Shown here in pieces: positions 1 to 64,000 of a stretch of DNA of 64,000 nucleotides. The stretch lies in assembly GCA_012729785.1 (NCBI GenBank), contig JAAYCL010000014.1, positions 1 through 64,000 on the forward strand, given 5' to 3'. A program made the translations under genes and the position numbers. Below the pieces are notes generated by a model. That model searched no databases and was not told where the DNA came from. It saw only the letters and a program-made list of their open reading frames with translations. This stretch comes from Chlamydiota bacterium. GTDB taxonomy: Bacteria; Auribacterota; Tritonobacteria; UBA1439. Every line of letters begins with the position of its first letter. The first letter of the stretch is position 1.

Positions 1-629
1 CCGGCTCCCCCGCTCCAGGTGGGAAGGGCCTTGCGGAACGCGTACAGGACGAGCAGGGCCGCGGGGAGTTCCGGGTAGATCAGGTTGGCGTAGAAGATCA
101 CCGGCGGGGTGAGGACGACCGCCGCCATGGCCAGCAGAGGGGGGACGAGCGGCACGCAGCCGGGTCGGTCCAAAGAGGCCCGGCCACCGACCAGGTCGAC
201 GCAGAGGAGCCAGGTGTTGACGGCGAGGAGGGCGGCGAGGAGGTTCATAAAGAGGAGAACCGCCGCCCGTGGCGAAACACCGAGGCGCACGGCGAGGGCG
301 TAGACCGGCGCGATGAGGATCGGAAGGCCGGGGGTGTGGATGGAGTAGATCTCCCTTCGTTCCCAGTCCTTCCGGGCGCCGTGCCCCTCGCACCGCGGCA
401 CGCCGAAGAAGCGGCCGTGCTCCTCGGTTCGGTTGTTGAAGAGATTGAAATCCCGGTCGAACGCGACGCTGTGCGCGAGGAGGAGGTACGACGGCTCGTC
501 GCCGGTGAGGAACCGCGCCTGCCCGGGCCCCTCCGCGCCGAACGACACCAACCGCATCCTGGCAAGGGAGAAGATCGCCAACGAGACGGCGAATACGCCG
601 ACGGCGGCGAGACGGAGGCGCGGCGCCAT
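1..629 (-). CDS. Polytopic membrane protein, glycosyltransferase-39/GT-C-like (C-terminus outside window)
   Basis: The gene reads leftward from an ATG at 629 and runs off the window start, leaving about 209 residues. Visible are an N-terminal membrane segment (residues 6-22), then a GDEPSYLLLAHS segment, a GLPILIAP stretch and at least three more hydrophobic segments. A DEP-x-Y motif in the first loop followed by membrane helices is typical of lipid-linked-sugar-dependent GT-C transferases and related uncharacterised membrane proteins. The neighbours across the 180-bp divergent gap are glycosyltransferases, which fits cell-surface glycan assembly. The catalytic assignment is inference because most of the protein is missing. 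Confidence 0.6.
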   Translation of the reverse strand, partial: MAPRLRLAAVGVFAVSLAIFSLARMRLVSFGAEGPGQARFLTGDEPSYLLLAHSVAFDRDFNLFNNRTEEHGRFFGVPRCEGHGARKDWERREIYSIHTPGLPILIAPVYALAVRLGVSPRAAVLLFMNLLAALLAVNTWLLCVDLVGGRASLDRPGCVPLVPPLLAMAAVVLTPPVIFYANLIYPELPAALLVLYAFRKALPTWSGGA

Positions 630-795
630 TCCTGATCCCTCCCGGGTGCCCGGCCGGCACACAGGGAACCCCGCGCGGCGTGGGGGCGCGCCGTCCGCCA
701 TTCCCGCCTCGACGGAAGCGGGCGTCAACGGCGGGTGCGGTCCGGCCCGTCCGTGCGAGCGGGATTTTACCATACTAGGCGACGCGCCCGGATGG

Positions 796-801
796 TAGAA
801 T
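796..801 (+). promoter_or_regulatory. -10-like box TAGAAT placed for a leaderless transcript
   Basis: TAGAAT lies 8 bases before the ATG at 810. The intervening bases are mostly C and no Shine-Dalgarno is visible. With the usual 6-8 base distance from -10 to start site, transcription would begin at or next to the start codon. The same arrangement recurs before surE, the gene at 37,911 and the minus-strand gene starting at 43,593. Confidence 0.4.
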
Positions 802-809
802 TGCCCCCG

Positions 810-1937
810 ATGGAACTTGTCCGACGGGACTGTCGCCATATGCGGTGGGACCGGCCATGTGCGCCGCATAAGGCCGAGGGTGCGCGCTGCCGCGGGTGCG
901 GCCACTACGATCCGGTGGGGAAGCGGATCCTCGTCATCAAGCTCGACGCGCTGGGCGACGTGCTGCGGACCACCTGCATCCTCCCCGCCCTGCGAACAAT
1001 CCATCCCTCGGCGCAGGTCACATGGATAACCCTCCCCGCCGCGATGCCGCTGCTCGAGCATAACCCGTTCATAGACCGGGTGATCCCGTACGGCGCCGAG
1101 GCGCTCGCGATGTTGCGCGTCGAGCGGTTCGACATCTCACTCTGTCTCGACGCGGCCCCGCGGAGCGCCGCGCTCGGGAGCCTCGCGCGGGCGGGGGAGA
1201 AGCGCGGGTTCCGCCTCGACGCCAGGGGCAGGGTGGCGCCGATCGGCGCGGAGGCCCGCGCCTGGCTCATGATGGGGCTCTTCGACGACGCGAAGAAGGC
1301 CAACCGCCGCACCTATCAGGAGATCGTGATGGGGATCAGCGGCCTCGCCGGGTTGCGCCAGGAGATCGTCGTGGCGCTCTCCGACGAGGAGAGGGAATTC
1401 GCCCGCCGTTTCGCCGCTCGGAAGGGACTCGCGCCCGGCGGGCGGGGGCGCGCGATCGTCGGCGTCAACACGGGGAGCGGGAGCCGCTGGCCGATGAAGC
1501 AGTGGCCGGCGGCCCTCTGCGCGGACCTGGTGCGGCGGCTCGCCGGGCTTCGCGGGACGCGGGTGCTCCTGTTCGGCGGGGAGGAGGAGAAGGCGAGGAA
1601 CGCCGCGATACGGAACGCCGCGGGGGCGGCGCTGGTCGACACCGGGTGCGGCAACAGCCTCCGGGAGTTCATCGCGCTCGTCGGACTCTGCGACCTTCTC
1701 GTCTCGAGCGACAGTCTCGGGCTCCACGTCGCCCTCGGTTTCGGCAAGAAGGTCGTGGGGCTTTTCGGGCCGACCTCCTCCGCGGAGATCGACGTCTATG
1801 GGCGCGGGGTGAAGATCGTTTCAGACGCGGACTGCGCCTGCTGCTATCTCCGCGCGTGCGAACGCCGTCCTTCCTGCATGGCGCGGATCTCCCCCTCGGC
1901 CGTCTTCGAAGCGGTTCAAGGTCTTCTGAACCGGTGA
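810..1937 (+). CDS. Glycosyltransferase family 9 (ADP-heptose:LPS heptosyltransferase-like)
   Basis: A 375-residue GT9 protein, probably transferring heptose or a related NDP-sugar to lipopolysaccharide core on the cytoplasmic face of the inner membrane. The N-terminal Rossmann half carries the family motif KLDALGDVLRTT (residues 44-55). The C-terminal half has GVNTGSGSRWP, then VSSDSLGLHVALGFGKKVVGLFGPT, shown here only as a region, for nucleotide-sugar binding. Unusually, it starts with a Cys-bearing segment (C8, C17, C27, C30) and ends with a Cys cluster around DCACCYLRACERRPSC, so a metal site is possible. The start at 810 is preferred over upstream in-frame starts because it directly follows a -10-like box. 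The GT2 gene follows 37 bases later. Confidence 0.85.
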   Translation: MELVRRDCRHMRWDRPCAPHKAEGARCRGCGHYDPVGKRILVIKLDALGDVLRTTCILPALRTIHPSAQVTWITLPAAMPLLEHNPFIDRVIPYGAEALAMLRVERFDISLCLDAAPRSAALGSLARAGEKRGFRLDARGRVAPIGAEARAWLMMGLFDDAKKANRRTYQEIVMGISGLAGLRQEIVVALSDEEREFARRFAARKGLAPGGRGRAIVGVNTGSGSRWPMKQWPAALCADLVRRLAGLRGTRVLLFGGEEEKARNAAIRNAAGAALVDTGCGNSLREFIALVGLCDLLVSSDSLGLHVALGFGKKVVGLFGPTSSAEIDVYGRGVKIVSDADCACCYLRACERRPSCMARISPSAVFEAVQGLLNR

Positions 1938-1974
1938 CCGCGGCGCCGCGCAGGCGGGCTGGAGAGCGCTGCCG

Positions 1975-2700
1975 ATGAAGACGATGGCGTTGATCCCCAC
2001 GTACAACGAGGCCTCCTCGATCCTCCCCCTGGTACGCGAGATCGTCGAGCAGGCAAGGGATATCGAGGTGCTGGTCGTGGACGACAACTCGCCCGACGGC
2101 ACCTGGCGGCTCGTGGAGGAGGAGGCCCGGGCCGTCCCGCGCGTGCACCTCCTGCGCAGGCGCGACAGGCGCGGGCGGGGGCTCGCGGGCGCCGAGGGGT
2201 TCCGTCGGGCGCTTGAGGAGCGGGCGGACCGGATCGTGGAGATGGACGGGGACGGCTCGCACGACCCCGCGTTCATTCCCGACCTCCTGCGCGCGGCCGG
2301 GTCGGCGGGACTGGTGATCGGGTCGCGATACGTTCCCGGGGGGAGGGAGGAGGGGAGGAGCCGCTTCCGGAGGGCAATGAGCGCGCTCGCCCGGCGCTAT
2401 CTGCGAACCGTGCTCGGCGTGCGGGTGAAGGACCCGACCTCGGGGTTCAGATGCTACACCCGGGAGACGCTCGCGGCCATCACCGCCGAGCCGCTCCGGG
2501 CGCGCGACCCGTTCATCATCGCGGAGACGCTCTACCGGTGCGCGCGCAGCGGCATCCGGATCGTCGAGGTGCCGATCGTGTTTCGCGACCGCAGAGCCGG
2601 GCAGTCGAAACTCCGGGCCGGGACGCCGCTGCGCTACCTCGTCTCGGCGATACGGCTCAGGGCCTCGGGGTTCGGCCCTCGGGACAGGGGGATCGCATGA
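1975..2700 (+). CDS. Polyprenol-phosphate mannosyltransferase-like GT2 (DPM1 family)
   Basis: At 241 residues this matches the short soluble dolichol/polyprenol-phosphate mannose synthase type. It would move a hexose from a nucleotide sugar to undecaprenyl phosphate, giving the lipid-linked donor used by GT-C membrane enzymes like the one at the window start. Seen: IPTYNEASSI near the N-terminus, DDNSPDGTW for nucleotide binding, the metal-binding MDGDGSHDP near residue 90, and DPTSGFRCY plus the C-terminal basic QSKLR segment typical of the family. No C-terminal membrane helices are present. The stop overlaps the next start as ATGA, so the two genes are probably co-translated. Confidence 0.85.
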   Translation: MKTMALIPTYNEASSILPLVREIVEQARDIEVLVVDDNSPDGTWRLVEEEARAVPRVHLLRRRDRRGRGLAGAEGFRRALEERADRIVEMDGDGSHDPAFIPDLLRAAGSAGLVIGSRYVPGGREEGRSRFRRAMSALARRYLRTVLGVRVKDPTSGFRCYTRETLAAITAEPLRARDPFIIAETLYRCARSGIRIVEVPIVFRDRRAGQSKLRAGTPLRYLVSAIRLRASGFGPRDRGIA

Positions 2701-3179
2701 GGCGCGGGGAACGGCCGGTCGTCGTGGGGGTCGTCGGGGCGTCGCGCCCGGATCGGCGGGCCGCGCGAAACGCATACGAGGTGGGGCGGCTCGTCGCGCG
2801 GCGGGGGGCGGCGCTCATCTGCGGGGGGCTCGGCGGCGTGATGGCGGAGGCCGCGCGCGGCGCCCGCGAGGAGGGAGGCCTCACCATCGGCGTGCTCCCG
2901 GGGGACGACCGAAGCCGGGCCAACCCCCACATCTCCGTCCCGATCGTGACCGGGATGGGCTACGCGCGGAACATCGTGATCGTGCGCTCCGCGCATGCGA
3001 TCATCGCCATCGGGGGCTCCTACGGCACGCTCTCGGAGATCGCCTACGCCTTGAATCTCGGCGTCCCGATCGTCGGGCTCGGGACGTGGGAGATCGGGAG
3101 CATCGACCGGGGCGGGGCCGGGTTCCCCACGGCGGAGACGCCGGAGGAGGCGGTGGAGAAGGCGTTCGCGGGGATCTGA
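2697..3179 (+). CDS. LOG/TIGR00725-type nucleotide-binding protein
   Basis: A 160-residue single-domain Rossmann protein. It has VGVVGASR at the N-terminus, GGLGGVMAEAARGA in the middle and GGSYGTLSEIAYAL toward the C-terminus. This pattern is shared by LOG (cytokinin riboside phosphoribohydrolase) proteins, molybdenum-cofactor carrier proteins and TIGR00725 proteins. The LOG signature would be PGGxGT; here the loop is IGGSYGT, which favours the TIGR00725 branch of unknown substrate. Its ATG overlaps the stop of the GT2 gene, and the bifunctional-nuclease gene follows after 4 bases, so it sits in one operon with envelope genes. The function is not established. Confidence 0.75.
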   Translation: MRRGERPVVVGVVGASRPDRRAARNAYEVGRLVARRGAALICGGLGGVMAEAARGAREEGGLTIGVLPGDDRSRANPHISVPIVTGMGYARNIVIVRSAHAIIAIGGSYGTLSEIAYALNLGVPIVGLGTWEIGSIDRGGAGFPTAETPEEAVEKAFAGI

Positions 3180-3183
3180 TGCG

Positions 3184-3618
3184 ATGTCAAACGAACTGAT
3201 CGGGCTGTCGATGCGCCGCGTGGTCCCGGCGGGCGGCGGTTACGCGGTCTTCCTCCGGGGCAATGAGAAGACCTTCGTGATCTATGTCGACGGGGAGGTG
3301 GGGGCCGCCATCTCCCTCTACAGGGCGGGCGCCCCGCGTTCCCGTCCGCTCACGCACGATCTCCTGCTCAGCATCCTCAAGGGGCTCGAGATAGACGTCG
3401 AGAAGGTGGTGATCAACGACCTCAGGGACAACACCTTCTTCGCGCGCCTGTTCCTGCAGGACAACGGGGCCTCGGGGAAGAGGATATTCGAGATCGACGC
3501 GCGGCCGAGCGACTGCCTCGCCGTCGCCCTGCTCAGCGGAGCGAGGATCTACGCGGCGCCGCATGTCCTCGAGGCGGCGGGGGACGCACCCGAGCCGCCC
3601 GCGGAGGGGGGCGGCTGA
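3184..3618 (+). CDS. Bifunctional nuclease (BFN) family protein
   Basis: A 144-residue protein with the BFN domain (former DUF151). Visible hallmarks are the core GLEIDVEKVVINDLRDNTF, shown here only as a region near residues 60-80, the FFARLFL strand, and the RPSDCLAVAL motif near residue 110 that marks the family. Plant and bacterial members have reported RNase/DNase activity, but a physiological role in bacteria is unclear. The last 15 residues are acidic and Gly-rich. It ends a four-gene plus-strand run and converges on queH 6 bases beyond its stop. Confidence 0.8.
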   Translation: MSNELIGLSMRRVVPAGGGYAVFLRGNEKTFVIYVDGEVGAAISLYRAGAPRSRPLTHDLLLSILKGLEIDVEKVVINDLRDNTFFARLFLQDNGASGKRIFEIDARPSDCLAVALLSGARIYAAPHVLEAAGDAPEPPAEGGG

Positions 3619-3624
3619 AGAGGG

Positions 3625-4197
3625 TCAGGGGGGCGTCTTCGCCCCTCCGCGGTTCCGCCTCGCCAGGGCGCTGAAGACGCAGCCGCAGTAGTTCTGCCGG
3701 TAGATCCCGAGGGCCCGGCTCATCCGGCAGCTCTCCCCGTACCCGTCCCCCTTCTTGAAGTCCGCATCGAGGAATTCGACGCCGTGCAGCGCCCCGGCTT
3801 CCCGGCCCAGCCGGTTGACGAGGGCGGCGTTCTTGTGGGGGCTTACGGTGAGCGTGGTCCCGAACCGCTCGAAACCGCGTGCCGCCGCGGCGCGGGCCGT
3901 CTCCTCGAGCCGCATGCGGATGCAGCGGGCGCACCGCGCCCCCCCCTCAGGCTCCCGATCGAGTTTCTTGACGATGTCGAACCAGTCGCGGGGGCGGTAC
4001 GGGGGGACGATGAGCGGCAGCGACGAGTCGCGGCAGTGGCGGGAGGCCTCGGCGAGCCGCCGCGCGTGTTCCGCGGGGGGGTGGATGTTCGGATTGAAGA
4101 AGTAGCCGGTCACGGCGTGGCCGACGGAGAGGACCCTGATGACATGCGTCGAGCAGGGGGCGCAGCAGATATGGAGGAGCAGCCGCGTCGCGGGCAC
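3625..4197 (-). CDS. queH: Epoxyqueuosine reductase QueH
   Basis: QueH reduces epoxyqueuosine to queuosine in tRNA anticodons using a 4Fe-4S cluster. The protein has the family cysteines: HICCAPCSTH at residues 9-18, a CARCIRMR pair in the middle and YCGCVF near the C-terminus. FFNPNIHP and the YRPRDWF segment are also typical. The start chosen is a GTG at 4197 with GGAGGC 8 bases upstream. A longer reading exists from an ATG at 4230, but it would run through a TATACT box (4219-4224, minus strand) that looks like the gene's own promoter. Predicted length is 190 residues, normal for the family. Confidence 0.88.
   Translation of the reverse strand: MPATRLLLHICCAPCSTHVIRVLSVGHAVTGYFFNPNIHPPAEHARRLAEASRHCRDSSLPLIVPPYRPRDWFDIVKKLDREPEGGARCARCIRMRLEETARAAAARGFERFGTTLTVSPHKNAALVNRLGREAGALHGVEFLDADFKKGDGYGESCRMSRALGIYRQNYCGCVFSALARRNRGGAKTPP
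3629..3645. terminator. GC hairpin between convergent genes
   Basis: A GGGGGCG / CGCCCC stem around a TCTT loop lies at the meeting point of the bifunctional-nuclease gene and queH, inside the last codons of queH. No U-run follows on either strand, so intrinsic termination is only a possibility. Confidence 0.3.
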
Positions 4198-4218
4198 GTG
4201 TGTTGCCTCCGTTCCGGC

Positions 4219-4224
4219 AGTATA
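4219..4224 (-). promoter_or_regulatory. -10 box TATACT for queH
   Basis: Reading the minus strand, TATACT lies about 22 bases before the GTG at 4197, with GGAGGC in between. It supports the shorter queH start. Confidence 0.4.
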
Positions 4225-4355
4225 GTCCATTCCGGCGCCGACCGGAACCGCTCCGGGGCCGCGGCGGCGAAAGCGCATTCGCAATTCTATGCACCGCAAT
4301 AGGATGTGATATATTTCATTTTGGCGCCTGAAGCGCGCCGCATTGTGCCCGGGTT

Positions 4356-4370
4356 GGTATATAATATACC
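4356..4370 (+). promoter_or_regulatory. Palindromic -10 region GGTATATAATATACC
   Basis: A 15-base palindrome around a consensus TATAAT (4360-4365) lies 32 bases upstream of the ATG at 4398. No good -35 is seen at 17 bases. The perfect symmetry could also be a regulator site covering the -10. Confidence 0.5.
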
Positions 4371-4397
4371 CCTTCGACTCTGTCATCGGTCTGTTCC

Positions 4398-5288
4398 ATG
4401 CAAAGAATCCTCATCACCGGCGCAAGCGGTTTTCTCGGCTGGAACCTCGCGCGGAGTCTCTCGGGGACGTGCGAGCTATGGGGCACCTTCGCCTCCCATC
4501 CGGTCGATATCCCGGGGTGCCTGATGGAGCGGCTCGATCTGGAAGGAGCCGGCGATCTCACGGCCCTCGTGCGGCGCGTCCGGCCCGCCGCGGTGCTGCA
4601 CGCCGCGGCGCTCGTCGACGTGGATCTTTGTGAGCGGGAGCCTGCGCGGGCGCGCAGGCTGAACGTGGAGGCGGTGGGGCGTATCGCGGAGGCAGCGGCG
4701 GAGATAGGCGCACGGCTCGTCTACTTCTCCTCGGATATGGTCTTCGACGGGACGAAGGGGATGTACACCGAGGAGGACGAGCCGTCCCCGATAAGCGTCT
4801 ACGGGGAGACGAAGCTCGAGGGGGAACGGCTGGCGCTGCGGACCGCCTCCTCGAACGTCGTCGCGCGCCTGTCGCTTATGTACGGAGCGGGCCCCGCGCC
4901 GCACAGCTCCTTCCTCGGCTGGATGCGGGGCCGCCTCGAAAAGGGCGAGACGGTGAACCTCTTCACCGACCAGTACCGGACCCCGCTCTATGTCCGCGAT
5001 GCGTGCCGCGCAATCGGGCGGATCCTCGCGAGGCCGGAGGCCCGCGGGGTGTACCATCTCGCGGGGCCGGAGCGGATGAACCGGTACGAGCTCGGACGGC
5101 TCGCGGCGGCGGTCTTCGGCTTCCCCGAGCGGCTTCTCAACCCGGTGCGGATGGACGAGATGCAGGGGCTTATGCCGAGGCCGAAAGACAACTCGATGGA
5201 CAACCGGAAGGCGGCGCGGGAACTCGGCATGCAGTTCACGAAGGCGGCGGACGGTCTTGGGGCGGTGGCCCGGGAGGCGGCTGGATGA
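4398..5288 (+). CDS. dTDP-4-dehydrorhamnose reductase-like SDR (RmlD family)
   Basis: A 296-residue extended short-chain dehydrogenase. The NAD(P) site GASGFLG is at residues 8-14, the catalytic YGETK (Y135, K139) follows an FSSDMVFDG strand, and AALVDVDLCE is typical of RmlD. RmlD reduces dTDP-4-keto-6-deoxy-mannose to dTDP-rhamnose; related enzymes act on other 4-keto sugars and the beta subunit of methionine adenosyltransferase is a paralogue, so the substrate is not certain. The gene lies behind its own strong -10 and its stop overlaps the deacetylase start as ATGA, tying it to surface polysaccharide processing. Confidence 0.8.
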   Translation: MQRILITGASGFLGWNLARSLSGTCELWGTFASHPVDIPGCLMERLDLEGAGDLTALVRRVRPAAVLHAAALVDVDLCEREPARARRLNVEAVGRIAEAAAEIGARLVYFSSDMVFDGTKGMYTEEDEPSPISVYGETKLEGERLALRTASSNVVARLSLMYGAGPAPHSSFLGWMRGRLEKGETVNLFTDQYRTPLYVRDACRAIGRILARPEARGVYHLAGPERMNRYELGRLAAAVFGFPERLLNPVRMDEMQGLMPRPKDNSMDNRKAARELGMQFTKAADGLGAVAREAAG

Positions 5289-6076
5289 GGCGGTATTTGC
5301 CGCGGAGGCTCGTGCCGATACTGATGTACCACCGCATGGGGAGCATCGGCCGCCCGTCGCGCTCCTGGCTCGAACCGGACCTCTTCGAGGAGGGGCTCGA
5401 CCGATTGAAGAGGGGCGGATTCGCGGTGCTGGATCTGGCCGCGCTTGCGGAGAGGATCCGCCTGGGGGAGCGGATGCCGCGCCGCGCGGTCGCGCTCACC
5501 TTCGACGACGGGTGGCTCGACACCTACGCCGCGGCCCTCCCGATCCTCGTCCGCTTCAGGGTTCCGGCGACGGTCTTCCTCGTCTCCGGGCGGATCGGGC
5601 TGCGGGAGTATGTCGGGTGGGGCGAGATACGGGAGATGCGCAGCTGCGGGATCACGTTCGGTGCGCACACCGTGAGCCATCCGCGCCTGACCGAGATCCC
5701 CCCGGAGCAGGCGCGAGGCGAGATCGAGGATAGCAAGAAGCAACTCGAGGACGGACTGGGCGAGGAGGTCCCGACCTTCTGCTACCCGTACGGATTCTTC
5801 AACCGGGGCGTGCGCGATATGGTGCAGGCGGCAGGGTTCCGCGCGGCGTGCTGCAACACGCCCGGGCGGGGGTGGCCCGACGGCGATCCGTTCGCCCTCA
5901 AGCGCGTCTCGGTGACCTACCGGATGCGGGGCCGCGCCGCCTGGGCGGCCGCCATGTCGGGGTACTACGTTTTTTTCAAGGAGCTGCGGCGGGGGGACAA
6001 GGGGTACCTTCGATCTTCCCTCGGTCGCCGGGTCGGCGCGGCTGACCGCGCACACGGTTGCACGGAGCGGCTATGA
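5285..6076 (+). CDS. Polysaccharide deacetylase (NodB homology, CE4)
   Basis: A 263-residue CE4 deacetylase. The metal-binding TFDDGW motif is at residues 72-77, with the second motif GAHTVSHPRLT supplying H128 and H132. FCYPYGFF near residue 165 is the usual motif 3. Enzymes of this fold remove N- or O-acetyl groups from glycans. There is no signal peptide or membrane segment, so it would act in the cytoplasm or on lipid-linked intermediates. It overlaps the upstream reductase and the downstream metallopeptidase-like gene by ATGA junctions, so the three genes form a translationally coupled unit. Confidence 0.85.
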   Translation: MRRYLPRRLVPILMYHRMGSIGRPSRSWLEPDLFEEGLDRLKRGGFAVLDLAALAERIRLGERMPRRAVALTFDDGWLDTYAAALPILVRFRVPATVFLVSGRIGLREYVGWGEIREMRSCGITFGAHTVSHPRLTEIPPEQARGEIEDSKKQLEDGLGEEVPTFCYPYGFFNRGVRDMVQAAGFRAACCNTPGRGWPDGDPFALKRVSVTYRMRGRAAWAAAMSGYYVFFKELRRGDKGYLRSSLGRRVGAADRAHGCTERL

Positions 6077-7101
6077 CGGCCAGGAGAACGCATATCTCGC
6101 TCAAGGAGATCCGGCGCTACGAGCTGCTCAACACCCGCGTCTGCGACCTGCCGCTGAAGATCGAGGGGCCGCTGCGGGACTGCATCCTCGCGCACTACCG
6201 GGAGCTCCAGGCGCGAAAGATACGGTTCAGGCCCCGTTTCTACCTCGGGGCCGAGATCGAGGACGGGTGGGGATGCGTGGACGGCACGATCTGCATCGAG
6301 GTGCCGTTCTACCTCGGGAACCCGGAGCTCATGGCGCTGCACAAGGAGTACTACGGTGAGGTGGAGGGGGAGGCGGAGATACTGAAGATCCTCCGCCACG
6401 AGACCGGCCATGCGATCAACTACGCCTTTCGGCTCCACGAGCGCAAGGATTGGCAGGGGATCTTCGGCGACTTCACGAAACGGTACCCGAAATGCTACCG
6501 TACGAAGCCGTGGAGCAAGAAGCACGTGCAGCACCTCGATTCCTTCTACGCGCAGCGCCACCCCGACGAGGACTGGGCGGAGTCGTTCGCCGTCTGGCTC
6601 ACGCCGGGGGTCAACTGGCGCCGGTGCTACAAAGGCTGGGACGCGATCGAGAAGCTGATCTACGTCGATATCATCATGAAGCAGATCGGCGGCGTCTGCC
6701 CCGCCGCGCGCCGCATCGCCTACGACGCCCCCGCCCGGAAGGAGCGGCGCACCCTCGCGGAGTTGTACGACGTGGAGGCGGTGACCGCGCTGGGCGAGCA
6801 GGAGATGGAGGACTACATCAAGGATCTCGGACAGATCTTCCTCCGGCGGGTGCGCCGCAGGGAGTACCACGTTGCCGCCGCCGACTTCCTCACCCGGTAC
6901 CGGGAGGCGATCATCTCCGGGGTGGCCCGGTGGATACTGCACTCGAACAAGAACTCGGTGCGCAAGATCATCCGCCGCATGAAGGCGGTCTGCCGGCACT
7001 ACGGGCTCGTGATGATCCGGTCGGAGGGGGCCGAGAAGCTCGCCGAGGTCACCGCGCTGGTGACATGGTACGTCATCAACGACATCTACGATTTGGATTA
7101 G
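6073..7101 (+). CDS. Putative zinc metallopeptidase-like protein
   Basis: A 342-residue soluble protein with a gluzincin-like signature: HETGH at residues 109-113 inside an RHETGHAINYAF helix, and DEDWAESFAVWLTP with E170 as a likely third ligand. The first 100 residues are conserved-looking but not recognisable; the C-terminal 120 residues are helical and basic. It resembles the uncharacterised zinc-binding metallopeptidase families (Peptidase_Mx type), and the substrate is unknown. No signal peptide is present. The ATG at 6073 overlaps the deacetylase stop, so it ends the coupled triplet. Its TAG stop (7099-7101) shares its last G with the first base of the transposase element. Confidence 0.6.
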   Translation: MTARRTHISLKEIRRYELLNTRVCDLPLKIEGPLRDCILAHYRELQARKIRFRPRFYLGAEIEDGWGCVDGTICIEVPFYLGNPELMALHKEYYGEVEGEAEILKILRHETGHAINYAFRLHERKDWQGIFGDFTKRYPKCYRTKPWSKKHVQHLDSFYAQRHPDEDWAESFAVWLTPGVNWRRCYKGWDAIEKLIYVDIIMKQIGGVCPAARRIAYDAPARKERRTLAELYDVEAVTALGEQEMEDYIKDLGQIFLRRVRRREYHVAAADFLTRYREAIISGVARWILHSNKNSVRKIIRRMKAVCRHYGLVMIRSEGAEKLAEVTALVTWYVINDIYDLD

Positions 7102-7155
7102 TAGACGTTGTATGCAACCGGCTGCTGTCGTTGATGTTGCGCATTAATTCGTCCC
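7101..7155 (+). repeat. Left 55-bp arm of the transposase element
   Basis: It consists of GTAGAC, a GTTG/CAAC mini-palindrome, a 27-base spacer and the inner motif AT/TCGTCCC. The inner motif read on the minus strand encodes the last residues and TAA stop of the transposase (stop at 7144-7146). Confidence 0.75.
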
Positions 7156-7836
7156 TCTTCCCGCCCTTCTCGGCGCTCCACGTGTTCCTGGTTGAGGGCG
7201 TCCGCCTATGATCCCGATTCGGCCGCGGAAGTCATCGTCTCCGGCAGGATCCGGATTGGCCCTGAATAGCCTCTCCTCATCCGCGTCGGAATCGCAAAGG
7301 TAGGAGATGTATCCCGCCATCCGTTGCGCGGCATCGGCGCCGAAACGCTCCCATATCGGGGCTTCCACGGTCACGGGGTCCGGGATGCCGAGGCAGTGCA
7401 GCCGCGCGCTGCTGTACGGGTATTCCCATGCGTGCGCTACATAGTGCGCGCGCACCGGGTTCCTCTCGATGTACCTGGCACACGCCAGCAGGTAGCGTTC
7501 AATCTGGATTGGCTGAAGACCGAACCGGCCCTGCCAAAGAAGGCCCGAGGTTTGGTAGACCCTGTGGTGGTAATGCGTGTAGGCCCGGTCGAGGCCGGCC
7601 ATAAAAGACGAGATCCTCCGTGGATCGGCGATCTCCAGGAGCAGATGGAAGTGCGTTCGCATCAGAACCCAGTGGTAGATGCTGAGTAGGGAGGATTCCG
7701 TGTATCGGCGAAGCAGACCTATGAAATAGGCGTAATCCTCCCCTGCACGGAACAGCGGGGCGCGGTTGTTCGTGCGGTTGTACGCGTGGAAGACAAGTGA
7801 ACCGGTAAGCTGATGCCTTCTGGCTCGCGGTGGCAT
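7144..7836 (-). CDS. REP-associated tyrosine transposase (Transposase_17, IS200-like)
   Basis: A 230-residue Y1-type HUH transposase. The HUH pair is THFHLLLE (H62, H64), and the likely nucleophile is in the ERYLLACARYIERNPVRA helix (Y115 by position), a pattern diagnostic of RAYT proteins. These enzymes cleave single-stranded DNA at palindromic REP sequences. The start is the ATG at 7836, preceded by GGAGGTGAAACT; a longer reading to 7920 would run through this site. The final residues G-T-N-stop are encoded by the conserved inner motif of the left arm. The gene looks intact, and the related 111-bp elements elsewhere in the window could be its substrates. Confidence 0.88.
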   Translation of the reverse strand: MPPRARRHQLTGSLVFHAYNRTNNRAPLFRAGEDYAYFIGLLRRYTESSLLSIYHWVLMRTHFHLLLEIADPRRISSFMAGLDRAYTHYHHRVYQTSGLLWQGRFGLQPIQIERYLLACARYIERNPVRAHYVAHAWEYPYSSARLHCLGIPDPVTVEAPIWERFGADAAQRMAGYISYLCDSDADEERLFRANPDPAGDDDFRGRIGIIGGRPQPGTRGAPRRAGRGTN

Positions 7837-7898
7837 AGTTTCACCTCCCATCAGATTAGTCGCGAAATGAGAAAAAAGATTACAGGAGAAATTGAGAC

Positions 7899-7953
7899 GG
7901 GGATAAATAGTTCGCAACACTCAGCGGCGGAGTATATTGGATACAACGTCCGC
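7899..7953 (-). repeat. Inner, diverged right arm of the transposase element
   Basis: Read on the minus strand from 7953, it begins GCGGACGTTGTATCCAAT (14 of 18 positions match the left tip) and ends ATTTATCCCC 55 bases later, so it has the arm geometry. It lies 62 bases upstream of the transposase start and 59 bases inside the outer right arm. Confidence 0.5.
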
Positions 7954-8012
7954 GTCACGGTTCTTATAAGTTGCCGGCTGAGGCGGAATGCTCGCCGTGG
8001 GTGGGACGGGGG

Positions 8013-8067
8013 GGGACGAATTATTGTGTAACTACAAGTGGCGGAAGTTGTTGCATACAACGTCTAC
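8013..8067 (-). repeat. Outer right 55-bp arm of the transposase element
   Basis: Read on the minus strand, it has the same 18-base tip as the left arm and the same AATTCGTCCC inner motif at the same distance. Its last base, C8067, is also part of the stop codon of arnD. Confidence 0.75.
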
Positions 8068-8987
8068 TACGACTGTATGGCGACGAGGCCGGCGCGGCCG
8101 GGCAGTTCGCCCATCTCGAGCGCGCAGCGGGGGATCGTTTCCGGCCGGCCGAGCGCCTCGTCGGCGATTTCGCCCAGCATCGAGAAACAGACCCCGCGCC
8201 GCGCGAGTTCGCCGAGGAGCCGGTCGAACCAGCCCGCCCAGCCCATCCCCTCCGCCTCGGCGTGCACGGTGAGGACGTGCCTCCCCCGCGCCGAGATGCG
8301 ATCGAGGTACAGGCGCGAGAGGTCATCCGGGCTCGCGCAGGCCCCCGATCCGAGAAGTTCGTCGAGTGTCGGGAGGGTGGTCGGCACCTGGAGGTGCGTC
8401 GCGGGGTAGCCGCCCATCGAGGGGAAAAACGGGCCCGTCCCGCGGCTGTCGCTGTGGTAGCGCATGCCGGTCTCGTCCTGCGCCTCGAGCTGGCGCGGCG
8501 AGCAGCTCCATCCGGGCGCGGCCGAGCAGTCGGCGTCGCGCCCGACGATCTCGCGGAAGACTGCGCACGCCGCCCCGAACTCCGCGCGCGTCTCCTCCGG
8601 CCCCATACGCGGGATCCGGTCGTGCCAGCGGACGTGGTCGTGGCCGTGGATGCCGACCTCGTGTTTCGCATCGAGAAGGTCCCTGATATGGCCCGGGAAC
8701 GACCGGGCAATTTGCCGGGCGGGGAGGAGTGTGCCGGAGAGGGCCGTGCGGAGGCCGTACATCCCGACGGCGTTCGAGCGGAGCATCTTCTTCAAAAAAC
8801 CCCGGCGGGTGAAGAAGCGCAGGACCGCCCTGCCGGAGTTGTCCGGGCCCATGGCGATGAAGAACGACGCGCGGACGCCGCGCCCGGCGAGGAGGTCGGC
8901 GAGGCGGGGGACCCCCTCCGCCATACCGCGATAGGTGTCGACGTCGATCTTGAGTGAAAGGACGCACAGCTTGGCGTGCATGGGCAT
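8067..8987 (-). CDS. arnD: ArnD: 4-deoxy-4-formamido-L-arabinose-phosphoundecaprenol deformylase
   Basis: ArnD removes the formyl group from undecaprenyl-phosphate-Ara4FN, giving the Ara4N donor for lipid A. The 306-residue protein keeps the features that separate ArnD from other CE4 enzymes: IDVDT at residues 14-18, GPDNSGR (47-53), KKMLRSNA near 70, HGHDHVRWH from residue 114, and CSAAPGW with a later TVHAEAEG. There is no signal peptide, as in E. coli ArnD. It is the last gene of the minus-strand arn run. Its TAG stop overlaps the outer arm of the transposase element, so the element inserted exactly at its 3' end. Confidence 0.9.
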   Translation of the reverse strand: MPMHAKLCVLSLKIDVDTYRGMAEGVPRLADLLAGRGVRASFFIAMGPDNSGRAVLRFFTRRGFLKKMLRSNAVGMYGLRTALSGTLLPARQIARSFPGHIRDLLDAKHEVGIHGHDHVRWHDRIPRMGPEETRAEFGAACAVFREIVGRDADCSAAPGWSCSPRQLEAQDETGMRYHSDSRGTGPFFPSMGGYPATHLQVPTTLPTLDELLGSGACASPDDLSRLYLDRISARGRHVLTVHAEAEGMGWAGWFDRLLGELARRGVCFSMLGEIADEALGRPETIPRCALEMGELPGRAGLVAIQS

Positions 8988-9011
8988 ATCGCGGCACCCC
9001 TCCGTGCCGCC

Positions 9012-9914
9012 TCAGGACGGCTTCCGCAACAGGACGCAGATCTCCTCACCGATGAGATAACGTTCGCCGAGATCCCCGCGCGTCTCCATCTCGATGCCCA
9101 GATCGATCGCGCGGATCGCCTGGACGAAGATCCGCTCGTTGAGCGGGGGAGGCGGGGGGGGCGGGGGCTCTTTCCGGACGAGCCAGCGATCCGCGAACGC
9201 GTCGAGCCGGCCGAGGAACGGGAGCGCGAAGCGCCGCACGGAGGCGCGGGGAGGCGTCCTCCCGGGATCGAACACCGCTTTCTCCCAGAGGAAGAAGGCC
9301 AGCTTGCACAGGGCGTTGCCGACGATCCGCGCGCGCACCACCTCGTAGCCGCCGAAGAGGGCCTCGATCTCGTCGATGGTGTAGCCGAAGCGCACGTGGC
9401 CAGCGTCCCGCATCCACCTCGCCAGATCCTCCCGTTCCGCCGGGCTGAGCTGGGAGGGGTCGTAGTCGTGCGCCTTGAAGGGGGCATTGACGTGCACGTA
9501 TCCACCGGGGGCGAGGGAGGCGTCGATATTCGCCGCGAGACGCGCGTCGTCGGCAACGTGTTCCAGGACGTCCGAAACGATGACGCAGTCGAACAGCCCG
9601 AGATCGAGAGGGAGGGTCAGGTCCCGCCGCAGAAACCGCGCATTCTCGAGGCCATGCTTTCGCGCGAGGGATTCCGCGCGGGTCACGGCGTTCTCCGACA
9701 GGTCGATGCCGGTCACCTGTGTGCGCGGGTGGTGTCTGGCGAGGTAGATGCTCTTCGGCGCCCCCCACCCGCAGCCGGCGTCGAGGAGGGTTTCGGGGGC
9801 CGGGCGCACGAGCTCGAAATCGGAGAGAAAGCGCCGCAGGCGATAGTAGCCGGGAATATCCCGGCCGCCGGAGAACAGCTCGTAGAGGAACCGCTCGATG
9901 TCGGTCGGCTTCAT
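9012..9914 (-). CDS. Class I SAM-dependent methyltransferase within the arn cluster
   Basis: A 300-residue methyltransferase with the SAM-binding LDAGCGWG (residues 44-51), TGIDLSE after the second strand, and FDCVIVSDVLEHV near residue 110. A run of eight prolines precedes a C-terminal LNERIFVQAIRAIDLG segment. The ATG at 9914 is chosen over one at 9956 because homology-like sequence starts here (MKPTDIERFLYELF). The gene lies between the ArnA-decarboxylase half and arnD on the same strand, with gaps of 76 and 24 bases. No arn operon methyltransferase of this kind is standard, so methylation of the sugar or lipid intermediate is inference. Confidence 0.75.
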   Translation of the reverse strand: MKPTDIERFLYELFSGGRDIPGYYRLRRFLSDFELVRPAPETLLDAGCGWGAPKSIYLARHHPRTQVTGIDLSENAVTRAESLARKHGLENARFLRRDLTLPLDLGLFDCVIVSDVLEHVADDARLAANIDASLAPGGYVHVNAPFKAHDYDPSQLSPAEREDLARWMRDAGHVRFGYTIDEIEALFGGYEVVRARIVGNALCKLAFFLWEKAVFDPGRTPPRASVRRFALPFLGRLDAFADRWLVRKEPPPPPPPPLNERIFVQAIRAIDLGIEMETRGDLGERYLIGEEICVLLRKPS

Positions 9915-9990
9915 AGAGGCAACAGCGACCGCATCGGGCCTGCGGGGTGCGCGCAAGGCCCGCGTTCGCGGGAGCCGTTCCGGGGCGCGG

Positions 9991-10950
9991 CTACTGCGCC
10001 AGGTCCCGGAACCACTCCCAGGTCCGGCGGACGCCCTCCTCGAGCGGGGTGGTGGCCACCACGCCGAGGATCCGCTTCATCTTCTCGACCCTGGGGACGC
10101 GGCGCTGGATATCCTCGTAGCTCTCACCGTAGATCGACTCCTTCGGGACGAGCTTGATCTTCGACTTCGCCCCGGAGACCTTGATCATCAGCTCCGCGAG
10201 GTCCCTGATGGAGGTTTCGACGTTGGTGCCGATGTTGAAGATCTCCCCCTCCGCCTCGGGTTTGAGGCCCGCGGCGACGGTTGCTCGGATGGCGTCGTCG
10301 ACGTAGGTGAAGCAGCGGGTCTGGCTGCCGTCGCCGATGACCGTGACCGGCTCGTTGCGGAGGAGCTGGCCGATGAAGATGGTGAGGACGCGTCCCACGT
10401 CGATCTTGTCCAGGCGCGGGCCGTAGACGTTGAAGTAGCGGACGATCACCACGGGCAGCCCCATCTTCCGGTAGGCGTGGCAGAAATGCTCGCCGACCCC
10501 CTTGGAGGTCGAGTAGCACCAGCGGTCGATGCGGGTCGAGCCGAGCACCCGGTCGTCGTCCTCGTCCCACGGGACCTTGGGGTTGCGACCGTAGACCTCG
10601 GAGGTGGAGGTGAAGACAACCTTCTTGTTGTGCTTGTGGGCGAGGCGCAGCACGTTCTGCGTCCCGTTGATGTTGACATTGAGGACCGCGTACGGATCCG
10701 CGACATAATGCTCGACGCCCACGACCGCCGCCATATGGTAGACGAGGTCGCATTTGATGATGAGCGACTCGAGCATCTCGAGGTTGAAGACGGTGTCGTG
10801 GACGTAGTGGAACTTCGGGTGGGAAAGCACGTGCTTGATCTTGAAGGTGGAGCCGGTGTCGAGGATGAAGACCTCGTGGCCGTCCTTGAGAAACGCGTCG
10901 GTGAGGTGCGAGCCGAGAAAGCCCGCGCCGCCGGTGATGAGCACTCTCAT
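9991..10950 (-). CDS. arnA: UDP-glucuronate decarboxylase-like SDR (stand-alone ArnA C-terminal domain)
   Basis: A 319-residue extended SDR. It has GGAGFLGSH at residues 7-15, STSEVYG (S117, E118, matching the catalytic Ser-Glu of ArnA) and YSTSK (Y146, K150). In ArnA the C-terminal half oxidatively decarboxylates UDP-glucuronate to UDP-4-keto-pentose. Here it is a separate protein whose start at 10,950 follows GGAGAGTGCA. UDP-xylose synthase and GDP/UDP-sugar epimerases are close relatives, so the arn role rests on context: it lies directly downstream of the ArnA-type formyltransferase gene, 65 bases away, on the same strand. Confidence 0.78.
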   Translation of the reverse strand: MRVLITGGAGFLGSHLTDAFLKDGHEVFILDTGSTFKIKHVLSHPKFHYVHDTVFNLEMLESLIIKCDLVYHMAAVVGVEHYVADPYAVLNVNINGTQNVLRLAHKHNKKVVFTSTSEVYGRNPKVPWDEDDDRVLGSTRIDRWCYSTSKGVGEHFCHAYRKMGLPVVIVRYFNVYGPRLDKIDVGRVLTIFIGQLLRNEPVTVIGDGSQTRCFTYVDDAIRATVAAGLKPEAEGEIFNIGTNVETSIRDLAELMIKVSGAKSKIKLVPKESIYGESYEDIQRRVPRVEKMKRILGVVATTPLEEGVRRTWEWFRDLAQ

Positions 10951-11015
10951 TGCACTCTCCTTGTGGTGGTCCCCGCCGCCCGCGCACAGAGGCGCGGGTT
11001 GCGTAACATATAAGT

Positions 11016-11948
11016 TTACCCCAATACGGTCCCCGGGGAAACCCCAATCGTTCGGGCGACGGATCCGCCCTCCGCCGTCTCCCCCCCCTCCCGCTGCGCG
11101 CGGGTGACGCGGAGGATCCCACGCCCGGTTGCGATCTCGAGGGCGCCCGGGACGCGCGAGGGGAGGACGGTCCCCGGCGCGGCGCCGCCGGTCGGGGCCG
11201 TTTCGTCCGGTTCGGCCCACCAGACGATGAGCGTTCCGCCCGCATACGGGCTGAACGCGCCGGGGTAGGGGCGGGTGACGGCGCGTACGAGGTTGTAGAT
11301 CTCCGTCGCGGGCTTGGACCAGTCTATCAGCCCGTCCTTTCGCGACCTACCTCCGAAGTATGAGGCGAGGCGCTGGTCCTGCGGGGTCTCCGGGAAGCGG
11401 CCCTGGAGCATCAGCGGCCATGTCTCGCGCATCAGATCCGCGGCTGCGGCGGTCATCCGGTCGAAAAGCGTTCGGGCGCTGTCGGAGAACTCTATCGGCA
11501 CCCGCCGTTGGGCGACGATGGCGCCCCGGTCGGGCTTGAGCTCCATCCGGTGGAGCGTCACGCCGGTCTCGGTCTCGCCGCGGACGAGGACCCAGTTGAC
11601 CGGGCAGCGGCCGCGGTAGCGGGGGAGAAGCGAGCCGTGCAGGTTGAACGCGCCGACGCGGGGGATGTCGAGGAGCTCCTGTTTGACCATCTGGCGGAAG
11701 TAGAAGGAGAAGATGATGTCGGGGCCGATGCGGCGCACCTTCTCCACGATCTCCGGCGCGTTCACGTCGGCCGGCTCGAGGACGGGGAGGCCGCGTTCGC
11801 GGGCGAGATCGCGGACGGAGCGGAACCAGATGGTCTCGTTCGGGCTGTCGGCGTGCGTCAGCACCAGACGCAGATCCGCTCCGGCGTCCAGCAGTTCCTT
11901 CAGACAGACATACCCGATGTCGTGGTACCCCAGTACGACGAGCTTCAT
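11016..11948 (-). CDS. arnA: UDP-Ara4N formyltransferase (stand-alone ArnA N-terminal domain)
   Basis: A 310-residue formyltransferase that uses 10-formyl-THF to formylate UDP-4-amino-4-deoxy-L-arabinose. Catalytic N102, H104 and D140 fall at the same numbers as in E. coli ArnA: FNLHGSLLPRYRGRCPVNWVL (described as region 101-121) and LKPDRGAIVAQ. The YHDIGY and THADSPNE segments near the N-terminus are ArnA-specific and distinguish it from Met-tRNA formyltransferase. The protein stops after the C-terminal OB-like domain, so the two ArnA activities are encoded by adjacent genes. Start: ATG at 11,948 with AGGAAG just upstream; a TATACT on the minus strand lies inside the repeat behind it. Confidence 0.85.
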   Translation of the reverse strand: MKLVVLGYHDIGYVCLKELLDAGADLRLVLTHADSPNETIWFRSVRDLARERGLPVLEPADVNAPEIVEKVRRIGPDIIFSFYFRQMVKQELLDIPRVGAFNLHGSLLPRYRGRCPVNWVLVRGETETGVTLHRMELKPDRGAIVAQRRVPIEFSDSARTLFDRMTAAAADLMRETWPLMLQGRFPETPQDQRLASYFGGRSRKDGLIDWSKPATEIYNLVRAVTRPYPGAFSPYAGGTLIVWWAEPDETAPTGGAAPGTVLPSRVPGALEIATGRGILRVTRAQREGGETAEGGSVARTIGVSPGTVLG

Positions 11949-11962
11949 CTTCCTCCGCGCTC

Positions 11963-12060
11963 GGGGTCAGATCCTTGATTAGTATACTACGGCACGGCGG
12001 CCGGAATGTGCGTCTATTCCCCCCCTTCGCCACAATACTAATAAATAAGGACCTGACCCC
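11963..12060. repeat. 98-bp inverted-repeat element with GGGGTCAG ends
   Basis: The left end reads GGGGTCAGATCCTTGATTAG and the reverse complement of the right end reads GGGGTCAGGTCCTTATTTAT, both then giving ATTAGTAT. The element fills the whole gap between arnT and the formyltransferase gene and carries an AGTATACT palindrome (11,981-11,988) that can act as a minus-strand -10. Fragments with the same end occur at 35,948 and 56,279. Confidence 0.65.
11981..11986 (-). promoter_or_regulatory. -10-like TATACT inside the repeat, reading into the ArnA formyltransferase gene
   Basis: On the minus strand TATACT stands 32 bases before the ATG at 11,948. If active, the repeat splits the arn cluster into two transcription units. 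Confidence 0.3.
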
Positions 12061-12061
12061 A

Positions 12062-13684
12062 TCAGCGGTTGGATATCAGGACGAGATCGAATTTCTTGTA
12101 CCGGTACTTCTCCGGCGCCATCGAGTGCGGGGGGAGCGTTCCACCCCGGGCCGCGTATTCTCCGGTGTCCAGAAGGCAGAAGACCGGCTCGGGGGAGGAG
12201 AGGTAGGCGGAGAGACGTTCCGCGTCGCCGTGCTCCGTGGCGCCGAGATACTCCACGACGCGCCCCGTGAAGAAGCCGAGCGCCAGTCGCCTGCTGAAGA
12301 GACCGTAGGTGGCGAGCCGCGCCTCCCCCACCGCCGGGGCGACCGATTCCGCGAGCCGCCGGTGATCGGCGCGCCGCGCGTCGCGCAGCGGAAGGCTCGC
12401 GACGAAGAGGGCCCACCCCGCCGCGAAGGCGACCACGATCGCCGCGAACGCCGCGGGCATCCTCCGCGAGGCGTCGAGGCGCCACAAGGCGACCGCGGCG
12501 GCCGCGGGAGCCGCGGCGGCGGCGAGCGACCTCCAGGGGAAACGGGGGAAGAGGAAGAAGGCCGCGACCGGGATCCCGACCGCCGTCGCGCATGAGAGGA
12601 CGCAGATGGCGGCGGGGATGATCCGCCGCAGGCGGGGGGCGGGGGCGGCGATGAGCCGGTCCCAGTAGTCGCCCACGAGCAGCGCCGCGGCCGGGTAGAG
12701 CGGGAGCGCGTAGCGGGAATGCTTGCCGCTGCTCAGGGTGAGGAAGGCGAAGACGGCCAGAAACCACGCCGCGGGGAATCGCCGGTCGCGCGCGGGGGGC
12801 GGCGCCCACGGGACGAGGAGGAGAAAGACGCTCCACGGGAGGAAATGACCCGCGATCTCGGGCAGGTAGAACCAGAACGGCTCGGGCTTGTCGAAGCCGG
12901 TGGTGAGCCGGAGGAGGTTCTCCTTGACGACGTACATCTCCCAGAAGAACGCCCGCCCGTCGGGCCCGATGCGGACGAGGTACGGGAGGTACCATGCCGC
13001 CTGCAGCGCGGCGACGATGACGACGCCCCACGGCAGGCGCATCCGCCGGACGAGGCGGAGGCGCCGCGCCCACGCCAGGTAGGCGAGGAACACGATCGCG
13101 GGAAAGCCGAGGCCGAGCGGGCCCTTGGTGAGCGCGGCGAGTCCCGCCGCCGCATAGGCGAGGAGGAACGGGCCCGCGCGCCTCCCGTCCTCCCGTTCGC
13201 CCAGGTACAGGAAGAAGAGGGTTAGGGTCGTGAAGAAGCTGAACGTCATGTCCACCATGCAGGTCCTCGCCTCCCAGGCGAAGGCGTAGCCGGTGCACAG
13301 GACGAACCCCGCGAGGATCCCCGCCCGCGCCCCGAAGAGCCGGCGGCCGAGCGATGCGGTAAGGGCGACGCAGCCCGTCGCCGCGAGCGCGGACGGCAGG
13401 CGCGCGACGAACGGGGTGAGCCCCCCGAAGAGCTTCGCGGCGCCGGCGACGAGCCATATGAAGAGGATCGGCTTCTCGGTGAAGATGACGCCGTTGAAGC
13501 GGGGGACGACCCAGTCCCCGGAGCGGAGCATCTCCCACGCGATCTCGACGTACCAGAGGGTGTCCTTGTTCTCGAAGTCGCGCGCGCCGAGACGGAAGAG
13601 GAGGACGAAGGCGGCGGTGGCCGCGAGGAGGAACGGAAAAATCCGCGTGCGCGGGGCCGGCGTTGGGTCGTTCATCGGGCACAT
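12062..13684 (-). CDS. arnT: ArnT-like lipid A aminoarabinose transferase (GT-C, family 83)
   Basis: A 540-residue inner-membrane GT-C enzyme that moves Ara4N from undecaprenyl phosphate to lipid A on the periplasmic side. The first membrane segment is at residues 15-32, followed by the periplasmic loop with ENKDTLWYVEIAWEM (catalytic acidic residues) and FTEKPILF, both ArnT/PMT hallmarks. About a dozen hydrophobic segments follow, then a C-terminal soluble domain of roughly 110 residues. An ATG at 13,675 is an alternative start. Membership of the lipid A branch rather than another GT-C branch is supported by arnC and arnB directly upstream. Confidence 0.82.
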   Translation of the reverse strand: MCPMNDPTPAPRTRIFPFLLAATAAFVLLFRLGARDFENKDTLWYVEIAWEMLRSGDWVVPRFNGVIFTEKPILFIWLVAGAAKLFGGLTPFVARLPSALAATGCVALTASLGRRLFGARAGILAGFVLCTGYAFAWEARTCMVDMTFSFFTTLTLFFLYLGEREDGRRAGPFLLAYAAAGLAALTKGPLGLGFPAIVFLAYLAWARRLRLVRRMRLPWGVVIVAALQAAWYLPYLVRIGPDGRAFFWEMYVVKENLLRLTTGFDKPEPFWFYLPEIAGHFLPWSVFLLLVPWAPPPARDRRFPAAWFLAVFAFLTLSSGKHSRYALPLYPAAALLVGDYWDRLIAAPAPRLRRIIPAAICVLSCATAVGIPVAAFFLFPRFPWRSLAAAAAPAAAAVALWRLDASRRMPAAFAAIVVAFAAGWALFVASLPLRDARRADHRRLAESVAPAVGEARLATYGLFSRRLALGFFTGRVVEYLGATEHGDAERLSAYLSSPEPVFCLLDTGEYAARGGTLPPHSMAPEKYRYKKFDLVLISNR

Positions 13685-13703
13685 TCCGGAAGCGGCGCGA
13701 CCC

Positions 13704-14672
13704 TCACGGGCTGGTCCGCTTGATCACGTAGCGCGGTCGGTTCCGGACCTCGGCGTAGATCCGGCCGATATACTCCCCGATCAGCCCCATGGCGAGGAGC
13801 TGGATGCCGACGAAGACGAACAGCACGGCGAAGAGGGTGAAGACCCCCTCGACCTCCGGGCCGGTGACGAGGCGCCTGACAAACAGGAAGATGCCGAAGA
13901 ACATCCCGAGGAGCGCGATGAGGATCCCGAGCCCGCTGATGAGCTGGATCGGGAAGAGGGAGAAGCCGGTCACCAGATCAAAATTCAGTTTGAGCAGGCG
14001 CGCCAGGGTGTACTTGGAGCGGCCCTTCTTCCGCTCCTCGTGGGCGACGCCGATCTCGGTGACGGAGCTGGCGAATGAGTTGGCGAGCGTGGGGATGAAA
14101 CTCGAGACCTCGTTGCAGCGCAGGATCTGGTCCACCACGACGCGCCGGTAGGCCCGAAGCATGCAGCCGTAATCCCTGAGGTAGACGCCGGTGGCGCGCT
14201 GGACGAAACGGTTCACGACCCACGACGGGATCTTCCTGAGGGGGGAGTCGCGCCGGTCCATCCGGAGGCCACCCACGATGTCGAACCCCTCTTCCATCTT
14301 GGAGACCAGCTTCGGTATCTCCTCGGGGGGGTTCTGGAGGTCGGCATCCATCGTGACGACGATCTCCCCCCTGGAGTGTTCGAGGCCGGCGAAGACGGCG
14401 GCGTGCTGCCCGTAGTTCCGGTTGAATTCGACGAGGCGCACGCGCGGGTCTCGGCGGGCGATCTCCGAGAGCAGGGCGGCGGAACGGTCGCGGCTCCCGT
14501 CGTCGACGAAGACGGCCTCGTAGCGCCTGCCGAGCGTCTCGAGCGCGTCCGTGAGGCGCCGGTACAGTACGGGGATGTTCTCTTCCTCGTTGAAGACCGG
14601 TATGACGACGGAGAGGTCGACGGGCGGAGAGGCGGGGGCCCCGGGATTCAAACTGTCGGACGCGGAACTCAT
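13704..14672 (-). CDS. arnC: ArnC: undecaprenyl-phosphate Ara4FN transferase
   Basis: A 322-residue GT2 enzyme with two C-terminal membrane helices that attaches formylated aminoarabinose to undecaprenyl phosphate. Seen: SVVIPVFNEE (21-30), VDDGSRD (56-62), NRNYGQHAAVFAG (84-96), the metal-binding DADLQNPPEE (109-118), and GCMLRAYRR, all closely matching E. coli ArnC. Membrane segments lie around residues 235-255 and 270-290, followed by LGEYIGRIYAEVRNRPRY. Its ATG overlaps the arnB stop (ATGA), so arnB and arnC are translationally coupled. Confidence 0.92.
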   Translation of the reverse strand: MSSASDSLNPGAPASPPVDLSVVIPVFNEEENIPVLYRRLTDALETLGRRYEAVFVDDGSRDRSAALLSEIARRDPRVRLVEFNRNYGQHAAVFAGLEHSRGEIVVTMDADLQNPPEEIPKLVSKMEEGFDIVGGLRMDRRDSPLRKIPSWVVNRFVQRATGVYLRDYGCMLRAYRRVVVDQILRCNEVSSFIPTLANSFASSVTEIGVAHEERKKGRSKYTLARLLKLNFDLVTGFSLFPIQLISGLGILIALLGMFFGIFLFVRRLVTGPEVEGVFTLFAVLFVFVGIQLLAMGLIGEYIGRIYAEVRNRPRYVIKRTSP

Positions 14673-15847
14673 TTCAGGTGCCTCGCGGCGATCTCCTTCG
14701 CCGCCGCGGCGGCGTCGTCGACGTCCGCCTCGCGCATTTTCGGATACAGCGGGAGGGAGAAGATGCGGTCGGAGACGAACTCGGTCTTCGGCAGGGTGCC
14801 GCGGCGGCAGCCGAACGCCTTCAGATAATACGGCTGGAGATGCACCGCGGGGAAATGCAGGCCGATGCCGATGTTGGCCTCGAGCATCGCCCCCATGAAC
14901 CGGTCCCGGTCGATCGTGAGGCGGTCGATGTCGACGAGCACCACGAACAGATGCCAGCAGTGGCGGATCCCCTCCTCGAGGGGCGTGACGGGGAGCAGGA
15001 TGCCCGGGGCCCCCGCGAGCAGGGCACGGTAGCGCGCCGCGAGGCGCGTCCGGATTTCGATGAACCCGTCGAGCTTCTTCAACTGGTGGATGCCGAGGGC
15101 CGCCTGGAGATCGGTAAGGTTGTACTTGAAGCCGGGGAAGTGGATCTCGTACTGGGGGATCTCCTTGCCGCCGTAGCGCTTCCATGCGTCCTTCTGGATG
15201 CCGTGGAACTTCAGGAGCCGCACCTTCTCCGCGAGGGCCGGGTCGTCGGTGACGAGCATCCCCCCCTCGCCGGTGGTGATGTTCTTGATCGGGTGGAAGG
15301 AGAAGACCGTCATCGCGCCGAGCGACCCTATCCGCCGCCCCCGGTATTCGGTGCCGATGGCGTGCGCGGCGTCCTCGATGACGACGAGGTTGCGGCGGCG
15401 GGCGATCTCGAGGATCCGTTCCATGTCGCACGGGTAGCCGGCGAAGTGGACCGGGATGACGGCCTTCGTGCGCGGGGTGACGGCGGCCTCGATGCAGGCG
15501 GGGTCGATGTTCAGGTCGTCGCGGATCTCCACGAAGACCGGCGTCGCGCCGACGAGGGCGACGACGTTCGCCGTCGCGGCGAAGGTCATCGAGGTGGTGA
15601 TCACCTCGTCGCCGGGACCGACGCCCGCGGCGAGGAGGGCGAGGTGGAGGCCGGCGGTTGCCGAGCTGAGGGCGACGGCGTGTTTGGCGCCGACGTATTC
15701 GCAGACGTCCTGTTCGAACCGGGCGCATTTCGGGCCGGTGGTGATCCAGCCGGACCGCATCGAGTGGAGGATCTCCGCGATCTCCTCATCCCCCAGCGAG
15801 GGACGCGAGAATGCCAGCATCTCCTTGCGGCGTGTCATCGGCGTCAT
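14669..15847 (-). CDS. arnB: ArnB: UDP-4-amino-4-deoxy-L-arabinose aminotransferase
   Basis: A 392-residue PLP aminotransferase of the DegT/DnrJ/EryC1 family, converting UDP-4-keto-pentose and glutamate to UDP-Ara4N. The PLP lysine is K188 in FHPIKNITTGEGG, and the aspartate that binds the ring nitrogen is D159 in VIEDAAHAIG. SSATAGLHLAL and the HCWHLFVV segment are typical of ArnB. The start at 15,847 is preferred since GGAGG lies 9 bases upstream; a GTG at 15,853 and ATGs at 15,838 and 15,820 are possible. It is the first gene of the cluster. Confidence 0.9.
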   Translation of the reverse strand: MTPMTRRKEMLAFSRPSLGDEEIAEILHSMRSGWITTGPKCARFEQDVCEYVGAKHAVALSSATAGLHLALLAAGVGPGDEVITTSMTFAATANVVALVGATPVFVEIRDDLNIDPACIEAAVTPRTKAVIPVHFAGYPCDMERILEIARRRNLVVIEDAAHAIGTEYRGRRIGSLGAMTVFSFHPIKNITTGEGGMLVTDDPALAEKVRLLKFHGIQKDAWKRYGGKEIPQYEIHFPGFKYNLTDLQAALGIHQLKKLDGFIEIRTRLAARYRALLAGAPGILLPVTPLEEGIRHCWHLFVVLVDIDRLTIDRDRFMGAMLEANIGIGLHFPAVHLQPYYLKAFGCRRGTLPKTEFVSDRIFSLPLYPKMREADVDDAAAAAKEIAARHLK

Positions 15848-16023
15848 CGGCACATTCCTCCCAAACGGGCATTATAGGGCCTCCGCGACCGGGGCGCAAG
15901 GGCGGATGCCGGCCAAGAGGCGACGCGATCGCCGAGCGGAATCAGCCGAGCAGAATCCGCTTGACAAACGGCTCAATATTTGGTCTTCTTGATGTACGCT
16001 GGGCCACAGGAAAGGAGGCCGCG

Positions 16024-16815
16024 ATGGGAAGGCTATGTGTGTGTATGACGGTGTGCCTGCTTCTTGCCGCAGGGTGGGCATCTGCGCAGCCGGAGGGGAC
16101 GCGGCTTGATTTCGCGCCGCCCGACGGTTTCTGGGACACCACCTTCGACGGGACGGCCTGGGACCCGCCCATTACGAAGATGCCGCCGGTCGGCACGCTG
16201 GTGGACGGCACCGGCGACGACAACGCGGACGCCGACCTGATCGACCGGAACAACAACGGCGTCTCCGACGCGGTGGCCGCCATCGACACCGACGAGGTCC
16301 TGATGGAGCTCGAGGAGCCGGTCATCCCGGTCGGCCCGCGCATGGGGACGACGCTGGACTACGAGGGCGACGGGGTGTCGGAGCACACGTACGACGGGGC
16401 GGCGTGGAACCCGCCGATTGCGCAGCAGCCGCCGGTCGGGACGATGGTTGACCTGGAGGGGGACGGGCCGCCGGAGGCGAGGTTCGCGGACCAGAACGGG
16501 AACGGGGTGGCGGACGCGGTGGTCGACATCGGGACGGGCAAGGTGCTGATGGAGCTCGAGGAGCCGGTCATCCCGGTCGGCCCGCGCATGGGGACGACGC
16601 TGGACTACGAGGGCGACGGGGTGTCGGAGCACACGTACGACGGGGCGGCGTGGAACCCGCCGATCGCGCAGCAGCCGCCGGTCGGGACGATGGTTGACCT
16701 GAAGGGGGACGGGCCGCCGGAGGCGAGGTTCGCGGACCTGAACGGGAACGGGGTGGCCGACGCGGTGGTCGACATCGAGACGGGCGATGTGCTGATGGAG
16801 CTCGAGGAGCGGTAG
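16024..16815 (+). CDS. Secreted protein of three 82-residue tandem repeats with Asp/Asn-rich loops
   Basis: A 263-residue protein with a signal peptide (about residues 1-22, ending ASA-Q). The rest consists of three copies of an 82-residue unit: a TLDYEGDGVSEHTYDG-like half, then MVDLEGDGPPEARFADxNGNGVADAVVDI, described as a region, ending in VLMELEE. Copies 2 and 3 are nearly identical at DNA level (period 246 bp), while copy 1 has diverged. The DxNxNG and EGDG loops look like calcium-binding loops of thrombospondin-3/dockerin type. GGAGG is well placed upstream. It is monocistronic between divergent arnB and convergent DUF3108 genes. The function is unknown. Confidence 0.7.
   Translation: MGRLCVCMTVCLLLAAGWASAQPEGTRLDFAPPDGFWDTTFDGTAWDPPITKMPPVGTLVDGTGDDNADADLIDRNNNGVSDAVAAIDTDEVLMELEEPVIPVGPRMGTTLDYEGDGVSEHTYDGAAWNPPIAQQPPVGTMVDLEGDGPPEARFADQNGNGVADAVVDIGTGKVLMELEEPVIPVGPRMGTTLDYEGDGVSEHTYDGAAWNPPIAQQPPVGTMVDLKGDGPPEARFADLNGNGVADAVVDIETGDVLMELEER
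16309..16812 (+). repeat. 246-bp direct tandem repeat inside the secreted repeat gene
   Basis: The word CTCGAGGAGC recurs at 16,309, 16,555 and 16,801. The two full units between them differ at only a handful of bases, which indicates recent duplication or ongoing homogenisation. Confidence 0.85.
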
Positions 16816-16830
16816 GACGCGGGCGGGGGA

Positions 16831-17652
16831 TCAGTGCGCCGCCGCGGGCAGCGACAACTCCTGGAGCACCACGGAGACGGTGGGACGGAAGACGACGAAC
16901 GGGAGCTCGCCGCTCACGACGAGCGGGATGCGGGTCTTCTTGTCCACGACGACCCGCAGGGTGCCCTGGACGCCGAAGAGGCCGCTGAACCTCCTGCCCT
17001 TCTCCTCCTCCTCGCCGTAGTCGGGCTCGATGCCGATCCTCAGCGCGTCGAACGTCCCCAGCCTGCCGAGGGGGAGCGTCTCCTCCCCGGCCACGGTCAC
17101 CCGCGCGTTCCAGACGTCCCGGTTCTCCACGAACCGGTAGTTTTTGCGGGTCCCGACCGCGTCGCCGATCCCCCGGGCGAAGTAGAGCGTGTAGAGGATG
17201 TCGTTCGTCTCGGCGTCGAGCGGGAAGACGGCGCGCGTCTCCCACGGGGCCTCGTCCATCATCTCCACGGAGGAGAACCTCCCCGCCTTCCGGAGGAAGG
17301 TGCCCCGCCCCGCCTCGCGGTCGAAGAGGACGCGGTGGTCACGCTTCTCGGAGCCGACCTCCCGGCGTCGGAACTCGACGCTCCTGAGCGTCTCCGCGTC
17401 CACCCAGGAGGTCATCCGGATGTCGAGCGTGTAGATCAGGTAGCTCCCGTAGGCGCGGGCATCGATGCGGTACGTTTCCCGGCCCGCGCGCGTCTCCTTC
17501 CCGACCTCGAACCAGACGTTTCCCACGGGGATCCAGCCGAGGACGTAGCCCTTGTACTGGAGCTTCTCCCCGGGGACGAGCGGGGGGGCGGCCGCGGAGG
17601 GGGCGGCGAGCAGCAGGGAGAGAAGCACGGTCGAAAGCATCCGGCGCTCCAC
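16831..17652 (-). CDS. DUF3108 domain exported protein
   Basis: A 273-residue protein with a cleavable signal peptide (residues 1-22, ending SAAA). The mature part fits DUF3108: the GEKLQYKGYVLGWIPVG opening, an IDARAYGSYLIYTLDIR strand pair, and a C-terminal GTLRVVVDKKTRIPLVV region. DUF3108 proteins are predicted periplasmic beta-rich proteins of unknown role, often near envelope genes. It converges on the tandem-repeat gene with a 15-base gap. An internal ATG at 17,640 is an alternative start. No partner gene is evident. Confidence 0.75.
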   Translation of the reverse strand: MERRMLSTVLLSLLLAAPSAAAPPLVPGEKLQYKGYVLGWIPVGNVWFEVGKETRAGRETYRIDARAYGSYLIYTLDIRMTSWVDAETLRSVEFRRREVGSEKRDHRVLFDREAGRGTFLRKAGRFSSVEMMDEAPWETRAVFPLDAETNDILYTLYFARGIGDAVGTRKNYRFVENRDVWNARVTVAGEETLPLGRLGTFDALRIGIEPDYGEEEEKGRRFSGLFGVQGTLRVVVDKKTRIPLVVSGELPFVVFRPTVSVVLQELSLPAAAH

Positions 17653-17687
17653 GGGGCCCCCGGGTCCCGCGGACCCGGAGGAGACCC

Positions 17688-17716
17688 TTGACCCGTTGTA
17701 GGCGGTAGTATACTAT
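17688..17716 (+). promoter_or_regulatory. Sigma-70-type promoter for the tRNA cluster (TTGACC-17-TACTAT)
   Basis: TTGACC (17,688-17,693) and TACTAT (17,711-17,716) are 17 bases apart, and the mature tRNA-Lys begins 10 bases further on. An overlapping TATACT sits at 17,709. Confidence 0.6.
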
Positions 17717-17725
17717 AGTGCCCGG

Positions 17726-17800
17726 GCGCCACTAGCTCAATGGTAGAGCAGCTGACTCTTAATCAGGAGGTTCGGGGTTCGAGTCCCTGGTGGCGCACCA
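17726..17800 (+). tRNA. tRNA-Lys (anticodon CTT)
   Basis: The acceptor GCGCCAC pairs with GTGGCGC. The D arm is GCTC/GAGC, the anticodon loop CTCTTAA has CTT at 34-36, and the T loop is GGTTCGAGTCC. The CCA end is encoded (17,798-17,800). Confidence 0.93.
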
Positions 17801-17948
17801 TTACTTCGTCAGGAGAGTCGCAAGGCGCAAGGGTGAAGGCGGGGGGACCGAATCGACCGGATCGCCCCGGCATCGATCGGCGGTATCGCGCCGGCTCGGG
17901 TGCGACCCGCGTTCAATCCCGGGTGTCTGGTCGTACGCCGTGGCCGTC

Positions 17949-18033
17949 GCGAGAGTGGTGGAACTGGCAGACACGTAAGATTTAGGATCTTATGCCGCAA
18001 GGCGTGGGGGTTCGACTCCCCCCTCTCGCACCA
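17949..18033 (+). tRNA. tRNA-Leu (anticodon TAG)
   Basis: An 85-nt tRNA with a long variable arm. The acceptor GCGAGAG pairs with CTCTCGC, the anticodon loop TTTAGGA has TAG, and TTCGACTC lies in the T loop. CCA is encoded. The spacing from tRNA-Lys suggests a shared primary transcript. Confidence 0.93.
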
Positions 18034-18084
18034 TGCGCGGCGGGCGGGGATGCGGCACCGAGGATCTGGCGGCTGATCGCGGGG

Positions 18085-18160
18085 GCGAGCGTAGCTCAGC
18101 TGGTAGAGCACCACCTTGCCAAGGTGGCTGTCGGGGGTTCGAATCCCCTCGCTCGCTCCA
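18085..18160 (+). tRNA. tRNA-Gly (anticodon GCC)
   Basis: The acceptor GCGAGCG pairs with CGCTCGC. The anticodon stem CCACC/GGTGG encloses TTGCCAA (GCC), and the T loop is GGTTCGAATCC. CCA is encoded. Confidence 0.94.
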
Positions 18161-18343
18161 TTACTCCTTCCTGATGCGCCGGGGCAGCCCGCCGGCAGGG
18201 GGGCGCCGGCGATCCCCGGCGGGACAAGGGCTCGCCTCCCCCGCGGCGTGGAGAAGCGTGGGCGCATCGACCGGCCCCGCGGGAGCGGGGGCGGGCGTTC
18301 TTTTCGGCGCCGCGGAGGGGCCGGCGACGGCAAGGGGTTGCGG

Positions 18344-19627
18344 ATGGAACTGAAGATCGAGACGCTCGGTCCGTGCAAGAGGAAACTGCGCATCGAGGTG
18401 CCCGCGGGGCGCGTCGACGAGGAGTTGGAGCGCGCCTACACGGAGGCGGGCCGCGGGGCGGTCGTCCCCGGCTTCCGCCCCGGCAAGGCCCCGCGCAAGG
18501 TCATCGAGCTCCACTACGGCGCGAAGGTGCGCGTGGATATCAAGGAACGGCTCATCGAGGAGTCGGTCGAGTCCGCCCTCCGGGAGCAGCGTCTCTCCCC
18601 CGCCGTCCCGCCCCGCCTCGATATCGACTCGTTCCCCCTCTCCCCGGGGCAGCCGTTCCGTTTCGAGGTCGAGGTCGAGGTGTGGCCGGAGGTGGCGGCG
18701 AGCGGCTACACCGGGATCAAGGTCGCCAAGAAGAAGATCGAGGCGAAGGAGGAGGATGTCGAGGGGTATATCCGGATGCTCCTCGACCGGCACGCCGAGA
18801 TCGTCCCCGTCGAGGGGCGCGGGCTCCGGGACGGCGACCTCGCCCTCCTCGATATCTCCGGCGAGACGGGCGGGACGGTCTTCGACGAGAAGCGCGCCGC
18901 CTGGATCGAGGCGGGGCCGAAGGCGTACTGCGACGGCTTCTGCGAGAAGCTCGCCGCCGCCTCGCCGGGTGAGGTCCGCGAATTCACCCTCAAACTCCCC
19001 GCGGAGGGGCTGCGGGAGGGTCTCGCCGGCAAGGAGGCGCGTTTCGTCGTCACAATCCGCGAGCTGAAGGAGAAGCGCCTCCCGGAGCTGAACGACGACT
19101 TCTGCAAAAGGCTTGGGAACTGCGCGAACCTTGAGGAGCTCCGCGCGTCGGTCCGGAAGGATCTGCGCGCGTACGCCGAGGCGGAGGCGCGAGACGACCT
19201 GATCCGCCAGATCAACGACTACCTCCTGGAGCGCCACGCGGTGCCCCTCCCCGAGACGCGCGCGGCGCTGGACGGGGTCTCCCTCGCCCAGAAGGCCGCG
19301 GGGAACCTCCTGGCGCGGGGGCTCAAGAAGGAGGATATCCTCGATCGCAAGGAGGAGCTTCTGGCGGTCTCCCGCAAGGACGCCGAGAAGCGCCTTGCCC
19401 TCTCCCTCGTCTACGGGAGCATCGCCCGGCGCGAGAAGATCGCCGTCACGCCCGCCGAGGTGGAGGCGAGGGTCGCGCAGATCGCCGCCTCCGCGAAACG
19501 GGAACCGGCGGAGGTGCGCGCCGCCCTCGAGAAGGACGACCGGCTCGACGAGATCGAGAACGACATCGTCCGGGAGAAGATCGAAACGTTCCTGCTCGAG
19601 AAGGCGAAGGTGCGGGAGGCGAGGTAG
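18344..19627 (+). CDS. tig: Trigger factor
   Basis: A 427-residue ribosome-associated chaperone and peptidyl-prolyl isomerase. The N-terminal ribosome-binding domain has the signature GFRPGKAP at residues 43-50. The FKBP-type PPIase domain follows (about 150-235), then a helical C-terminal chaperone domain. It opens the tig-clpP-clpX run found in many bacteria, 84 bases before clpP. The ATG at 18,344 starts at the conserved MELKIETLG; in-frame sequence upstream runs into the tRNA-Gly gene and is not part of the protein. Confidence 0.95.
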
Positions 19628-19710
19628 GGGGCTCTCGGGCCTCCGGGGCGGTGCGCGGGCTGGTGCCCGCGCAGCGCGCGGGGAATGCGGGCGCAATGCG
19701 CGGAGGCGAC

Positions 19711-20308
19711 ATGAAGAATCAGCTCATCCCGATGGTGGTCGAGACGTCCGGCCGTTACGAGCGGGCGTACGACATCTACTCGCGGCTTCTCAAGGACCGG
19801 ATCGTCTTCGTCGGCACGGAGATCGACGATACCGTCTCGAACATCGTCGTCGCCCAGATGCTCTTCCTCCAGAGCGAGGATCCGGACAAGGACATCAACC
19901 TCTACATCAACTCCCCCGGCGGCTCCGTCACCGCGGGGCTGGCGGTCTACGACACGATCCAGTTCGTCCGATGCGACGTGCACACCTACTGCATCGGGCA
20001 GGCGGCGTCGATGGCGGCGCTTCTCCTCGCGGCGGGGACAAAGGGGAAGCGCCACTGCCTCCCGCACGCGCGGCTTATGATCCACCAGCCGTGGGGCGGC
20101 GTGCAGGGCGCGGCCGCCGACATCAGCATCCAGGCGCAGGAGATCCTGCGCCTGCGCGAGAAGATCAACGAGCTCCTCTCCCACCACACCGGCAAGCCGC
20201 TTGCGGACATCGCGCGCGACACCGACCGGGACTTCTACATGAGCGCCGAGGAGGCGCGGAACTACGGGCTGGTGGACCAGGTGATCATGACGCAGAAAGA
20301 GGCCAAGG

Positions 20309-20319
<11 letters not shown>
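19711..20319 (+). CDS. clpP: ATP-dependent Clp protease proteolytic subunit ClpP
   Basis: A 202-residue serine peptidase forming the barrel that degrades proteins fed by ClpX. The catalytic triad is visible: S100 in GQAASMAA, H125 in MIHQPWGG, and D174 in the TDRDFYMS stretch. [11 protein letters not shown] is the usual strand-loop. The ATG at 19,711 has GGAGGCGAC right before it and matches the family N-terminus (LIPMVVE); an in-frame start at 19,651 is not needed. The clpX GTG start lies inside the clpP end (11-base overlap). Confidence 0.96.
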
Positions 20320-21550
<1,231 letters not shown>

Positions 21551-21587
21551 TTCCCCCAGCCGCTCCGCATCCCCGGAGCGAGGTCGA

Positions 21588-22334
21588 ATGAACCGTGCAC
21601 CGAAAGGCCTCTCCGGCGGCTCGTCCCTCGACCCCGCCCGCGTTCCCGCGCACGTCGCCATCATCATGGACGGCAACGGCCGCTGGGCGCGCGCGCGCGG
21701 ACTGTCGCGGATCAGGGGGCACCTGGCGGGGGCCGAGTCGATACGGGAGATCGTGCGCGCCGCCGGCGAGCTGGGGATCGGGTACCTCACGCTCTACGCC
21801 TTCTCGGTGGAGAACTGGAAGCGGCCGAAACGCGAGGTCTCCTCGCTGATGGCGCTGCTCAAGCGCTTCCTGGCGCGGGAGGAGGCCGAACTCAACCGCA
21901 ACAACGTCCGCCTGCGGGCGATCGGCCGCATCGCCGGCCTGCCGTCCGACGTGCAGGGGGCGCTGCAAAAGGCGTGCGCCGCGACCGCCTCGAACACGGG
22001 GCTCACGCTCATCCTCGCGTTGAACTACGGGGGGAGGAGCGAGATCGTGGACGCGGTCCGCCAACTCTGCGCGCGGGCGGCGCGCGGGGAACTCACGGCG
22101 GAGGAGGTGGGTGAGGAGACCGTCGCCGGGAGCCTCTACACCGCCGGCATCCCCGACCCCGACCTGCTCATCCGCACGAGCGGGGAGATGCGCGTCAGCA
22201 ACTTCCTCCTCTGGCAGATATCGTACGCGGAGATGCACGTCACCCCGGTCTACTGGCCGGACTTCCGAAGACCGCACCTCGTCCGAGCGCTCCTCGACTA
22301 CCAGCGGCGGGAGCGGAGATTCGGCGGGGTGTGA
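21588..22334 (+). CDS. uppS: Isoprenyl transferase (undecaprenyl diphosphate synthase)
   Basis: A 248-residue cis-prenyltransferase that makes the C55 carrier for peptidoglycan, O-antigen and Ara4N transfer. The catalytic MDGNGRWA (D28) is followed by H45 in IRGHLAG and YAFSVENWKRP. The C-terminal DLLIRTSGEMRVSNFLLWQ region binds IPP. It is the first of five genes (uppS-cdsA-dxr-rseP-ispG) in an order common in bacteria. A 37-base gap separates it from clpX. Confidence 0.95.
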   Translation: MNRAPKGLSGGSSLDPARVPAHVAIIMDGNGRWARARGLSRIRGHLAGAESIREIVRAAGELGIGYLTLYAFSVENWKRPKREVSSLMALLKRFLAREEAELNRNNVRLRAIGRIAGLPSDVQGALQKACAATASNTGLTLILALNYGGRSEIVDAVRQLCARAARGELTAEEVGEETVAGSLYTAGIPDPDLLIRTSGEMRVSNFLLWQISYAEMHVTPVYWPDFRRPHLVRALLDYQRRERRFGGV

Positions 22335-22350
22335 CCCGGGGGTATCGCCG

Positions 22351-23178
22351 ATGTTCGCCACTCGTGTCGTCAGCGCCGCGGTTTTGATCGCCACCGGCAT
22401 CCTCTCGGTCTGGTTCAGCCGGGGGCCCGCGGCGATCGCCGCGTTCGGGGTCGCCGCCCTCATGGGGGTCGCGGCCGTGCAGGAGTACTACGGGCTGCTC
22501 GAGGCCAGGGGGATGCGCGTCCGCTCCGGCTACGGGAGCGCGGCGGTCGTCCTCTACCTCGCCGCCGTGTTTGCCGACTGCGCCCTCCCCGCGTCGGGGG
22601 GGCGGATGGAGCTCGCCGCGGCGGTGGCGCTGCTGCTGGGGCTGCTCCTCCTCGAGACCTTCGGGCGCGACCGCGCGCATGCGCTCACCGGCACCGCGGG
22701 CGCCGTCACCGGGTTCGTCTACGTCGCCTGGCTCTGGTCGTTTATCTTCCGGATACTCTACCTCCCCGGCGTGGAGGGGCGCTGGCTCCTCTACGCGCTC
22801 TTCCTCATCGTCAAGGGCGGGGACATCCTCGCGTATCTCGTAGGGAAGACGGTGGGGCGGCACAAGCTCGTCCCGCGCCTCAGCCCGGGCAAGACATGGG
22901 AGGGGGCGGCGGCGAACCTCGCGGGCGGGATCGCCGGGGGACTCGTTGCGTGGCGCTGGTTCCCGTGCGGGCTCTCCGCCGGCTCCGCGCTCGCCCTCGG
23001 CCTGCTCCTCAGCGTGGTGGGCCAGGCGGGCGATCTGGTGGAGTCGGCCCTGAAGCGCTCCGCGGGCGTGAAGGACTCGAGCGGCTCCATTCCGGGCATG
23101 GGCGGGACGCTCGACGTGCTGGACAGCCTGCTCCCCGCGCTCCCCGTGATGTACCTCTATCTGGTGCTGGCGCGATGA
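22351..23178 (+). CDS. cdsA: Phosphatidate cytidylyltransferase
   Basis: A 275-residue polytopic membrane enzyme making CDP-diacylglycerol from phosphatidate and CTP. About seven hydrophobic segments are seen. The CDP-DAG synthase signature is at the C-terminal end: SALKRSAGVKDSSGSIPGMGG, taken here as residues 235-255, then LDVLDSLLPALP. The start at 22,351 is the first ATG after uppS. Its TGA overlaps the dxr ATG. Confidence 0.93.
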   Translation: MFATRVVSAAVLIATGILSVWFSRGPAAIAAFGVAALMGVAAVQEYYGLLEARGMRVRSGYGSAAVVLYLAAVFADCALPASGGRMELAAAVALLLGLLLLETFGRDRAHALTGTAGAVTGFVYVAWLWSFIFRILYLPGVEGRWLLYALFLIVKGGDILAYLVGKTVGRHKLVPRLSPGKTWEGAAANLAGGIAGGLVAWRWFPCGLSAGSALALGLLLSVVGQAGDLVESALKRSAGVKDSSGSIPGMGGTLDVLDSLLPALPVMYLYLVLAR

Positions 23179-24317
23179 AGACGATCGTCATCCTCGGGTC
23201 CACCGGCTCCATCGGGGTGAACACCCTCAAGGTCGTCGAGGCGTTCCCCGGCGAGCTCCGCGTCGTCGGCCTCGGCGTCCGCCGGAACATCGCCGCGTTG
23301 AAGGAGCAGATCGCCCGCTTCAAGCCGCGCCTCGTCGCGGTGGAGGACGAGGCGCGGGCGGCGGAGCTGCGGACGGCCGTCGGCGGCGCCGTCGAGGTGG
23401 CGGGAGGGCGCGAGGGGATGCTGCGCCTCGCGTCGATGCCCGGGGCGGACACGGTCGTCTCGGCGATGGTCGGCGCGGCCGGCGTGCTGCCGACGCTCGA
23501 GGCCGTGCGCGCGGGGAAGCGGATCGCCCTCGCGAACAAGGAGGCCCTCGTCTGCGCCGGCGAGATCATCATGGGCGAGGCCGCCCGCCGCGGCGCGGAG
23601 CTGCTCCCCGTCGACAGCGAGCACAGCGCGATCCACCAGTGCCTGCGCGCGGGCGCGCACGGGGAGGTGCGGCGGCTCGTCCTCACCGCCTCCGGGGGGC
23701 CGTTCTTGCGCCTCTCGAAGGCGCGGATGGCCCGGGCGACGCCCGAGGAGGCGCTCAGGCACCCGCGCTGGAAGATGGGGAAAAAGGTCAGCATCGATTC
23801 CGCGACGATGATGAACAAGGCGCTCGAGATGATCGAGGCCCGCTGGCTCTTCGGCGTCGCCCCGGAGAGGATCGACGTGCTCGTCCACCCGGAGAGCGCC
23901 ATGCACTCGCTCGTCGAGTTCGAGGACGGCTCGATGATCGCCCAGCTCAGCCCCGCCGACATGCGCATCCCGATACAGTACGCGCTCCTCCACCCGCGCC
24001 GTCTCTCCGCGCCGTGGGACCCGCTCCGTCTCGACCGGCTCGGGGCGCTGCAGTTCGAGCGCCCCGACCCCGCGCGCTTCCCCGCCCTCGAACTGGCCCG
24101 GCGGGCGATGGCGGCGGGAGGGACGATGCCAGCGGTGATGAACGCGGCCAACGAGGTCGCGGTGCAGCGGTTCCTCGCGGGCGAGATTTCGTTCGCCGCG
24201 ATCGCCGCGGTCGTCGAGGGGGCGATGCGGGGGCACGAGGCGGTCCGGGCGCCGTCGCTGGAGGAGATATTCCGGGCGGACGCGTGGGCCCGGGCCGAGG
24301 CGGGGAGGGCGGAATGA
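23175..24317 (+). CDS. dxr: 1-deoxy-D-xylulose-5-phosphate reductoisomerase
   Basis: A 380-residue enzyme of the MEP isoprenoid pathway, converting DXP to MEP with NADPH. NADPH-binding GSTGSIG is at residues 8-14. The substrate and metal region has NKEALVCAG, DSEHSAIHQ and SIDSATMMNKALE. The C-terminal NAANEVAV helix is typical. It is coupled at both ends by ATGA overlaps (cdsA upstream, rseP downstream) and works in one pathway with ispG two genes later. Confidence 0.96.
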   Translation: MKTIVILGSTGSIGVNTLKVVEAFPGELRVVGLGVRRNIAALKEQIARFKPRLVAVEDEARAAELRTAVGGAVEVAGGREGMLRLASMPGADTVVSAMVGAAGVLPTLEAVRAGKRIALANKEALVCAGEIIMGEAARRGAELLPVDSEHSAIHQCLRAGAHGEVRRLVLTASGGPFLRLSKARMARATPEEALRHPRWKMGKKVSIDSATMMNKALEMIEARWLFGVAPERIDVLVHPESAMHSLVEFEDGSMIAQLSPADMRIPIQYALLHPRRLSAPWDPLRLDRLGALQFERPDPARFPALELARRAMAAGGTMPAVMNAANEVAVQRFLAGEISFAAIAAVVEGAMRGHEAVRAPSLEEIFRADAWARAEAGRAE

Positions 24318-25711
24318 GCGGCATCATCGCCGCCGTCGGCGGCTGGATCCCCGAGCATTTCCTCTCGATCGTCCTCGGCGTGCTCGCGCTCGGGATCGTG
24401 GTCTTCATCCACGAGCTCGGGCACTTCATCGTCGCCAAGCTGTGCGGGATCCGGGTGGAGATCTTCTCGATCGGTTTCCCCCCGAAGATCTGGGGCTTCA
24501 GACGGGGGGGAACCGAGTACCGGCTCTCCTGGATCCTCTTCGGCGGGTACGTGAAGCTCGCGGGGATGGAGTTCGAGGACGGCGTCGATCCGCGCGGCGT
24601 GCGGGACGGCTACTACGCGAGCCGGCTCCTGACGAGGATCGCCCTGTGCGCCTGCGGCCCCGCGATGAACATCCTCACCGCCTTCCTGCTCTTCTCGGGG
24701 CTCTATATCGCCGGTTTTCCGGTGCCCGCCAACCTGGAGAGCACGGTCATCGGCAGCGTGGCGGAGGGCTCCCCCGCGGAGCGGGCGGGGCTGCGGGCCG
24801 GCGACCGGGTCCTCTCGGTGAACGGGAACCGGGTCGGCCGCTGGGAGGATCTGAACAAGGCGATCGTCTACGCCACGACCCCGGCGGTCGAGATCGCCTT
24901 CGTGCGCGACGCTCTTCCCCGAATCGAGCGGATCGTGCCCGAGAAGGACGAGAAGCTGCAGTTGAAGCGGATCGGGATCTACCCCGTGGAGCTCGTCTCG
25001 GTGGATGTGCTCGAGGGGACGCCGGCCGCGGCGGCGGGGATGCGAAACGGCGATTTCATCGTCTCGGCCGATGGGGCCGCCGTCCGCTCGTGGGAGCAGC
25101 TGATGCGGACGATCCGCGGCGGGGAGCAGGTCCGGCTCGGGCTGCTGCGGCGGGGGAAGGCGGCGGAGGCGACAGTGGCGCCGCGCTGGAGCGAGGCGCT
25201 CGGGGCCCCGGCGATCGGGGTGCGGCTCAAGACCGCGGTGCCGATGCGCGAGCTCGAGGCGAACGGGCTGGTGGTCTATTTGTACCGCAATCCGGTCGGC
25301 GAACTGGCCCGGAACGTGCGGGAGATGTATCTCACGATGAAGGGCCTCGTGCTGCGGGCCGTCTCGCCCCGCGGCCTCGCGGGCCCCATCGGCATCGTCC
25401 AGATCATGAGCTACTCGATGCAGGCGGGGCTCAGGCAGTTCGCCTACATCATGGCCGTGATCAGCGTGAACCTCGGCGTGCTCAACCTCCTCCCGGTCCC
25501 GGTCCTCGACGGCGGGCACATCCTCATCGCCCTCGTCGAGCGCGTGCGAGGGAAGCCGCTCAGCGCGCGGGTGATGACGGCCGTCCAGAACGTTTTCGTC
25601 GCCCTGCTCCTGGCGTTCATGCTGATGGTGTCGGCCAACGACGTGGTGCGCAGCTGGGGGGAGGGGATCGCGAGTCTGTTCCGGGGCGGCGCCCCGGCCG
25701 AAAAGCCGTGA
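24314..25711 (+). CDS. rseP: Site-2 metalloprotease RseP
   Basis: A 465-residue inner-membrane S2P protease that cleaves anti-sigma factors and signal-peptide remnants inside the membrane. HELGH is at residues 33-37 in the first helix. Two PDZ domains follow (about 125-200 and 205-290), and the C-terminal LLPVPVLDGGH motif supplies the third zinc ligand. The dxr stop overlaps its ATG. The regulated sigma factor is not in this window. Confidence 0.94.
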   Translation: MSGIIAAVGGWIPEHFLSIVLGVLALGIVVFIHELGHFIVAKLCGIRVEIFSIGFPPKIWGFRRGGTEYRLSWILFGGYVKLAGMEFEDGVDPRGVRDGYYASRLLTRIALCACGPAMNILTAFLLFSGLYIAGFPVPANLESTVIGSVAEGSPAERAGLRAGDRVLSVNGNRVGRWEDLNKAIVYATTPAVEIAFVRDALPRIERIVPEKDEKLQLKRIGIYPVELVSVDVLEGTPAAAAGMRNGDFIVSADGAAVRSWEQLMRTIRGGEQVRLGLLRRGKAAEATVAPRWSEALGAPAIGVRLKTAVPMRELEANGLVVYLYRNPVGELARNVREMYLTMKGLVLRAVSPRGLAGPIGIVQIMSYSMQAGLRQFAYIMAVISVNLGVLNLLPVPVLDGGHILIALVERVRGKPLSARVMTAVQNVFVALLLAFMLMVSANDVVRSWGEGIASLFRGGAPAEKP

Positions 25712-25769
25712 GCGCGGCGCGCCATGCGCGGCGGGGCTCGCGCCGGGTTTCCCGGGGAGGGAGGGCGGG

Positions 25770-26828
25770 ATGAGGAGCGCGCGGAAGAAGACCCGGCGGA
25801 TCTCGCTCGGCGACGTCGCGATCGGGGGCGGGGCGCCGGTCTCGATCCAGTCGATGACGAAGACGTTTACCGCCGACGTCACCTCCACCGTCGCGGAGAT
25901 CGCCCGCCTCGCCGCCGCCGGCTGCGAGATCGTCCGGGTGGCGGTCCCCGACGAGGAGTCCGCCCGCGCGATCGGGAGGATCCGGGCCGCCGTCTCCATC
26001 CCGCTCGTCGCCGATATCCATTTCGACCACCGGCTCGCCCTCATCGCGATCGGCGAGGGGGCGGACGGGATCCGGATCAACCCCGGCAACATCGGCGGCG
26101 CGCGCCGCGTCGCGGAGGTCGCGAAAGCCGCCCTTGAAAGGGGGATCCCGATCCGCGTCGGGGTGAACGCCGGCTCAGTGGAGAAGGGGATGCTGAAGAA
26201 GCACGGCGGGCCGACGCCCGCGGCGCTGGCGGAGAGCGCCGTCCTGGGCGCGAGGATGCTGGAGGACGCGGGGCACGACCGCATCAAGATCTCGGTCAAA
26301 GCCTCCTCGGTGCGCGGCACGATCGAGGCGTACGAGCGGATCTCGAGGGCGGTCCGCTACCCGCTGCACATCGGCGTCACCGAGGCGGGCCCCCCGCGCA
26401 TCTCGGCGGTGCGCTCCTCCGCGGCGCTCGGTCATCTCCTCCTCGAGGGGATCGGGGACACGCTTCGCGTCTCCGTGACCGGCGACCCGGTCGAGGAGGT
26501 GCTCATCGCCCGCGAGCTCCTCCAGTCCCTCGGCCTGAGGAGCTTCGGCCCCACGCTCGTCTCCTGCCCCACCTGCGGCCGCACCCGGATCGACATGGTG
26601 CGGATCGTGGAGGAGGTGCAGCGCGAAATCGTCGATCTCCGCCTCCCCGTCACCGTGGCGATCATGGGCTGCGCGGTGAACGGCCCCGGCGAGGCGCGCG
26701 AGGCGGACGTGGGGCTCGCGGGCGGGAAAGGCGAGGGGCTCATCTTCCGGAAGGGGAAGGTCGTCCGGAAGGTGAAGGAGAAGGAGTTCGTCCGCGCCCT
26801 AGTCGACGAGATCCGCTCCCTCGGGTGA
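25770..26828 (+). CDS. ispG: 4-hydroxy-3-methylbut-2-en-1-yl diphosphate synthase (flavodoxin), IspG
   Basis: A 352-residue Fe-S enzyme of the MEP pathway. The N-terminal TIM-barrel region has the start motif VSIQSMTKT, ADIHFDHRLAL and RINPGNIGG. The C-terminal 4Fe-4S ligands lie in SCPTCGRTRID and CAVNGPGEA. It lacks the middle insertion of plant and chlamydial forms. A 58-base gap separates it from rseP. Its last 10 codons overlap the end of the convergent DUF2809 gene (26,799-26,828). Confidence 0.95.
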   Translation: MRSARKKTRRISLGDVAIGGGAPVSIQSMTKTFTADVTSTVAEIARLAAAGCEIVRVAVPDEESARAIGRIRAAVSIPLVADIHFDHRLALIAIGEGADGIRINPGNIGGARRVAEVAKAALERGIPIRVGVNAGSVEKGMLKKHGGPTPAALAESAVLGARMLEDAGHDRIKISVKASSVRGTIEAYERISRAVRYPLHIGVTEAGPPRISAVRSSAALGHLLLEGIGDTLRVSVTGDPVEEVLIARELLQSLGLRSFGPTLVSCPTCGRTRIDMVRIVEEVQREIVDLRLPVTVAIMGCAVNGPGEAREADVGLAGGKGEGLIFRKGKVVRKVKEKEFVRALVDEIRSLG

Positions 26829-27209
26829 CCTCCCCGGCGGCAGCGCCCGCTCCGCGAGCCGGGCGGCGAGACCGCCGGCGAGATACCAGGGGATGTCGGC
26901 CCAGCCGAAGACCGATCCCACCAGCAGTTCCCCCGCGGCGGTTCGACGGACGGCCTCGAGGAACGGCGGACGCCAAAGCTGGGCGAACTCGATCAGGCAG
27001 GTCGCGGCGACGACGGCGAGGACAAGCGCCCCCGGGCGGAGGCGCGGACACAGGAGAAAGGCGAGGAGGCACCAGAAGAGCACGTAGAAGAACCCCCCGA
27101 GCGATCCCCGGATCAGCCACGCACCCGGACCGCCGTAGCGCCGTGCAAGGAGCCCCGCCGCGGCGGTGACGGCGAGGAGGAGGCAGAGGAGGCCCTGTCT
27201 TCTCGTCAA
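26799..27209 (-). CDS. DUF2809-like small membrane protein
   Basis: About 136 residues with four or five hydrophobic segments, matching the DUF2809 pattern: a GGFFYVLFWCLLAF helix, CLIEFAQLW, and GELLVGSVFGWADIPWYLAGG toward the end. The start is inferred as a TTG at 27,209 that overlaps the chrA stop as TTGA; no ATG fits. Its 3' end overlaps ispG on the other strand. The role of DUF2809 proteins is unknown; coupling to chrA suggests co-expression. Confidence 0.65.
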   Translation of the reverse strand: MTRRQGLLCLLLAVTAAAGLLARRYGGPGAWLIRGSLGGFFYVLFWCLLAFLLCPRLRPGALVLAVVAATCLIEFAQLWRPPFLEAVRRTAAGELLVGSVFGWADIPWYLAGGLAARLAERALPPGRSPEGADLVD

Positions 27210-28345
27210 AGCAGCGTCCTCCCCAGCCCCAGCAGCGCCCCGCCCGCGATGAGCCAGGTCGAGTTGATCCGGTACCGGAGCAGCAGGGCGATCGAGGCGC
27301 AGGCGACGAGGACGGCGAACGGGTCGCACAGCGCCTTCACGCCCAACTGCCACGTCACCGCCGCCATGAGGCCGAGCGAGGAGGCGTTGATGCCGTCGAG
27401 GAGGCCAACCGCCCACGGGGAGCGTCGTATCCGCGGGATGATCGGGTTGGTGAGGGAGACGAGGACGATCGAGGGGATGAAGATGCCGAGCGTGGCGAGC
27501 AGGGCCCCCGCAACGCCGCCGAGGAGGTAGCCGATGAAGGTGACCGTGGTGAAGAGCGGGCCGGGGGTCACCTGGCCGACGGCGATGGCGTCGAGGAGCT
27601 GCCGCTCGGTGATCCAGCCGTGGTGCGCGACGAAGTCTGCCCGGAGGAACGCCAGGAGCACGTAGCCGCTCCCGTACCAGACGGACCCGATCTTGAGGCA
27701 GGTGAGAAACAGCGCCGGGTACGACCAGTGCGCCTGCGCCGCCGAGAAGGCGCCGAGGCCGCCGAGGGGAACGATGCACGAGCCGAGCGCCCCGCGGCGG
27801 AGACGCGGCAGATTCCTCGCCGCCATCACCGCGGCCCCGCCGCCGAGGAGAAGGGCGATCTCGTTCGCCCCCGCGAGGTAGAGGGTGGCGACGAGGGCGG
27901 CGATCAGGGCGGTGCCCGCGCCCGTTACCGCCTTCCGCCCGAGAAACCAGATCGCCTGCGCGATGATCGCGATGACCACCGGCTTGATCCCGTAGAGGAG
28001 TCCGTCGAGCTCCGGGGCGGAGCCCACGCGCACGTATCCCCAGGCGAGCGCCGTCACGATGCACACGGCGGGGACGATGAAGCTGGCGCCGGCGACGAGG
28101 AGCCCGCGCCACCCCGCGCGCAGGAAGCCGATATGGATCGCCATCTCGGTGGAGTTGGGCCCGGGGATGAGGTTCGTCGCGCCGACGAGGTCGAGGAACC
28201 GCTGGTCGTCGAGCCATTGGCGCCGCCGCACCGTCTCGTCGTGTATCATCGCCAGGTGGGCGGCCGGGCCGCCGAAGGCGGTGGCCCCGAGGCGGAAAAA
28301 GAGCGCGGCGAGTTCGGCCAGTCTATGCGAGAGAGCCGGATTCAT
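27206..28345 (-). CDS. chrA: Chromate transporter ChrA (long-chain, two-domain)
   Basis: A 379-residue CHR-family inner-membrane transporter with two homologous halves, expected to export chromate by proton antiport. Each half has its conserved motif: FRLGATAFGGPAAHLAMI plus LIPGPNST in the first, and FLKIGSVWYGSGYVLLAF-like sequence (with a C for F) plus QVTPGPLFTT in the second. About 10-12 membrane segments are seen. Substrates other than chromate are possible since many CHR proteins are untested. The DUF2809 gene overlaps its stop. Confidence 0.88.
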   Translation of the reverse strand: MNPALSHRLAELAALFFRLGATAFGGPAAHLAMIHDETVRRRQWLDDQRFLDLVGATNLIPGPNSTEMAIHIGFLRAGWRGLLVAGASFIVPAVCIVTALAWGYVRVGSAPELDGLLYGIKPVVIAIIAQAIWFLGRKAVTGAGTALIAALVATLYLAGANEIALLLGGGAAVMAARNLPRLRRGALGSCIVPLGGLGAFSAAQAHWSYPALFLTCLKIGSVWYGSGYVLLAFLRADFVAHHGWITERQLLDAIAVGQVTPGPLFTTVTFIGYLLGGVAGALLATLGIFIPSIVLVSLTNPIIPRIRRSPWAVGLLDGINASSLGLMAAVTWQLGVKALCDPFAVLVACASIALLLRYRINSTWLIAGGALLGLGRTLL

Positions 28346-28372
28346 GCAGGGGCGGAATTCTCGTATCCCAGT

Positions 28373-28735
28373 CTATGTATGCAGTGCCACACGGATGCGC
28401 GAAGCGGCGGACGAAAGCCTTCGGTCCCTTGTCCAGAGGGATATGCACGTGAGGCAGGCGGAGGCGAGGAGATGCGCGTCGATCCAGCCGAGCCCCATGC
28501 CGTAGAGACGGCGGGCAGTGACGAATTGAAGCACCTCCCCGTCCGTAGCCACCCGTACAGAGGGCAAGGATTGAAGAAGGGCGAGAATTCGCTCCCGCTG
28601 GGAGATGTTCCCGCATGCCAGTTCGCCGATGACGAACGGATGGGTCGACACGCGCCCGGCGGTGAGAAGGTCCCGGAGACCGGGTTCTCCGCGGCGGAGG
28701 TGATCCACCCATACGGATGTATCGACGAGGACCAT
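28373..28735 (-). CDS. vapC: PIN-domain ribonuclease toxin (VapC family)
   Basis: A 120-residue PIN domain. The acidic active-site residues are visible: D5 in VDTSVWVDHL, E in VIGELACGN, D in GWIDAHLLASA and D in WTRDRRL. VapC toxins cleave tRNA or rRNA and are held inactive by VapB. The start at 28,735 is preceded by GGTGAGG, which contains the vapB stop; the 9-base spacing gives the usual antitoxin-first coupling. Confidence 0.88.
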   Translation of the reverse strand: MVLVDTSVWVDHLRRGEPGLRDLLTAGRVSTHPFVIGELACGNISQRERILALLQSLPSVRVATDGEVLQFVTARRLYGMGLGWIDAHLLASACLTCISLWTRDRRLSSAASRIRVALHT

Positions 28736-28744
28736 GCGCGCGCC

Positions 28745-28933
28745 TCACCCGCGCCGGCGGGGAATTCGCGCAAGGCGCGGCTCCGTGCCCCCGAGACTCG
28801 CCAGGCGCCTCGCGCTCTCAAGGGCGATGAGCGCCTCCAGTCCCATGTGCACGAGGGAGGTCTTCTCCTTCACCCCGGTCATCTCGGCCGCCTTGAGGAG
28901 GATACGGTCGTTGATGTTGAGCGTTGTTCTCAT
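28745..28933 (-). CDS. vapB: VapB-type antitoxin (ribbon-helix-helix)
   Basis: A 62-residue protein starting MRTTLNINDRILLKAAEMTG, a typical MetJ/Arc ribbon-helix-helix N-terminus (VapB type II/DUF2191). The C-terminal 25 residues would wrap VapC. Its start codon lies inside a 16-base palindrome, the probable operator. A promoter reading into it (TTGTGG-17-CATACT) places the start site at or next to the ATG, so the mRNA may be leaderless. Confidence 0.85.
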   Translation of the reverse strand: MRTTLNINDRILLKAAEMTGVKEKTSLVHMGLEALIALESARRLASLGGTEPRLARIPRRRG

Positions 28934-28969
28934 GCATATAAGTATGCATTATTTATACATATGCCACAA
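28933..28969 (-). promoter_or_regulatory. vapBC promoter with palindromic operator
   Basis: On the minus strand -35 TTGTGG (28,964-28,969) and -10 CATACT (28,941-28,946) are 17 bases apart. TGCATA-TAAG-TATGCA (28,933-28,948) is a 6+4+6 palindrome covering the -10 and the vapB start, as expected for autorepression by VapB-VapC. Confidence 0.6.
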
Positions 28970-28986
28970 GGTAATAACATCCCGGA

Positions 28987-29172
28987 CTATTCCTGCTGTT
29001 CGGCCGATTTGATGAGGGTATCCAACAATCCCTCGCACTTCTTGATATCTTGGCCGCTGACATAAATCTCGAGTCCGTCAGTGACCTTCTTTACGATGAA
29101 ATCACATTCATCGAGTGAAAATGTATATAGGTCATAACTGTTGACGCGTTCCTTGTGTTCATATCCCGCCGC
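28987..29172 (-). CDS. Small hypothetical protein in AT-richer DNA
   Basis: About 61 residues (MAAGYEHKERVNSYDLYTF at the start), acidic and Lys-rich, with an IYVSGQDIKKCEGLLDTL helix. The start at 29,172 overlaps the end of the upstream secreted-protein gene by 14 bases; an ATG at 29,208 would add 12 residues. Codon choice is less GC-biased than in the surrounding genes, like its upstream neighbour. No family is recognised. The overlap and shared composition suggest the two genes arrived together. Confidence 0.45.
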   Translation of the reverse strand, partial: AAGYEHKERVNSYDLYTFSLDECDFIVKKVTDGLEIYVSGQDIKKCEGLLDTLIKSAEQQE

Positions 29173-30406
29173 CATCGCCAATGTCACCCCGAAATGAAAA
29201 TTTGTCATAGAGGAGTGACATTTTTTTGACGATCTCGTTATTCGTTGAGTCCTCCCCAAGGGCCTTCCACGCTGCGCCGCAATGAGGGCATTTCCCGCCC
29301 GGCGCTTGTTCCTCTGTCTCAAATGTCTTCGTGCATTTCCAGCACCGCATGGGGCGCTTGACGGCAGCCGCTTCCGGTTCCTTATGCCGCTGCATGGTGC
29401 GCAGCATGGTGAAGGCCGCTTTCTCCTCCGGGGAGTCTTTCGTGTTCGTGAGGATGGTGAAATGGATCATCAAGTCCTCGATGCCGAAAGCCCCCTGGGT
29501 CGCGTAGGTCCATCCGCCCGGCTTGGGGGCCTTGTCGGTAAAAGAGCAATAGTACCCCGCCACGGAAGGATTGCAGAATTCCTGCAGTGTGAGTTTTTGC
29601 CCAACCGAGCCCGCGATATGTTTCTTGCCGAGTTGTTCTACAAGGTGCGTGAGCTTCCCTGGGCTGTTGAATCCCGCTTCGTTTCTCAAACTCCAGTAGG
29701 GTGTAATCAGAATGCTGAATTCATTGCCTGATTTCGGAGCGAATACAACGGTAGGGTTGGGGAGTTTGCCCGGGGGGGGGATGGCGTCGGACCAGGATTC
29801 CGGCACATCAAGGGTGATCGATCCGTGTTCGGGGAGGCCATAGTGCCGGGGGGCCGGCCGATCGGATAGGGCGGCTTTAGGCCTGAACCGCACTTTCCCG
29901 AGAACCTCTTTGAAGAGCTTCTCCTCTCCCGCATTGAATTTGACTTTGGAAAGATGGATATCCCCCCAGTAGCCGTCGCGGGAGAGATAGACATTCATAT
30001 TCTTCTGGTTGACCTTGACGCCTTCCGTCTCTTGCACGATGTATTCGAGGATCGCCATTCCGCCGGATTCCGACATTGAGAAATCGTCTTTCCTGGTGGG
30101 CGATTTCTTCCCCCGCTCCCAGTAGAAGGCCCGGCATTCCTTCGAGTCCCCGGGGTGGTCGGCCTTCTCGAGGAAAGCGGACATGACCATGCCTGTCTTT
30201 GCATTCACGGCGAAGAAACGCGTCGCTTCTTTCGACTCGACGACCTCTTTCTCCCGGAGCACGAAACCGGGCGCCCCGAACTCGAGAACCCAGTGCAACT
30301 GCGGGAGGGTCAGCGTGATGGTCTCTCCGGCGATTTCAGCCCCGTGCGCGAGAAGCGGAACGGACAGCAGGCACGGGAGAAGCAGTGCGAGGACTGTTAT
30401 CTTCAT
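29159..30406 (-). CDS. Exported protein with C-terminal zinc ribbon, unknown function
   Basis: A 415-residue protein with a signal peptide (residues 1-23, ending AHGAE). The mature N-terminal two thirds has beta-rich sequence without a family match. The C-terminal part has a CWKC...CPHC zinc ribbon, unusual for an exported protein. The coding DNA is noticeably less GC-rich than its neighbours and uses codons such as AAA and TTT freely, consistent with recent acquisition. GGGGA precedes the ATG. It probably forms a two-gene unit with the small gene that overlaps its end. Confidence 0.6.
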   Translation of the reverse strand: MKITVLALLLPCLLSVPLLAHGAEIAGETITLTLPQLHWVLEFGAPGFVLREKEVVESKEATRFFAVNAKTGMVMSAFLEKADHPGDSKECRAFYWERGKKSPTRKDDFSMSESGGMAILEYIVQETEGVKVNQKNMNVYLSRDGYWGDIHLSKVKFNAGEEKLFKEVLGKVRFRPKAALSDRPAPRHYGLPEHGSITLDVPESWSDAIPPPGKLPNPTVVFAPKSGNEFSILITPYWSLRNEAGFNSPGKLTHLVEQLGKKHIAGSVGQKLTLQEFCNPSVAGYYCSFTDKAPKPGGWTYATQGAFGIEDLMIHFTILTNTKDSPEEKAAFTMLRTMQRHKEPEAAAVKRPMRCWKCTKTFETEEQAPGGKCPHCGAAWKALGEDSTNNEIVKKMSLLYDKFSFRGDIGDGGGI

Positions 30407-30446
30407 GCAATGTCCCCGAAATAAACCTTATGAGGAATGCTCGCGC

Positions 30447-30770
30447 TTAATAGTAGACCGCGAGCCAGACCGTTTCCCGGTCGGGGTCGGTCCACTCCAC
30501 GCGGTGCCGCGCATGCGCCGGGATGACAAGCTGGTCGCCGACGGAGAGCAGGCGGGGGGACGACTCCCCCTCGAACAGGATCCCCGCCCCGCCCTGCAGC
30601 ACCAGCACCCACTCGTTCCGCGTTCCGTCGTACCAGAATCCCTCGGGCGATGCGTACCCGCGCGGGGAGATGATGCGCTCGATGGTGACCGCGGAGGAAC
30701 GCACGACCCGCTCGACGATCTCCGAAGCGGTGTTCGCCGGGATGTTGGAGAAGATGTTGGAGATGCGCAT
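30447..30770 (-). CDS. Small cupin-domain protein
   Basis: A 107-residue single-cupin barrel. It has RNEWVLVLQGGAGILFE (motif 1 region, with E in place of one His) and LVIPAHARHRVEWT (motif 2, His residues). Related small cupins act as mannose-6-phosphate-isomerase-like or regulatory proteins; the substrate cannot be told. GGAG lies 6 bases upstream of the ATG. It stands alone, divergent from the secreted gene at 30,928. Confidence 0.75.
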   Translation of the reverse strand: MRISNIFSNIPANTASEIVERVVRSSAVTIERIISPRGYASPEGFWYDGTRNEWVLVLQGGAGILFEGESSPRLLSVGDQLVIPAHARHRVEWTDPDRETVWLAVYY

Positions 30771-30877
30771 CGGCTGCTCCGGTGGCGGGGATACCCGCCT
30801 TCAGGTGGATGATTGCAGATGGCGGCCCCGGTGTCAACCGCGGGGAGATTGCATTTCCCATCGCCCCGCGGGACGGG

Positions 30878-30883
30878 TATACT
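30878..30883 (+). promoter_or_regulatory. -10 box TATACT upstream of the exported protein gene
   Basis: TATACT lies 45 bases before the ATG at 30,928. No matching -35 is found at 16-18 bases. Confidence 0.35.
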
Positions 30884-30927
30884 GGTACCGCACGGTAGCG
30901 GTGTCATCCATCCCCGGGAGGCGCGGT

Positions 30928-31266
30928 ATGCACTATTGCCGGTACGCGGTCCTCGTCGCCGTGCTGGCGGTCTCGGTCCTTTTCGCACGCGCCGAGGACT
31001 ACGACCATCCGTTTTTGGAGCAGCAGCTGGACGCGGAGTTCAAACAGACACACACGAAGCAGGAGATGCGGCGGAGCCGGCCCCACGCCGTCGTCGCGCC
31101 GGGGCCCGAGGGGCCGGCGGCGCCGACCCTCCTGGAGGACCGGCTGCGGGTGCTCACGCACAGGCGGGCGGAGGCCGTGCAACAGAACAAGCCGCCGCAG
31201 GAGATCGCCGCGATCGACGCCGAGATCAAGGATCTCCGGGAGCAGTTGGGCGTCCCGGGGCGGTAA
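30928..31266 (+). CDS. Small exported protein with coiled-coil-like C-terminus
   Basis: 112 residues with a signal peptide (1-22, ending FARA). The mature part is charged: a FLEQQLDAEFKQTHTKQEM helix, a PGPEGPAAP linker, then a helical LLEDRLRVLTHRRAEAVQQ segment ending in an EIAAIDAEIKDLREQLG coiled-coil-like stretch. No family is recognised. GGGAGGCGCGGT gives a good ribosome site. The ATPase gene follows 70 bases later on the same strand. Confidence 0.6.
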   Translation: MHYCRYAVLVAVLAVSVLFARAEDYDHPFLEQQLDAEFKQTHTKQEMRRSRPHAVVAPGPEGPAAPTLLEDRLRVLTHRRAEAVQQNKPPQEIAAIDAEIKDLREQLGVPGR

Positions 31267-31336
31267 TCCGGCTGCATGCCGCCTCCGGCCCCCGGGGTCG
31301 TTGCGCGCGCAGCCCATTCCGCGAGAAGAAGACACC

Positions 31337-33073
31337 GTGGTCCAATCCCGAACCCCCCGGCAGGGCGGCGCGGCCGACGAACTCCGAAGGATCCTGCAGC
31401 GGATCGACGGGCGGGGGTACCCCGCGTACAGGGAGATCCGCGGCGCCTACGCGTTTCCGGGGTACCGGCTCGAGGTGGACTACGTCCAGCCGGACCCGTT
31501 CGCCCCGCCCAGCCAGGTGATCGTCACCGTCCCCCGGAACGTGGCCGGCTTTCCTCCCGAACTGCTTCGCACGCCTGTCCGGGCGACCGCCCTCGAGGAT
31601 TTTATCACGCGCAGATTCTACGCCCTCTCCTCGCGCGCCCGGGCGGGAAGCCGCGGCACCGGCGGGAGCGGCCTGGTCTCAATCGACCGGCCGCCGCAGG
31701 AGGTGCTGCGGCGCACCTCGGTCACCATGGGGGCGGAGGGGGTCGAGGCCCGTTTCGTCGTGGGGCTGCCGGCGCGCGGGAGGACGGTGCTGGGGCGGCA
31801 GGCGGAGGAGCTGTTCTTCCGGGAGATCCCCGCCGTTGTGGACGGGGCGCTCCGCTACGCAAACCTCGACGCGGCGGCGGTCAGGCGGCAGGTGGAGACG
31901 GTCGAGGATGCCGAGTGCATCCGCGACGCCCTCGAGGGGAGGGGGCTCGTCGCCTTCGTCGCCGACGGGGCCATCCTGCCGCGCGTGAGCGGGGTGGACG
32001 ACCGTCCGCTCGCGGAGGGGACCGTCGTCCCGTTCTGTTCGCCCCCCGGCCTGCGCGCGGAGTTCGAAACGCCGAACCGCGGGCGCGTCACGGGGATGGG
32101 TATCCCCGCGGGCGTGGTGTTGGTGGTGGGCGGCGGCTACCATGGCAAGTCCACGCTCCTCGCCGCGGTGGAGAAGGGAATCTACAACCACATCCCCGGC
32201 GACGGGAGGGAGCTCGTCGTCACGGATACGGGCGCCGTGAAGATCCGCGCCGAGGACGGCCGCGGCATCGAGAACGTGGACATCAGCCCGTTCATCTCGA
32301 ATCTTCCGTTCGGGAAGGACACCTCCTCCTTCTCGACGCAGGACGCGAGCGGCTCGACCTCGCAGGCGGCCAACATACTGGAGGCGCTCGAGACGGGCGC
32401 GCGGGTGCTCCTCATCGACGAGGACACCTCCGCGACGAACTTCATGATCCGCGACGGGCGGATGCAGCGCCTCGTGGCGAAGAAGAAGGAGCCGATCACT
32501 CCGTTCATCGACAAGGTCGGGCAGCTCGGGCGCGACCTCGGCGTCTCGACGCTGCTGGTGATGGGCGGCTCGGGCGACTACTTCGACGTCGCCGATACGG
32601 TGATCGCGATGGAGGAATATCTGCCGCGGGACGTGACCGCGGAGGCCAAACAGATCGCGCGGGACCGCGCCGCCGCGCGGGAACGCGAGGGGGGGGACCG
32701 TTTCGGCCCGGTGAAGGCCCGGCGTCCGCTTCCCCGGAGCGTCGACCCGTCGCGCGGGAAGCGCGCGGCGAGCGTCTCCGCGAAGGGGCCCGCCACGATC
32801 CTCTTCGGCGCGCACGCCATCGACCTCTCCTGTGTCGGGGGGATCGCCGATATCAGCCAGACAAGGGCGATCGGCGATGCCCTGGTGTACCTGCGGGAGC
32901 GGTACCTGGACGGGAAGAGGACGCTCGCCGAGGCGCTCGCCCTTCTGAAACGGGATCTCGACGAGAAGGGGATGGACATCCTCTCGCCGTATCGCCGGGG
33001 CGACTATGCGCTGCCGCGGATGTTCGAGGTGGCGGCGGCGCTCAACCGTCTGCGCACGCTCCGGTGCGTCTAG
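31337..33073 (+). CDS. Predicted ATPase of the ABC class (PF09818-like)
   Basis: About 578 residues. The N-terminal 220 residues form the family-specific domain. The ATPase core follows: Walker A GGGYHGKSTLL, then SSFSTQDASGSTSQAAN as the signature-like loop and RVLLIDEDTSATNFMIRD as Walker B, and a D-loop/switch region in LGVSTLLVMGGSGDYFDVAD. The C-terminal domain ends in LNRLRTLRC. The family is soluble and of unknown role, possibly in RNA or nucleotide metabolism. The start is inferred as a GTG at 31,337; a TTG at 31,301 is also in frame. Confidence 0.8.
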   Translation: MVQSRTPRQGGAADELRRILQRIDGRGYPAYREIRGAYAFPGYRLEVDYVQPDPFAPPSQVIVTVPRNVAGFPPELLRTPVRATALEDFITRRFYALSSRARAGSRGTGGSGLVSIDRPPQEVLRRTSVTMGAEGVEARFVVGLPARGRTVLGRQAEELFFREIPAVVDGALRYANLDAAAVRRQVETVEDAECIRDALEGRGLVAFVADGAILPRVSGVDDRPLAEGTVVPFCSPPGLRAEFETPNRGRVTGMGIPAGVVLVVGGGYHGKSTLLAAVEKGIYNHIPGDGRELVVTDTGAVKIRAEDGRGIENVDISPFISNLPFGKDTSSFSTQDASGSTSQAANILEALETGARVLLIDEDTSATNFMIRDGRMQRLVAKKKEPITPFIDKVGQLGRDLGVSTLLVMGGSGDYFDVADTVIAMEEYLPRDVTAEAKQIARDRAAAREREGGDRFGPVKARRPLPRSVDPSRGKRAASVSAKGPATILFGAHAIDLSCVGGIADISQTRAIGDALVYLRERYLDGKRTLAEALALLKRDLDEKGMDILSPYRRGDYALPRMFEVAAALNRLRTLRCV

Positions 33074-33226
33074 ACCTCCGGGGCGTCCGCCTCCCGGCGG
33101 AGACGGGCGCGCCCCGCGGGCTCGGAGGGGCCGTCGTCGTCGGACGCCGTCACGGGTACGGCCTTCCCGCCGGCGCGGGGCGGATGCCGCGGCTGGAATC
33201 GCGCAGTCGATGAGGAGGAGCGAGCC

Positions 33227-33715
33227 GTGCGGATCGTCGTGCAGCGGGTTCGGGCGGCGTCCGTGGAGGCCGGGGGGGCGACCGTCGCCGCGACGGGGCC
33301 CGGTCTCCTGATTTTCGTCGGCGTCGGGAGGGGGGACGGCGAGGAAGACGCCGCCTGGCTCGCGGAGAAGGTCGCCCATCTCCGCGTCTTCGAGGACGCG
33401 GGGGGCAGGATGAACCTCTCGATCCTCGACGCGGGGGGGGAGGCGCTCGTGGTGTCGCAGTTCACCCTGTACGGCGACTGCCGGAGGGGGCGCCGGCCGG
33501 GTTTCGACGCGGCCGCCCGGCCGGAACAGGGAAAGGCGCTGTACGAGAGATTCGTCGAGCTGCTCCGGGGAGGCGGGGTGCCGGTGCAGACGGGGCGCTT
33601 CGGGGCGACGATGCTCGTGAGGATCGAAAACGACGGGCCGGTGACGCTGTGCGTGGAGAGCCCGCGGGACGCGCGCGGGCATGCCGGAGGGGCGCGAACG
33701 GCGAACGGCGCGTGA
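33227..33715 (+). CDS. dtd: D-aminoacyl-tRNA deacylase
   Basis: A 162-residue homodimeric editing enzyme that hydrolyses D-aminoacyl-tRNA and glycyl-tRNA(Ala). It has [13 protein letters not shown] at the N-terminus, the SQFTLYGDC active-site motif and, in place of the usual Nx[15 protein letters not shown] near the C-terminus. A short Gly/Ala tail extends past the usual end. The start is a GTG at 33,227 with GAGGAGGAG upstream. It precedes surE by 43 bases on the same strand, yet surE has its own -10 box. Confidence 0.92.
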
Positions 33716-33743
33716 AACCTTCCCCGCGGGAGACGGAATGTGG

Positions 33744-33749
33744 CATAAT
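33744..33749 (+). promoter_or_regulatory. -10-like CATAAT placed for leaderless surE
   Basis: CATAAT lies 9 bases before the surE ATG, separated by a C-rich spacer and with no Shine-Dalgarno in it. Confidence 0.4.
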
Positions 33750-33758
33750 CGCCCCCTG

Positions 33759-34517
33759 ATGAAGATACTGCTCACAAACGACGACGGGATCAACGCGCCC
33801 GGGCTCAACGCCCTTCAGGCGCAGATGAAAAAGCACGGAGAGGTCGCGATCGTCGCGCCCGACAGCGAGCGGAGCGCGGTCGGGCACGCCATCACGACCG
33901 TGGACCCGCTCAGGGTCGTCGAGGTCAAGCGGAACGGTTCCCTCTACGGCCTCGCCGTCTCCGGGACCCCGGCGGACTGCGTGAAGATCGCCGTCAAGTC
34001 GCTCCTCCCCTGGCGTCCCGATCTCGTGATCTCCGGGATCAACCAGGGGCCGAACACGGGGATGAACGTCATCTACTCGGGGACCGTCTCCGCCGCCACG
34101 GAGGCGACGATGCTGGGGATCCCCGCCTTCGCCGTCTCCCTTGACAGCTTCACCGTGCGCGAGTTCGGCCCCGCCGCAGAGTTCGCCGCGCGTCTGGCGG
34201 GGATCGTCGCGCGGAAGGGACTGCCGTCAGGGGTGCTCCTCAACGTGAACATCCCCGTGCTCCCGAGATCGGCGATGCGCGGCGTGCGTGTGACGCGGCA
34301 GGGGATGGCGCGGTTCTCCGAGGAGTTTCACAAGCGGGTGGATCCCCGCGGGCACGCCTACTGGTGGCTCGGGGGGGAGCTGCTCGAGATGCAGGAGGAT
34401 GAGGAGACCGACAGCGCCGCGCTGCGGGCCGGGTTCATCTCGGTGACCCCGCTGCATTTCGACATGACCGCCTACGAGAGCATTGCGGCGATAGGGAAGT
34501 GGAAGCTGAAGCGATGA
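33759..34517 (+). CDS. surE: 5'/3'-nucleotidase SurE
   Basis: A 252-residue metal-dependent phosphatase acting on nucleoside monophosphates and short polyphosphate. It has the N-terminal metal site LLTNDDGINAPG, APDSERSAVGH, SGTPADCVK, and the SGINQGPNTGMNVIYSGTVSAA stretch (described as a region near residues 90-110) that is diagnostic. The ATG at 33,759 directly follows a -10-like box, suggesting a leaderless transcript. The next gene begins 68 bases downstream. Confidence 0.94.
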   Translation: MKILLTNDDGINAPGLNALQAQMKKHGEVAIVAPDSERSAVGHAITTVDPLRVVEVKRNGSLYGLAVSGTPADCVKIAVKSLLPWRPDLVISGINQGPNTGMNVIYSGTVSAATEATMLGIPAFAVSLDSFTVREFGPAAEFAARLAGIVARKGLPSGVLLNVNIPVLPRSAMRGVRVTRQGMARFSEEFHKRVDPRGHAYWWLGGELLEMQEDEETDSAALRAGFISVTPLHFDMTAYESIAAIGKWKLKR

Positions 34518-34585
34518 AGGCCGCGGCCGGCGGCACGCCGCACGGCGGCGGACGCGCGGAGCTGGCGGCAATCGGGAGGAACGGC

Positions 34586-34990
34586 ATGAGCACGAGGAGG
34601 GCGCTGGTTGCGGCGATGGCGGTTGCGTTGCTGGGGGCGGGTGCAGTGGCGCGGGCGGAGGCGGCACGGATCGAGACCGCCGACACCGCGTCGCGGAACG
34701 CGAGCGGCAAATTCGGCCGCGGCATCGTCAACGTCCTGACGGGGTGGGGCGAACTGATCAGATGCCCCTTGGAGATCACGCAGGACCGCGGCCGGCTCCT
34801 CGGATTCACCTGGGGCCCGCTGAAGGGGATCGCGATGACGGTAATCCGGAGCGTGGTGGGCGTCCTGGAGACGGGCCTCTTCTTCTACCCGCTCCCCGGC
34901 AACTACGACCCGATGCTCCAGCCCGAGTTCATCTGGCCCGGCGATATCTTCATCAAGGACGCCGCTCCACCCGCGTCCGCTGTCCGTTGA
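34586..34990 (+). CDS. TIGR04073-like exported protein (exosortase-associated family)
   Basis: 134 residues with a signal peptide (1-24, ending ARAEA). The mature part has KFGRGIVNVLTGWGELIRCP, a GFTWGPLKGIAMTVIRSVVG hydrophobic stretch and FYPLPGNYDPMLQPEF, the pattern of TIGR04073. That family is named for co-occurrence with exosortase systems in several phyla, but no exosortase or PEP-CTERM protein is visible here. GGGAGGAACGGC precedes the ATG. It lies between surE and nfo on one strand. Confidence 0.72.
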   Translation: MSTRRALVAAMAVALLGAGAVARAEAARIETADTASRNASGKFGRGIVNVLTGWGELIRCPLEITQDRGRLLGFTWGPLKGIAMTVIRSVVGVLETGLFFYPLPGNYDPMLQPEFIWPGDIFIKDAAPPASAVR

Positions 34991-35016
34991 CCGGCCGGGG
35001 GGGCGGGCCGCCGCGT

Positions 35017-35952
35017 ATGACGCCATCCGATGCCGCCCCGTGCCGGGGCCCGCTCCTGGGGGCGCACGTCTCCATCGCGGGGGGGGTCGGGCAGGCGCTG
35101 CGCAGCGGCGCGGAACTCCGTTGCGAGGCCGTCCAGATCTTCGTCAAGAGCAACGTCCAGTGGCGCATGCCGCCCCTCCGCCGGGAGGAGCGCGTCGACT
35201 TCCTCTCGGCGCGCCGCAGGCTCGGCATCCTCGTCTTCGCCCACTCCTCCTACCTCATCAACCTCGCCTCCGCCGATGTCCGCGTCCGGAGAAGATCGAT
35301 CGGATCGCTCGGGGCGGAACTGCGGCGCTGCGCGGCGCTCGGTCTCCCGTTCATCGTCCTCCATCCCGGGGCGCACGGAGGCGCGGGGCCGAAGGAGGGG
35401 ATCCGAAAGATCGCCGCGGGGCTCGACGAGGCGCTCGACGCCGCGGGGACCGGGGGGCCGAAGGTGCTCCTCGAAACGACAGCGGGCCAGGGGACGAGCG
35501 TCGGGGGGAGGTTCGAGGAGCTCGCGGAGATCATCGCGGCCTCGCGCCGCGCGGAACGGCTGGGGGTCTGCTTCGACACGTGCCACGTCTTCGCCGCGGG
35601 GTACGACATCCGCACCCCGAACGGCTACGCGCGCACGATGGGGGAGTTCGACCGCCTCGTCGGCCTGCGGCGCCTGGAGGCGTTTCACCTGAACGACTGC
35701 AAAGGGTCGCTCGGCGCGCGCCTCGACCGGCACACGCACATCGGCAGGGGAACAGTCGGCCTCGGGGCGTTCAGGGCGCTCCTGCACGACCGGCGTTTCG
35801 AGGGGTTGCCGATGGTGCTCGAGACGCCGAAGGGCGACGGGATGGCGATGGACCGTCGGAATCTCGCGGTGCTGCGGAAGCTGCGGAAGGCGGGAGGGGG
35901 CCGGAGGCGTGCTCCGCGGCCGGTGCGAAGCCGGGCGAAAGATGCTGAATAA
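35017..35952 (+). CDS. nfo: Endonuclease IV (AP endonuclease)
   Basis: A 311-residue TIM-barrel zinc enzyme that cuts DNA 5' of abasic sites. Metal-binding and core motifs are GAHVSIAGG near the N-terminus, FAHSSYLINLA, VLHPGAHGG, LLETTAGQG, CFDTCHVFAAGYDI and HLNDCKGSLGARLDRHTHIG, the last two given as regions around residues 187-250. ETPKGDG is at the end of the barrel. The last 20 residues are a basic tail, and the TAA stop falls inside a copy of the GGGGTCAG-type repeat, so the repeat probably changed the C-terminus. Confidence 0.9.
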   Translation: MTPSDAAPCRGPLLGAHVSIAGGVGQALRSGAELRCEAVQIFVKSNVQWRMPPLRREERVDFLSARRRLGILVFAHSSYLINLASADVRVRRRSIGSLGAELRRCAALGLPFIVLHPGAHGGAGPKEGIRKIAAGLDEALDAAGTGGPKVLLETTAGQGTSVGGRFEELAEIIAASRRAERLGVCFDTCHVFAAGYDIRTPNGYARTMGEFDRLVGLRRLEAFHLNDCKGSLGARLDRHTHIGRGTVGLGAFRALLHDRRFEGLPMVLETPKGDGMAMDRRNLAVLRKLRKAGGGRRRAPRPVRSRAKDAE

Positions 35953-35964
35953 GAACCTGACCCC
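35948..35964 (-). repeat. Single end of the GGGGTCAG repeat family
   Basis: On the minus strand it reads GGGGTCAGGTTCTTATT, one change from the corresponding positions of the right arm of the 98-bp element at 11,963-12,060. It overlaps the nfo stop codon. Confidence 0.5.
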
Positions 35965-36002
35965 GACGTCGGCGCCGGGTTGCCCGCGGCGGGCGCGGGT
36001 GC

Positions 36003-36008
36003 TATACT
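36003..36008 (+). promoter_or_regulatory. -10 box TATACT before the FmdB-like gene
   Basis: TATACT lies 52 bases before the ATG at 36,061; no clear -35 is seen. Confidence 0.35.
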
Positions 36009-36060
36009 GCAGCCGGTTCAAGGTCTCCGCTCCGCGCGCGTGCGGCCCGGGAGGTGCGGA

Positions 36061-36369
36061 ATGCCGATCTACGAATACTCCTGCGCCCGTTGCGGAAAAC
36101 TGACCGCACTGCTCGAGCGGCGCGGCGCCTGGAATTTCTGGCGGAGGCGTTGCGCCTCCTGCGGCAGCAGGCGGCTGCGGAGGGCCTACTCGACCTTCTC
36201 GACCTCGAAAAAACAGTCGATGGGCGAGTTGCTGAACGAGATGCGGCGTATGGGGCCGGTGAACTTCGTTCCCGCGCCCCCGCCCGGCCTCCAGGGGCCG
36301 CCCCCCGGAGGGTGCCCCTATGCCGCCGGAGGCGGCGGGGAGACGAAAGGGGCCGGGGGGGCGGAGTGA
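36061..36369 (+). CDS. FmdB-family zinc ribbon protein
   Basis: 102 residues. The N-terminal half is the FmdB/CxxC_CXXC_SSSS zinc ribbon: MPIYEYSCARCGK and RRCASCGSRRL supply four cysteines. A SKKQSMGELLNEM helix follows, then a Pro/Gly-rich tail. FmdB was described as a regulator of formamidase genes, but most members are of unknown role. GAGGTGCGGA precedes the ATG. It heads a run of small genes on the same strand. Confidence 0.8.
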   Translation: MPIYEYSCARCGKLTALLERRGAWNFWRRRCASCGSRRLRRAYSTFSTSKKQSMGELLNEMRRMGPVNFVPAPPPGLQGPPPGGCPYAAGGGGETKGAGGAE

Positions 36370-36403
36370 CGCGGCGACGGGGTCGAATCTGGAGGGCGCC
36401 TCC

Positions 36404-36517
36404 GTGACGATGGAATCGGATTTCTGGCAGTATTTCGCCTTCTTCCTCGTGGGCCTTATCGTGCTCTCCATAGTCCTGGCCGCCCTCTGCGCCTACCTGT
36501 TCAAGGACCGCTCCTGA
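36404..36517 (+). CDS. 37-residue single-pass membrane protein
   Basis: A very small protein: an acidic/aromatic N-terminus (MESDFWQYF), one 22-residue hydrophobic helix and a FKDRS tail, giving an N-out or small-subunit-like topology. A GTG at 36,404 with GGAGG 8 bases upstream is the likely start; an ATG at 36,410 is possible. It resembles small accessory subunits of membrane complexes in shape only. The next gene starts 15 bases downstream. Confidence 0.5.
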   Translation: MTMESDFWQYFAFFLVGLIVLSIVLAALCAYLFKDRS

Positions 36518-36532
36518 GGCGGCGAGACGGCG

Positions 36533-36784
36533 ATGCGCATCCTCAAGGGGATCGCCTGGTGGCTCGCGTTCAGCGCCCTCTGCGCGGCGGCGACGCTGGC
36601 CGCGATGCGCCAGGTCGCAGAGCGGAGCGGCAGGGCTGGCCTCTACGCGGCCTGGATGGACGAGATCCGGGACGCATTCGCCGAGGCGAACGGGTTCGCC
36701 GGGGAGCTGTACGAAAAGGCGGCGCTGACGCTGCGGTGTCGCGCGGGCGCGAACGGGGCCGGTGAGGGCGGGAAAGGAACGTGA
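36533..36784 (+). CDS. Small membrane-anchored protein
   Basis: 83 residues. An N-terminal hydrophobic segment (about 6-24) is a signal anchor or uncleaved signal. The rest is an amphipathic, acidic helix region (WMDEIRDAFAEANGF) and a Gly-rich end. No family is recognised. It sits between two other very small envelope proteins on the same strand, suggesting a joint operon. Confidence 0.5.
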   Translation: MRILKGIAWWLAFSALCAAATLAAMRQVAERSGRAGLYAAWMDEIRDAFAEANGFAGELYEKAALTLRCRAGANGAGEGGKGT

Positions 36785-36858
36785 AGCGACGCGGGCAGGC
36801 GCCGGATTCGGTGAAACGGGGCGGATCGATCACACGGATGTTGTCAGGGAGGTGGAAT

Positions 36859-37044
36859 ATGAGAAGGATCGCGTGCGCGGTGATGGCGATGGCGGCGGCG
36901 TGCGCCGCGGGGTGCGTGGACGTGAACCTGGGCCAGGCGAGCAAGGATTGGGCCGAGGTGGGCAAGGGGTTCGCCGACGCCTACAAGTCGCAGGGCGGCG
37001 TGGACGTCACAGTGCCGCAACAGCCGCCCGCCGACGTGCAGTAG
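36859..37044 (+). CDS. Small lipoprotein
   Basis: 61 residues. The signal peptide ends in an ACAAGC lipobox (Cys 19), so the mature protein is about 43 residues: VDVNLGQASKDWAEVGKGF and a Pro-rich tail. GGGAGGTGGAAT precedes the ATG. It closes the small-protein run, and a long-stem hairpin follows 36 bases after the stop. Confidence 0.6.
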   Translation: MRRIACAVMAMAAACAAGCVDVNLGQASKDWAEVGKGFADAYKSQGGVDVTVPQQPPADVQ

Positions 37045-37080
37045 CACACGCCGCGGGCGCCCAGTCCGGCGCCGATGCGG

Positions 37081-37117
37081 AAGGCCTCTATCCGCCCGAG
37101 GGGCGGATAGAGGCCTT
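37081..37117. terminator. Bidirectional hairpin with perfect 17-bp stem
   Basis: AAGGCCTCTATCCGCCC (37,081-37,097), a GAG loop, and its exact reverse complement (37,101-37,117) lie between convergent genes. No long U-run follows, but the stem is strong enough to stop transcription from both sides. Confidence 0.7.
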
Positions 37118-37153
37118 GTCTGTCGCGCGCGAAGGCGGCGCCTGCGGCGTCCG

Positions 37154-37825
37154 CTAGTCGGCGAAGTTGGTGACGATATCCTTGGTGATGGCGGACTTCA
37201 GGTTCTGCAGGACCAGCGGCGTCAGGCTGTGGCGGATGAAGTTCTTGTTGAGTTGCCGCTCGGTGCGCTCCTCCCAGATGCTGAAGTTCCGGTAGGCGAC
37301 CGCCTGCACCCTCCGGTTGAGCAGCACCCGTCCGGTCTTGATCTCCCGTATCCGGTAGACGACCTCCGCCGCGCCCTGCCAGGTCTGCGCCTTGATGTTG
37401 AACGAGATCGGGAAGATGATGTAGGTGAGGGCGACCGGGACCCCCATCGAGTTCCACCCCTCGAAGCGGCAGAGCGACTCGTTCAGCTCGCCCTCCATCA
37501 GCAGATTCGCCTTGGCGGCGAGCGCCTTCTCCTCGACGTCCCGAGGCGTGGCGTCCTTGTCGATCGGCAGCGTGATGACGTCCATGAACGCCTTGTTCCG
37601 CTCGATCTCGTCCTGGATCACCTCGCGCAGCTCGTCGACGCCGATGAAGAGCGGGTAGCGCGCGAAGCTCTTGTCCTGGAATATGCCGATGGCGAGGCTG
37701 TGGCCGAACGGCTTCTCGGGGGGGGCGTAGAAGGCGAGGGGCGGGGGTGGCGTGTTCATCCCCCCGCCGCAGCCGAGGAGGAGACCGAGGAGCAGGAGCT
37801 GCACAGACACGAGGATTCTTTTCAC
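37154..37825 (-). CDS. Lipoprotein, unknown function
   Basis: 223 residues from a GTG at 37,825 with GGAGGCGGTC upstream. The signal peptide ends in a LLLGC lipobox, followed by a Gly/Pro linker. The mature protein has FAVG-like strands (GHSLAIGIFQDKSF), VDELREVIQDEIERN, and RIREIKTGRVLLNR, reminiscent of small outer-membrane assembly lipoproteins that bind a partner through a TolB-N or LptE-like fold; this is only a resemblance. No operon partner is seen. Confidence 0.6.
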   Translation of the reverse strand: MKRILVSVQLLLLGLLLGCGGGMNTPPPPLAFYAPPEKPFGHSLAIGIFQDKSFARYPLFIGVDELREVIQDEIERNKAFMDVITLPIDKDATPRDVEEKALAAKANLLMEGELNESLCRFEGWNSMGVPVALTYIIFPISFNIKAQTWQGAAEVVYRIREIKTGRVLLNRRVQAVAYRNFSIWEERTERQLNKNFIRHSLTPLVLQNLKSAITKDIVTNFAD

Positions 37826-37898
37826 GCGACCGCCTCCTTGTGGCGCGCCGGGATCCCGCGGGCGCCGGTTCCGGATTGCGCGCCCGCACCGCACACGG

Positions 37899-37904
37899 TA
37901 TCAT
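37899..37904 (+). promoter_or_regulatory. -10-like TATCAT placed for a leaderless transcript
   Basis: TATCAT ends 6 bases before the ATG at 37,911. There is no room for a Shine-Dalgarno after the expected start site. Confidence 0.4.
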
Positions 37905-37910
37905 ACGCCC

Positions 37911-39620
37911 ATGCCGATTGCCACGCTAAAACGCCTCCTCCCGCGCATCTGCATCCCGGCCGCCGTCGCCGCGGCGGGCGTCGTCTTCCTCGCTTACCCG
38001 AGGAGGCAGGTTCCGTCGATGCTCCGTCTCGTGCCCCGCGAGGGGCTCGCCGTGTGCGTCCGCGCGCGGGGGCTCGGGCAGATCTGGCGGCGCTGCGCCC
38101 GTTCGGAATTCGGCCGCATGGTCGCACGGGGGGAGATCTTCCCCCTCGACGAGCTCCGCGCCGCCGACGAGGAGTTCCGGGAGGAGTGGGAGGATCTCGA
38201 CACCTCGCAATGGTCCGAGATCGCCGGGCGCGACTGCGTCTTCGTGCTGTACGCGGGGGGGGCGGGAACGCCGCCCCGGGCCGCCCTCTGGGCGCGGGTC
38301 GGCTTCAAAGCGCGCCTGCTCCATCTCTGGGAAAGGGGGCGCGCGGCCGTATGCTTCTGGCGGGCGGGGAGAATCCAGACACGGCGTGTGGGGACCCTCA
38401 CCGTCAATTCGGTGCTGGATCGGAAGCGGGGGACGGTCGACGCCAGCTACGTCCTCGCCGGCGATCTCGGGATCGCGACGACGGGGGACGGGGAACGGTT
38501 CTGGGAGCGCGTCGCCGCCCTGGCGCAGGGGGGCGGCGCGCCCGCGCGGGGGGCGGAGGGGGTGATCGCCGAGGTGCGGGCGCCGGGCCGCGGGAAGGCG
38601 CAGGGGGCCTTCTTCGCGGACGCCGCCGCGCTGCGGCAGCTCGCGGGCGCGCGGATCGACAAATCCGGCCGGGTCGTGTGCGAGGAGGGGGGGGCCTTCT
38701 CCGCACGCGCCGCCGCGCGCGAGGCGCTGGCGGGGTGGACGACGATGTCGGGTTCGTTCACGCTCGGCGAACGCACGACCCTGGAGGCGCGCATCGGGCG
38801 TCCCGGCGGCGGCTCGGCGAAACCGCTTTCCGCGGACCCGCTCCTGCCCGCCGCGGCGCGCGGCGGGATACTGTACGCGGCGGGCCGATGGAACCCGCGG
38901 GACCTTCTCGACCGGGCGCGCCGAAGCTGGGACGGCGGCGAGGTTCGGTTCGAGAAGAAGGGAGGGGCGGCGACGTTTCCCGCGGCGCACTTCTCGATGC
39001 GATGGCTCGGAGATGACTGGTCGTTGTTGCTCTACCTCGACGGGCGGGGGATGCTGCACGCCGCCGCGTCGGCTGCGGTGGGCGATCGCACACTCGCCCG
39101 CGCGCGGTTGAGGCGCTTCCTGGAGCTCGCCGACGGCGCGGAGTTGTTCCTGGCCGACGGGCGCGGCGGCGGATGGGCGCCGGTGAGCGGCGCGCTGGAG
39201 GTGGAGGAGGAGAAGGCGGACCGGGGACTCCGCTGGCGCCTCAGCCCCGGCGCGCCCCTGGAGTATCTCTACGCCCCGGTCGTCCTCCTGCGCGACGGCC
39301 GTCTCGTCGTCGCCACCGCCGATCCGCCGGGCCTGGGCGCCGCCGTTCCCCTTTCCGCGAACGCGGGAGGGACGGGACGCTTCCTCCTGCGGGGGGGCGA
39401 GATGGAGCGCGCCGCCGCCTCGCTGCGGCAGATCCTCGCGATCGCCGGGGCGTTCGTCGAGAAAGAGGCCGATCGGGAGCGGATCGACGGGGCGCGCCGC
39501 GCGCTCGGGGCGCTGGCGTGGCTTGCGCCGCTGCGGGAGGTCAGGGCAACCGCGTCCGACGAGAAGGGGGGGACGCGGCTCTCCGTCATCGCGGAGATCG
39601 GGGATATCCGGGGGCGGTGA
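37911..39620 (+). CDS. Large membrane-anchored protein, DUF3352-like, unknown function
   Basis: 569 residues. One N-terminal anchor (about 10-29) is followed by a large extracytoplasmic domain starting VPREGLAVCVRARGL, a pattern seen in DUF3352-type proteins where a P-x-D/G-L-A segment opens repeated lobes of about 250 residues. Two lobes appear to be present, the second starting near SMRWLGDDWSLLLYLDG. The family has no known biochemical role. The start codon directly follows a -10-like box. It converges on the M16 pair 33 bases beyond its stop. Confidence 0.5.
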   Translation: MPIATLKRLLPRICIPAAVAAAGVVFLAYPRRQVPSMLRLVPREGLAVCVRARGLGQIWRRCARSEFGRMVARGEIFPLDELRAADEEFREEWEDLDTSQWSEIAGRDCVFVLYAGGAGTPPRAALWARVGFKARLLHLWERGRAAVCFWRAGRIQTRRVGTLTVNSVLDRKRGTVDASYVLAGDLGIATTGDGERFWERVAALAQGGGAPARGAEGVIAEVRAPGRGKAQGAFFADAAALRQLAGARIDKSGRVVCEEGGAFSARAAAREALAGWTTMSGSFTLGERTTLEARIGRPGGGSAKPLSADPLLPAAARGGILYAAGRWNPRDLLDRARRSWDGGEVRFEKKGGAATFPAAHFSMRWLGDDWSLLLYLDGRGMLHAAASAAVGDRTLARARLRRFLELADGAELFLADGRGGGWAPVSGALEVEEEKADRGLRWRLSPGAPLEYLYAPVVLLRDGRLVVATADPPGLGAAVPLSANAGGTGRFLLRGGEMERAAASLRQILAIAGAFVEKEADRERIDGARRALGALAWLAPLREVRATASDEKGGTRLSVIAEIGDIRGR

Positions 39621-39653
39621 GGGGGAGCGGCGCCTGAAGGGTCCGGCGCCGCC

Positions 39654-41063
39654 TCAGCGCGGGACCAGGGGGCGCAGGGGGCCGAACCGCTCGAGGGCGG
39701 GGGGGAGGGCTTCGCCGTCGCCGAGGGCGAGGATCGTCGCGGCGCCGGGGCGCAGGTGCGCCTGCGCCGCGCGACGCACGTCCTCGCGGGTCACCGCCGC
39801 GACCTTTTCGGGCCAGGTCTTCAGATAGTCCCGCGGCAGCCCTGCGAATTCGATGCCGATCATCTGCTCCACCACCTGCGACGGGCTTGTGAAGTTGAAG
39901 ACGAAGCTGTTCAGGCGCGAATCCTTCGCGCGCCGGAGCTCCTGGTCCGTCACCGGTTCCGTGCGGATCCTCTCCATCTCCTCCAACAGTATGTCGAGCG
40001 CCCGCGCCGCCGTGTTCTCCTTCGTCTGGCACGACGCGTAGAACAGCCCCGCCCGCACCGCCGGGGTGAAACGGGATCCCGCGCTGTAGGCGAGTCCCTC
40101 CGCGGTCCGGACGCGTTCCAGTATCCTCGACGAGAAGACCCCTCCCCCGAGTATCTCGTTCATCACCATCACCGGGAAGTAGTCCGGGTCGTCGCGCGGG
40201 ATTCCCGCGTGCCCGACGAGGAGGTGCGCCTGCTCGGTGGGCCTGCGCACGAGGAAGACGAGGCGCTCCTCCCGCCCCTCCACGGGGGGTGGCGGGGCGG
40301 GGGCGGGGGATCGCGCCGGGCCGAAGGCGTCGTTGAGGGTCTTCACGAGCGTCTCCCGGTCGAACTCCCCCGCGGCGCCGAAGATCATCCCCGAGGGGTT
40401 GAAGCGCGCACGGTGGAAGGCGACGAGGTCGCCGCGCCCGATCCGGTCCATCGAGCTGGGCTCGCCGATGACCGGGTGCGCGTACGGGTGCGCGCCGTAG
40501 ACGAGGCGGCGGAACTCGCGGGCGGCGGTCTGCCCCGGCTCGTCGTTCCAGCGGCGTATCGCCTCGCGGACCTGGTCCTTGCGGAGGTCGATCTTCTCCG
40601 GGGAGAAGGCGGGGCGCAGCAGCAGGTCGAGCGCGATGCCGAGGGCCTCTTCCGTGTCGCGGGAGAGGCAGGAGAGCGCACACGCCGCCCCGTCGTGGTC
40701 CGCGGCGGCGGAGAGCTCCGCCCCGAGGTACTCCAGACGGCGGTCCACCTCGTCGGCGTCCATCCCGGCGCTCCCCCCGGTGCGGATCAGCTCGGCGACG
40801 AGGGCCGCGAGCCCCTCCTTGCCCTCCGGGTCGAACGCGGAGCCGGCGCGCGCCATCGCGTGGAAACTGAAGAGGGGGAGGCGCGCGTCGCTGAACAGGT
40901 AGAGCGGGGCGCCGCAGTCGAGGACGACCCGTTCCGCCTCCGGGGGCGAGAAACGAAGCGGGGGGAACGCCATTTCGGCCGGGTGGACGGGGCCCCGCCG
41001 GGCGCCGCAGCCCGCGGCGGAGAGCGCGAAGACGAGGAGCAGCGCGGCGGCCCAATGCGTCAC
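39654..41063 (-). CDS. M16 peptidase-like protein without the zinc site (partner subunit)
   Basis: 469 residues with a lipoprotein-type signal (LSAAGC, Cys 19). Both M16 halves are present, but the place where the HxxEH motif should stand reads GKEGLAALVAEL, so it cannot bind zinc. The second half has FLVRRPTEQAHLLVGH and RTAEGLAYSAGS, the R/Y substrate-binding pair of the non-catalytic M16B subunit. The start is a GTG overlapping the stop of the active homologue (GTGA), so the pair is coupled. A heterodimeric protease on the outer side of a membrane is likely. Confidence 0.85.
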   Translation of the reverse strand: MTHWAAALLLVFALSAAGCGARRGPVHPAEMAFPPLRFSPPEAERVVLDCGAPLYLFSDARLPLFSFHAMARAGSAFDPEGKEGLAALVAELIRTGGSAGMDADEVDRRLEYLGAELSAAADHDGAACALSCLSRDTEEALGIALDLLLRPAFSPEKIDLRKDQVREAIRRWNDEPGQTAAREFRRLVYGAHPYAHPVIGEPSSMDRIGRGDLVAFHRARFNPSGMIFGAAGEFDRETLVKTLNDAFGPARSPAPAPPPPVEGREERLVFLVRRPTEQAHLLVGHAGIPRDDPDYFPVMVMNEILGGGVFSSRILERVRTAEGLAYSAGSRFTPAVRAGLFYASCQTKENTAARALDILLEEMERIRTEPVTDQELRRAKDSRLNSFVFNFTSPSQVVEQMIGIEFAGLPRDYLKTWPEKVAAVTREDVRRAAQAHLRPGAATILALGDGEALPPALERFGPLRPLVPR

Positions 41064-42541
41064 GGGATGAGGACGGTGGTGCACTTTTCCTCCGTGAGAT
41101 AGTTGCGCGCCACGCGGACGAGGTCGTTTGGCGTGACCGCCCTGATCCTCGGGATATAGCGGTTCACGTAGTCCCAGCGGTCGATCGCGGCGTAGGTGCC
41201 TATGGCGGAGGCGATCTCCGCGGTGGATTCGAGGCCGCGGACGAAATCCGCCTCGATCGAGTTCCGAGCCTTGGCGAGCTCCCAGTCGCTCACCGGCTCC
41301 TGCGCGAGCAGGCGCAGCTCCCCGCGGATCGCCTCGGCGGCCTCCTCCGCCGTACGGGGGCTCCGGGGGATCGCGTGGACGACGAACAGGTACGGGTACC
41401 GCGAGGGGGGAGAGGAGGCGGAGACGGAGACCGCGACCCGCTTCTCCTGGACGAGGCGCCGGTGAAGGCGCGAGCTGCGGCCGGAGGAGAGGATGTTCTC
41501 CAGGACGTTCAGGGCGATGTCGTCGTCGGACTCCGCCGCGGGCTTCTGAAAGGCGAGGGCGACGCGCGGCGAGGCGTCGAGCGAGAGACGCGCCTGGCGC
41601 GGACCGCGTTGCGGCGGCTCGCGGGTGACGACCGGCGGCGGGGGCGGCTGCGCGGGGATCGGGCCGAAGTAGCGCTCCGCGAGGGCGACGACCTCGTTTC
41701 GGTCTACGTCGCCCGCGACGGCGACGATCGCGTTGTTGGGGGCGTAGTAACGCCGGTACCAGGCCTCGACCTCCGCACGCGGGATGCGCTCGATGTCGGA
41801 CCTCCATCCGATGATCGGCCACCGGTACGGGTGCGCGATCAGGGCGGTCGCGAAGAGCTGCTCCCAGAACGCCCCCCCCGGGCTGTCGTCCACGGTGAGG
41901 CGCCGCTCCTCGAGGACCACCTGCCGCTCGCGGTGGAACTCCCTGAAGACCGCGTTGGCCATCCGGTCGGACTCAAGCGCCATCCAGAGCTCCAAGCGGT
42001 TCGCCGGCAGACTGCAGTAGTACTGTGTCCGGTCCTTGCCGGTGCCGGCGTTCAGCCCCTCGGCCCCGGCGGCCATGTAGATCTTCCAGAGTTCGTTGCG
42101 CACCGTCAGCTCGCCGGCGCGGCGCTCCGCCTCCTCCAGCTCCTTCCGGAGCCGCGCCGTCTCCCCCGCCGCGCCGCCTCCGCGTTCCATCGCGGCGACC
42201 GCGTCGTGGAGCTCTTCGATCTTGGCGAGAAGGGGCTCTTCCGCCTCCCAGTCCCTCGTCCCGACCGTGCGCGTCCCCTTGAACATCATATGCTCGAGGA
42301 GATGGGTGATGCCGGTCTTCCCCGGCTCCTCGTTCACTGAGCCCACGCGGTAGAAGACGGAACAGGAGACGACGGGGGCCTGGCGGTGCTCGACGACGAG
42401 AAGGAGGAGGCCGTTGGAGAGGCGGTGCTCGGCGGCGTCCACGCCGAGTGGGGACTCCGCCGCCGCCCGGCCGGGCGAAACCAGGGCCAGGAGCGTTGCC
42501 GCGAGGAGCCGCCCGATGCGGATGGATGGGGAGGATCCCAT
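41060..42541 (-). CDS. M16 family zinc peptidase (catalytic subunit)
   Basis: 493 residues. A signal peptide (1-27) is followed by the active-site motif HLLEH in GITHLLEHMMFKGT. A long charged insertion follows (EEPLLAKIEELHDAVAAMERGG region), then the third ligand region near LEERRLTVDD. The C-terminal half carries the usual YYAPNNAIVAVAGD strand. The ATG at 42,541 is chosen because it starts the signal peptide. It is coupled to the inactive partner that follows. The substrates are unknown; relatives degrade peptides in the periplasm. Confidence 0.88.
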   Translation of the reverse strand: MGSSPSIRIGRLLAATLLALVSPGRAAAESPLGVDAAEHRLSNGLLLLVVEHRQAPVVSCSVFYRVGSVNEEPGKTGITHLLEHMMFKGTRTVGTRDWEAEEPLLAKIEELHDAVAAMERGGGAAGETARLRKELEEAERRAGELTVRNELWKIYMAAGAEGLNAGTGKDRTQYYCSLPANRLELWMALESDRMANAVFREFHRERQVVLEERRLTVDDSPGGAFWEQLFATALIAHPYRWPIIGWRSDIERIPRAEVEAWYRRYYAPNNAIVAVAGDVDRNEVVALAERYFGPIPAQPPPPPVVTREPPQRGPRQARLSLDASPRVALAFQKPAAESDDDIALNVLENILSSGRSSRLHRRLVQEKRVAVSVSASSPPSRYPYLFVVHAIPRSPRTAEEAAEAIRGELRLLAQEPVSDWELAKARNSIEADFVRGLESTAEIASAIGTYAAIDRWDYVNRYIPRIRAVTPNDLVRVARNYLTEEKCTTVLIP

Positions 42542-42570
42542 CGTGCCCCTCTCCGTCGAGGCGGCCCGCC

Positions 42571-43593
42571 TCAGGCGGCGCCGCCGGCCGTCTTCTCCAC
42601 GTCCCAGTTGTTCGCGACGATCAGGGCGCGGGTCCTGCGCCCGTCCTTCTCGATCTCGACGAGCTCGCCCGCGGCGCGGATATGCTCGCCGACGCAAAAC
42701 TCGCCGCGCACGTAGCTGTCGGAGAGGACGAGGACGAACCGCTCCTCCCGCACCCCGTCGACCTCGGCCTCCTCGAGGGGGAAGACGAGCGGCATGTAGA
42801 TCGAGTGGCGGATATCGGTGATGCGGGCCTCGAGGCGCGCCTCCTTCCGGAGGCTGCGGATGCGGCAGTCCCGCAGCGGGATCTCGTCCTCGCGCGCGTA
42901 GATGAAGAACGGGCAGACGAGGATGCCGCCGTGATAGAGGCGCAGCGGCCAGAACTTCCCGAACTCGTGGACGTGGCGGGAGGGGTCCTCCCGGACGAGG
43001 GCGAGGATGCGCCGCATCAGGGCGTAGTTCTCCTCCACCGTGCCGTGCACGGCGAGGTCGGTGTCATCGTCGTGCTCCTCGAGTCGCCCGTACTGGAGCG
43101 AGCCGGTCAGGCCCATCCGTTCGACCGGGACCTCCAGCAGCTCGCTGGCCGCCCGAACCCCCTTGTCGATCTTCGGGTAGAGCTCCATGCAGAGCCGGAG
43201 GGACTTCTTGGAGTCGAAGAAGCCGACGAAATCGCTGCGCGGCATCAGGAGGTTGTTCTTGATCACCGGGGCGACGCAGGCGCTCCGCGCGAGGTCGGGG
43301 AAGAGGGTGTAGTGCATCTCGATCTGCTGCGGGTTGGTGAACGAGTGCATCTTCCCGTCGCGGTACGTCTTGTGGAGGCAGTCGTAGTCGCGGCCGAAGA
43401 TCTCCGCCCAGCCGCCCTTTTTCGGGTAGTAGAGTATCTTCGCGGAGATCATCCCGGGCGGATGGCAGTAGCCCTGGGCGAAGGCGAGGCTGCCGTCCTT
43501 CCTGAGGAAGTAGGTGCAGTCGGTGACCCTCTCCCCGAGTTCGGCGATGGGGACGAGGAAGATATCCATCATCTCGTCGAAACGATCCTTCAT
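42571..43593 (-). CDS. Pol-beta-fold nucleotidyltransferase-like protein
   Basis: 340 residues, soluble. The centre has GLTGSLQYGRLEEHDDDTDLAVHG, described as a region near residues 162-185, which fits the minimal nucleotidyltransferase motif G-S-x(n)-D-x-D. The N-terminal 150 residues have KKGGWAEIFGRDYDC and DFVGFFDSK blocks, and the C-terminal 80 residues form a beta-rich domain (GEFCVGEHIRAAGELVEI). No precise family is recognised; similar proteins may be commoner in archaea. The start directly follows a minus-strand TATACT 9 bases upstream, without a Shine-Dalgarno. Confidence 0.6.
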   Translation of the reverse strand: MKDRFDEMMDIFLVPIAELGERVTDCTYFLRKDGSLAFAQGYCHPPGMISAKILYYPKKGGWAEIFGRDYDCLHKTYRDGKMHSFTNPQQIEMHYTLFPDLARSACVAPVIKNNLLMPRSDFVGFFDSKKSLRLCMELYPKIDKGVRAASELLEVPVERMGLTGSLQYGRLEEHDDDTDLAVHGTVEENYALMRRILALVREDPSRHVHEFGKFWPLRLYHGGILVCPFFIYAREDEIPLRDCRIRSLRKEARLEARITDIRHSIYMPLVFPLEEAEVDGVREERFVLVLSDSYVRGEFCVGEHIRAAGELVEIEKDGRRTRALIVANNWDVEKTAGGAA

Positions 43594-43602
43594 AGGGGGG
43601 GA

Positions 43603-43608
43603 AGTATA
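43603..43608 (-). promoter_or_regulatory. -10-like TATACT placed for a leaderless transcript
   Basis: On the minus strand TATACT is 9 bases before the ATG at 43,593, and the spacer is a C-run. Confidence 0.4.
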
Positions 43609-43670
43609 CTACAACGGGCCGCGGATGCCACTATGAAGGCGTGTGAGCGTATGGACTCGCGCGGGCGGGC

Positions 43671-43700
43671 GCGCCGCATTTCGAGGCGCCGCATTTCGAG
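43671..43700 (+). repeat. 15-bp direct repeat (two copies)
   Basis: GCGCCGCATTTCGAG occurs twice back to back in the divergent gap between the nucleotidyltransferase-like gene and the SOD gene. It may be a paired regulator site or simple slippage. Confidence 0.5.
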
Positions 43701-43790
43701 GTTGCGCTCCCGATGGCGCCGCGGTAAAATCGGGTGTCCCGCGCGGGGGGCGCATCCGGCGCGCCGGGTCGCGGGCGAGAGGAGGAGGGT

Positions 43791-44483
43791 ATGCATATCG
43801 GACTGTGCGCCGCCTGCTGCGCGGCGCTGGTCGCAGGCGCGGCCGCGGCGGATCCGCCCGCCGCGCCGCCCGCGGCCGTCTCCGCCGCCCCGGCCGCCCG
43901 CTACACGGCCGCGGACTGTTCGCGCCTCAACGGGATCCCCGGCCTGCCCGATGCGCTTCTCTCGATGCACGTCACGCTCTACCAGGGGTACGTGAAGAAC
44001 GCCAATCTTCTGGCGGAGAAGCTGACGGCTCTCTCCGCCGCCGGGGGCGGCCGCTCGCCCGAGTATGCCGAGCTGAAGCGGCGTTTCGGCTGGGAGTACG
44101 ACGGGATGCGTCTGCACGAGCTCTACTTCGAGAACATCTGCTCCCGGCGCGAGGCGCTCGACCCGAAGGGCCCGCTCGCCCGGCGCCTCGCGAGCGACTT
44201 CGGGAGCGTGGAGGCGTGGAGGAAGGAGTTCGTCGACACGGGGATGATGCGCGGCATCGGCTGGGCGGCGCTCGTCGACGACCCGCGGAGCGGCCGGCTG
44301 ACGAACGTCTGGATCGGCGAGCACGATGTCGGGCATCTCGCGGGGGCTCGCATCGTACTCATCGCGGACGTCTTCGAGCACGCGTTCATCACGGAGTTCA
44401 AGCTCGACCGGGCGAAGTACCTCGAGGCGTTCCTCGCCGCCGTCGACTGGAAGGCGGCGGAGAAGCGTCTCGGCGCGCGGTAA
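43791..44483 (+). CDS. Exported Fe/Mn superoxide dismutase-like protein
   Basis: 230 residues with a signal peptide (about 1-20, ending AAAAD) and a Pro/Ala linker before the SOD domain. Expected metal ligands are present: H in LLSMHVTLYQGYV, H in MRLHELYF, and D and H in IADVFEHAF. NLTNVW-like sequence (RLTNVWIGEHD) replaces the usual QDW region, so activity is plausible rather than certain. Most Fe/Mn SODs are cytoplasmic; export would point to handling of periplasmic superoxide. GAGGAGG precedes the ATG. Confidence 0.75.
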   Translation: MHIGLCAACCAALVAGAAAADPPAAPPAAVSAAPAARYTAADCSRLNGIPGLPDALLSMHVTLYQGYVKNANLLAEKLTALSAAGGGRSPEYAELKRRFGWEYDGMRLHELYFENICSRREALDPKGPLARRLASDFGSVEAWRKEFVDTGMMRGIGWAALVDDPRSGRLTNVWIGEHDVGHLAGARIVLIADVFEHAFITEFKLDRAKYLEAFLAAVDWKAAEKRLGAR

Positions 44484-44631
44484 CGCGGAGACACTCTTTG
44501 CAGGGCACACGCGGGGAAGCGGTCGCGAAGTGGACATTCCACGGGTGAACGCGCCATTCCGCCCCGGGTTTTTCACTGTGCCCTGTGCCGCGGCGGGGCG
44601 AGAAGCGGGATCTGAAGAGTGTCCCCGCGTT
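44482..44631. repeat. 150-bp inverted-repeat element with AACGCGG-GACACTCTT ends
   Basis: The ends AACGCGGAGACACTCTT (44,482-44,498) and AAGAGTGTCCCCGCGTT (44,615-44,631) are inverted copies with one mismatch. Inside, CAGGGCACA and TGTGCCCTG form a second inverted pair. It begins 2 bases before the end of the SOD gene's stop codon, in the 312-base gap before the propeller gene. Confidence 0.6.
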
Positions 44632-44727
44632 GTAGTTCCGGTTCTCTCACGTCGTATCTGGTCTTTCCCCCATCAGAGGGGGGGATGTGGCATAACCCAA
44701 GCAAAACGCCAGAGATCCATTTTTCCG

Positions 44728-44756
44728 TTGCACCCCGCTGCGGGCGGGAGTAAGAT
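44728..44756 (+). promoter_or_regulatory. Sigma-70-type promoter (TTGCAC-17-TAAGAT)
   Basis: TTGCAC (44,728-44,733) and TAAGAT (44,751-44,756) are 17 bases apart, and the propeller-gene ATG is 39 bases beyond, after GAGGGGAGGGT. This is the clearest two-box promoter in the window. Confidence 0.6.
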
Positions 44757-44795
44757 CAGCCGGGCGTGCGGTCGGTCGGGAGAGGAGGGGAGGGT

Positions 44796-46301
44796 ATGAA
44801 GAGAATTGTCGCGGCGTTGGCGGTGCTGGTGCTCGCGTCGGGGGCCGCGCAAGCGGGACCGGTGTGGCCGATGCAGGGGCAGAACCCGCAGCGCACGGGG
44901 CAGAGCCCGTTCGCGGGTCCCACGAGACCCGTGCTTCACTGGACCTACCTGACCGGGGGCATCTACAACTCCCCCGCCATCGGCTCGGACGGGACGGTGT
45001 ACTTCGGCTCCCAGGACAACCGGCTCTACGCCGTGAACTCATCCGGGGGGCACAGGTGGACGTACCACACCGGCGGCGGCATCTACAACTCCCCCGCCAT
45101 CGGCTCGGACGGGACGGTGTACGTCGGGTCGCTCGACAATCGTTTCTACGCCGTCAACTCCGCCGGGATGCTCAGGTGGTCGTACTCGACCGGCCCGATA
45201 TCCTCCGCATCATCCCCCGCCATCGGCTCGGACGGGACGATCTACGTCGGGTCGGACTACGACGTCGGGTCGGACTATTGCCAGTTCTATGCATTCAATT
45301 CGAGAGGGACGTGTCGCTGGAGCTACCAGATGCCCGGGATGTCGTCCGGTGTCCCCAAATCCCCGGCGATCGGCTCGGACGGGACGGTGTACGTCGGCTC
45401 CATGGCCAACCGGCTGTACGCCTTCAACTCGAACGGGGCCGTCAGGTGGTCGTACAGCACAGGCGCCCAGCCCTCCGGCCAGTCGATCGGGCCTGACGGG
45501 ACGGTCTACGTCGGATTCGACGACAACCGGCTCTACGCCTTCAAATCCAACGGCGCGCGCAGCTGGTCGTATATGATGGGCAAACACGCCTATTCTTCCC
45601 CCGCCATCGGGTCCGACGGGACGGTCTACGTCGGGTCGTACGACAACCGCCTCTACGCGTTCCATTTCAGCGGGGGCTTCAGGTGGACGTACCGCACCGG
45701 CGGCACCGTCGAATCGTCCCCCGCCATCGGCTCGGACGGGACGGTGTACTTCGGCTCCACGGACAACCGGCTCTACGCCTGCAACTCCATTGGGACGCTC
45801 AGGTGGTCCTACACGGCGACCGCTCTCGTCGAGGCGTGTGGCCCCGCCATCGGCTCGGACGGGACGATCTACTTCGGGACGGGGGACAACCGACTCTGGT
45901 CCGTGGGCGTGCCGACGACGCCGACGCCGACCCCCGTGCCGCCGGCGCAGGTGGACGTCAGCGGAAGCACGGTCTCGCCGGGCGACACGCTCAGCGCCGT
46001 CTTCCGGACCAACCAGCCGATCTCGCAACCGTTCACCGCGTACGCGGTCGTCATATTCCCCGACGGCGCGACGATGGTGAACGTCCTCGACTTCAGCACG
46101 GCATTGAAGCCGGTGGCGAGCGACGTGCAGGGGCTTCCGGCAGGGTTCGAGTACACGCTCATAAACAACCTCGTCATCCCGGGGACGATTCCCCCGGGCC
46201 GATACGAGATCGTGGCGGCGTTCTTCACGCCGGGTCGGCCGATCACGAGCCGGGACGACGCCTTCTACCAGGCGAGCGTGTTCGTGACAGTGCAGCGGTA
46301 G
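44796..46301 (+). CDS. Exported eight-repeat PQQ-like beta-propeller protein
   Basis: 501 residues. A signal peptide (1-20) is followed by eight repeats of about 40 residues of the form SPAIGSDGTVYVGS-DNRLYA-NS-G-RWSY, enough for a closed eight-bladed propeller. The third repeat carries a short duplicated insertion (GSDYDV/GSDYCQ). After a PTTPTPTPVPP linker comes an Ig-like domain of about 110 residues starting VDVSGSTVSPGD. The family is often annotated as PQQ-binding-like, but nothing shows cofactor binding; a cell-surface binding role is equally likely. It stands alone behind its own promoter. Confidence 0.82.
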   Translation: MKRIVAALAVLVLASGAAQAGPVWPMQGQNPQRTGQSPFAGPTRPVLHWTYLTGGIYNSPAIGSDGTVYFGSQDNRLYAVNSSGGHRWTYHTGGGIYNSPAIGSDGTVYVGSLDNRFYAVNSAGMLRWSYSTGPISSASSPAIGSDGTIYVGSDYDVGSDYCQFYAFNSRGTCRWSYQMPGMSSGVPKSPAIGSDGTVYVGSMANRLYAFNSNGAVRWSYSTGAQPSGQSIGPDGTVYVGFDDNRLYAFKSNGARSWSYMMGKHAYSSPAIGSDGTVYVGSYDNRLYAFHFSGGFRWTYRTGGTVESSPAIGSDGTVYFGSTDNRLYACNSIGTLRWSYTATALVEACGPAIGSDGTIYFGTGDNRLWSVGVPTTPTPTPVPPAQVDVSGSTVSPGDTLSAVFRTNQPISQPFTAYAVVIFPDGATMVNVLDFSTALKPVASDVQGLPAGFEYTLINNLVIPGTIPPGRYEIVAAFFTPGRPITSRDDAFYQASVFVTVQR

Positions 46302-46381
46302 CCGAGTTCGGGGCGCTCTTCACGGCACACACGAAGCCGGCGGGATGCAGGGTGCGCGTCCCCCGGGGGTGCGATGGCAGC

Positions 46382-46492
46382 GAAGACGCTGTATGCAACT
46401 GTTTCCGCACGAATGTGGTATGGCATTATTCGTCCCGGGGACGATTAAATCCGTAAGATGTTGAAGCGGTGAGTGTTGTATACAACGTCTGC
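46382..46492. repeat. 111-bp palindromic element, solo copy 1 of the transposase-linked family
   Basis: Left arm 46,382-46,436 starts GAAGACGCTGTATGCAAC; right arm 46,438-46,492, read inverted, starts GCAGACGTTGTATACAAC. Both have 27-base spacers and TCGTCCC inner ends, meeting at one central base (CGTCCC-G-GGGACG). The geometry is the same as the arms of the 7,101-8,067 element, with no gene inside. It ends 17 bases before the peptidase start codon. Confidence 0.8.
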
Positions 46493-46509
46493 GTCGGGGA
46501 GGACGGCGC

Positions 46510-48060
46510 ATGATCCGCCCCGGTCCGTGCTCCATCAGCCGCAGGCCGTTCGTCGCCCCGTGCGGTCGCGGCCCCCGTGCACCCCTGGACGGGGCGGCGC
46601 CCGTTTTCTGGCGCCGGCCCGTCTTCCTGCGCCGGCCCCCTGTGCCGCGCCGTTTCCCCGCGGCCCCCGCGCCGTTTTCCCCCGCGTCGGATCCCGCGGT
46701 CCGGACGGCGCGGCGATTCCTCTCCCTCCACGCCGAAGCCCTCGGCGTCGATCCTCCCTGCCTCGTCTTCGTCCGCCTCTGGCGCACGCGCAGCGGCGCC
46801 CACGTCAGGTTCCAGCAGGTCCTCGACGGCGTCCCCGTCATAGGCGCGCTCCTCGACGTCCACCTCGATGCCGCGGGGACGGCGACCGTCGTGACCGGCG
46901 CCTTCCACCGGGGGCTGAAGAGGAGCGGCGCCTTCCGAAAGGCGGGCATCGGCAAGAGGGAGGCGGCGCGGGTCGCGCGGGCGGACCTCGGGCGCGGCGC
47001 GCGGCTGCGGGCGGAGGAGGGGTGCGCGGAGCTGGTGTTCGTGGAGCGCCGGCACGCGCGGCGGGTCTACAAGGTGGTGCTCCCCGCGTCGCGGCCGCTC
47101 GGAAACTGGGTCTACCTCGTCGACGCCGCCACGGGCGCGATCCTCCGGAGCAGCAACACGATGCGCTTCGCCCGCGGCAGCGTCTTCCCGAGGAGCCCCG
47201 CGGAGGATCCCGCGCCGCGCGTTGTCCCGCTCGAGCGCCTCCGCGACCCGTTCCTCCTGGAGGGGACGCACGTCGCCGTCGTCAACGAGGATTGCCCCGA
47301 GGCGCGCGAGGAGGACGGGGAGTTCCTCTATGATCCCTCCGACACGCACTTCGACGAGGTGATGGCGTACTACCATATCGACCGCGCGGCCGAGGCCTTC
47401 GGGCGCCTCGACCCCGGGATCGAGACCGCGCTGGCGACACGCGGGACGCTGCGCGTCCATGTGCACGCCGGGGAGCGGATGGAGAACGCCTGGTACGATC
47501 CGGCCACCCGCGCCATATACTTGGGCGACGGCGGCGGGCCGGGGCGGTTGAACGACCTCGCCAAGGAGGCGGCGGTGATCTGCCACGAGTACGCCCACGC
47601 CGTGCTCGACCGGGTCAATCCGCACCTGAAGGGGCCCGAGGCCGACGCGTTGCACGAGGGGTACGCCGACTACTTCGGCTGTTCGCTCACCGGAGACCCC
47701 CTGATCGGGGAGTGGGTCGTCGCCGCCCGCGGCGAGCCGTGCCTCCGCAACCTGGGGAACCGCCTGCGCTACCCGCGCGACCTGTCGGGCGCGCCGCACG
47801 CGGACGGCGCGATATGGGCCGGGGCGTGCTGGGACCTTCGACGGGCGCTGGGGCCGGAGACGGCGGACGCGCTCGTCTACGAGAGCATGCATTTCCTGCC
47901 CGAGTTCGCGCGGTTCGCCGACGCGGCGACGGGGCTTGCGCAGGCCGCCGGGTGCGTCTTCGCCGGACGCCACCGGGGGCGGATCGCGGAGGCGCTGGCC
48001 GACAGGGGGTTCGGCGCCGACATCGAGAGGAGGCCGTTATGCGTGCCGCGCCATGCCTGA
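46510..48060 (+). CDS. FTP-domain metallopeptidase (HEYAH, M36/M4-like)
   Basis: 516 residues. After an Arg/Pro-rich N-terminus comes a propeptide-like FTP region (VRFQQVLDGVPVIGALLDVHL near residues 98-118, given as a region). The catalytic HEYAH is at about 360-364, with the third ligand in ALHEGYADYF about 20 residues later, as in fungalysin and thermolysin relatives. Such enzymes are normally secreted, yet no signal peptide is visible. The start lies 17 bases past a 111-bp mobile palindrome, so loss of the original 5' end is possible. The next gene overlaps its end by 22 bases. Confidence 0.75.
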   Translation: MIRPGPCSISRRPFVAPCGRGPRAPLDGAAPVFWRRPVFLRRPPVPRRFPAAPAPFSPASDPAVRTARRFLSLHAEALGVDPPCLVFVRLWRTRSGAHVRFQQVLDGVPVIGALLDVHLDAAGTATVVTGAFHRGLKRSGAFRKAGIGKREAARVARADLGRGARLRAEEGCAELVFVERRHARRVYKVVLPASRPLGNWVYLVDAATGAILRSSNTMRFARGSVFPRSPAEDPAPRVVPLERLRDPFLLEGTHVAVVNEDCPEAREEDGEFLYDPSDTHFDEVMAYYHIDRAAEAFGRLDPGIETALATRGTLRVHVHAGERMENAWYDPATRAIYLGDGGGPGRLNDLAKEAAVICHEYAHAVLDRVNPHLKGPEADALHEGYADYFGCSLTGDPLIGEWVVAARGEPCLRNLGNRLRYPRDLSGAPHADGAIWAGACWDLRRALGPETADALVYESMHFLPEFARFADAATGLAQAAGCVFAGRHRGRIAEALADRGFGADIERRPLCVPRHA

Positions 48061-49025
48061 TCTTCGCGATGCTGCTCTCCGCGGCGCCCGCCAGTCACGA
48101 GCGCGACCTCGCCACACAGCTCCCGGCGGAGGTCGTGGACTACGTCGTGGCGGCCCGGCTCGACGCCGGCCGAGCGGAGGAGTTGCTGAAGGAGCTGTTC
48201 CAGCGGCTGCGGATGCGGCCGCGTTACGCGCTCGCGGTCTTCCCGCTCCCCGGCGACGACCGGGCGCGTCTGATCTTCATCAAGGGGAAGGATGCCGACG
48301 TCGCGCTCGTCAAGAAGGCCCTCGTGGCGATGGACGCGGCGTCTCCCCCGGCGCAGGAGGAGGAGCGCGTTCCGCTGCTGCGGGTGGAAACGGGGGCGGC
48401 GGGGCCCGCGGAGATGCGGCGGCGGATCGTCGCGGCCGCCGCGCGCGCCCGTCTTTCGGTCGCGGACAAGGATCTGTTCATCTACCCGGAGGGGGTCGAG
48501 GGGGGGCTCTTCTTCACCGGGCCCGCGGCGCTCCAGGCCCCTGTCGCCGAGCTCGCCGAGGGGCTCGGGAAGAATCCGCTCCCCGGCGCCGCCGACGCGG
48601 CGCGGGACTGGCTCCTCGGGCTGGGCAGGGAGACCGCGAAATCGTTCGCGGCGCTTCTATCCGCGGCCCTCTCCGCCGCCGCGGTCCTGCTGCTCCACCT
48701 TCTCCTCTGCCGCCTGCCGCGCCTCGGCGCGCGCTACCGGAGATCGTTCCGCTTCTTCTGGGAGAGGCTGTTCGCGTCGTTCAAGGGGAAGGACCTCGCC
48801 TGGGAGATCATCAAGGCGGCGGCGGAGTTCGGGGCCGCCGCGGCCCTCCCGTCGCCGGAACGGATGCGGGGCGCGGCGCCGCCGCGCGCGCAGGCGCTCG
48901 ACGCCGCCCGCCGGTACGCGCGCTGGCGGGGCGTGAATCCGGACGAGCCGGAGATCGCGGGGCTGCTCGATGCGGCGGTGGAGGCGGCGGTGCATCGGGC
49001 CGTCCGCGGGGAGGGGCGGGGGTGA
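48039..49025 (+). CDS. Exported/membrane protein of unknown function
   Basis: 328 residues. A signal sequence (about 1-18) is followed by a soluble region with PAEVVDYVVAARLDAGRAEELL and FPLPGDDRARLIFIKGKD blocks. A membrane helix (about residues 207-228, LLSAALSAAAVLLLHLLLC) follows, then a basic cytoplasmic-type tail. No family is recognised. GGAGGCCGTT precedes the ATG, which overlaps the peptidase end, so the two are translationally coupled and the protein may assist or anchor the peptidase. Confidence 0.5.
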   Translation: MRAAPCLIFAMLLSAAPASHERDLATQLPAEVVDYVVAARLDAGRAEELLKELFQRLRMRPRYALAVFPLPGDDRARLIFIKGKDADVALVKKALVAMDAASPPAQEEERVPLLRVETGAAGPAEMRRRIVAAAARARLSVADKDLFIYPEGVEGGLFFTGPAALQAPVAELAEGLGKNPLPGAADAARDWLLGLGRETAKSFAALLSAALSAAAVLLLHLLLCRLPRLGARYRRSFRFFWERLFASFKGKDLAWEIIKAAAEFGAAAALPSPERMRGAAPPRAQALDAARRYARWRGVNPDEPEIAGLLDAAVEAAVHRAVRGEGRG

Positions 49026-49080
49026 GGCGTCGAACGCGCGCCTTCGGCCCGCTGGGCGGCTCGGGGTGCGCGGGCCGTGT

Positions 49081-49086
49081 TACAAT
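49081..49086 (+). promoter_or_regulatory. -10 box TACAAT before the NUDIX gene
   Basis: TACAAT is 29 bases upstream of the inferred GTG start at 49,116. Confidence 0.35.
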
Positions 49087-49115
49087 GGCGTTCCAGACCG
49101 GCAGGGGGGTGCGCA

Positions 49116-49610
49116 GTGGGGAGACCGGAAGCCGAGGAGAGACCGCTGGCCGTGGCGATCGCGGCGCTCGTCCACGAGGGGAGGATACTCCTGATCAGGC
49201 GGGCGCGGGGGGACTACCCGGGGCTCTGGGGTCTGCCCGGCGGGAAGATCGAATGCGGCGAGCATCTGTCGGAGGCGGCGGAGCGGGAGATACGCGAGGA
49301 ATGCGGCATCGAGGCGGCGTTCGTCCGGCACCTCGGCTGCGTCTCGGAGCATTTGGTGGAGGAGGGGCGGGTTAGGCGCCATTTCATCCTGCACGTTTGC
49401 GCGCTCGCACCTCGAGGCACGATGCTGCGCCCCGGCGCCGAGGGGGAGCTGCGCTGGTGCCCGCTGGAGGCGCTTGGGCCGATGCGCGGCGAGATCATCC
49501 CCAGCGATCTGCTCATCATCGAGCGGATGGTGGCGGGGGAGGGGAAAGGGTACTACGACTGCGTGCTCGAGAAGACCGGGGATGCCCACGTGTTGAAAAG
49601 ATTCGTCTGA
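49116..49610 (+). CDS. NUDIX hydrolase
   Basis: 164 residues. The Nudix box is intact: GGKIECGEHLSEAA then REIREECGI. The sequence before it (YPGLWGLPGG) is of the MutT/ADP-ribose pyrophosphatase type, and EEGRVRRHFILHVCAL follows. Substrate class cannot be told; MutT-like nucleotide clean-up is the default. The start is a GTG at 49,116 after a G-rich site. It converges on the histidine kinase gene 8 bases beyond its stop. Confidence 0.85.
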   Translation: MGRPEAEERPLAVAIAALVHEGRILLIRRARGDYPGLWGLPGGKIECGEHLSEAAEREIREECGIEAAFVRHLGCVSEHLVEEGRVRRHFILHVCALAPRGTMLRPGAEGELRWCPLEALGPMRGEIIPSDLLIIERMVAGEGKGYYDCVLEKTGDAHVLKRFV

Positions 49611-49618
49611 GGGATCCG

Positions 49619-51526
49619 TCACTCCTCCGCGGGCTTGATCAGCGGGAGGATGACGGTGAACACCGTGTCGCGCCCTTCGAGGCTCATCACCTCGATCTTC
49701 CCGCCGTGCTCCCTGACGATCCCGTGGGCGATGCTCAAACCAAGCCCGGTGCCCTGCCCGAACTCCTTCGTGCTGAAATACGGGACGAAGATCTTCTCGA
49801 TCCGGTCGGGCGGGATGTGGGGGCCGTTGTTGGCGATGGCGATCTCGGCGGCGCCGTTTTGGTGGCGGCTCGTCACCGTGATCAGGCGCTCCCCGTCTTT
49901 CTCCATCAGGGCGTGGTGCGCGTTGGTGAGGATGTTGACGAAGACCTGCTGCAGCTGGTTGGAATCGAGCATCCCCTTCCGGATCGACGGGTCGAGGCGG
50001 GTCTGCACGCGTATCCCGTTGGCGATGAACTGGTGCGCCTTCAGGTCGATCGCGAGGCCGACGATCTCGTTCACCGAGGCGCAGACGCGTCGCAGCGGCG
50101 GCTTGCGGGAGAAGGTGAGAAGATTCCTCACCAGGTACTGGCACCGGAGCGCCTCCTTGTGGAGGCGGTCGATGTCCTCCTTGAGTTCCGCCGGGGCGTC
50201 ATGCTGTCGAAGGATCTCGGCGTACCCGAGGACGCCGGTGAGGGGGTTGTTCAGTTCGTGGGCGATGCCGGAGATGAGTTCGCCGAGGGCCGAGAGCTTC
50301 TCCTTCTGTATCAGTTCCTCCTCGATCTGCTTGCGCCGCGTGATCTCCTCGGAGATCCCCGCGTAGCCGATCAGTTTCCCCGTCTCGTCCCTGATGGTGC
50401 ACATCCGCAGCGAGACCGGGAACACCTCGCCTGATTTTCTCCGGTCGAAGATCTCCCCCTCCCAGAGGCCGTTCCTCGCCTCGCGGGCGATGCGGCCGGA
50501 GAGATCGGGCGGGTTTCCGGGGACGCCCTCGAAGAAATCGGCGGAGCGCATCCCGAGCATCTCCTCCGCCCGGTAGCCGAGCATCTTTTGCACGGCGGGG
50601 TTGGCGTAGACGATCCGGCGGTTGAGGTCCATGATCATCACGCTCGCCGACGTGTTCTCGATGACGCTGGCGAGCTGCCGCATATGCCGCTCGATGATGA
50701 GACGTTGGGAGATGTCGCGGCAGATGGCGAGGACGATCCGCCTGCCGCGGAAGTCGACTGCGCTCGCGCTGACGTCGGCGACGAAATGCGCCCCGGTCTT
50801 CCTGAGCATCTCGATCTGGGCGGATGCGCGGGAGCTCCCCTCGTCATCGCCCAGGCGCCGCAGGATCCCGGCGAACTCCCCCGGGGCGTAGAGCTCGGAG
50901 TTCTTCAGGCCGAGGAGCTCCTCCGCGGAGTAGCCGGTCATCGTCTCCGCCATCCGGTTCGCCGTGAGGATCCGGTCCGCCTGTGGGTCGATGGTGAATA
51001 TCGCGTCGTTCGCCCGTTCCATCAGGAGCCGGTGGAGGATCTCGGACTCCTTGAGCTCGGCGGTCTTTTCCGCCACGAGGGTCTTGAGCCCGGTCGTGTA
51101 TTCGCTGATCACCGCCTGGGCCTTCCGCTTTGCCGTGATGTCGGTGAGGAGCTGGATGACGGCCCGGCCGCCGTCGGGCATCAGGAACGGGCTCGCGGAG
51201 GATTCGTAGAGACGCCCCTTCTGATCGCGCATCACACAGCTGAAGGACTCCTTCCCCTCGTGCAGGATCGCCGTGATCGGGCAGGAGGGGCAGCTGCTCG
51301 TTCGCCCGGCGATGGCGGCGTAGCACTTCCGGCCGACGAGATCCCCGTAGCGTCCGCGCAGCCTGGCGTTGTTGTAGAGGATGGTATGGGAGGCGTCCTC
51401 TATCAGGACAAAACAGCCGACGGCGTCAAATATCTCGAGGGGGGCGCGCGGCGGCCCGGCCTTGGGCGCCGTGGGGCGCGCGGGACCGGGGCGCTTCGTC
51501 CGCGAAATCCTGGAAGAGGTGCGCAT
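49619..51526 (-). CDS. Multi-PAS sensor histidine kinase
   Basis: 635 residues, no membrane segments, so a cytoplasmic sensor. Three PAS domains are seen. The first has cysteines in KCYAAIAGRTSSCPSCP, a pattern found in PAS domains that may bind a cofactor or metal; the second and third have the usual GYSAEELLG and GYRAEEMLG cores. A short coiled coil leads to the HisKA box GIAHELNNPLTG, then the ATPase domain with N box NILTNAHHALM and GTGLGLSIAHGIV. No response regulator lies beside it. The start at 51,526 is used because the upstream extension derives from short tandem repeats. Confidence 0.88.
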   Translation of the reverse strand: MRTSSRISRTKRPGPARPTAPKAGPPRAPLEIFDAVGCFVLIEDASHTILYNNARLRGRYGDLVGRKCYAAIAGRTSSCPSCPITAILHEGKESFSCVMRDQKGRLYESSASPFLMPDGGRAVIQLLTDITAKRKAQAVISEYTTGLKTLVAEKTAELKESEILHRLLMERANDAIFTIDPQADRILTANRMAETMTGYSAEELLGLKNSELYAPGEFAGILRRLGDDEGSSRASAQIEMLRKTGAHFVADVSASAVDFRGRRIVLAICRDISQRLIIERHMRQLASVIENTSASVMIMDLNRRIVYANPAVQKMLGYRAEEMLGMRSADFFEGVPGNPPDLSGRIAREARNGLWEGEIFDRRKSGEVFPVSLRMCTIRDETGKLIGYAGISEEITRRKQIEEELIQKEKLSALGELISGIAHELNNPLTGVLGYAEILRQHDAPAELKEDIDRLHKEALRCQYLVRNLLTFSRKPPLRRVCASVNEIVGLAIDLKAHQFIANGIRVQTRLDPSIRKGMLDSNQLQQVFVNILTNAHHALMEKDGERLITVTSRHQNGAAEIAIANNGPHIPPDRIEKIFVPYFSTKEFGQGTGLGLSIAHGIVREHGGKIEVMSLEGRDTVFTVILPLIKPAEE

Positions 51527-51546
51527 ACGCGATTTGAGGTTGAAAA

Positions 51547-51552
51547 AGTATA
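51547..51552 (-). promoter_or_regulatory. -10-like TATACT for the histidine kinase gene
   Basis: The minus strand reads GTATATACT within about 20-25 bases upstream of the ATG at 51,526, in an otherwise GC-rich region. The position is approximate. Confidence 0.35.
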
Positions 51553-51577
51553 TACGAGCGCCGCAAGGCGGGTCAAC

Positions 51578-51621
51578 GAAAAGCGCATTCACGAAAAGCG
51601 CATTCCCTGAAAAGCGCATTC
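51578..51621 (+). repeat. Three tandem copies of GAAAAGCGCATTC
   Basis: Copies start at 51,578, 51,593 and 51,609 (spacing 15 and 16 bases) in the divergent gap between the histidine kinase and the CPBP protease genes. The near-helical spacing and A-tracts fit repeated binding sites for a regulator or a bent region. Confidence 0.6.
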
Positions 51622-51708
51622 CCCGTCCCGTTCCCGGCGACGGCGATCTGGCGACGGCGATCTTGCCCGCGCCGCCGCGCGGATGCTACCATCGTCGTCC
51701 GCTCAGCC

Positions 51709-52722
51709 ATGGAGTTGCCGATGCCCGATCCGACCCGGTCCGCCCGATACTGGGGCGCCGTGCTCGTCTGCGCCTGCATCGCCGTCGGGGGGGCGCTCGC
51801 GCCGCGCGCCCCCGTTCCCGCGGATGCGCCCGCCCGCCGCGCCGTTCCCGGAGAGGAGGAGATGCTCCGCCTCTTCGAAAAGGCGGTCTCCGAGCGGCCG
51901 CTCGTGAGGCACCTGTCGCTCCTCTTCGCCGGCGCCGTGGTTGCGGGGCTGCTCATCGACGTCAAGGTTGCCGCGCGCCTCCTCCGCCGGCGTCTTGCGC
52001 CGGCCGGGACCCCGGGGGAGGGGTGGGGAATCGGCGAGGTGCTGAAGGCGGCGCTCCTCTTTCTCTCCGTCTTCCTCGCCCTGCAGGCGCTCGCGCCGCT
52101 GTTCCGGCGGCTTTTTGGCGGCCCCTCGGAGGTCACGCTCCAGGTCGCCTTCCAGTTCTTGGCGGAACTCGCCGCGGTCGCGTACATCCTCGTATCCGTC
52201 CGGCCGGGGCCGCGCGGGCCGCTCGCGGGGCTCGGGCTCGGGGCCGGGCGGCCGCTCCCGGCGGCGTGGGCCGGCGTGAAGGCGTACGCCGGGTTCCTCC
52301 CGGTCCTGCTCTGCCTCGTCGTGATCAGCCGCATCGCCGCAGAGCGGACGGGCGTCGCGGTCGAGCCGCAGGCGCCGCTCGGGCTCTTCTTCGCCGATCT
52401 GTCGGGCCCCGCCCTGGTATTCCTGGCGGCGTTCGTGGCCGTCATCGGCCCGGTCTTCGAGGAGATCTTCTTCCGTGGCTTCGCCTACCAGGCGGTCAGG
52501 CGGCGGTGGGGGCGGCTGCCGGCCGTGCTCCTGACCGCGCTCCTCTTCTCCGCCCTCCACGCCAACGCCGCGGTCTTCCTGCCGATCCTCGGCCTCGGCG
52601 TCGTCCTGGCCTCCGTCTTCGAGACGACGGGGTCGCTCGTGGCGCCGATCGCGGTCCACCTCTGCCAGAACGGCGCGGCGGTTGCGGCGGCCCTCCTGCT
52701 CCGCTCCATTGCATCCCCCTGA
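51709..52722 (+). CDS. CPBP family intramembrane glutamic protease
   Basis: 337 residues with about eight membrane segments. The active-site motif EExxxR is present in VFEEIFFRGFAYQ, with a later SALHANAAVFLP (second motif His) and a final IAVHLCQNGAAV helix. CPBP proteins cover CAAX-type proteases and bacteriocin self-protection proteins, and the substrate here is unknown. An ATG at 51,721 would shorten it by four residues. mtnA follows 53 bases later with its own -10. Confidence 0.82.
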   Translation: MELPMPDPTRSARYWGAVLVCACIAVGGALAPRAPVPADAPARRAVPGEEEMLRLFEKAVSERPLVRHLSLLFAGAVVAGLLIDVKVAARLLRRRLAPAGTPGEGWGIGEVLKAALLFLSVFLALQALAPLFRRLFGGPSEVTLQVAFQFLAELAAVAYILVSVRPGPRGPLAGLGLGAGRPLPAAWAGVKAYAGFLPVLLCLVVISRIAAERTGVAVEPQAPLGLFFADLSGPALVFLAAFVAVIGPVFEEIFFRGFAYQAVRRRWGRLPAVLLTALLFSALHANAAVFLPILGLGVVLASVFETTGSLVAPIAVHLCQNGAAVAAALLLRSIASP

Positions 52723-52728
52723 CTGTGC

Positions 52729-52734
52729 TACAAT
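52729..52734 (+). promoter_or_regulatory. -10 box TACAAT before mtnA
   Basis: TACAAT lies 41 bases before the mtnA ATG, and GGAGGCCGT precedes that ATG. Confidence 0.35.
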
Positions 52735-52775
52735 CGGTTCTCGACAGTCCGGCATCTCGACCGCATGGAGGCCGT

Positions 52776-53843
52776 ATGAGAGTCAAAACCATCGCGTGGA
52801 AGAACGGGGCGATGCGCATCGTGGACCAGACAAAGCTTCCCGGGAAGCTCGTCTACAAGGAGTGCCGGACGCCCGGCGAGGCGTGGGACGCCATCAAGCG
52901 GCTCGAGGTGCGCGGCGCCCCCGCCATCGGGATCGCGGGGGCGATGGGCGCGCTGCTCGGGATCCGGAATTCCCGCGCGCGGACCTTCGACCGGTTCTTC
53001 GCGGAGCTCCGGAAGGTCGCCGACTACCTCGGCTCCTCGCGTCCCACGGCGGTGAACCTGTTCTGGGCCCTGCGGAGGATGACGGAGACCGCCGCCCGGC
53101 ACCGCACCGACGACATCCCCGCCCTCAAGAGGATCCTCGAACGGGAGGCGCTCGCCATCCTCGATGAGGACAACGACATCTGCCGCCGCATCGGGGCGCA
53201 CGGCGCGGCCCTTCTCGCGCACGGGACTCGAATCCTGACGCACTGCAACGCCGGGGGCCTCGCCACGGCGGAGTACGGGACCGCCCTCGCCGTGCTCTTC
53301 GCCGCCCACGAAGCCGGGAAGCGGATCAGCGTCTTCGCCGACGAGACGCGGCCGCTCCTCCAGGGGGCGCGGCTGACCGCGTGGGAGCTGATGCGCGCGG
53401 GCATCGACGTGACGCTCATCTGCGACAGCATGGCCGCCCGGCTGATGTTCGAGCGGCGGGTGGATATCGTCATCACCGGCGCCGACCGGATCGCCGCCAA
53501 CGGGGACACCGCGAACAAGATCGGCACCTACGGCCTCGCGCGGCTCGCCGAGGCCCACGGCATCCCGTTCTACATCGCCGCGCCGCTCTCCACCGTGGAC
53601 CTCGATCTCCGCACCGGGAAGGGGATCCCGATCGAGCAGCGCGACCCTGACGAGGTGCGGACGATCGGCGGGACGCGCATCGCCCCGGCGAGGGTGAAGG
53701 TCTACAACCCCGCCTTCGACGTGACCCCCGCCCGCTTCATTGCGGGGATCATCACGGAGACCGGCGTCGTCGGCCCCCCGTACCGGGCGAACCTGCGCGC
53801 GGCGTTCAGGAAGGCGGGGGTGAAACCGAGGCCGCGGCGGTGA
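52776..53843 (+). CDS. mtnA: S-methyl-5-thioribose-1-phosphate isomerase
   Basis: A 355-residue enzyme of methionine salvage, isomerising MTR-1-P to MTRu-1-P. Family motifs are RGAPAIGIAGA, RPTAVNLFWAL, the catalytic Cys in THCNAGGLAT (C157), and GADRIAANGD with the catalytic Asp. The FDVTP near the end marks MtnA against eIF2B-type relatives. None of the other salvage genes is nearby, so a role in 5-deoxyribose or methylthio recycling is also possible. thiL follows 16 bases later. Confidence 0.92.
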   Translation: MRVKTIAWKNGAMRIVDQTKLPGKLVYKECRTPGEAWDAIKRLEVRGAPAIGIAGAMGALLGIRNSRARTFDRFFAELRKVADYLGSSRPTAVNLFWALRRMTETAARHRTDDIPALKRILEREALAILDEDNDICRRIGAHGAALLAHGTRILTHCNAGGLATAEYGTALAVLFAAHEAGKRISVFADETRPLLQGARLTAWELMRAGIDVTLICDSMAARLMFERRVDIVITGADRIAANGDTANKIGTYGLARLAEAHGIPFYIAAPLSTVDLDLRTGKGIPIEQRDPDEVRTIGGTRIAPARVKVYNPAFDVTPARFIAGIITETGVVGPPYRANLRAAFRKAGVKPRPRR

Positions 53844-53859
53844 GGGGCGGGAGGCGCGC

Positions 53860-54807
53860 GTGGAACGGACGCTCGGCGACATCGGCGAGTTCGCCCTCAT
53901 ACGGGAGCTGAGGGGGCGGCTGTCCGCGGGGCCGGGGACGCTCGTCGGCATCGGGGACGATGCGGCCGTGCTCGAGCCGCCCGCCCCGGGGCGCGTCCTG
54001 CTCTTCACGACGGATATGCTCGTCGAGGGGACGCACTTCGACCTCGCCGCCGCCTCCCCGTACCGGATCGGGTGGAAGGCGCTCGCCTGCAGTCTGAGCG
54101 ACATCGCCGCGATGGGCGGCGTGCCGCGCGCCGCGGTCGTGTCGCTTGGCGCCCCCGGGGGGCTCGGCGTCGACTTCTGCCGCGAGCTGTACCGGGGTAT
54201 GGACGAGGCCGCCCGGCGGTTCGACTGCGGGATCGCGGGGGGGGACACCGTCGGGAGCAGTCGCGGGCTCGCCGTGTCGGTGGCGATGCTCGGGGATGTG
54301 GAGCGGGAGCGGCTCGTCTTGCGCTCCGGCGCCCGCACCGGCGACGGCCTCTGGGTGACCGGGTGGCTGGGGGGATCGCTCGCGGGCAAACACCTCGCCT
54401 TCACGCCGCGGGTGCACGAGGCCCGTTTCCTCGTCGAGCGCTTCCCGGTAACGGCGATGATGGATCTGAGCGACGGGCTCGGGAGCGACCTGTTCAGGAT
54501 GGCGGAGGCGAGCGAGGCGGGGTTCCGGCTGTGCGCCGGCCGGATACCTGTCGACAGGGCGGCGATCGGGGATGCGGACGAGGAGACGCTCCTCCGGAGG
54601 GCGCTCTACGACGGGGAGGATTTCGAGCTGCTCGCGGCGGTGGCCCCCTCCGTCGACGACGCCGTCGTGAAGGAGGCGTTCGACGCGCGTTTCGACTGCG
54701 GGATCCGGCGGATCGGGACGGTGATGGGAAAGGCGCACGGCATCACGCTCTCGACGCCGGAGGGGGAGAGGCCCCTCATCGAGGGGGGGTTTGCACACCT
54801 CGCGTAG
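53860..54807 (+). CDS. thiL: Thiamine-monophosphate kinase
   Basis: A 315-residue ATP-dependent kinase making thiamine diphosphate. Visible are GIGDDAAVLEP (metal site), FTTDMLVEGTHFD, SLSDIAAMGG and GGDTV near residue 130, then GLGSDLFRMAE and YDGEDFELL toward the end. The start is a GTG with GGGAGGCGCGC upstream. The TAG stop (54,805-54,807) lies within the first four bases (GTAG) of a 111-bp mobile palindrome, which therefore now ends the gene. Confidence 0.92.
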   Translation: MERTLGDIGEFALIRELRGRLSAGPGTLVGIGDDAAVLEPPAPGRVLLFTTDMLVEGTHFDLAAASPYRIGWKALACSLSDIAAMGGVPRAAVVSLGAPGGLGVDFCRELYRGMDEAARRFDCGIAGGDTVGSSRGLAVSVAMLGDVERERLVLRSGARTGDGLWVTGWLGGSLAGKHLAFTPRVHEARFLVERFPVTAMMDLSDGLGSDLFRMAEASEAGFRLCAGRIPVDRAAIGDADEETLLRRALYDGEDFELLAAVAPSVDDAVVKEAFDARFDCGIRRIGTVMGKAHGITLSTPEGERPLIEGGFAHLA

Positions 54808-54914
54808 ACGTTGTATATAACTCACGCCGCCGCAACGAGTTAATACTTTAATCGTCCCCGGTACGTTTAAAGTTGTAATTCGTTCTCTGGGAGTATGATG
54901 GATACAACGTCTAC
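54804..54914. repeat. 111-bp palindromic element, solo copy 2, between thiL and tsaE
   Basis: Left arm 54,804-54,858 starts GTAGACGTTGTATATAAC and ends AATCGTCCC; right arm 54,860-54,914, read inverted, starts GTAGACGTTGTATCCATC. Each arm is 55 bases with one base between, the same as copy 1. The left GTAG holds the thiL stop. The right tip holds both candidate ATG codons of tsaE (54,895 and 54,898) and its first residues. Confidence 0.82.
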
Positions 54915-55365
54915 CTTATTTATCTCTTCGGGACCTGAAGAGACGCGGCGCATCGGGGCGCGCATCGGCGCGCGCCTGAAGCCCGGCGCGGTGCTCGCGC
55001 TCCGCGGCGAACTCGGGGCGGGGAAGACCTGCTTCGTCCAGGGGCTCGCGGAGGGGCTCGGGATCGTCCCGCCCGCGCGCGTGAGCAGCCCGTCGTTCGT
55101 CATCATCAACGAGTACCCGGCGCGCATCCCGCTCTTCCATTTCGACCTGTACCGCCTCCCCGACGGGACTGAACTGGTCGAGCTGGGCTGGGAGGACTAC
55201 CTCGAGCGCGGGGGGGTGATCGCGATCGAGTGGGCGGAGCGGATGGCGGCGCTTCTCCCGGAGGACCGCATCGATATCGAGATCGAGGTCACCGGCGAGA
55301 AGAGTCGCCGGATCACCGTGCGGGGGGCGCAGGCGGAAAGACTGGCCGCGGATGGAGGCGGCTGA
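54895..55365 (+). CDS. tsaE: tRNA threonylcarbamoyladenosine biosynthesis ATPase TsaE
   Basis: A 156-residue P-loop ATPase that works with TsaB and TsaD to make t6A37 in tRNAs. Walker A GELGAGKT is at residues 38-45. SSPSFVIINEY, HFDLYRL and VIAIEWAERM are the conserved TsaE blocks. The first six or seven residues (MMDTTST) are encoded by the right tip of the 111-bp palindrome, so the element has supplied the start codon. No Shine-Dalgarno is well placed (GGGAG lies just upstream). tsaB follows 101 bases later. Confidence 0.92.
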   Translation: MMDTTSTLFISSGPEETRRIGARIGARLKPGAVLALRGELGAGKTCFVQGLAEGLGIVPPARVSSPSFVIINEYPARIPLFHFDLYRLPDGTELVELGWEDYLERGGVIAIEWAERMAALLPEDRIDIEIEVTGEKSRRITVRGAQAERLAADGGG

Positions 55366-55466
55366 AGAGGGATCGCGCCGCGAAGGGAACGGGAAACCGC
55401 TGGACGCGGATGCGCGCGGCGTGAACGGCTGTTCTTCTCCGTCTTTTCTGTGGAGGCGATGAACGC

Positions 55467-56225
55467 ATGAATATCCTCGGGCTCGAGGCATCCACGCGCA
55501 GGGCGAGCATCGCCGTCGTCCGGAGCGGGGGGGCGCCGGCGGAGACGGTGCTCCCGGACGACCGGAGCGCCTCCGCGCAGCTCGTCCCGGCGCTCGACGG
55601 GCTGTTGAAGAAGTGCGGGCTGGCGGCGGGCGACCTCGACGGCATCGCCGTCGGGATCGGACCGGGTTCGTTCACCGGGATCAGGATCTGCCTCGCGACC
55701 GCACGCGGGTTCTCCGCCGCCCGCGGGACGCCGATCAGGGGCGTCTGCGGTTTCGACGCGCTCGTCGCCGAATATTTCGAACCGGCCGGCGCGAGGGAAG
55801 ACGGGATCCCGTCTCCGCCCTTCTCCCCCGGAGGGGGAGGGGCGGGGAGCGAGAGGGGGGCGGAGCGCCTGTGCGTCGTCGCCGACGCGCACAGTCACGG
55901 GCTCTACGCGGCGGTCTACGCGCGGGACGGCGGAAAGTACCGGCGCGCGCAGGAGCCGTTCGTCTGCCGGCCCGACGCCCTCCCCGGGAGGATCGAGGGG
56001 GAGGTCTTCTTCCTCGGGCCGCACCTCGACAGGTTCAGGGAACCCCTCGCGAAACTCTTCGCCGGGCGTGCCTCGTTCGATACAGAGAACCGCTTCCCGT
56101 CCGCGACGGCCGCCGCGCTCCTGTTCGAGAGCCCCTCGGCCGTCCGCGACGATCCCCCCGGCGCGGTCGCCCCGCTCTATCTTCTCCCGGGCGTCCGCGT
56201 GAAACCGGCCGGCGGCAGGGCGTAA
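55467..56225 (+). CDS. tsaB: tRNA threonylcarbamoyladenosine biosynthesis protein TsaB
   Basis: A 252-residue inactive ASKHA-fold partner that forms the t6A-making complex with TsaD and TsaE. It has MNILGLEASTRRASI at the start, GIGPGSFTGIRI (about 65-76) and VVADAHSHGLYAAVY. Between the two halves lies an extra Gly/Pro/Ser-rich stretch (around residues 108-132) encoded by a GC palindrome (55,813-55,849), not normal for TsaB. The tsaD gene is not in this window. TGGAGG precedes the ATG. Confidence 0.88.
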   Translation: MNILGLEASTRRASIAVVRSGGAPAETVLPDDRSASAQLVPALDGLLKKCGLAAGDLDGIAVGIGPGSFTGIRICLATARGFSAARGTPIRGVCGFDALVAEYFEPAGAREDGIPSPPFSPGGGGAGSERGAERLCVVADAHSHGLYAAVYARDGGKYRRAQEPFVCRPDALPGRIEGEVFFLGPHLDRFREPLAKLFAGRASFDTENRFPSATAAALLFESPSAVRDDPPGAVAPLYLLPGVRVKPAGGRA

Positions 56226-56278
56226 CGCGCGAAGCTGCGGTGCGGGCATCCGAACGGCATCGACCGCGGCGGCAATCC

Positions 56279-56303
56279 AGGGTCAGGCCTTTACTCTTTA
56301 CAG
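56279..56303 (+). repeat. Diverged end of the GGGGTCAG repeat family
   Basis: AGGGTCAGGCCTTTACTCTT resembles GGGGTCAGGTCCTTATTTAT of the element at 11,963-12,060. It lies between tsaB and the tRNA-Val gene; no inverted partner is clear. Confidence 0.35.
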
Positions 56304-56355
56304 AGCATTCAACCGGCAAGACCCGACTGGTCGGACACAAGCGGCCGGGAAGGGA

Positions 56356-56432
56356 TGGTGGGCGATGCAGGACTTGAACCTGCGACCTCTTGGGTGTGAT
56401 CCAAGCGCTCTAGCCAGCTGAGCTAATCGCCC
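56356..56432 (-). tRNA. tRNA-Val (anticodon CAC)
   Basis: On the minus strand the acceptor GGGCGAT pairs with ATCGCCC, anticodon stem CTTGG/CCAAG encloses ATCACAC (CAC), and the T loop is GGTTCAAGTCC. CCA is encoded (complement of 56,356-56,358). Confidence 0.92.
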
Positions 56433-56503
56433 CCCGAGGATGTCCTCAGTATACCAGTTCCATCCCGCCTGTAAACCATCTTCCGCCCCGTCCTGGATTT
56501 CGC

Positions 56504-56509
56504 TATACT
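56504..56509 (+). promoter_or_regulatory. -10 box TATACT before the zinc ribbon gene
   Basis: TATACT lies 19 bases upstream of the ATG at 56,529, and AAAGGGG follows as a ribosome site. Confidence 0.4.
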
Positions 56510-56528
56510 GTGATAAAGGGGATACCCA

Positions 56529-57311
56529 ATGCACCAGCTTCAACGCGATATCGCGCGGCTCCTCGTTGTGCAGGAGCGGGAGCGCGAGCTTATGGCCCTC
56601 GAGAAGGAGAAGGCGGCGCTCCCGGAAGCGCTCGAGGGAGCGAAGGCGGCCGTCAAAGAGGCGGAGGGGGAGGTCGAGCGGCGCAAGGGCGAGCTCAAGG
56701 CTCTCCAGATGAAGAAGAAGGAGCTCGAACTCGAGTCCTCGGCGAAGCTCGAGGCGGTCGCCAAGTACCAGAAGCAGCAGTTCGACGTCAAGACCAACGC
56801 GGAATACCAGGCGCTCCAGAAGGAGATCGTCAACCGCCAGATCGAGAACTCCCGGATCGAGGACAGGATCCTCGAGACGATGCTGGAGATCGAGGAGCGC
56901 GAGGGGACGATACGGGCGGGCGAAGAGGACGTGAAGGCCAGGGGGCACGATCTTGCCGCGCAGGAGAGGAACACCGCGGAGAAGGGGACGCGGATCGAGG
57001 CGAGGATCGCCGCGCTCAAGGCCGAGCGAGACGCCCTCCTCCCCGGGATAGACGAGGCCGTGCTCCGCAGGTACCAGCGGATCTTTCGGAACAAGAGGGA
57101 CATGGCGGTCGTGCCGCTCGCCGGCTACGTCTGCGGCGGGTGCCATATGCACCTGCCTCCGCAGATCGCGCACCTCGTGCGCAAGGGCGACGAGCTGGTG
57201 ATCTGCGAGAGCTGCTCGCGAATCCTCTACTGGGCGGAAGGGCTCGTGGACAAGGAGCCCGCCGCCGGACCGTCCCCGGAACCGGCGCCGGGGATCGTCG
57301 GGCAGGCATAG
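56529..57311 (+). CDS. Coiled-coil protein with C4 zinc ribbon (CT398-like)
   Basis: 260 residues. Residues 1-180 form a long antiparallel coiled coil (repeated Glu/Lys heptads, with VKTNAEYQALQKEI marking the family). The C-terminal zinc ribbon has CGGCHMHLP and CESCSRILYW. Chlamydial CT398 binds RpoN and type III secretion parts; in other phyla the role is unknown. It is followed by RNase P RNA, an association seen in several bacteria. Confidence 0.85.
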   Translation: MHQLQRDIARLLVVQERERELMALEKEKAALPEALEGAKAAVKEAEGEVERRKGELKALQMKKKELELESSAKLEAVAKYQKQQFDVKTNAEYQALQKEIVNRQIENSRIEDRILETMLEIEEREGTIRAGEEDVKARGHDLAAQERNTAEKGTRIEARIAALKAERDALLPGIDEAVLRRYQRIFRNKRDMAVVPLAGYVCGGCHMHLPPQIAHLVRKGDELVICESCSRILYWAEGLVDKEPAAGPSPEPAPGIVGQA

Positions 57312-57444
57312 GCGACGGCTTCCGCGGGATAGGTGCATGCCGCGGAGCGGGGGCGGCCCTGATTCTCGAGGGGGAACGGCCGGCGGGGGTTCCCTCGGCG
57401 CCCCGGACCTTTCCGCATCGATCTTTCAGCTCTTTCTCACTGTT

Positions 57445-57856
57445 CAGGGCGGGCCGGGCGGCCGCGCCGGGCGCGAAAGCGCCCGGCGAGGAAAGTCCGG
57501 ACACCACAGGGCGGCGCACCTCGATAACATCGGGGCGGTCGGGGACCCGCAAGGGCCTCCGGCAAGGACCAGTGCCACAGAGACGCCCTGCCATCGGGCA
57601 GGGCGCCCCGCCTTCATGGCGGGGCGAGTCCTCCGGCAACGGAGGGGTGAAACGAGGCAAACTCTGCGCGGTGCAAGGCCAAATAGGGGGCGAGGAGCTG
57701 CCCGCTCCGATCCCGCAAGGGGACAGCCCCGGGTAGGCCGCTTGAGCCGCGGAGCAATCCGCGGCCCAGAGGAATGGCCGCCGTCCGGTGCGCAAGTGCG
57801 GGTGCATTCCCCACTCGGGCACAGGGATACAGAATCCGGCTTATAGGCCCGCCCTG
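57445..57856 (+). ncRNA. rnpB: RNase P RNA (class A)
   Basis: Conserved elements are in order: a 5' CAGGGCGGGCC that pairs with the 3' GGCCCGCCCTG (P1), GAGGAAAGTCCGGAC with CACAGGG (P4 5' side and P3), GTGAAACGAGGCAAACTCTG-type core shown in two pieces, and CCAGAGGAATGGCCGCC with ACAGAATCCGGCTTATAGG at the 3' side. The 412-nt length fits the ancestral type. It processes the 5' ends of tRNAs. Exact termini are set by the P1 pairing. Confidence 0.93.
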
Positions 57857-58287
57857 ACAGTGCTTGAATTTCCGTATCCGCGCGGCCGTCCGGCGCGCGG
57901 CGGCGTGGATCGGGATGGACAGGAACCGGGCGAACGGCCTGTGCATCCGGATCGGATGGGCACTGCCCCCGCGGTGCGTATCCGTTCGACGAGGCGGGGC
58001 GCGTGAGCCCGCTCGCCGGCGCCCCGTTCGCCGGCTCGAGCTGATGCGCGGGGGCGCGGCGTCATCCGCCTCGTTCCGCACGCGCGGTGCATCGCCCTCC
58101 TCACTGAAACGATCGACGCCGCACCCGCACCCCGCGGGGGGCGCAGGCGTCGCGCGACATATTCCTCCTCCCCGAGCGCCGGCGGGAGCCGCAGCGTGCC
58201 GGTTTCGCGCCACTTTTTCCTGCCTCGAAATCAAGCGGGTGCGGTAGAATACCGCGGGATGCGGGACGAACGACAGGGGGGATCGGC
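57857..58287. other. 430-base stretch without a supported gene
   Basis: Reading frames here are open only because of GC bias; their products are Arg/Pro-rich with no family features. Apart from a TAGAAT box at 58,245-58,250, which serves the next gene, no repeat, hairpin of note or RNA signature was seen. Confidence 0.5.
58245..58250 (+). promoter_or_regulatory. -10 box TAGAAT before the lipoprotein gene
   Basis: TAGAAT is 37 bases upstream of the ATG at 58,288, and GGGGGGATC lies before that ATG. Confidence 0.35.
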
Positions 58288-58605
58288 ATGAAGCGTCTGT
58301 TGTGCGCGGCGTTTCTGTCGCTGCTGTGCGGCTGTTCGGCCGTCGGCTGGCGGGCCGGCGACCAAGGGGCGGCGCCGTGCATCGCGCAGCCGGAGGCGGT
58401 CGCCCTGGCCAAACGGGAGATACGGAAGCGAAACGCGGATGCGTGGGGGATACGCTCCCAGGCGGAGTTCCGGGACGGCAGGTGGACCGTCACGTCGCGG
58501 TTCACCGTACCGGCGGACCTGCTCGGGCTGTTCCAGGAGGAGCGGCGGTGCGCCGTCGTCGTGGACTGCGACGGCAGGGTTCTCTCGCACCGCTCCCTTC
58601 CGTAG
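58288..58605 (+). CDS. Small lipoprotein, unknown function
   Basis: 105 residues with a signal peptide ending in LLCGC (lipobox, Cys 16). The mature domain (PEAVALAKREIRKRNAD, then RWTVTSRFTVPADLL and VVDCDGRVLSHR) looks like a small alpha+beta domain of PepSY/NTF2 size, though no family is firm. The response regulator gene lies 39 bases downstream on the same strand. Confidence 0.6.
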   Translation: MKRLLCAAFLSLLCGCSAVGWRAGDQGAAPCIAQPEAVALAKREIRKRNADAWGIRSQAEFRDGRWTVTSRFTVPADLLGLFQEERRCAVVVDCDGRVLSHRSLP

Positions 58606-58644
58606 GCCCGCGGCGCATGTCAGGCATGGGACGGGGGAACGGCG

Positions 58645-59052
58645 ATGCCAGCGAAGAGGATACTGGTGGCGGATGACGATGAGGCGGTGCGGGACTATTT
58701 CGGCCGTCTCTTTCCCGCGCCGGAGTACGAGCTGCACGGCGCCGCCGGGGGCCTGGAGGCACTCGAGAGGATCGCGGCGGACGGCTTCGATATGCTGATC
58801 CTCGACCTGGTGATGCCCGATATGGACGGGTTGGAGGTGCTCAGGAGGGTGCGCGAGATCCGCCCGGATATCCTTGTGTTCGTCGTCACCGGCTATCCGT
58901 CCGAGGAGACGACGAAGGAAGCGGTCGCCCGCGGGTGCGTGGACTACGTCCACAAGCCGTTCGATGCCGAGGAGATCAGGGGCCTGGTGCGCGGCGCGTT
59001 CGACGCGCAGGAGTACCGTTTCCGCCACGCGCGTTCGTCCGCGCCGGACTGA
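58645..59052 (+). CDS. Stand-alone response regulator receiver protein
   Basis: 135 residues, one receiver domain with no output domain. The acidic pocket is D10-D12, the phospho-acceptor D54 is in LILDLVMPDMDG, and the switch residues are T82 (VVTGYP) and K104 (HKPFDAEE). It could relay phosphate from the orphan PAS kinase at 49.6 kb, but that link is inference. Confidence 0.88.
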   Translation: MPAKRILVADDDEAVRDYFGRLFPAPEYELHGAAGGLEALERIAADGFDMLILDLVMPDMDGLEVLRRVREIRPDILVFVVTGYPSEETTKEAVARGCVDYVHKPFDAEEIRGLVRGAFDAQEYRFRHARSSAPD

Positions 59053-59159
59053 TCCTTCCTTTTCCCGGCGATGATTCCGCTTGCAGGCGCGGGGCAAAGG
59101 TCATACCATTCCCCCCGTTCAGGATCCCGGACCAGCGCGTTCCGTCATGGAGGAGTGAA

Positions 59160-60161
59160 TTGAGTCGCACGCCCCGGTTCGTCCCGCGCAACTTCTGCGG
59201 CCTCCCCCCGGCGTACTCCTCGTGGGACTCCGCGCGCGCGGTCATCATCCCCGTCCCGTACGACCTCACCTCCACGTACGTGTCGGGATCGCGGAGCGGC
59301 CCCGACGCGATCATCGGCGCCTCGATGAATATGGAGCATTTCGACGAGGAGCTGCGCGTCGAGACGTTCCGCATCGGCATCCACACCCAGGACCGGCTCG
59401 AGCCGACCGCCTCCTCCCCGGACGATATGATCGCTGCGGTGGAGCGCGCCGTGGGGAGGGTCGCGGCCGCGGGGAAGCTCCCGGTGACGCTCGGCGGCGA
59501 ACATTCGATCACCACCGGGGCGCTCCGCGCGCTGAAGCGGCGGCACCGGAAACTCTCGATCCTCCAGCTCGACGCGCACGCCGACCTCCGCGACGCGTAC
59601 CAGGGCACGCGCCAGAGCCACGCCTGCGCGGGCAGGAGGGCCGCGGAGATGGGAACGCTGGTTCAGGCGGGGATACGGAGCCTGAGCGCCGAGGAGGAGC
59701 GGTTCCGCCTGGGTTCCGACGTTGCCACCTTCTTCGCGGCGGATATCGCCGAGGGGCGCGTCTCCGCGCAGGAGATCGTCGCGGGGCTGGGGGAGGAGCT
59801 GTACATCACCGTCGACCTCGATGCGCTCGACCCGTCCGTCATGCCCGCCACGGGCACGCCGGAGCCGGGCGGGCTCGGCTGGTACCAGCTGCTGGGGATC
59901 CTCAGGGCGGCCTGCGCGGGACGGCGCGTCGTCGGCTTCGACGTGGTGGAACTCTGCCCCATCCCGGGCAATGTGGCGCCCGATTTCCTCGCCGCCAAGC
60001 TCGTCTACCGGATGCTGGGGTACGTCTTTGCCGACCTGCTGGGAAGGGGTGGGAGCGCGCGGAGGACGCGGAAAACACCGGATGCGGGGCACACGCGCGC
60101 ACCGGGGGAGACGAAAGGCGGGGGGCGGCATCTCCGGCGGCGCCGCTCCGACGGCGCATGA
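59160..60161 (+). CDS. speB: Agmatinase (ureohydrolase family)
   Basis: About 333 residues. The manganese ligands are in LGGEHSIT, QLDAHADLRD and VDLDALDPSVMPATGTPEPGG (described as a region), as in SpeB-type agmatinases, which split agmatine to putrescine and urea. The start is inferred as a TTG at 59,160 after GGAGGAGTGAA; no ATG or GTG fits. The C-terminus has an extra basic tail of about 40 residues. The arginine decarboxylase gene directly follows, completing arginine to putrescine. Confidence 0.88.
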   Translation: MSRTPRFVPRNFCGLPPAYSSWDSARAVIIPVPYDLTSTYVSGSRSGPDAIIGASMNMEHFDEELRVETFRIGIHTQDRLEPTASSPDDMIAAVERAVGRVAAAGKLPVTLGGEHSITTGALRALKRRHRKLSILQLDAHADLRDAYQGTRQSHACAGRRAAEMGTLVQAGIRSLSAEEERFRLGSDVATFFAADIAEGRVSAQEIVAGLGEELYITVDLDALDPSVMPATGTPEPGGLGWYQLLGILRAACAGRRVVGFDVVELCPIPGNVAPDFLAAKLVYRMLGYVFADLLGRGGSARRTRKTPDAGHTRAPGETKGGGRHLRRRRSDGA

Positions 60162-60233
60162 ACGCCGTTTCGCCCCGAACACGCGCTTTGCGTGGCAGCT
60201 GTATGGCGGCGAACGCGAAAGGGAGGGATGATT

Positions 60234-60779
60234 ATGCTGTTCGTGCCCAAGCGTGTCTTCTTCACTAACGGGGTCGGGACGCACAAGAGGGAGCTGCGCT
60301 CGTTCGAGTTGGCGCTACGCGACGCCGGGATCGAGCGGTGCAACCTCGTGACCGTCTCGAGCATCCTTCCGCCCGACTGCAAGATCATCTCGCGGGCGCG
60401 CGGCCTCAAGGAGCTCGTCCCCGGGATGATCACCTTCACCGTTTTGGCGCGCTGCTCGTCGAACGAGCCCCACCGCCTCCTTTCGGCGAGCGTCGGCTGC
60501 GCGGTCCCGTCGAAGGGGTTCTACGGCTACCTGAGCGAGTATCACACCTTCGGGGAGAATGAGAAACAGGCCGGGGACAACGCGGAGGATATGGCTGCGG
60601 CGATGCTCGCGAGCACGCTCGGCATCGACTTCGACGAGGACAGGAGCTGGGACGAGCAGAAGTCCGTCTACCGGATCCAGAACAAGGTGGTGCGCGCGAT
60701 GAACGTCACGCAGTCCGCGGTCGTCACCCCGTCGGGCAACTACACCACCGTGCTCGCCGCCGCCGTGTTCCTGTTCTGA
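60234..60779 (+). CDS. pdaD: Pyruvoyl-dependent arginine decarboxylase
   Basis: 181 residues, proenzyme of the PvlArgDC family found in archaea, Chlamydiae and scattered bacteria. Self-cleavage between the two serines of VTVSSILPP (S42/S43) makes the pyruvoyl group on the beta-chain end. Other conserved blocks are NGVGTHK, FYGYLSEYHTFGE and the C-terminal QSAVVTPSGNYTTV. It converts arginine to agmatine, the substrate of the agmatinase 72 bases upstream. The ATG at 60,234 is favoured over 60,228 by the spacing from GGGAGG. Confidence 0.93.
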   Translation: MLFVPKRVFFTNGVGTHKRELRSFELALRDAGIERCNLVTVSSILPPDCKIISRARGLKELVPGMITFTVLARCSSNEPHRLLSASVGCAVPSKGFYGYLSEYHTFGENEKQAGDNAEDMAAAMLASTLGIDFDEDRSWDEQKSVYRIQNKVVRAMNVTQSAVVTPSGNYTTVLAAAVFLF

Positions 60780-60805
60780 CCTCGGCATCGAGGAGGCGCC
60801 GCGCC

Positions 60806-61225
60806 GTGTCCCTCTTTCCCGTCTCGCCGGGGAAGGAGCGCGCCCTCTCCGCCCTGATGCGCCGTCTCGGCATCCGGGAGGAGGACCTCGAGGAGGAGTT
60901 CATCCGCTCCTCCGGCCCCGGGGGGCAGCGCCTCAACAAGGCCTCGACCTGCGTCCGGCTGCTCCACCGCCCCAGCGGCGTCTCCGTGAAGTGCTCCGAG
61001 GAGCGCTCGCGTTCCCTCAACCGCTACCTCGCCAGGAAGCGCCTCGCCGCGCGCATCGAGAAGATCCGCCTGGGGCGCGCGAGCGCCGCGGAGCAGGAGC
61101 GGCAGCGGCAGCGGCGCCGGAAGCGTCGGCGGTCGCGCCGGGCGAAGGCGCGGATGCTGGAGGAGAAGCGCAAACACGCGGAGAAGAAGGCGCTGCGGAG
61201 ACCCGCCGGGTACGCCGACGCGTGA
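60806..61225 (+). CDS. Peptide chain release factor-like protein with GGQ motif
   Basis: 139 residues. The catalytic GGQ is at residues 39-41 in SSGPGGQRLNK, followed by a very basic helical tail (many Arg/Lys, residues 95-130). The protein lacks the codon-recognition domain of RF1/RF2, so it belongs with ArfB/YaeJ or the C12orf65-like rescue factors that release stalled ribosomes. The start is a GTG after GAGGAGG. It converges on the DUF2270 gene across a hairpin. Confidence 0.82.
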   Translation: MSLFPVSPGKERALSALMRRLGIREEDLEEEFIRSSGPGGQRLNKASTCVRLLHRPSGVSVKCSEERSRSLNRYLARKRLAARIEKIRLGRASAAEQERQRQRRRKRRRSRRAKARMLEEKRKHAEKKALRRPAGYADA

Positions 61226-61226
61226 C

Positions 61227-61244
61227 GGCCGCCTTTCGGCGGCC
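61227..61244. terminator. Hairpin between convergent genes
   Basis: GGCCGCC, a TTTC loop and GGCGGCC form a 7-bp GC stem just after the release-factor-like gene's stop. No U-run is present. Confidence 0.5.
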
Positions 61245-61251
61245 GCGCCGT

Positions 61252-61929
61252 TCAGCCGATCGAGAACCCCTCCCTCTCCAGTCTCCTCCGCGTCGCGGGC
61301 AGCGAATGCAGCGCGGAGAGGAGGAGGGCGTAGAGTCCCGCCAGGGCGATCCAGAACAGCCACCCCGGAACCGTGGAAAAGCCCGACTGCTCCCAGAGTT
61401 GGCGAAGCGTGCCCACGGGGGCGGGGTAGGTGGCGACGCGCGCTACCCAGGCGAGCGTGAGGATGAGGAAGATCCAGATGTAGGTCCTGCGGAGGCGCAG
61501 CGTCAGGGCGCCGCGGAAAGCCAGGGGACGGTGGGGGCGGAGGAGGTCCTCGGCGAGGCGCACCCGCCACTCGCCGCGCTGGGCGGCCGCATTCCCGAGG
61601 AGGACCTTGGCGTAATACTCCTTCTCGATGAGACGCACGCGCCAGTCGATCGAGAGGTAGTAGCTGTAACGGCGCGCCTCGATCATCAAGAACATCAGGA
61701 TGAAGAAATGGGCGACGAAGAGGATCATGTGGCGGTTGCCGCCGCCCACGATGCCGAAGCTCAACATCCCCGCGGTGGCGGCGACCGCCCAGTCGGTGGT
61801 GTTGTCCACGATGTTCCGCCATGCGTTCGAGCGGGTCACCGTGGCGCGGTAGTAGTGCACGACGGCGCCGGTCTGCAGCATCTGTTCGGGGTGGTCGAGG
61901 ATATCAAGCGGTGCGGCGGCCGGATCCAT
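61252..61929 (-). CDS. DUF2270 membrane protein
   Basis: 225 residues. The N-terminal YYRATVTRSNAWRNIVDNTTDWAVAATAG region is the DUF2270 signature, described as residues 25-53. Two membrane helices follow (FGIVGGGNRHMILFVAHFFILMFL region), then IEARRYSYYLSIDWRVRLIE. A third and fourth helix lie near the C-terminus. The function is unknown. The ATG at 61,929 is used since GGGAGG is about 10 bases upstream; one at 61,947 has none. Confidence 0.78.
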   Translation of the reverse strand: MDPAAAPLDILDHPEQMLQTGAVVHYYRATVTRSNAWRNIVDNTTDWAVAATAGMLSFGIVGGGNRHMILFVAHFFILMFLMIEARRYSYYLSIDWRVRLIEKEYYAKVLLGNAAAQRGEWRVRLAEDLLRPHRPLAFRGALTLRLRRTYIWIFLILTLAWVARVATYPAPVGTLRQLWEQSGFSTVPGWLFWIALAGLYALLLSALHSLPATRRRLEREGFSIG

Positions 61930-61985
61930 CCCTGCGGATCCTCCCATCCGGGGGGGCCGGCGGAACGCGGCGCCCCGTGAAAGAT

Positions 61986-62013
61986 CCCCCTCCCCCGCGG
62001 ACGGGGGAGGGGG
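61986..62013. terminator. GC hairpin with 11-bp stem
   Basis: CCCCCTCCCCC, a GCGGAC loop and GGGGGAGGGGG lie 10 bases past the stop of the minus-strand gene at 62,023. It may be a terminator or a copy of a CTCCCCC-type palindromic repeat; a related palindrome sits inside tsaB at 55,813. Confidence 0.5.
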
Positions 62014-62022
62014 CGAGCGCGG

Positions 62023-62892
62023 CTACTTCTTGGCCTTCTTGTACCCCTTGACGAACTTCCTCGCCATCGACTCGGGGTCGTCGCCGTACTTGCAGATGCG
62101 GGAGTGCATCGTGTAGAGCGCCCAGTAGTCGAGCCCCGTGAGGTCCGACTGCGTGATCATCGGCATCACCTTCACGAGCTCCTCCCGGATCCTGGCGCGC
62201 ACCGGGGCGATGTACGTGCCCGCGGGAACGCGCGCGGACGATCGGGCGGGCGCGGGGGTCGCCGAAGAGGCCTTCCGCGCCGCGGCGGCGGGCGCCGCGG
62301 CTGCGGGCGCCGTTCCCCGGCGCTTCGCCCGCGCGGCCTCGCGCGCGGCGCGCTCGCGCAGCTTGGCTGCCTGCGCCTTCGCGCGGGCGCGCTCCTTCGC
62401 GACGCGGGCGCGTTCCCGCGCGGCGAGCTCCCGCTTCTTCGCATCCATCTTTCTGTTCTCGATCTCCTGGGCGCGCATCATACGCTCCTGTTCTTTTGCC
62501 GCCGCCTTCGGGGACAACGGCGGCGATTCCGGCACAACCGGCTTCACCGGCAGCGCCTTCGCCGGGTCGTACCCCTTGATGAGCTTCCTCGCGAGCGTCT
62601 CCGGGTCCGCGCCGCTCTTCACCACATCCTGGTGGATTGTGTAGAGCGCCCAGTAGTCGAGCTTCTTGATCAGCCTCGGGTCGACGTGGGGAAGGAGCGC
62701 GCAGACCGCGTCCTTGATATGCACCCGTCGAGGAGCGACGTAGGGGGGCGTTTCGACCGGGGGGGCGGGGAGGGGAACCGCCGCCGCCTTCTTCACGGCG
62801 CGTTTCTTCCGGACGACGCGTTGTGGTTTCCGGGCGCGCGGCGTCTTCTTCGTCCCCGCGGCCTTGCGGCCCCGTTTCTTTTTCTTCTTCAT
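62023..62892 (-). CDS. Basic protein with a duplicated ~50-residue domain, unknown function
   Basis: 289 residues, soluble. The N-terminal 35 residues are Lys/Arg-rich and histone-tail-like. Two copies of one domain follow: residues about 60-110 and 238-289, both containing LDYWALYT-H, then DPE-(T/S)-(L/M)ARK-KGY. They are joined by about 125 residues of Ala/Lys/Arg/Glu-rich helix. No family is recognised. Such a layout (basic tail, two helical modules, helical linker) fits a nucleoid or RNA-binding scaffold, but that is inference. GGAGGAGG precedes the ATG at 62,892. Confidence 0.6.
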   Translation of the reverse strand: MKKKKKRGRKAAGTKKTPRARKPQRVVRKKRAVKKAAAVPLPAPPVETPPYVAPRRVHIKDAVCALLPHVDPRLIKKLDYWALYTIHQDVVKSGADPETLARKLIKGYDPAKALPVKPVVPESPPLSPKAAAKEQERMMRAQEIENRKMDAKKRELAARERARVAKERARAKAQAAKLRERAAREAARAKRRGTAPAAAAPAAAARKASSATPAPARSSARVPAGTYIAPVRARIREELVKVMPMITQSDLTGLDYWALYTMHSRICKYGDDPESMARKFVKGYKKAKK

Positions 62893-63105
62893 CGTGCCTC
62901 CTCCTCCGGTTACCAAGCGCCACAGTATAGCGGGACGGCCGCGAGGATGTCAACCGGCCCCGGGGAATAATTCAGGCCGCTTGTTGGGGCGGTGGGGGGC
63001 TCGCACGGCGCGGTTTTAGGGTGGCGGGGGGCTCACCTGTGTGGTAGATTGAATCTCCCTCGCGGTGAACCGCCGCGACAACCCGGATGGCGAGGAGGGG
63101 TCCCA

Positions 63106-64000
63106 GATGGCGTACACCTACGTCGGCACGAACATCCCCAGGCCCGACGCCGCCGCCAAAGCGACGGGACGGGTCCAGTTTCTCGACGATCTGCGTCTCC
63201 CCGGGCTGCTGCACATCGCCTTCCTTCGGCCCGACTGCGCGCACGCCAAGATCGTCTCGATCGACACCTCCGAGGCGGAGAAGTGCCCGGGGGTGGTGGC
63301 GGTCGTCACCGGGCGCGACTGCAGATTCCGCTACGGCGAAAACATGAAGGACCGCCTCCCGCTCGCGGTGGACAAGGTCCGCTGGATCGGGGAGCCGGTT
63401 GCGGCCGTGGTGGCGGAGAAGCTCCACCAGGCCCGCGCCGCCGTCGCGAAGATCAAGGCGGTCTACGATCCGCTCCCGGTCTACATCGACGCCCGCGACG
63501 CCCTGAAGGAGGGGGCCGTTCTCATCCACGAGGAGGCCCCGACGTTCGTCCACCTCCCGGGGATGGAGCCGGTTCCCGGCACCAACATCGCGACCCGCTA
63601 CACCCTGAAGAAGGGCGACGTGGAGCAGGGGTTCCGGGAGTCGGAGGTCGTGCTGGAGGGGGAGTTCAACTACCCGTTTGGCTCCTCGGCCGCCATCGAG
63701 CCGCACGGCGCCATCGCGTGGTTCCACGAGGACAAGACGATCGAGATTTGGTCGTCCTCGATCTGCCCGTTCATCGTGCGCGAGGACGTCGCCCTCGTCT
63801 ACGGGCTCCCGATCTGCGACGTGCGGGTGCACGTCCCCGAGGTGGGGGGCTGCTTCGGCTACAAGTCCGACGTGACCATCGAGCAGACGGTCGCCTACAT
63901 CGCGAGCTTCGTGCCGGGACGCCCGGTGAAGTGGGTTGCGACCCGCCAGGAGGACCTCCTGAGCACGCTCATCGGGCACGGGATCAGGACGAGGATCAAG
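63106..64000 (+). CDS. Xanthine dehydrogenase-type molybdopterin-binding subunit (3' end outside window)
   Basis: The first 298 residues of a large Mo-hydroxylase subunit. The opening GTNIPRPDAAAKATGRVQF and LPGLLHIAFLRPDCAHAKI match the a/b-hammerhead domain of the XdhA/CoxL family, and IGEPVAAVVAE follows. The Mo-domain begins with VEVGGCFGYK-like sequence (GGCFGYKSD), the conserved GGxFGxK. Members oxidise purines, CO, nicotinate or aldehydes, and the part that would tell is outside the window. GGCGAGGAGGGG precedes the ATG. A TAGATT box lies about 60 bases upstream. Confidence 0.88.

Follow-up and report, generated by a model that had tools for sequence, protein, structure and literature searches.

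A RAYT gene between 55-bp repeat units: a probable new family of the REPIN/RAYT kind in an Auribacterota genome

The window analysed here is a 64-kb stretch of DNA from an Auribacterota genome (G000; 2.59 Mb, 45 contigs). At positions 7101–8067 it contains a transposase gene enclosed by inverted repeats, which raises the question of whether the gene and its ends move together or whether a stationary gene is accompanied by moving repeats. A sequence-only reading of this locus had raised the first view as a possibility, that of a self-mobile REP/RAYT unit. The perfect 18-bp inverted ends that it described are real. The tip GTAGACGTTGTATGCAAC occurs without mismatch at 7101–7118 on the plus strand and at 8050–8067 on the minus strand, and six tip matches with up to three mismatches are found in the window, against none in 100 shuffled sequences. 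The inverted repeat extends to 20 bp once the flanking TA is counted, and a second arm segment (7131–7155 and 8013–8037) is 80% complementary. The second motif, described as equidistant from each tip, is indeed so placed: TCGTCCC ends at unit position 55 on the left and right sides alike. The left arm is a 55-bp REP unit, or half REPIN, at 7101–7155 on the plus strand (tip 7101–7118, inner box ending CGTCCC at 7155, unit model E 2.1e-8), and the right arm is another at 8013–8067 on the minus strand (E 1.7e-9). The flanking genes, which encode a putative metallopeptidase and a polysaccharide deacetylase, are convergent. The left unit gives the G of the TAG stop codon of the upstream peptidase gene, and the right unit abuts the stop codon of the downstream deacetylase gene. 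The RAYT gene lies between the two units as if midway in an opened REPIN. A degenerate third unit, absent from the earlier reading, is located just upstream of the RAYT gene (7899–7953, minus strand; E 6.7e-6).

The minus-strand frame between the tips encodes a Y1 transposase (Pfam Y1_Tnp, E 3.5e-8, above the cut-off), and the Pfam search of the protein returned no domain besides Y1_Tnp. Its earlier assignment as a RAYT (REP-associated tyrosine transposase, Y1/HUH) is supported by the NCBIfam model REP_Tyr_transpos with E 2.4e-17, but the score of 63.1 bits is under the curated cut-off of 80. The HFH (HUH), WQ and YIERNP (Y---NP) motifs are present in the RAYT alignments. The gene occupies 7144–7836 on the minus strand in a frame that is open to 7920; the start is likely to be the ATG at 7836 behind GGAGGTGA, which gives a product of 230 aa. 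The stop codon TAA (7144–7146) lies inside the left inner box, so that the final codons and the stop (7144–7155, GTN-stop) are encoded by the left unit and the gene and the repeat overlap. The alignment to E. coli TnpAREP (4er8), which spans the HUH (HFH), WQ and Y---NP motifs, is weak (E 0.085); read from it, the GTAG-contacting residues E100, H101 and R104 of the E. coli protein appear to be replaced by L, Q and Q. Single-sequence AlphaFold prediction gave an unusable model (pLDDT 46). The genome carries one RAYT of this clade. Other Y1 genes of the genome lie between long inverted repeats of their own (C36:27884, C1:75674, C35:1180 and C37:72054, corresponding to L031, L033, L034 and L036; examples are GTGGGGTCAGGTCCTTATTTATTATACTAG and GGGGTCGGACCACGTTATCT) and are TIRtron-like. 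In the related genome G001, too, a Y1 gene is flanked by the repeat of the C36 type (L057).

The genome-wide search for copies of tip and box, suggested by the sequence-only reading, revealed 37 tips at up to three mismatches, with none for a reversed-pattern control, and a unit model built from 36 aligned 55-bp units detected about 40 half-units. Most units form head-to-head pairs of 110–122 bp (REPINs), and the rest are single halves. The two 55-bp units of a pair are separated by 0–1 or 10–12 bases. A helical-turn rule for the 111-bp and 121-bp classes was considered and rejected, the size difference being that of the central loop (0–1 versus 10–12 nt). The stand-alone derivatives mentioned in the earlier reading are found in the window at 46382–46492, where two units stand head to head in a 111-bp REPIN recognized by tip matches and unit model, and at 54804–54914, also 111 bp, whose TAG terminates the reading frame of a gene judged by its sequence to be thiL-like. 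The copies share a median identity of 64% (best 86%) and are old. A 55-bp element at L013 (C37:79724–79778) consists of little beyond two tips. At L010:938–1518 (C25:67752–68332), two half REPINs surround about 470 bp resembling an IS4-type transposase relic, which sits relative to its units as the RAYT does to its two. This is probably an insertion sequence inserted into the centre of a REPIN.

The 55-bp unit starts with a tip of the form GTAG-AC-GTTG-TANN-YAAY, in which the GTAG foot is followed by two bases and a mini-hairpin (GTTG/YAAY with a 4-nt loop). The remainder of the unit is a stretch of about 14 bases without conservation, then an inner arm that ends in TTTAATCGTCCC. The spacer had been described as 27 unconserved bases; this holds for positions 19–32, but positions 33–43 are partly conserved and belong to the segment 33–55 that is conserved as a box. 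The REP hallmarks ascribed to the tip, GTAG plus a mini-palindrome, were recovered with a GTAG-like foot, and RNAalifold, unprompted, predicts the mini-hairpin alone (columns 7–10 with 15–18). The base statistics are drawn from 102 units of four genomes. Foot positions 3–4 (AG) are near invariant (100/102 and 99/102) and positions 1–2 vary; the foot is strictly GTAG in 48 units, and the GTAG-like set comprises GTAG, GCAG, CTAG and ATAG. Opposite the two G's, C or T is found in 94/102 and 102/102 units. Since both C and T pair with G, while the T variant on the other strand gives A–C, this wobble pattern suggests that it is the top strand that folds, although protein contacts could mimic it. 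Two-sided changes are nearly absent, so that the mini-hairpin is supported mainly by the wobble pattern. A second mini-hairpin in columns 29–40 was tested in the same 102 units and found unsupported. Among the bases before the tip, a search for a flanking target motif gave only a mild preference for C at −1. Arm matching was scored in 11 pairs of G000 and 10 pairs of G002, a relative from another genus. The likeness of the inner arms (positions 33–55) is greater within elements than between them; none of 20,000 permutations was as high in G000, and the corresponding fraction in G002 was 0.002. The tips and the outer spacer show no excess likeness within elements. The behaviour of the inner arms agrees with that described for REPIN spacers (PMC3116915).

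The units are closely associated with gene ends. With a home-made codon-usage gene caller applied to about 22 elements, 16 of about 25 facing gene ends were found within −3 to +4 nt of a unit, and nine neighbouring genes of G000 take their stop codon from the TAG of the tip itself. The thiL-like protein ends in ...GFAHLA at the unit and in ...GFGHFGGGRA in G001. A HemB-like protein ends in ...SWL at the unit and in ...QWLKNG or ...RWLSGA in relatives. The HemB-like gene ends in a unit's TAG both in G000 (C37:79724–79778, L013) and in G002 (C176:12589–12643); these two units are of different types and lie 9 nt apart relative to the protein. GTAG repeats that supply TAG stop codons have already been described (PMC3733652), and the gene-end insertions recruiting the tip's TAG confirm this known habit in a new lineage.

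Units are present in five of the six genomes of the bacterial family (G000, G001, G002, G003 and G004) and in none of the 38 other genomes of the phylum. A protein scan and a pattern scan of the public species genome collection detected no other carrier, and the pattern scan of viral contigs gave no match. The REPIN at 54804–54914 is missing from the matching loci of four relatives, the one at 46382–46492 from the position beside the matching gene in G001, and the HemB-end unit from G001, G003 and G004. One REPIN site is common to G000 and G001 (C4:1706–1816 and C160). At the element C42:10596 the synteny is broken at one flank and there is no clean empty site. The differences in REPIN presence between relatives indicate that the repeats have moved. 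G003 has no RAYT above about one-third identity, yet it contains about 20 units; its repeats are an orphan population. Altogether, two other genera keep repeats without a cognate RAYT.

The history of the RAYT gene itself can be followed at its locus. The peptidase and deacetylase genes stand directly next to each other in G003 and G004; in G001 they are 3 kb apart, with other DNA in between. In G002, a RAYT is located at the deacetylase stop in the same orientation, between units with the same tips, and other genes occupy about 4 kb towards the peptidase gene. This protein (C185, L139:1194–1937) is 53% identical to the RAYT of the window and is its sister with 85/84 support; a second relative elsewhere in G002 shows 54% identity. 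The HUH motif of the G002 protein at the orthologous site reads HFR in an open frame, and the protein is therefore probably inactive. At the peptidase gene of G003, GTAGGCGCTGCGCGCAAC is a tip-like relic with five mismatches whose TAG is the stop codon; the background for such five-mismatch matches is about 4 in 54 kb. The simplest reading is an ancestral RAYT at the peptidase/deacetylase locus with later losses, and judging from these sequences the gene was most likely inherited in place. The self-mobile unit proposed earlier was not borne out: the RAYT is single-copy, and its nearest relative occupies the same locus in the same orientation in another genus. The sequence-only reading had added that the same arms at orthologous places in distant relatives would indicate a conserved regulatory structure. 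G002, with the same tips, comes near to this, but units also occur at many non-orthologous places, which excludes a purely local regulatory structure.

Three related RAYT lineages within one bacterial family share one common tip, and each has its own inner box (ATTCGTCCC, CGAATGTCC and ATTCGTAC). In G002, the arms of the C4 RAYT carry GAACGAATGTCC and those of the C185 RAYT carry ATTCGTAC; other elements of this genome carry one or the other box, or belong to a third type without an identified RAYT. Two tandem 121-bp REPINs of the third type, with the inner arm TTGACGGAATATTCGTG and no identified cognate RAYT, are found at L093:394–643 (C112). C188 carries a pair of related elements (L101:429–703, 275 bp; L103:264–425, 162 bp) that are non-autonomous, share their arms with the C4 RAYT and differ by an internal stretch of about 113 bp. 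Since the tip is common to all and the boxes are RAYT-specific, the comparison suggests that the inner box rather than the tip may separate the REPIN populations. We tentatively consider a two-part REP, in which catalysis would fall to the tip, and the inner arm, close by in the paired hairpin, might give each RAYT its private REPIN population.

We regard it as very probable that RAYT, REPs (units) and REPINs (paired units) together constitute a REPIN/RAYT system. Its anatomy, its copy number, the presence and absence of copies between species and the shared RAYT site are direct observations. Two units standing head to head form a REPIN of 110–122 bp whose inner arms pair. By analogy with the family, the RAYT would bind the top-strand hairpin in single-stranded form and cut at a dinucleotide of CT type that the foot's AG selects. 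It would also copy REPINs, at a very low rate, into new positions, for the most part at the ends of genes, with the TAG of the tip acting as a stop codon. The RAYT itself would stay at its inherited place and now and then be lost, so that REPs are left behind as orphans. Against this reading stand the protein score below the NCBIfam cut-off, the apparent replacement of the GTAG-contact residues, the strict GTAG foot in under half of the units, the near absence of two-sided changes in the mini-hairpin, and the age of the copies. In the alternative of an autonomous transposon, the RAYT and its two 55-bp ends move together, and the short elements derive from this unit by internal deletion, in the manner of MITEs. 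The arms around the RAYT are exactly the halves of the short elements, and G002 contains both the 162-bp and 275-bp elements with the arms of the C4 RAYT and two partial copies of an arm with the RAYT C-terminus on the same contig. These partial copies, however, are local and may be tandem duplications. G000 has no second RAYT of the clade, in another genus the closest relative is found at this very locus and not elsewhere, and RAYTs are described in the literature as single-copy genes that are inherited vertically and make no copies of themselves (PMC8049555). An autonomous transposon is improbable.

The shared locus could also be a hot spot: with stop-codon regions as targets of the units, G000 and G002 may each have acquired their RAYT unit there independently. 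This is a variant of the REPIN/RAYT reading and compatible with it. The strong preference for gene ends, the HemB-like gene end occupied twice 9 nt apart, and the RAYT site that is empty in G003 and G004 and filled with other DNA in G001 argue for it; the identical orientation and junction in both genomes, the sister relationship of the two RAYTs despite the second RAYT of G002, and the relic with a TAG stop in G003 (five mismatches, background 4 per 54 kb) argue against it. On balance we find separate arrival possible but rather doubtful. It is far less credible that the units are conserved regulatory hairpins, acting as terminators or in translation control at gene ends, with the RAYT as a chance neighbour. 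The 16 gene ends next to units and the long stable hairpins would suit such a role, and in E. coli translation is reported to be affected by REPs that lie within 15 nt of a stop codon (cited in PMC12306157). The presence of units nevertheless differs between relatives, in two genera the RAYT genes are bordered by these same units, and units also occur as single halves and at scattered positions. A side effect of the units on gene expression may still be compatible with this.

The REPIN/RAYT features searched for were found: a class 2 Y1 RAYT in single copy flanked by cognate units, many extragenic GTAG-type hairpin REPs, and paired inverted units with a fixed-length pairing spacer. Within the known REPIN/RAYT kind the system represents a new family; it is old, was for the most part inherited, and is no freely moving transposon. 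It adds a complete REPIN/RAYT system from this bacterial family, with presence/absence data and orphaned populations. The three RAYT-plus-box combinations and the two genomes whose repeats lack a cognate RAYT provide a natural comparison for what keeps REPINs and RAYTs together.

The REPINs and RAYTs of Pseudomonas fluorescens SBW25 (Bertels and Rainey 2011, PMC3116915) show the same inverted conserved ends with a fixed-length pairing spacer, a single RAYT with cognate ends, scattered extragenic copies and decayed single units. Their spacers are compensatory, varying yet still pairing (PMC3116915). The system described here differs in the start-to-start distance of the ends (92–104 bp, not 71 bp), in the conserved inner box at the REPIN centre, in its low copy number (about 40 half-units) and in a lineage outside those studied. 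REPtrons and TIRtrons (TIRYT; Di Nocera et al. 2013, PMC3733652) resemble it in having a RAYT flanked by GTAG repeats or long TIRs of which the genome also contains single and dimeric copies, and in the supply of TAG stop codons by GTAG. The 607-type ends of P. putida, in which a degenerate GTAG unit is combined with a second palindrome (PMC3733652), can be likened to the present element, whose GTAG tip and second box, by contrast, are parts of a single unit with a constant length of 55 bp. Membership among the TIRYTs/TIRtrons was rejected: the ends carry GTAG tips without GGGGWSAS, and the protein has Y1_Tnp as its only Pfam domain, whereas TIRYTs have a C-terminal HTH and long terminal inverted repeats that are unrelated to GTAG repeats and often of the form GGGGWSAS. 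Repeats of the GGGGWSAS kind flank other Y1 genes of G000 and not the element at 7101–8067.

The group 3 / subclass 2.5 TnpAREP with short REPs, exemplified by REPtron Mb of Marinomonas (PMC8266576, PMC6006769), shares the short stem two bases from GTAG, the 4-nt loop, the greatest importance of the last two GTAG bases, and the WQ and Y---NP motifs. The stem of the Mb REP has 5 bp and lies two bases from GTAG (PMC8266576); here it has 4 bp and tolerates wobble pairs, the HUH motif is preceded by T (THFH) and not by D/N, the C-terminal part is longer, and the long inner arm is undescribed for REPMb. With the IS200/IS605 family, the RAYT shares the Y1 HUH catalytic core, and recognition of a single-stranded hairpin is expected in both. 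The present locus differs by having no tnpB between the ends, Y---NP in place of Y---Q, one gene copy and long inverted ends. Membership in autonomous IS200/IS605, with multiple near-identical copies and Y---Q, was therefore rejected for a single-copy RAYT with the motif YIERNP.

Follow-up and report, generated by a model that had tools for sequence, protein, structure and literature searches.

A palindrome from a dispersed repeat family forms the thiL stop codon and both possible tsaE start codons in an uncultured Ca. Auribacterota

Stop and Start Codons at the thiL–tsaE Junction

In the window studied here (the whole 64-kb stretch of DNA that was analysed, from genome G000 of an uncultured Ca. 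Auribacterota, whose contigs are numbered C), a 111-bp palindrome supplies both the stop codon of thiL and the two possible start codons of tsaE. We consider it most probable, at roughly 85%, that the palindrome is a dimer of TIRtron ends lacking a transposase, which was inserted at the boundary of the two genes and whose ends were adopted by both. On this reading, one window would bring together a mobile palindrome, a transposase gene bounded by the same ends, and an insertion that is fixed and apparently in use; tsaE would be a clear-cut case of important genes taking their stop and start from mobile DNA. The features of the junction are as follows.

54804..54914, no strand: palindromic element, 111 bp, two inverted 55-nt half-units with 1 nt between them
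54804..54858, + strand: left half-unit (GTAGACGTTGTATATAAC...TTTAATCGTCCC); model R1, 47.4 bits, E 4.4e-12, whole genome
54860..54914, - strand: right half-unit, outer end with the tsaE starts; model R1, 39.3 bits, E 1.6e-9
53860..54807, + strand: thiL, thiamine-phosphate kinase; TIGR01379, E 4.9e-73, 319 of 320 profile positions
54895..55365, + strand: tsaE, t6A-synthesis ATPase; PF02367 (Pfam TsaE), E 1e-39; TIGR00150, E 1.8e-31
54889..54893, + strand: GGGAG, a possible ribosome-binding site (from its sequence) inside the element, 4 nt before the second ATG

The two arms (54804-54858 and 54860-54914, 55 nt each) are 71% complementary, and the GC content of the element is 44% in surroundings of about 70%. 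As DNA, the palindrome folds better than 200 of 200 dinucleotide shuffles (z -4.25); as RNA, its folding z is about -5. At the left edge, the element's GTAG provides the thiL TAG (54805-54807) with its final three bases, and its initial G is the third base of the final thiL Ala codon. At the right edge lie both tsaE start candidates, ATG 54895 and ATG 54898, and the element encodes MMDTTS plus two bases of the following codon, giving (M)MDTTSTLFISSGPEETR as the predicted N-terminus. The original prediction had placed the TAG in the first four bases of the element, and both ATGs with the first tsaE codons inside it, as we find them.

Upstream of these ATGs, the open frame of tsaE contains no ATG, GTG or TTG. 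The next in-frame start downstream is a GTG at codon 33, past the conserved segment S.EET..G, and alignments of TsaE to its family relatives begin at about residues 2-11. A conserved downstream start, the first of two observations that had been named in advance as speaking against the prediction, is thus not usable here. Many N-terminal overlaps with REPs are probably annotation errors (PMC3733652), an objection that does not apply easily to tsaE because it has no downstream start before codon 33. Both proteins score as members of their families, thiL as far as position 319 of 320, so neither gene is visibly damaged; the claim that the junction was rewired with both genes left usable agrees with the two intact reading frames.

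The Junction in Relatives

Throughout the phylum, thiL adjoins tsaE in 27 of 30 tsaE loci. Usable tsaE starts overlap the thiL stop, or lie within about 10 nt of it, in G002-G005 (same family, outside the genus); the gap in the window is 87 nt, and the junction of G001 (same genus) holds an unrelated spacer. No half-unit was found at the thiL–tsaE junctions of G001-G005, and with no family relative carrying the element there, the second adverse observation, the same sequence at all orthologous junctions, did not appear either. These tight, element-free junctions suggest that the insertion fell on a tight boundary.

A Dispersed Repeat Family

Copies were counted by motif and model searches of the G000 genome, together with inspection of individual loci. 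Allowing up to 2 mismatches, the end motif AGACGTTGTATNNAAC matches the genome at 43 places vs. 0 for the reversed control, so the junction element is not a chance sequence. With the sequence model, the 55-nt half-unit GYAGACGTTGTATNNAAC...TTTAATCGTCCC was found at 42 places (E <= 0.1), arranged as inverted pairs that abut (about 110-122 bp), as single units, and as pairs enclosing inserted DNA. The consensus of 38 aligned halves (55 nt) is GTAGACGTTGTATGCAAC-n4-TCCG-nn-GCAA-nn-AGTTA-n-GCCTTTAATCGTCCC, with GTAG or GCAG as the outer tetranucleotide in most of them. A second full palindrome of the family lies in the window.

46382..46492, no strand: second 111-bp palindrome of the half-unit family

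One half-unit folded alone gave z -0.54 and no stem-loop of its own, and the hairpin formed by inverted pairs is conserved. Compensatory changes affect 17 of 38 base pairs (12 full inverted pairs), the covariation score is 0.287 vs. 0.167 for shuffles and at most 0.081 with the partners slid, and measures taken over the whole structure are higher than in any slid control and in all or nearly all shuffles. Selection on the hairpin would explain such covariation, as would arm-to-arm copying during movement.

Several individual loci are worth recording. Contig C4 carries three family palindromes within 3.1 kb (L090 4-3127). On C37, two half-units of the same orientation lie 1.1 kb apart (positions 55062 and 56206) with similar sequence after each, which looks like a duplication, and a 55-bp mini palindrome (G000:C37:79724-79778) lies between convergent genes that both end on its TAGs. 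At C25:67752-68332, the left neighbour gene reaches about 11 codons into the element.

A RAYT Gene Between the Same Ends

The window also contains a transposase gene flanked by half-units of this family.

7101..8067, no strand: sister element (TIRtron), half-units 7101-7155 (+) and 8013-8067 (-) around the RAYT gene
7899..7953, - strand: internal third half-unit of the sister element
7144..7836, - strand: RAYT-like Y1 transposase gene (REP-associated tyrosine transposase); PF01797 (Y1_Tnp), E 2.6e-8, above cut-off

Against NF047646 (REP_Tyr_transpos, NCBIfam) the protein reaches E 1.8e-17, but its 63.6 bits fall below the cut-off of 80; the alignment to 4er8 has E 0.07. We read the HUH motif, as HFH in THFHLLLE, and the catalytic tyrosine, in ARYIERNP, from the sequence. 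Both convergent neighbours of the sister element end in TAG and have one base in common with the element ends.

Since the window RAYT has the same ends as the dispersed repeats, its close relatives were predicted to have them too, and a survey of 35 RAYT-type loci from the relatives' genomes and the window genome bore this out. Only the two closest RAYTs (53% identity; G002, genus g2) have AGACGTTGTA ends on both sides, within terminal inverted repeats of 51 nt at 78% (L154) and 54 nt at 72% (L161). A further RAYT locus of the window genome, on C36, has one such end, about 0.5 kb away, and none on its other side. The three next closest RAYTs (about 37-40%) have inverted repeats of different sequence; among these, the repeat pairs in G004 and G005 include GGGGACAC, which fits the published TIRtron motif GGGGWSAS. 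The three RAYTs with AGACGTTGTA ends form one clade (support 100/96), and together with the three next closest they make up a well-supported set (99/97), so that the element and RAYT clades run in parallel across genera of this uncultured phylum. To judge from these sequences, the RAYT at 7144-7836 is the likely source of the elements' mobility in trans; cleavage or joining of the repeats by it is putative. Dispersed copies, the linked transposase and orthologous junctions without the element all point to the mobility that the original prediction had assumed.

Gene Ends Supplied by the Elements

Gene ends were scored with a codon score of our own, for which 139 long ORFs served as training set, instead of a full gene caller. 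By this measure 9 of 26 GTAG element ends terminate a coding gene, vs. 59 of 1514 other GTAG sites (odds ratio 13, Fisher p 6e-7), and most other genes running into elements stop 5 nt or less before them. Three long genes of G002 also stop on the TAG of an element's GTAG. The GTAG ends of REPs are known often to provide TAG stops to neighbouring genes (Di Nocera et al., 2013; PMC3733652), so the stop-codon half of the finding is known in kind; and as TAG supply is common to the whole family, only the start-codon half is special to the junction copy. The original prediction was therefore correct that the element supplies stop and start, and its TAG half extends to the family at large.

Read outward, the usual outer end in most copies is GTTGNATACAACGTCT, with TTG in the context TTGGATACAACGTCT. 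The junction copy has GAT for GTT, so that the TTG reads ATG in the tsaE frame, with another ATG before it; a step from TTG to ATG would be deduced from this one copy. The same GTT to GAT change is present in the copy at C37:79724, with no evident gene start there. Among the element ends surveyed, only the junction copy supplies a sole start codon, and other genes leaving elements have a start candidate outside the element, mostly within about 20 nt.

We offer tentatively that the GTAG tag of RAYT elements has a second purpose. A TAG in one frame would make insertion at a gene end harmless; at thiL–tsaE the other end would have become the only start of an important gene, so that a single miniature transposon forms both ends of the junction and perhaps determines the proportion of the two proteins. 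The GTAG statistics provide a testable reason for such elements sitting tightly on gene ends.

Translation Across the Junction

As to present function, the element could couple tsaE translation to that of thiL, a ribosome at the stop codon opening the outer stem and freeing the tsaE start. Such coupling is compatible with a transposon origin, and we think it unlikely. The thiL stop and the tsaE start do lie at opposite feet of one hairpin, and pairing of tsaE codons 3-7 falls from about 92% in the free RNA to about 50% with the stop-site footprint blocked. However, the same block lowers accessibility from 0.38 to 0.23 at the possible ribosome-binding site and from 0.48 to 0.05 at the second ATG, and the computed accessibility does not support the idea that a ribosome at the thiL stop opens the hairpin. 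A REP lying no more than 15 nt from a stop codon is reported to be able to reduce how well the gene before it is translated (PMC12306157). By analogy, a similar lowering of thiL translation by the junction element is possible.

Origin of the Junction Element

The account we prefer, insertion of a TIRtron-end dimer, would run as follows. A copy would have been moved in trans, probably by the RAYT at 7144-7836 or a relative, and inserted without target duplication at a tight or overlapping thiL/tsaE boundary. The thiL gene would have kept its full domain, with the TAG of the element's GTAG end now as its stop. The native tsaE start would have been lost or cut off, and translation would now begin in the opposite element end, through the change of TTG to ATG and the second ATG before it. 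We infer the act of transposition, the transposase responsible, the order of the changes and the real use of the starts. No target duplication was found in the family: 0 of 15 flank pairs are identical over 3 nt, and 0 of 14 over 4-8 nt. Y1 enzymes are not expected to produce one, and the flanks are in this respect as expected.

It is improbable that the element is instead a MITE of another transposase, e.g., of IS4 type, with the RAYT as a mere passenger. At G000:C25:67752-68332 (L043 9753-10333), two half-units do surround a fragment of an IS4-family transposase, but this link was met once and involves a fragment only, whereas the RAYT link recurs at three loci in two genera and follows the RAYT phylogeny. 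IS4 elements also normally make a target duplication, contrary to the flank comparison above.

We give even less credence to a local regulatory hairpin of the thiL–tsaE operon (terminator, attenuator, riboswitch or promoter) that arose without insertion. A position between two genes of one operon and good folding as RNA would suit it, but copies lie on many contigs, next to unrelated genes, which largely refutes it, and the relatives' junctions lack the palindrome. Searches of the junction element also found no sigma-70-like promoter on either strand, no terminator-like site and no match to a known RNA family in Rfam, riboswitches included; the idea in the original prediction that the palindrome may bring a promoter finds no backing here. 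An integron attC site was rejected on end sequence only, as the ends do not fit the attC consensus RYYYAAC...GTTRRRY.

Comparison with Known Systems

The closest described type is the TIRtron or TIRYT, a RAYT gene between long terminal inverted repeats (Di Nocera et al., 2013; PMC3733652), many but not all of whose published repeats contain the motif GGGGWSAS. Here too a RAYT-like Y1 gene lies between long inverted repeats, and the same repeats also lie elsewhere in the genome, singly and as dimers (42 half-units in all). In contrast, the ends are GYAGACGTTGTATNNAAC, GGGGWSAS is absent from the 38-half alignment, and the present family occurs in Ca. Auribacterota. Our literature search returned no paper joining Auribacterota with transposition, and the name TIRYT in only two papers. 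The element family is new, while its type, a TIR dimer derived from a TIRtron, is already described.

GTAG REPs, REPINs and REPtrons share the outer GTAG, a RAYT partner, dimers of about 100 bp in inverted orientation and the supply of TAG stops to neighbouring genes, but the unit of GTAG REPs is 20-40 nt, vs. 55 nt here, and the half-unit tested here has no stem-loop of its own. Bacterial MITEs (Correia/NEMIS, RUP, ERIC) are likewise small palindromes that lie near genes and code for nothing; where a mover is known, it is a transposase of another kind than the Y1 HUH enzymes, and the present elements differ in that no target duplication was found for them. RPE-1 of Rickettsia conorii is a mobile palindrome that adds residues to proteins, N-termini included (discussed in PMC3733652). 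Unlike the present family, RPE-1 is CGTC-tagged, has no dedicated transposase known and lies mostly inside reading frames.

Distribution Beyond the Genome

Among the relatives, the half-unit model matches at 38 places in G002, 22 in G003, 6 in G004 and 3 in G001, and exact inverted pairs are confined, within a set of 44 genomes from the phylum, to G002 and the window genome. When 84,980 genomes were scanned for exact inverted ends, matches appeared in a Lake Pavin Ca. Auribacterota MAG (JAPLCW010000129.1), at the same positions as in G002:C112, in two Omnitrophota MAGs, and in Thalassospira. Together these counts indicate an element family that occurs across this bacterial family and only patchily outside it. 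The 22 matches in G003 occur although the RAYTs found there are only distant, so transposase and element are not everywhere seen to pair one to one.

No relative of the window RAYT was found in the two Thalassospira genomes searched (L098, L103). The Thalassospira matches (L098, L103, L109) are 95-bp palindromes with AGACGTTGTA ends and a different interior.
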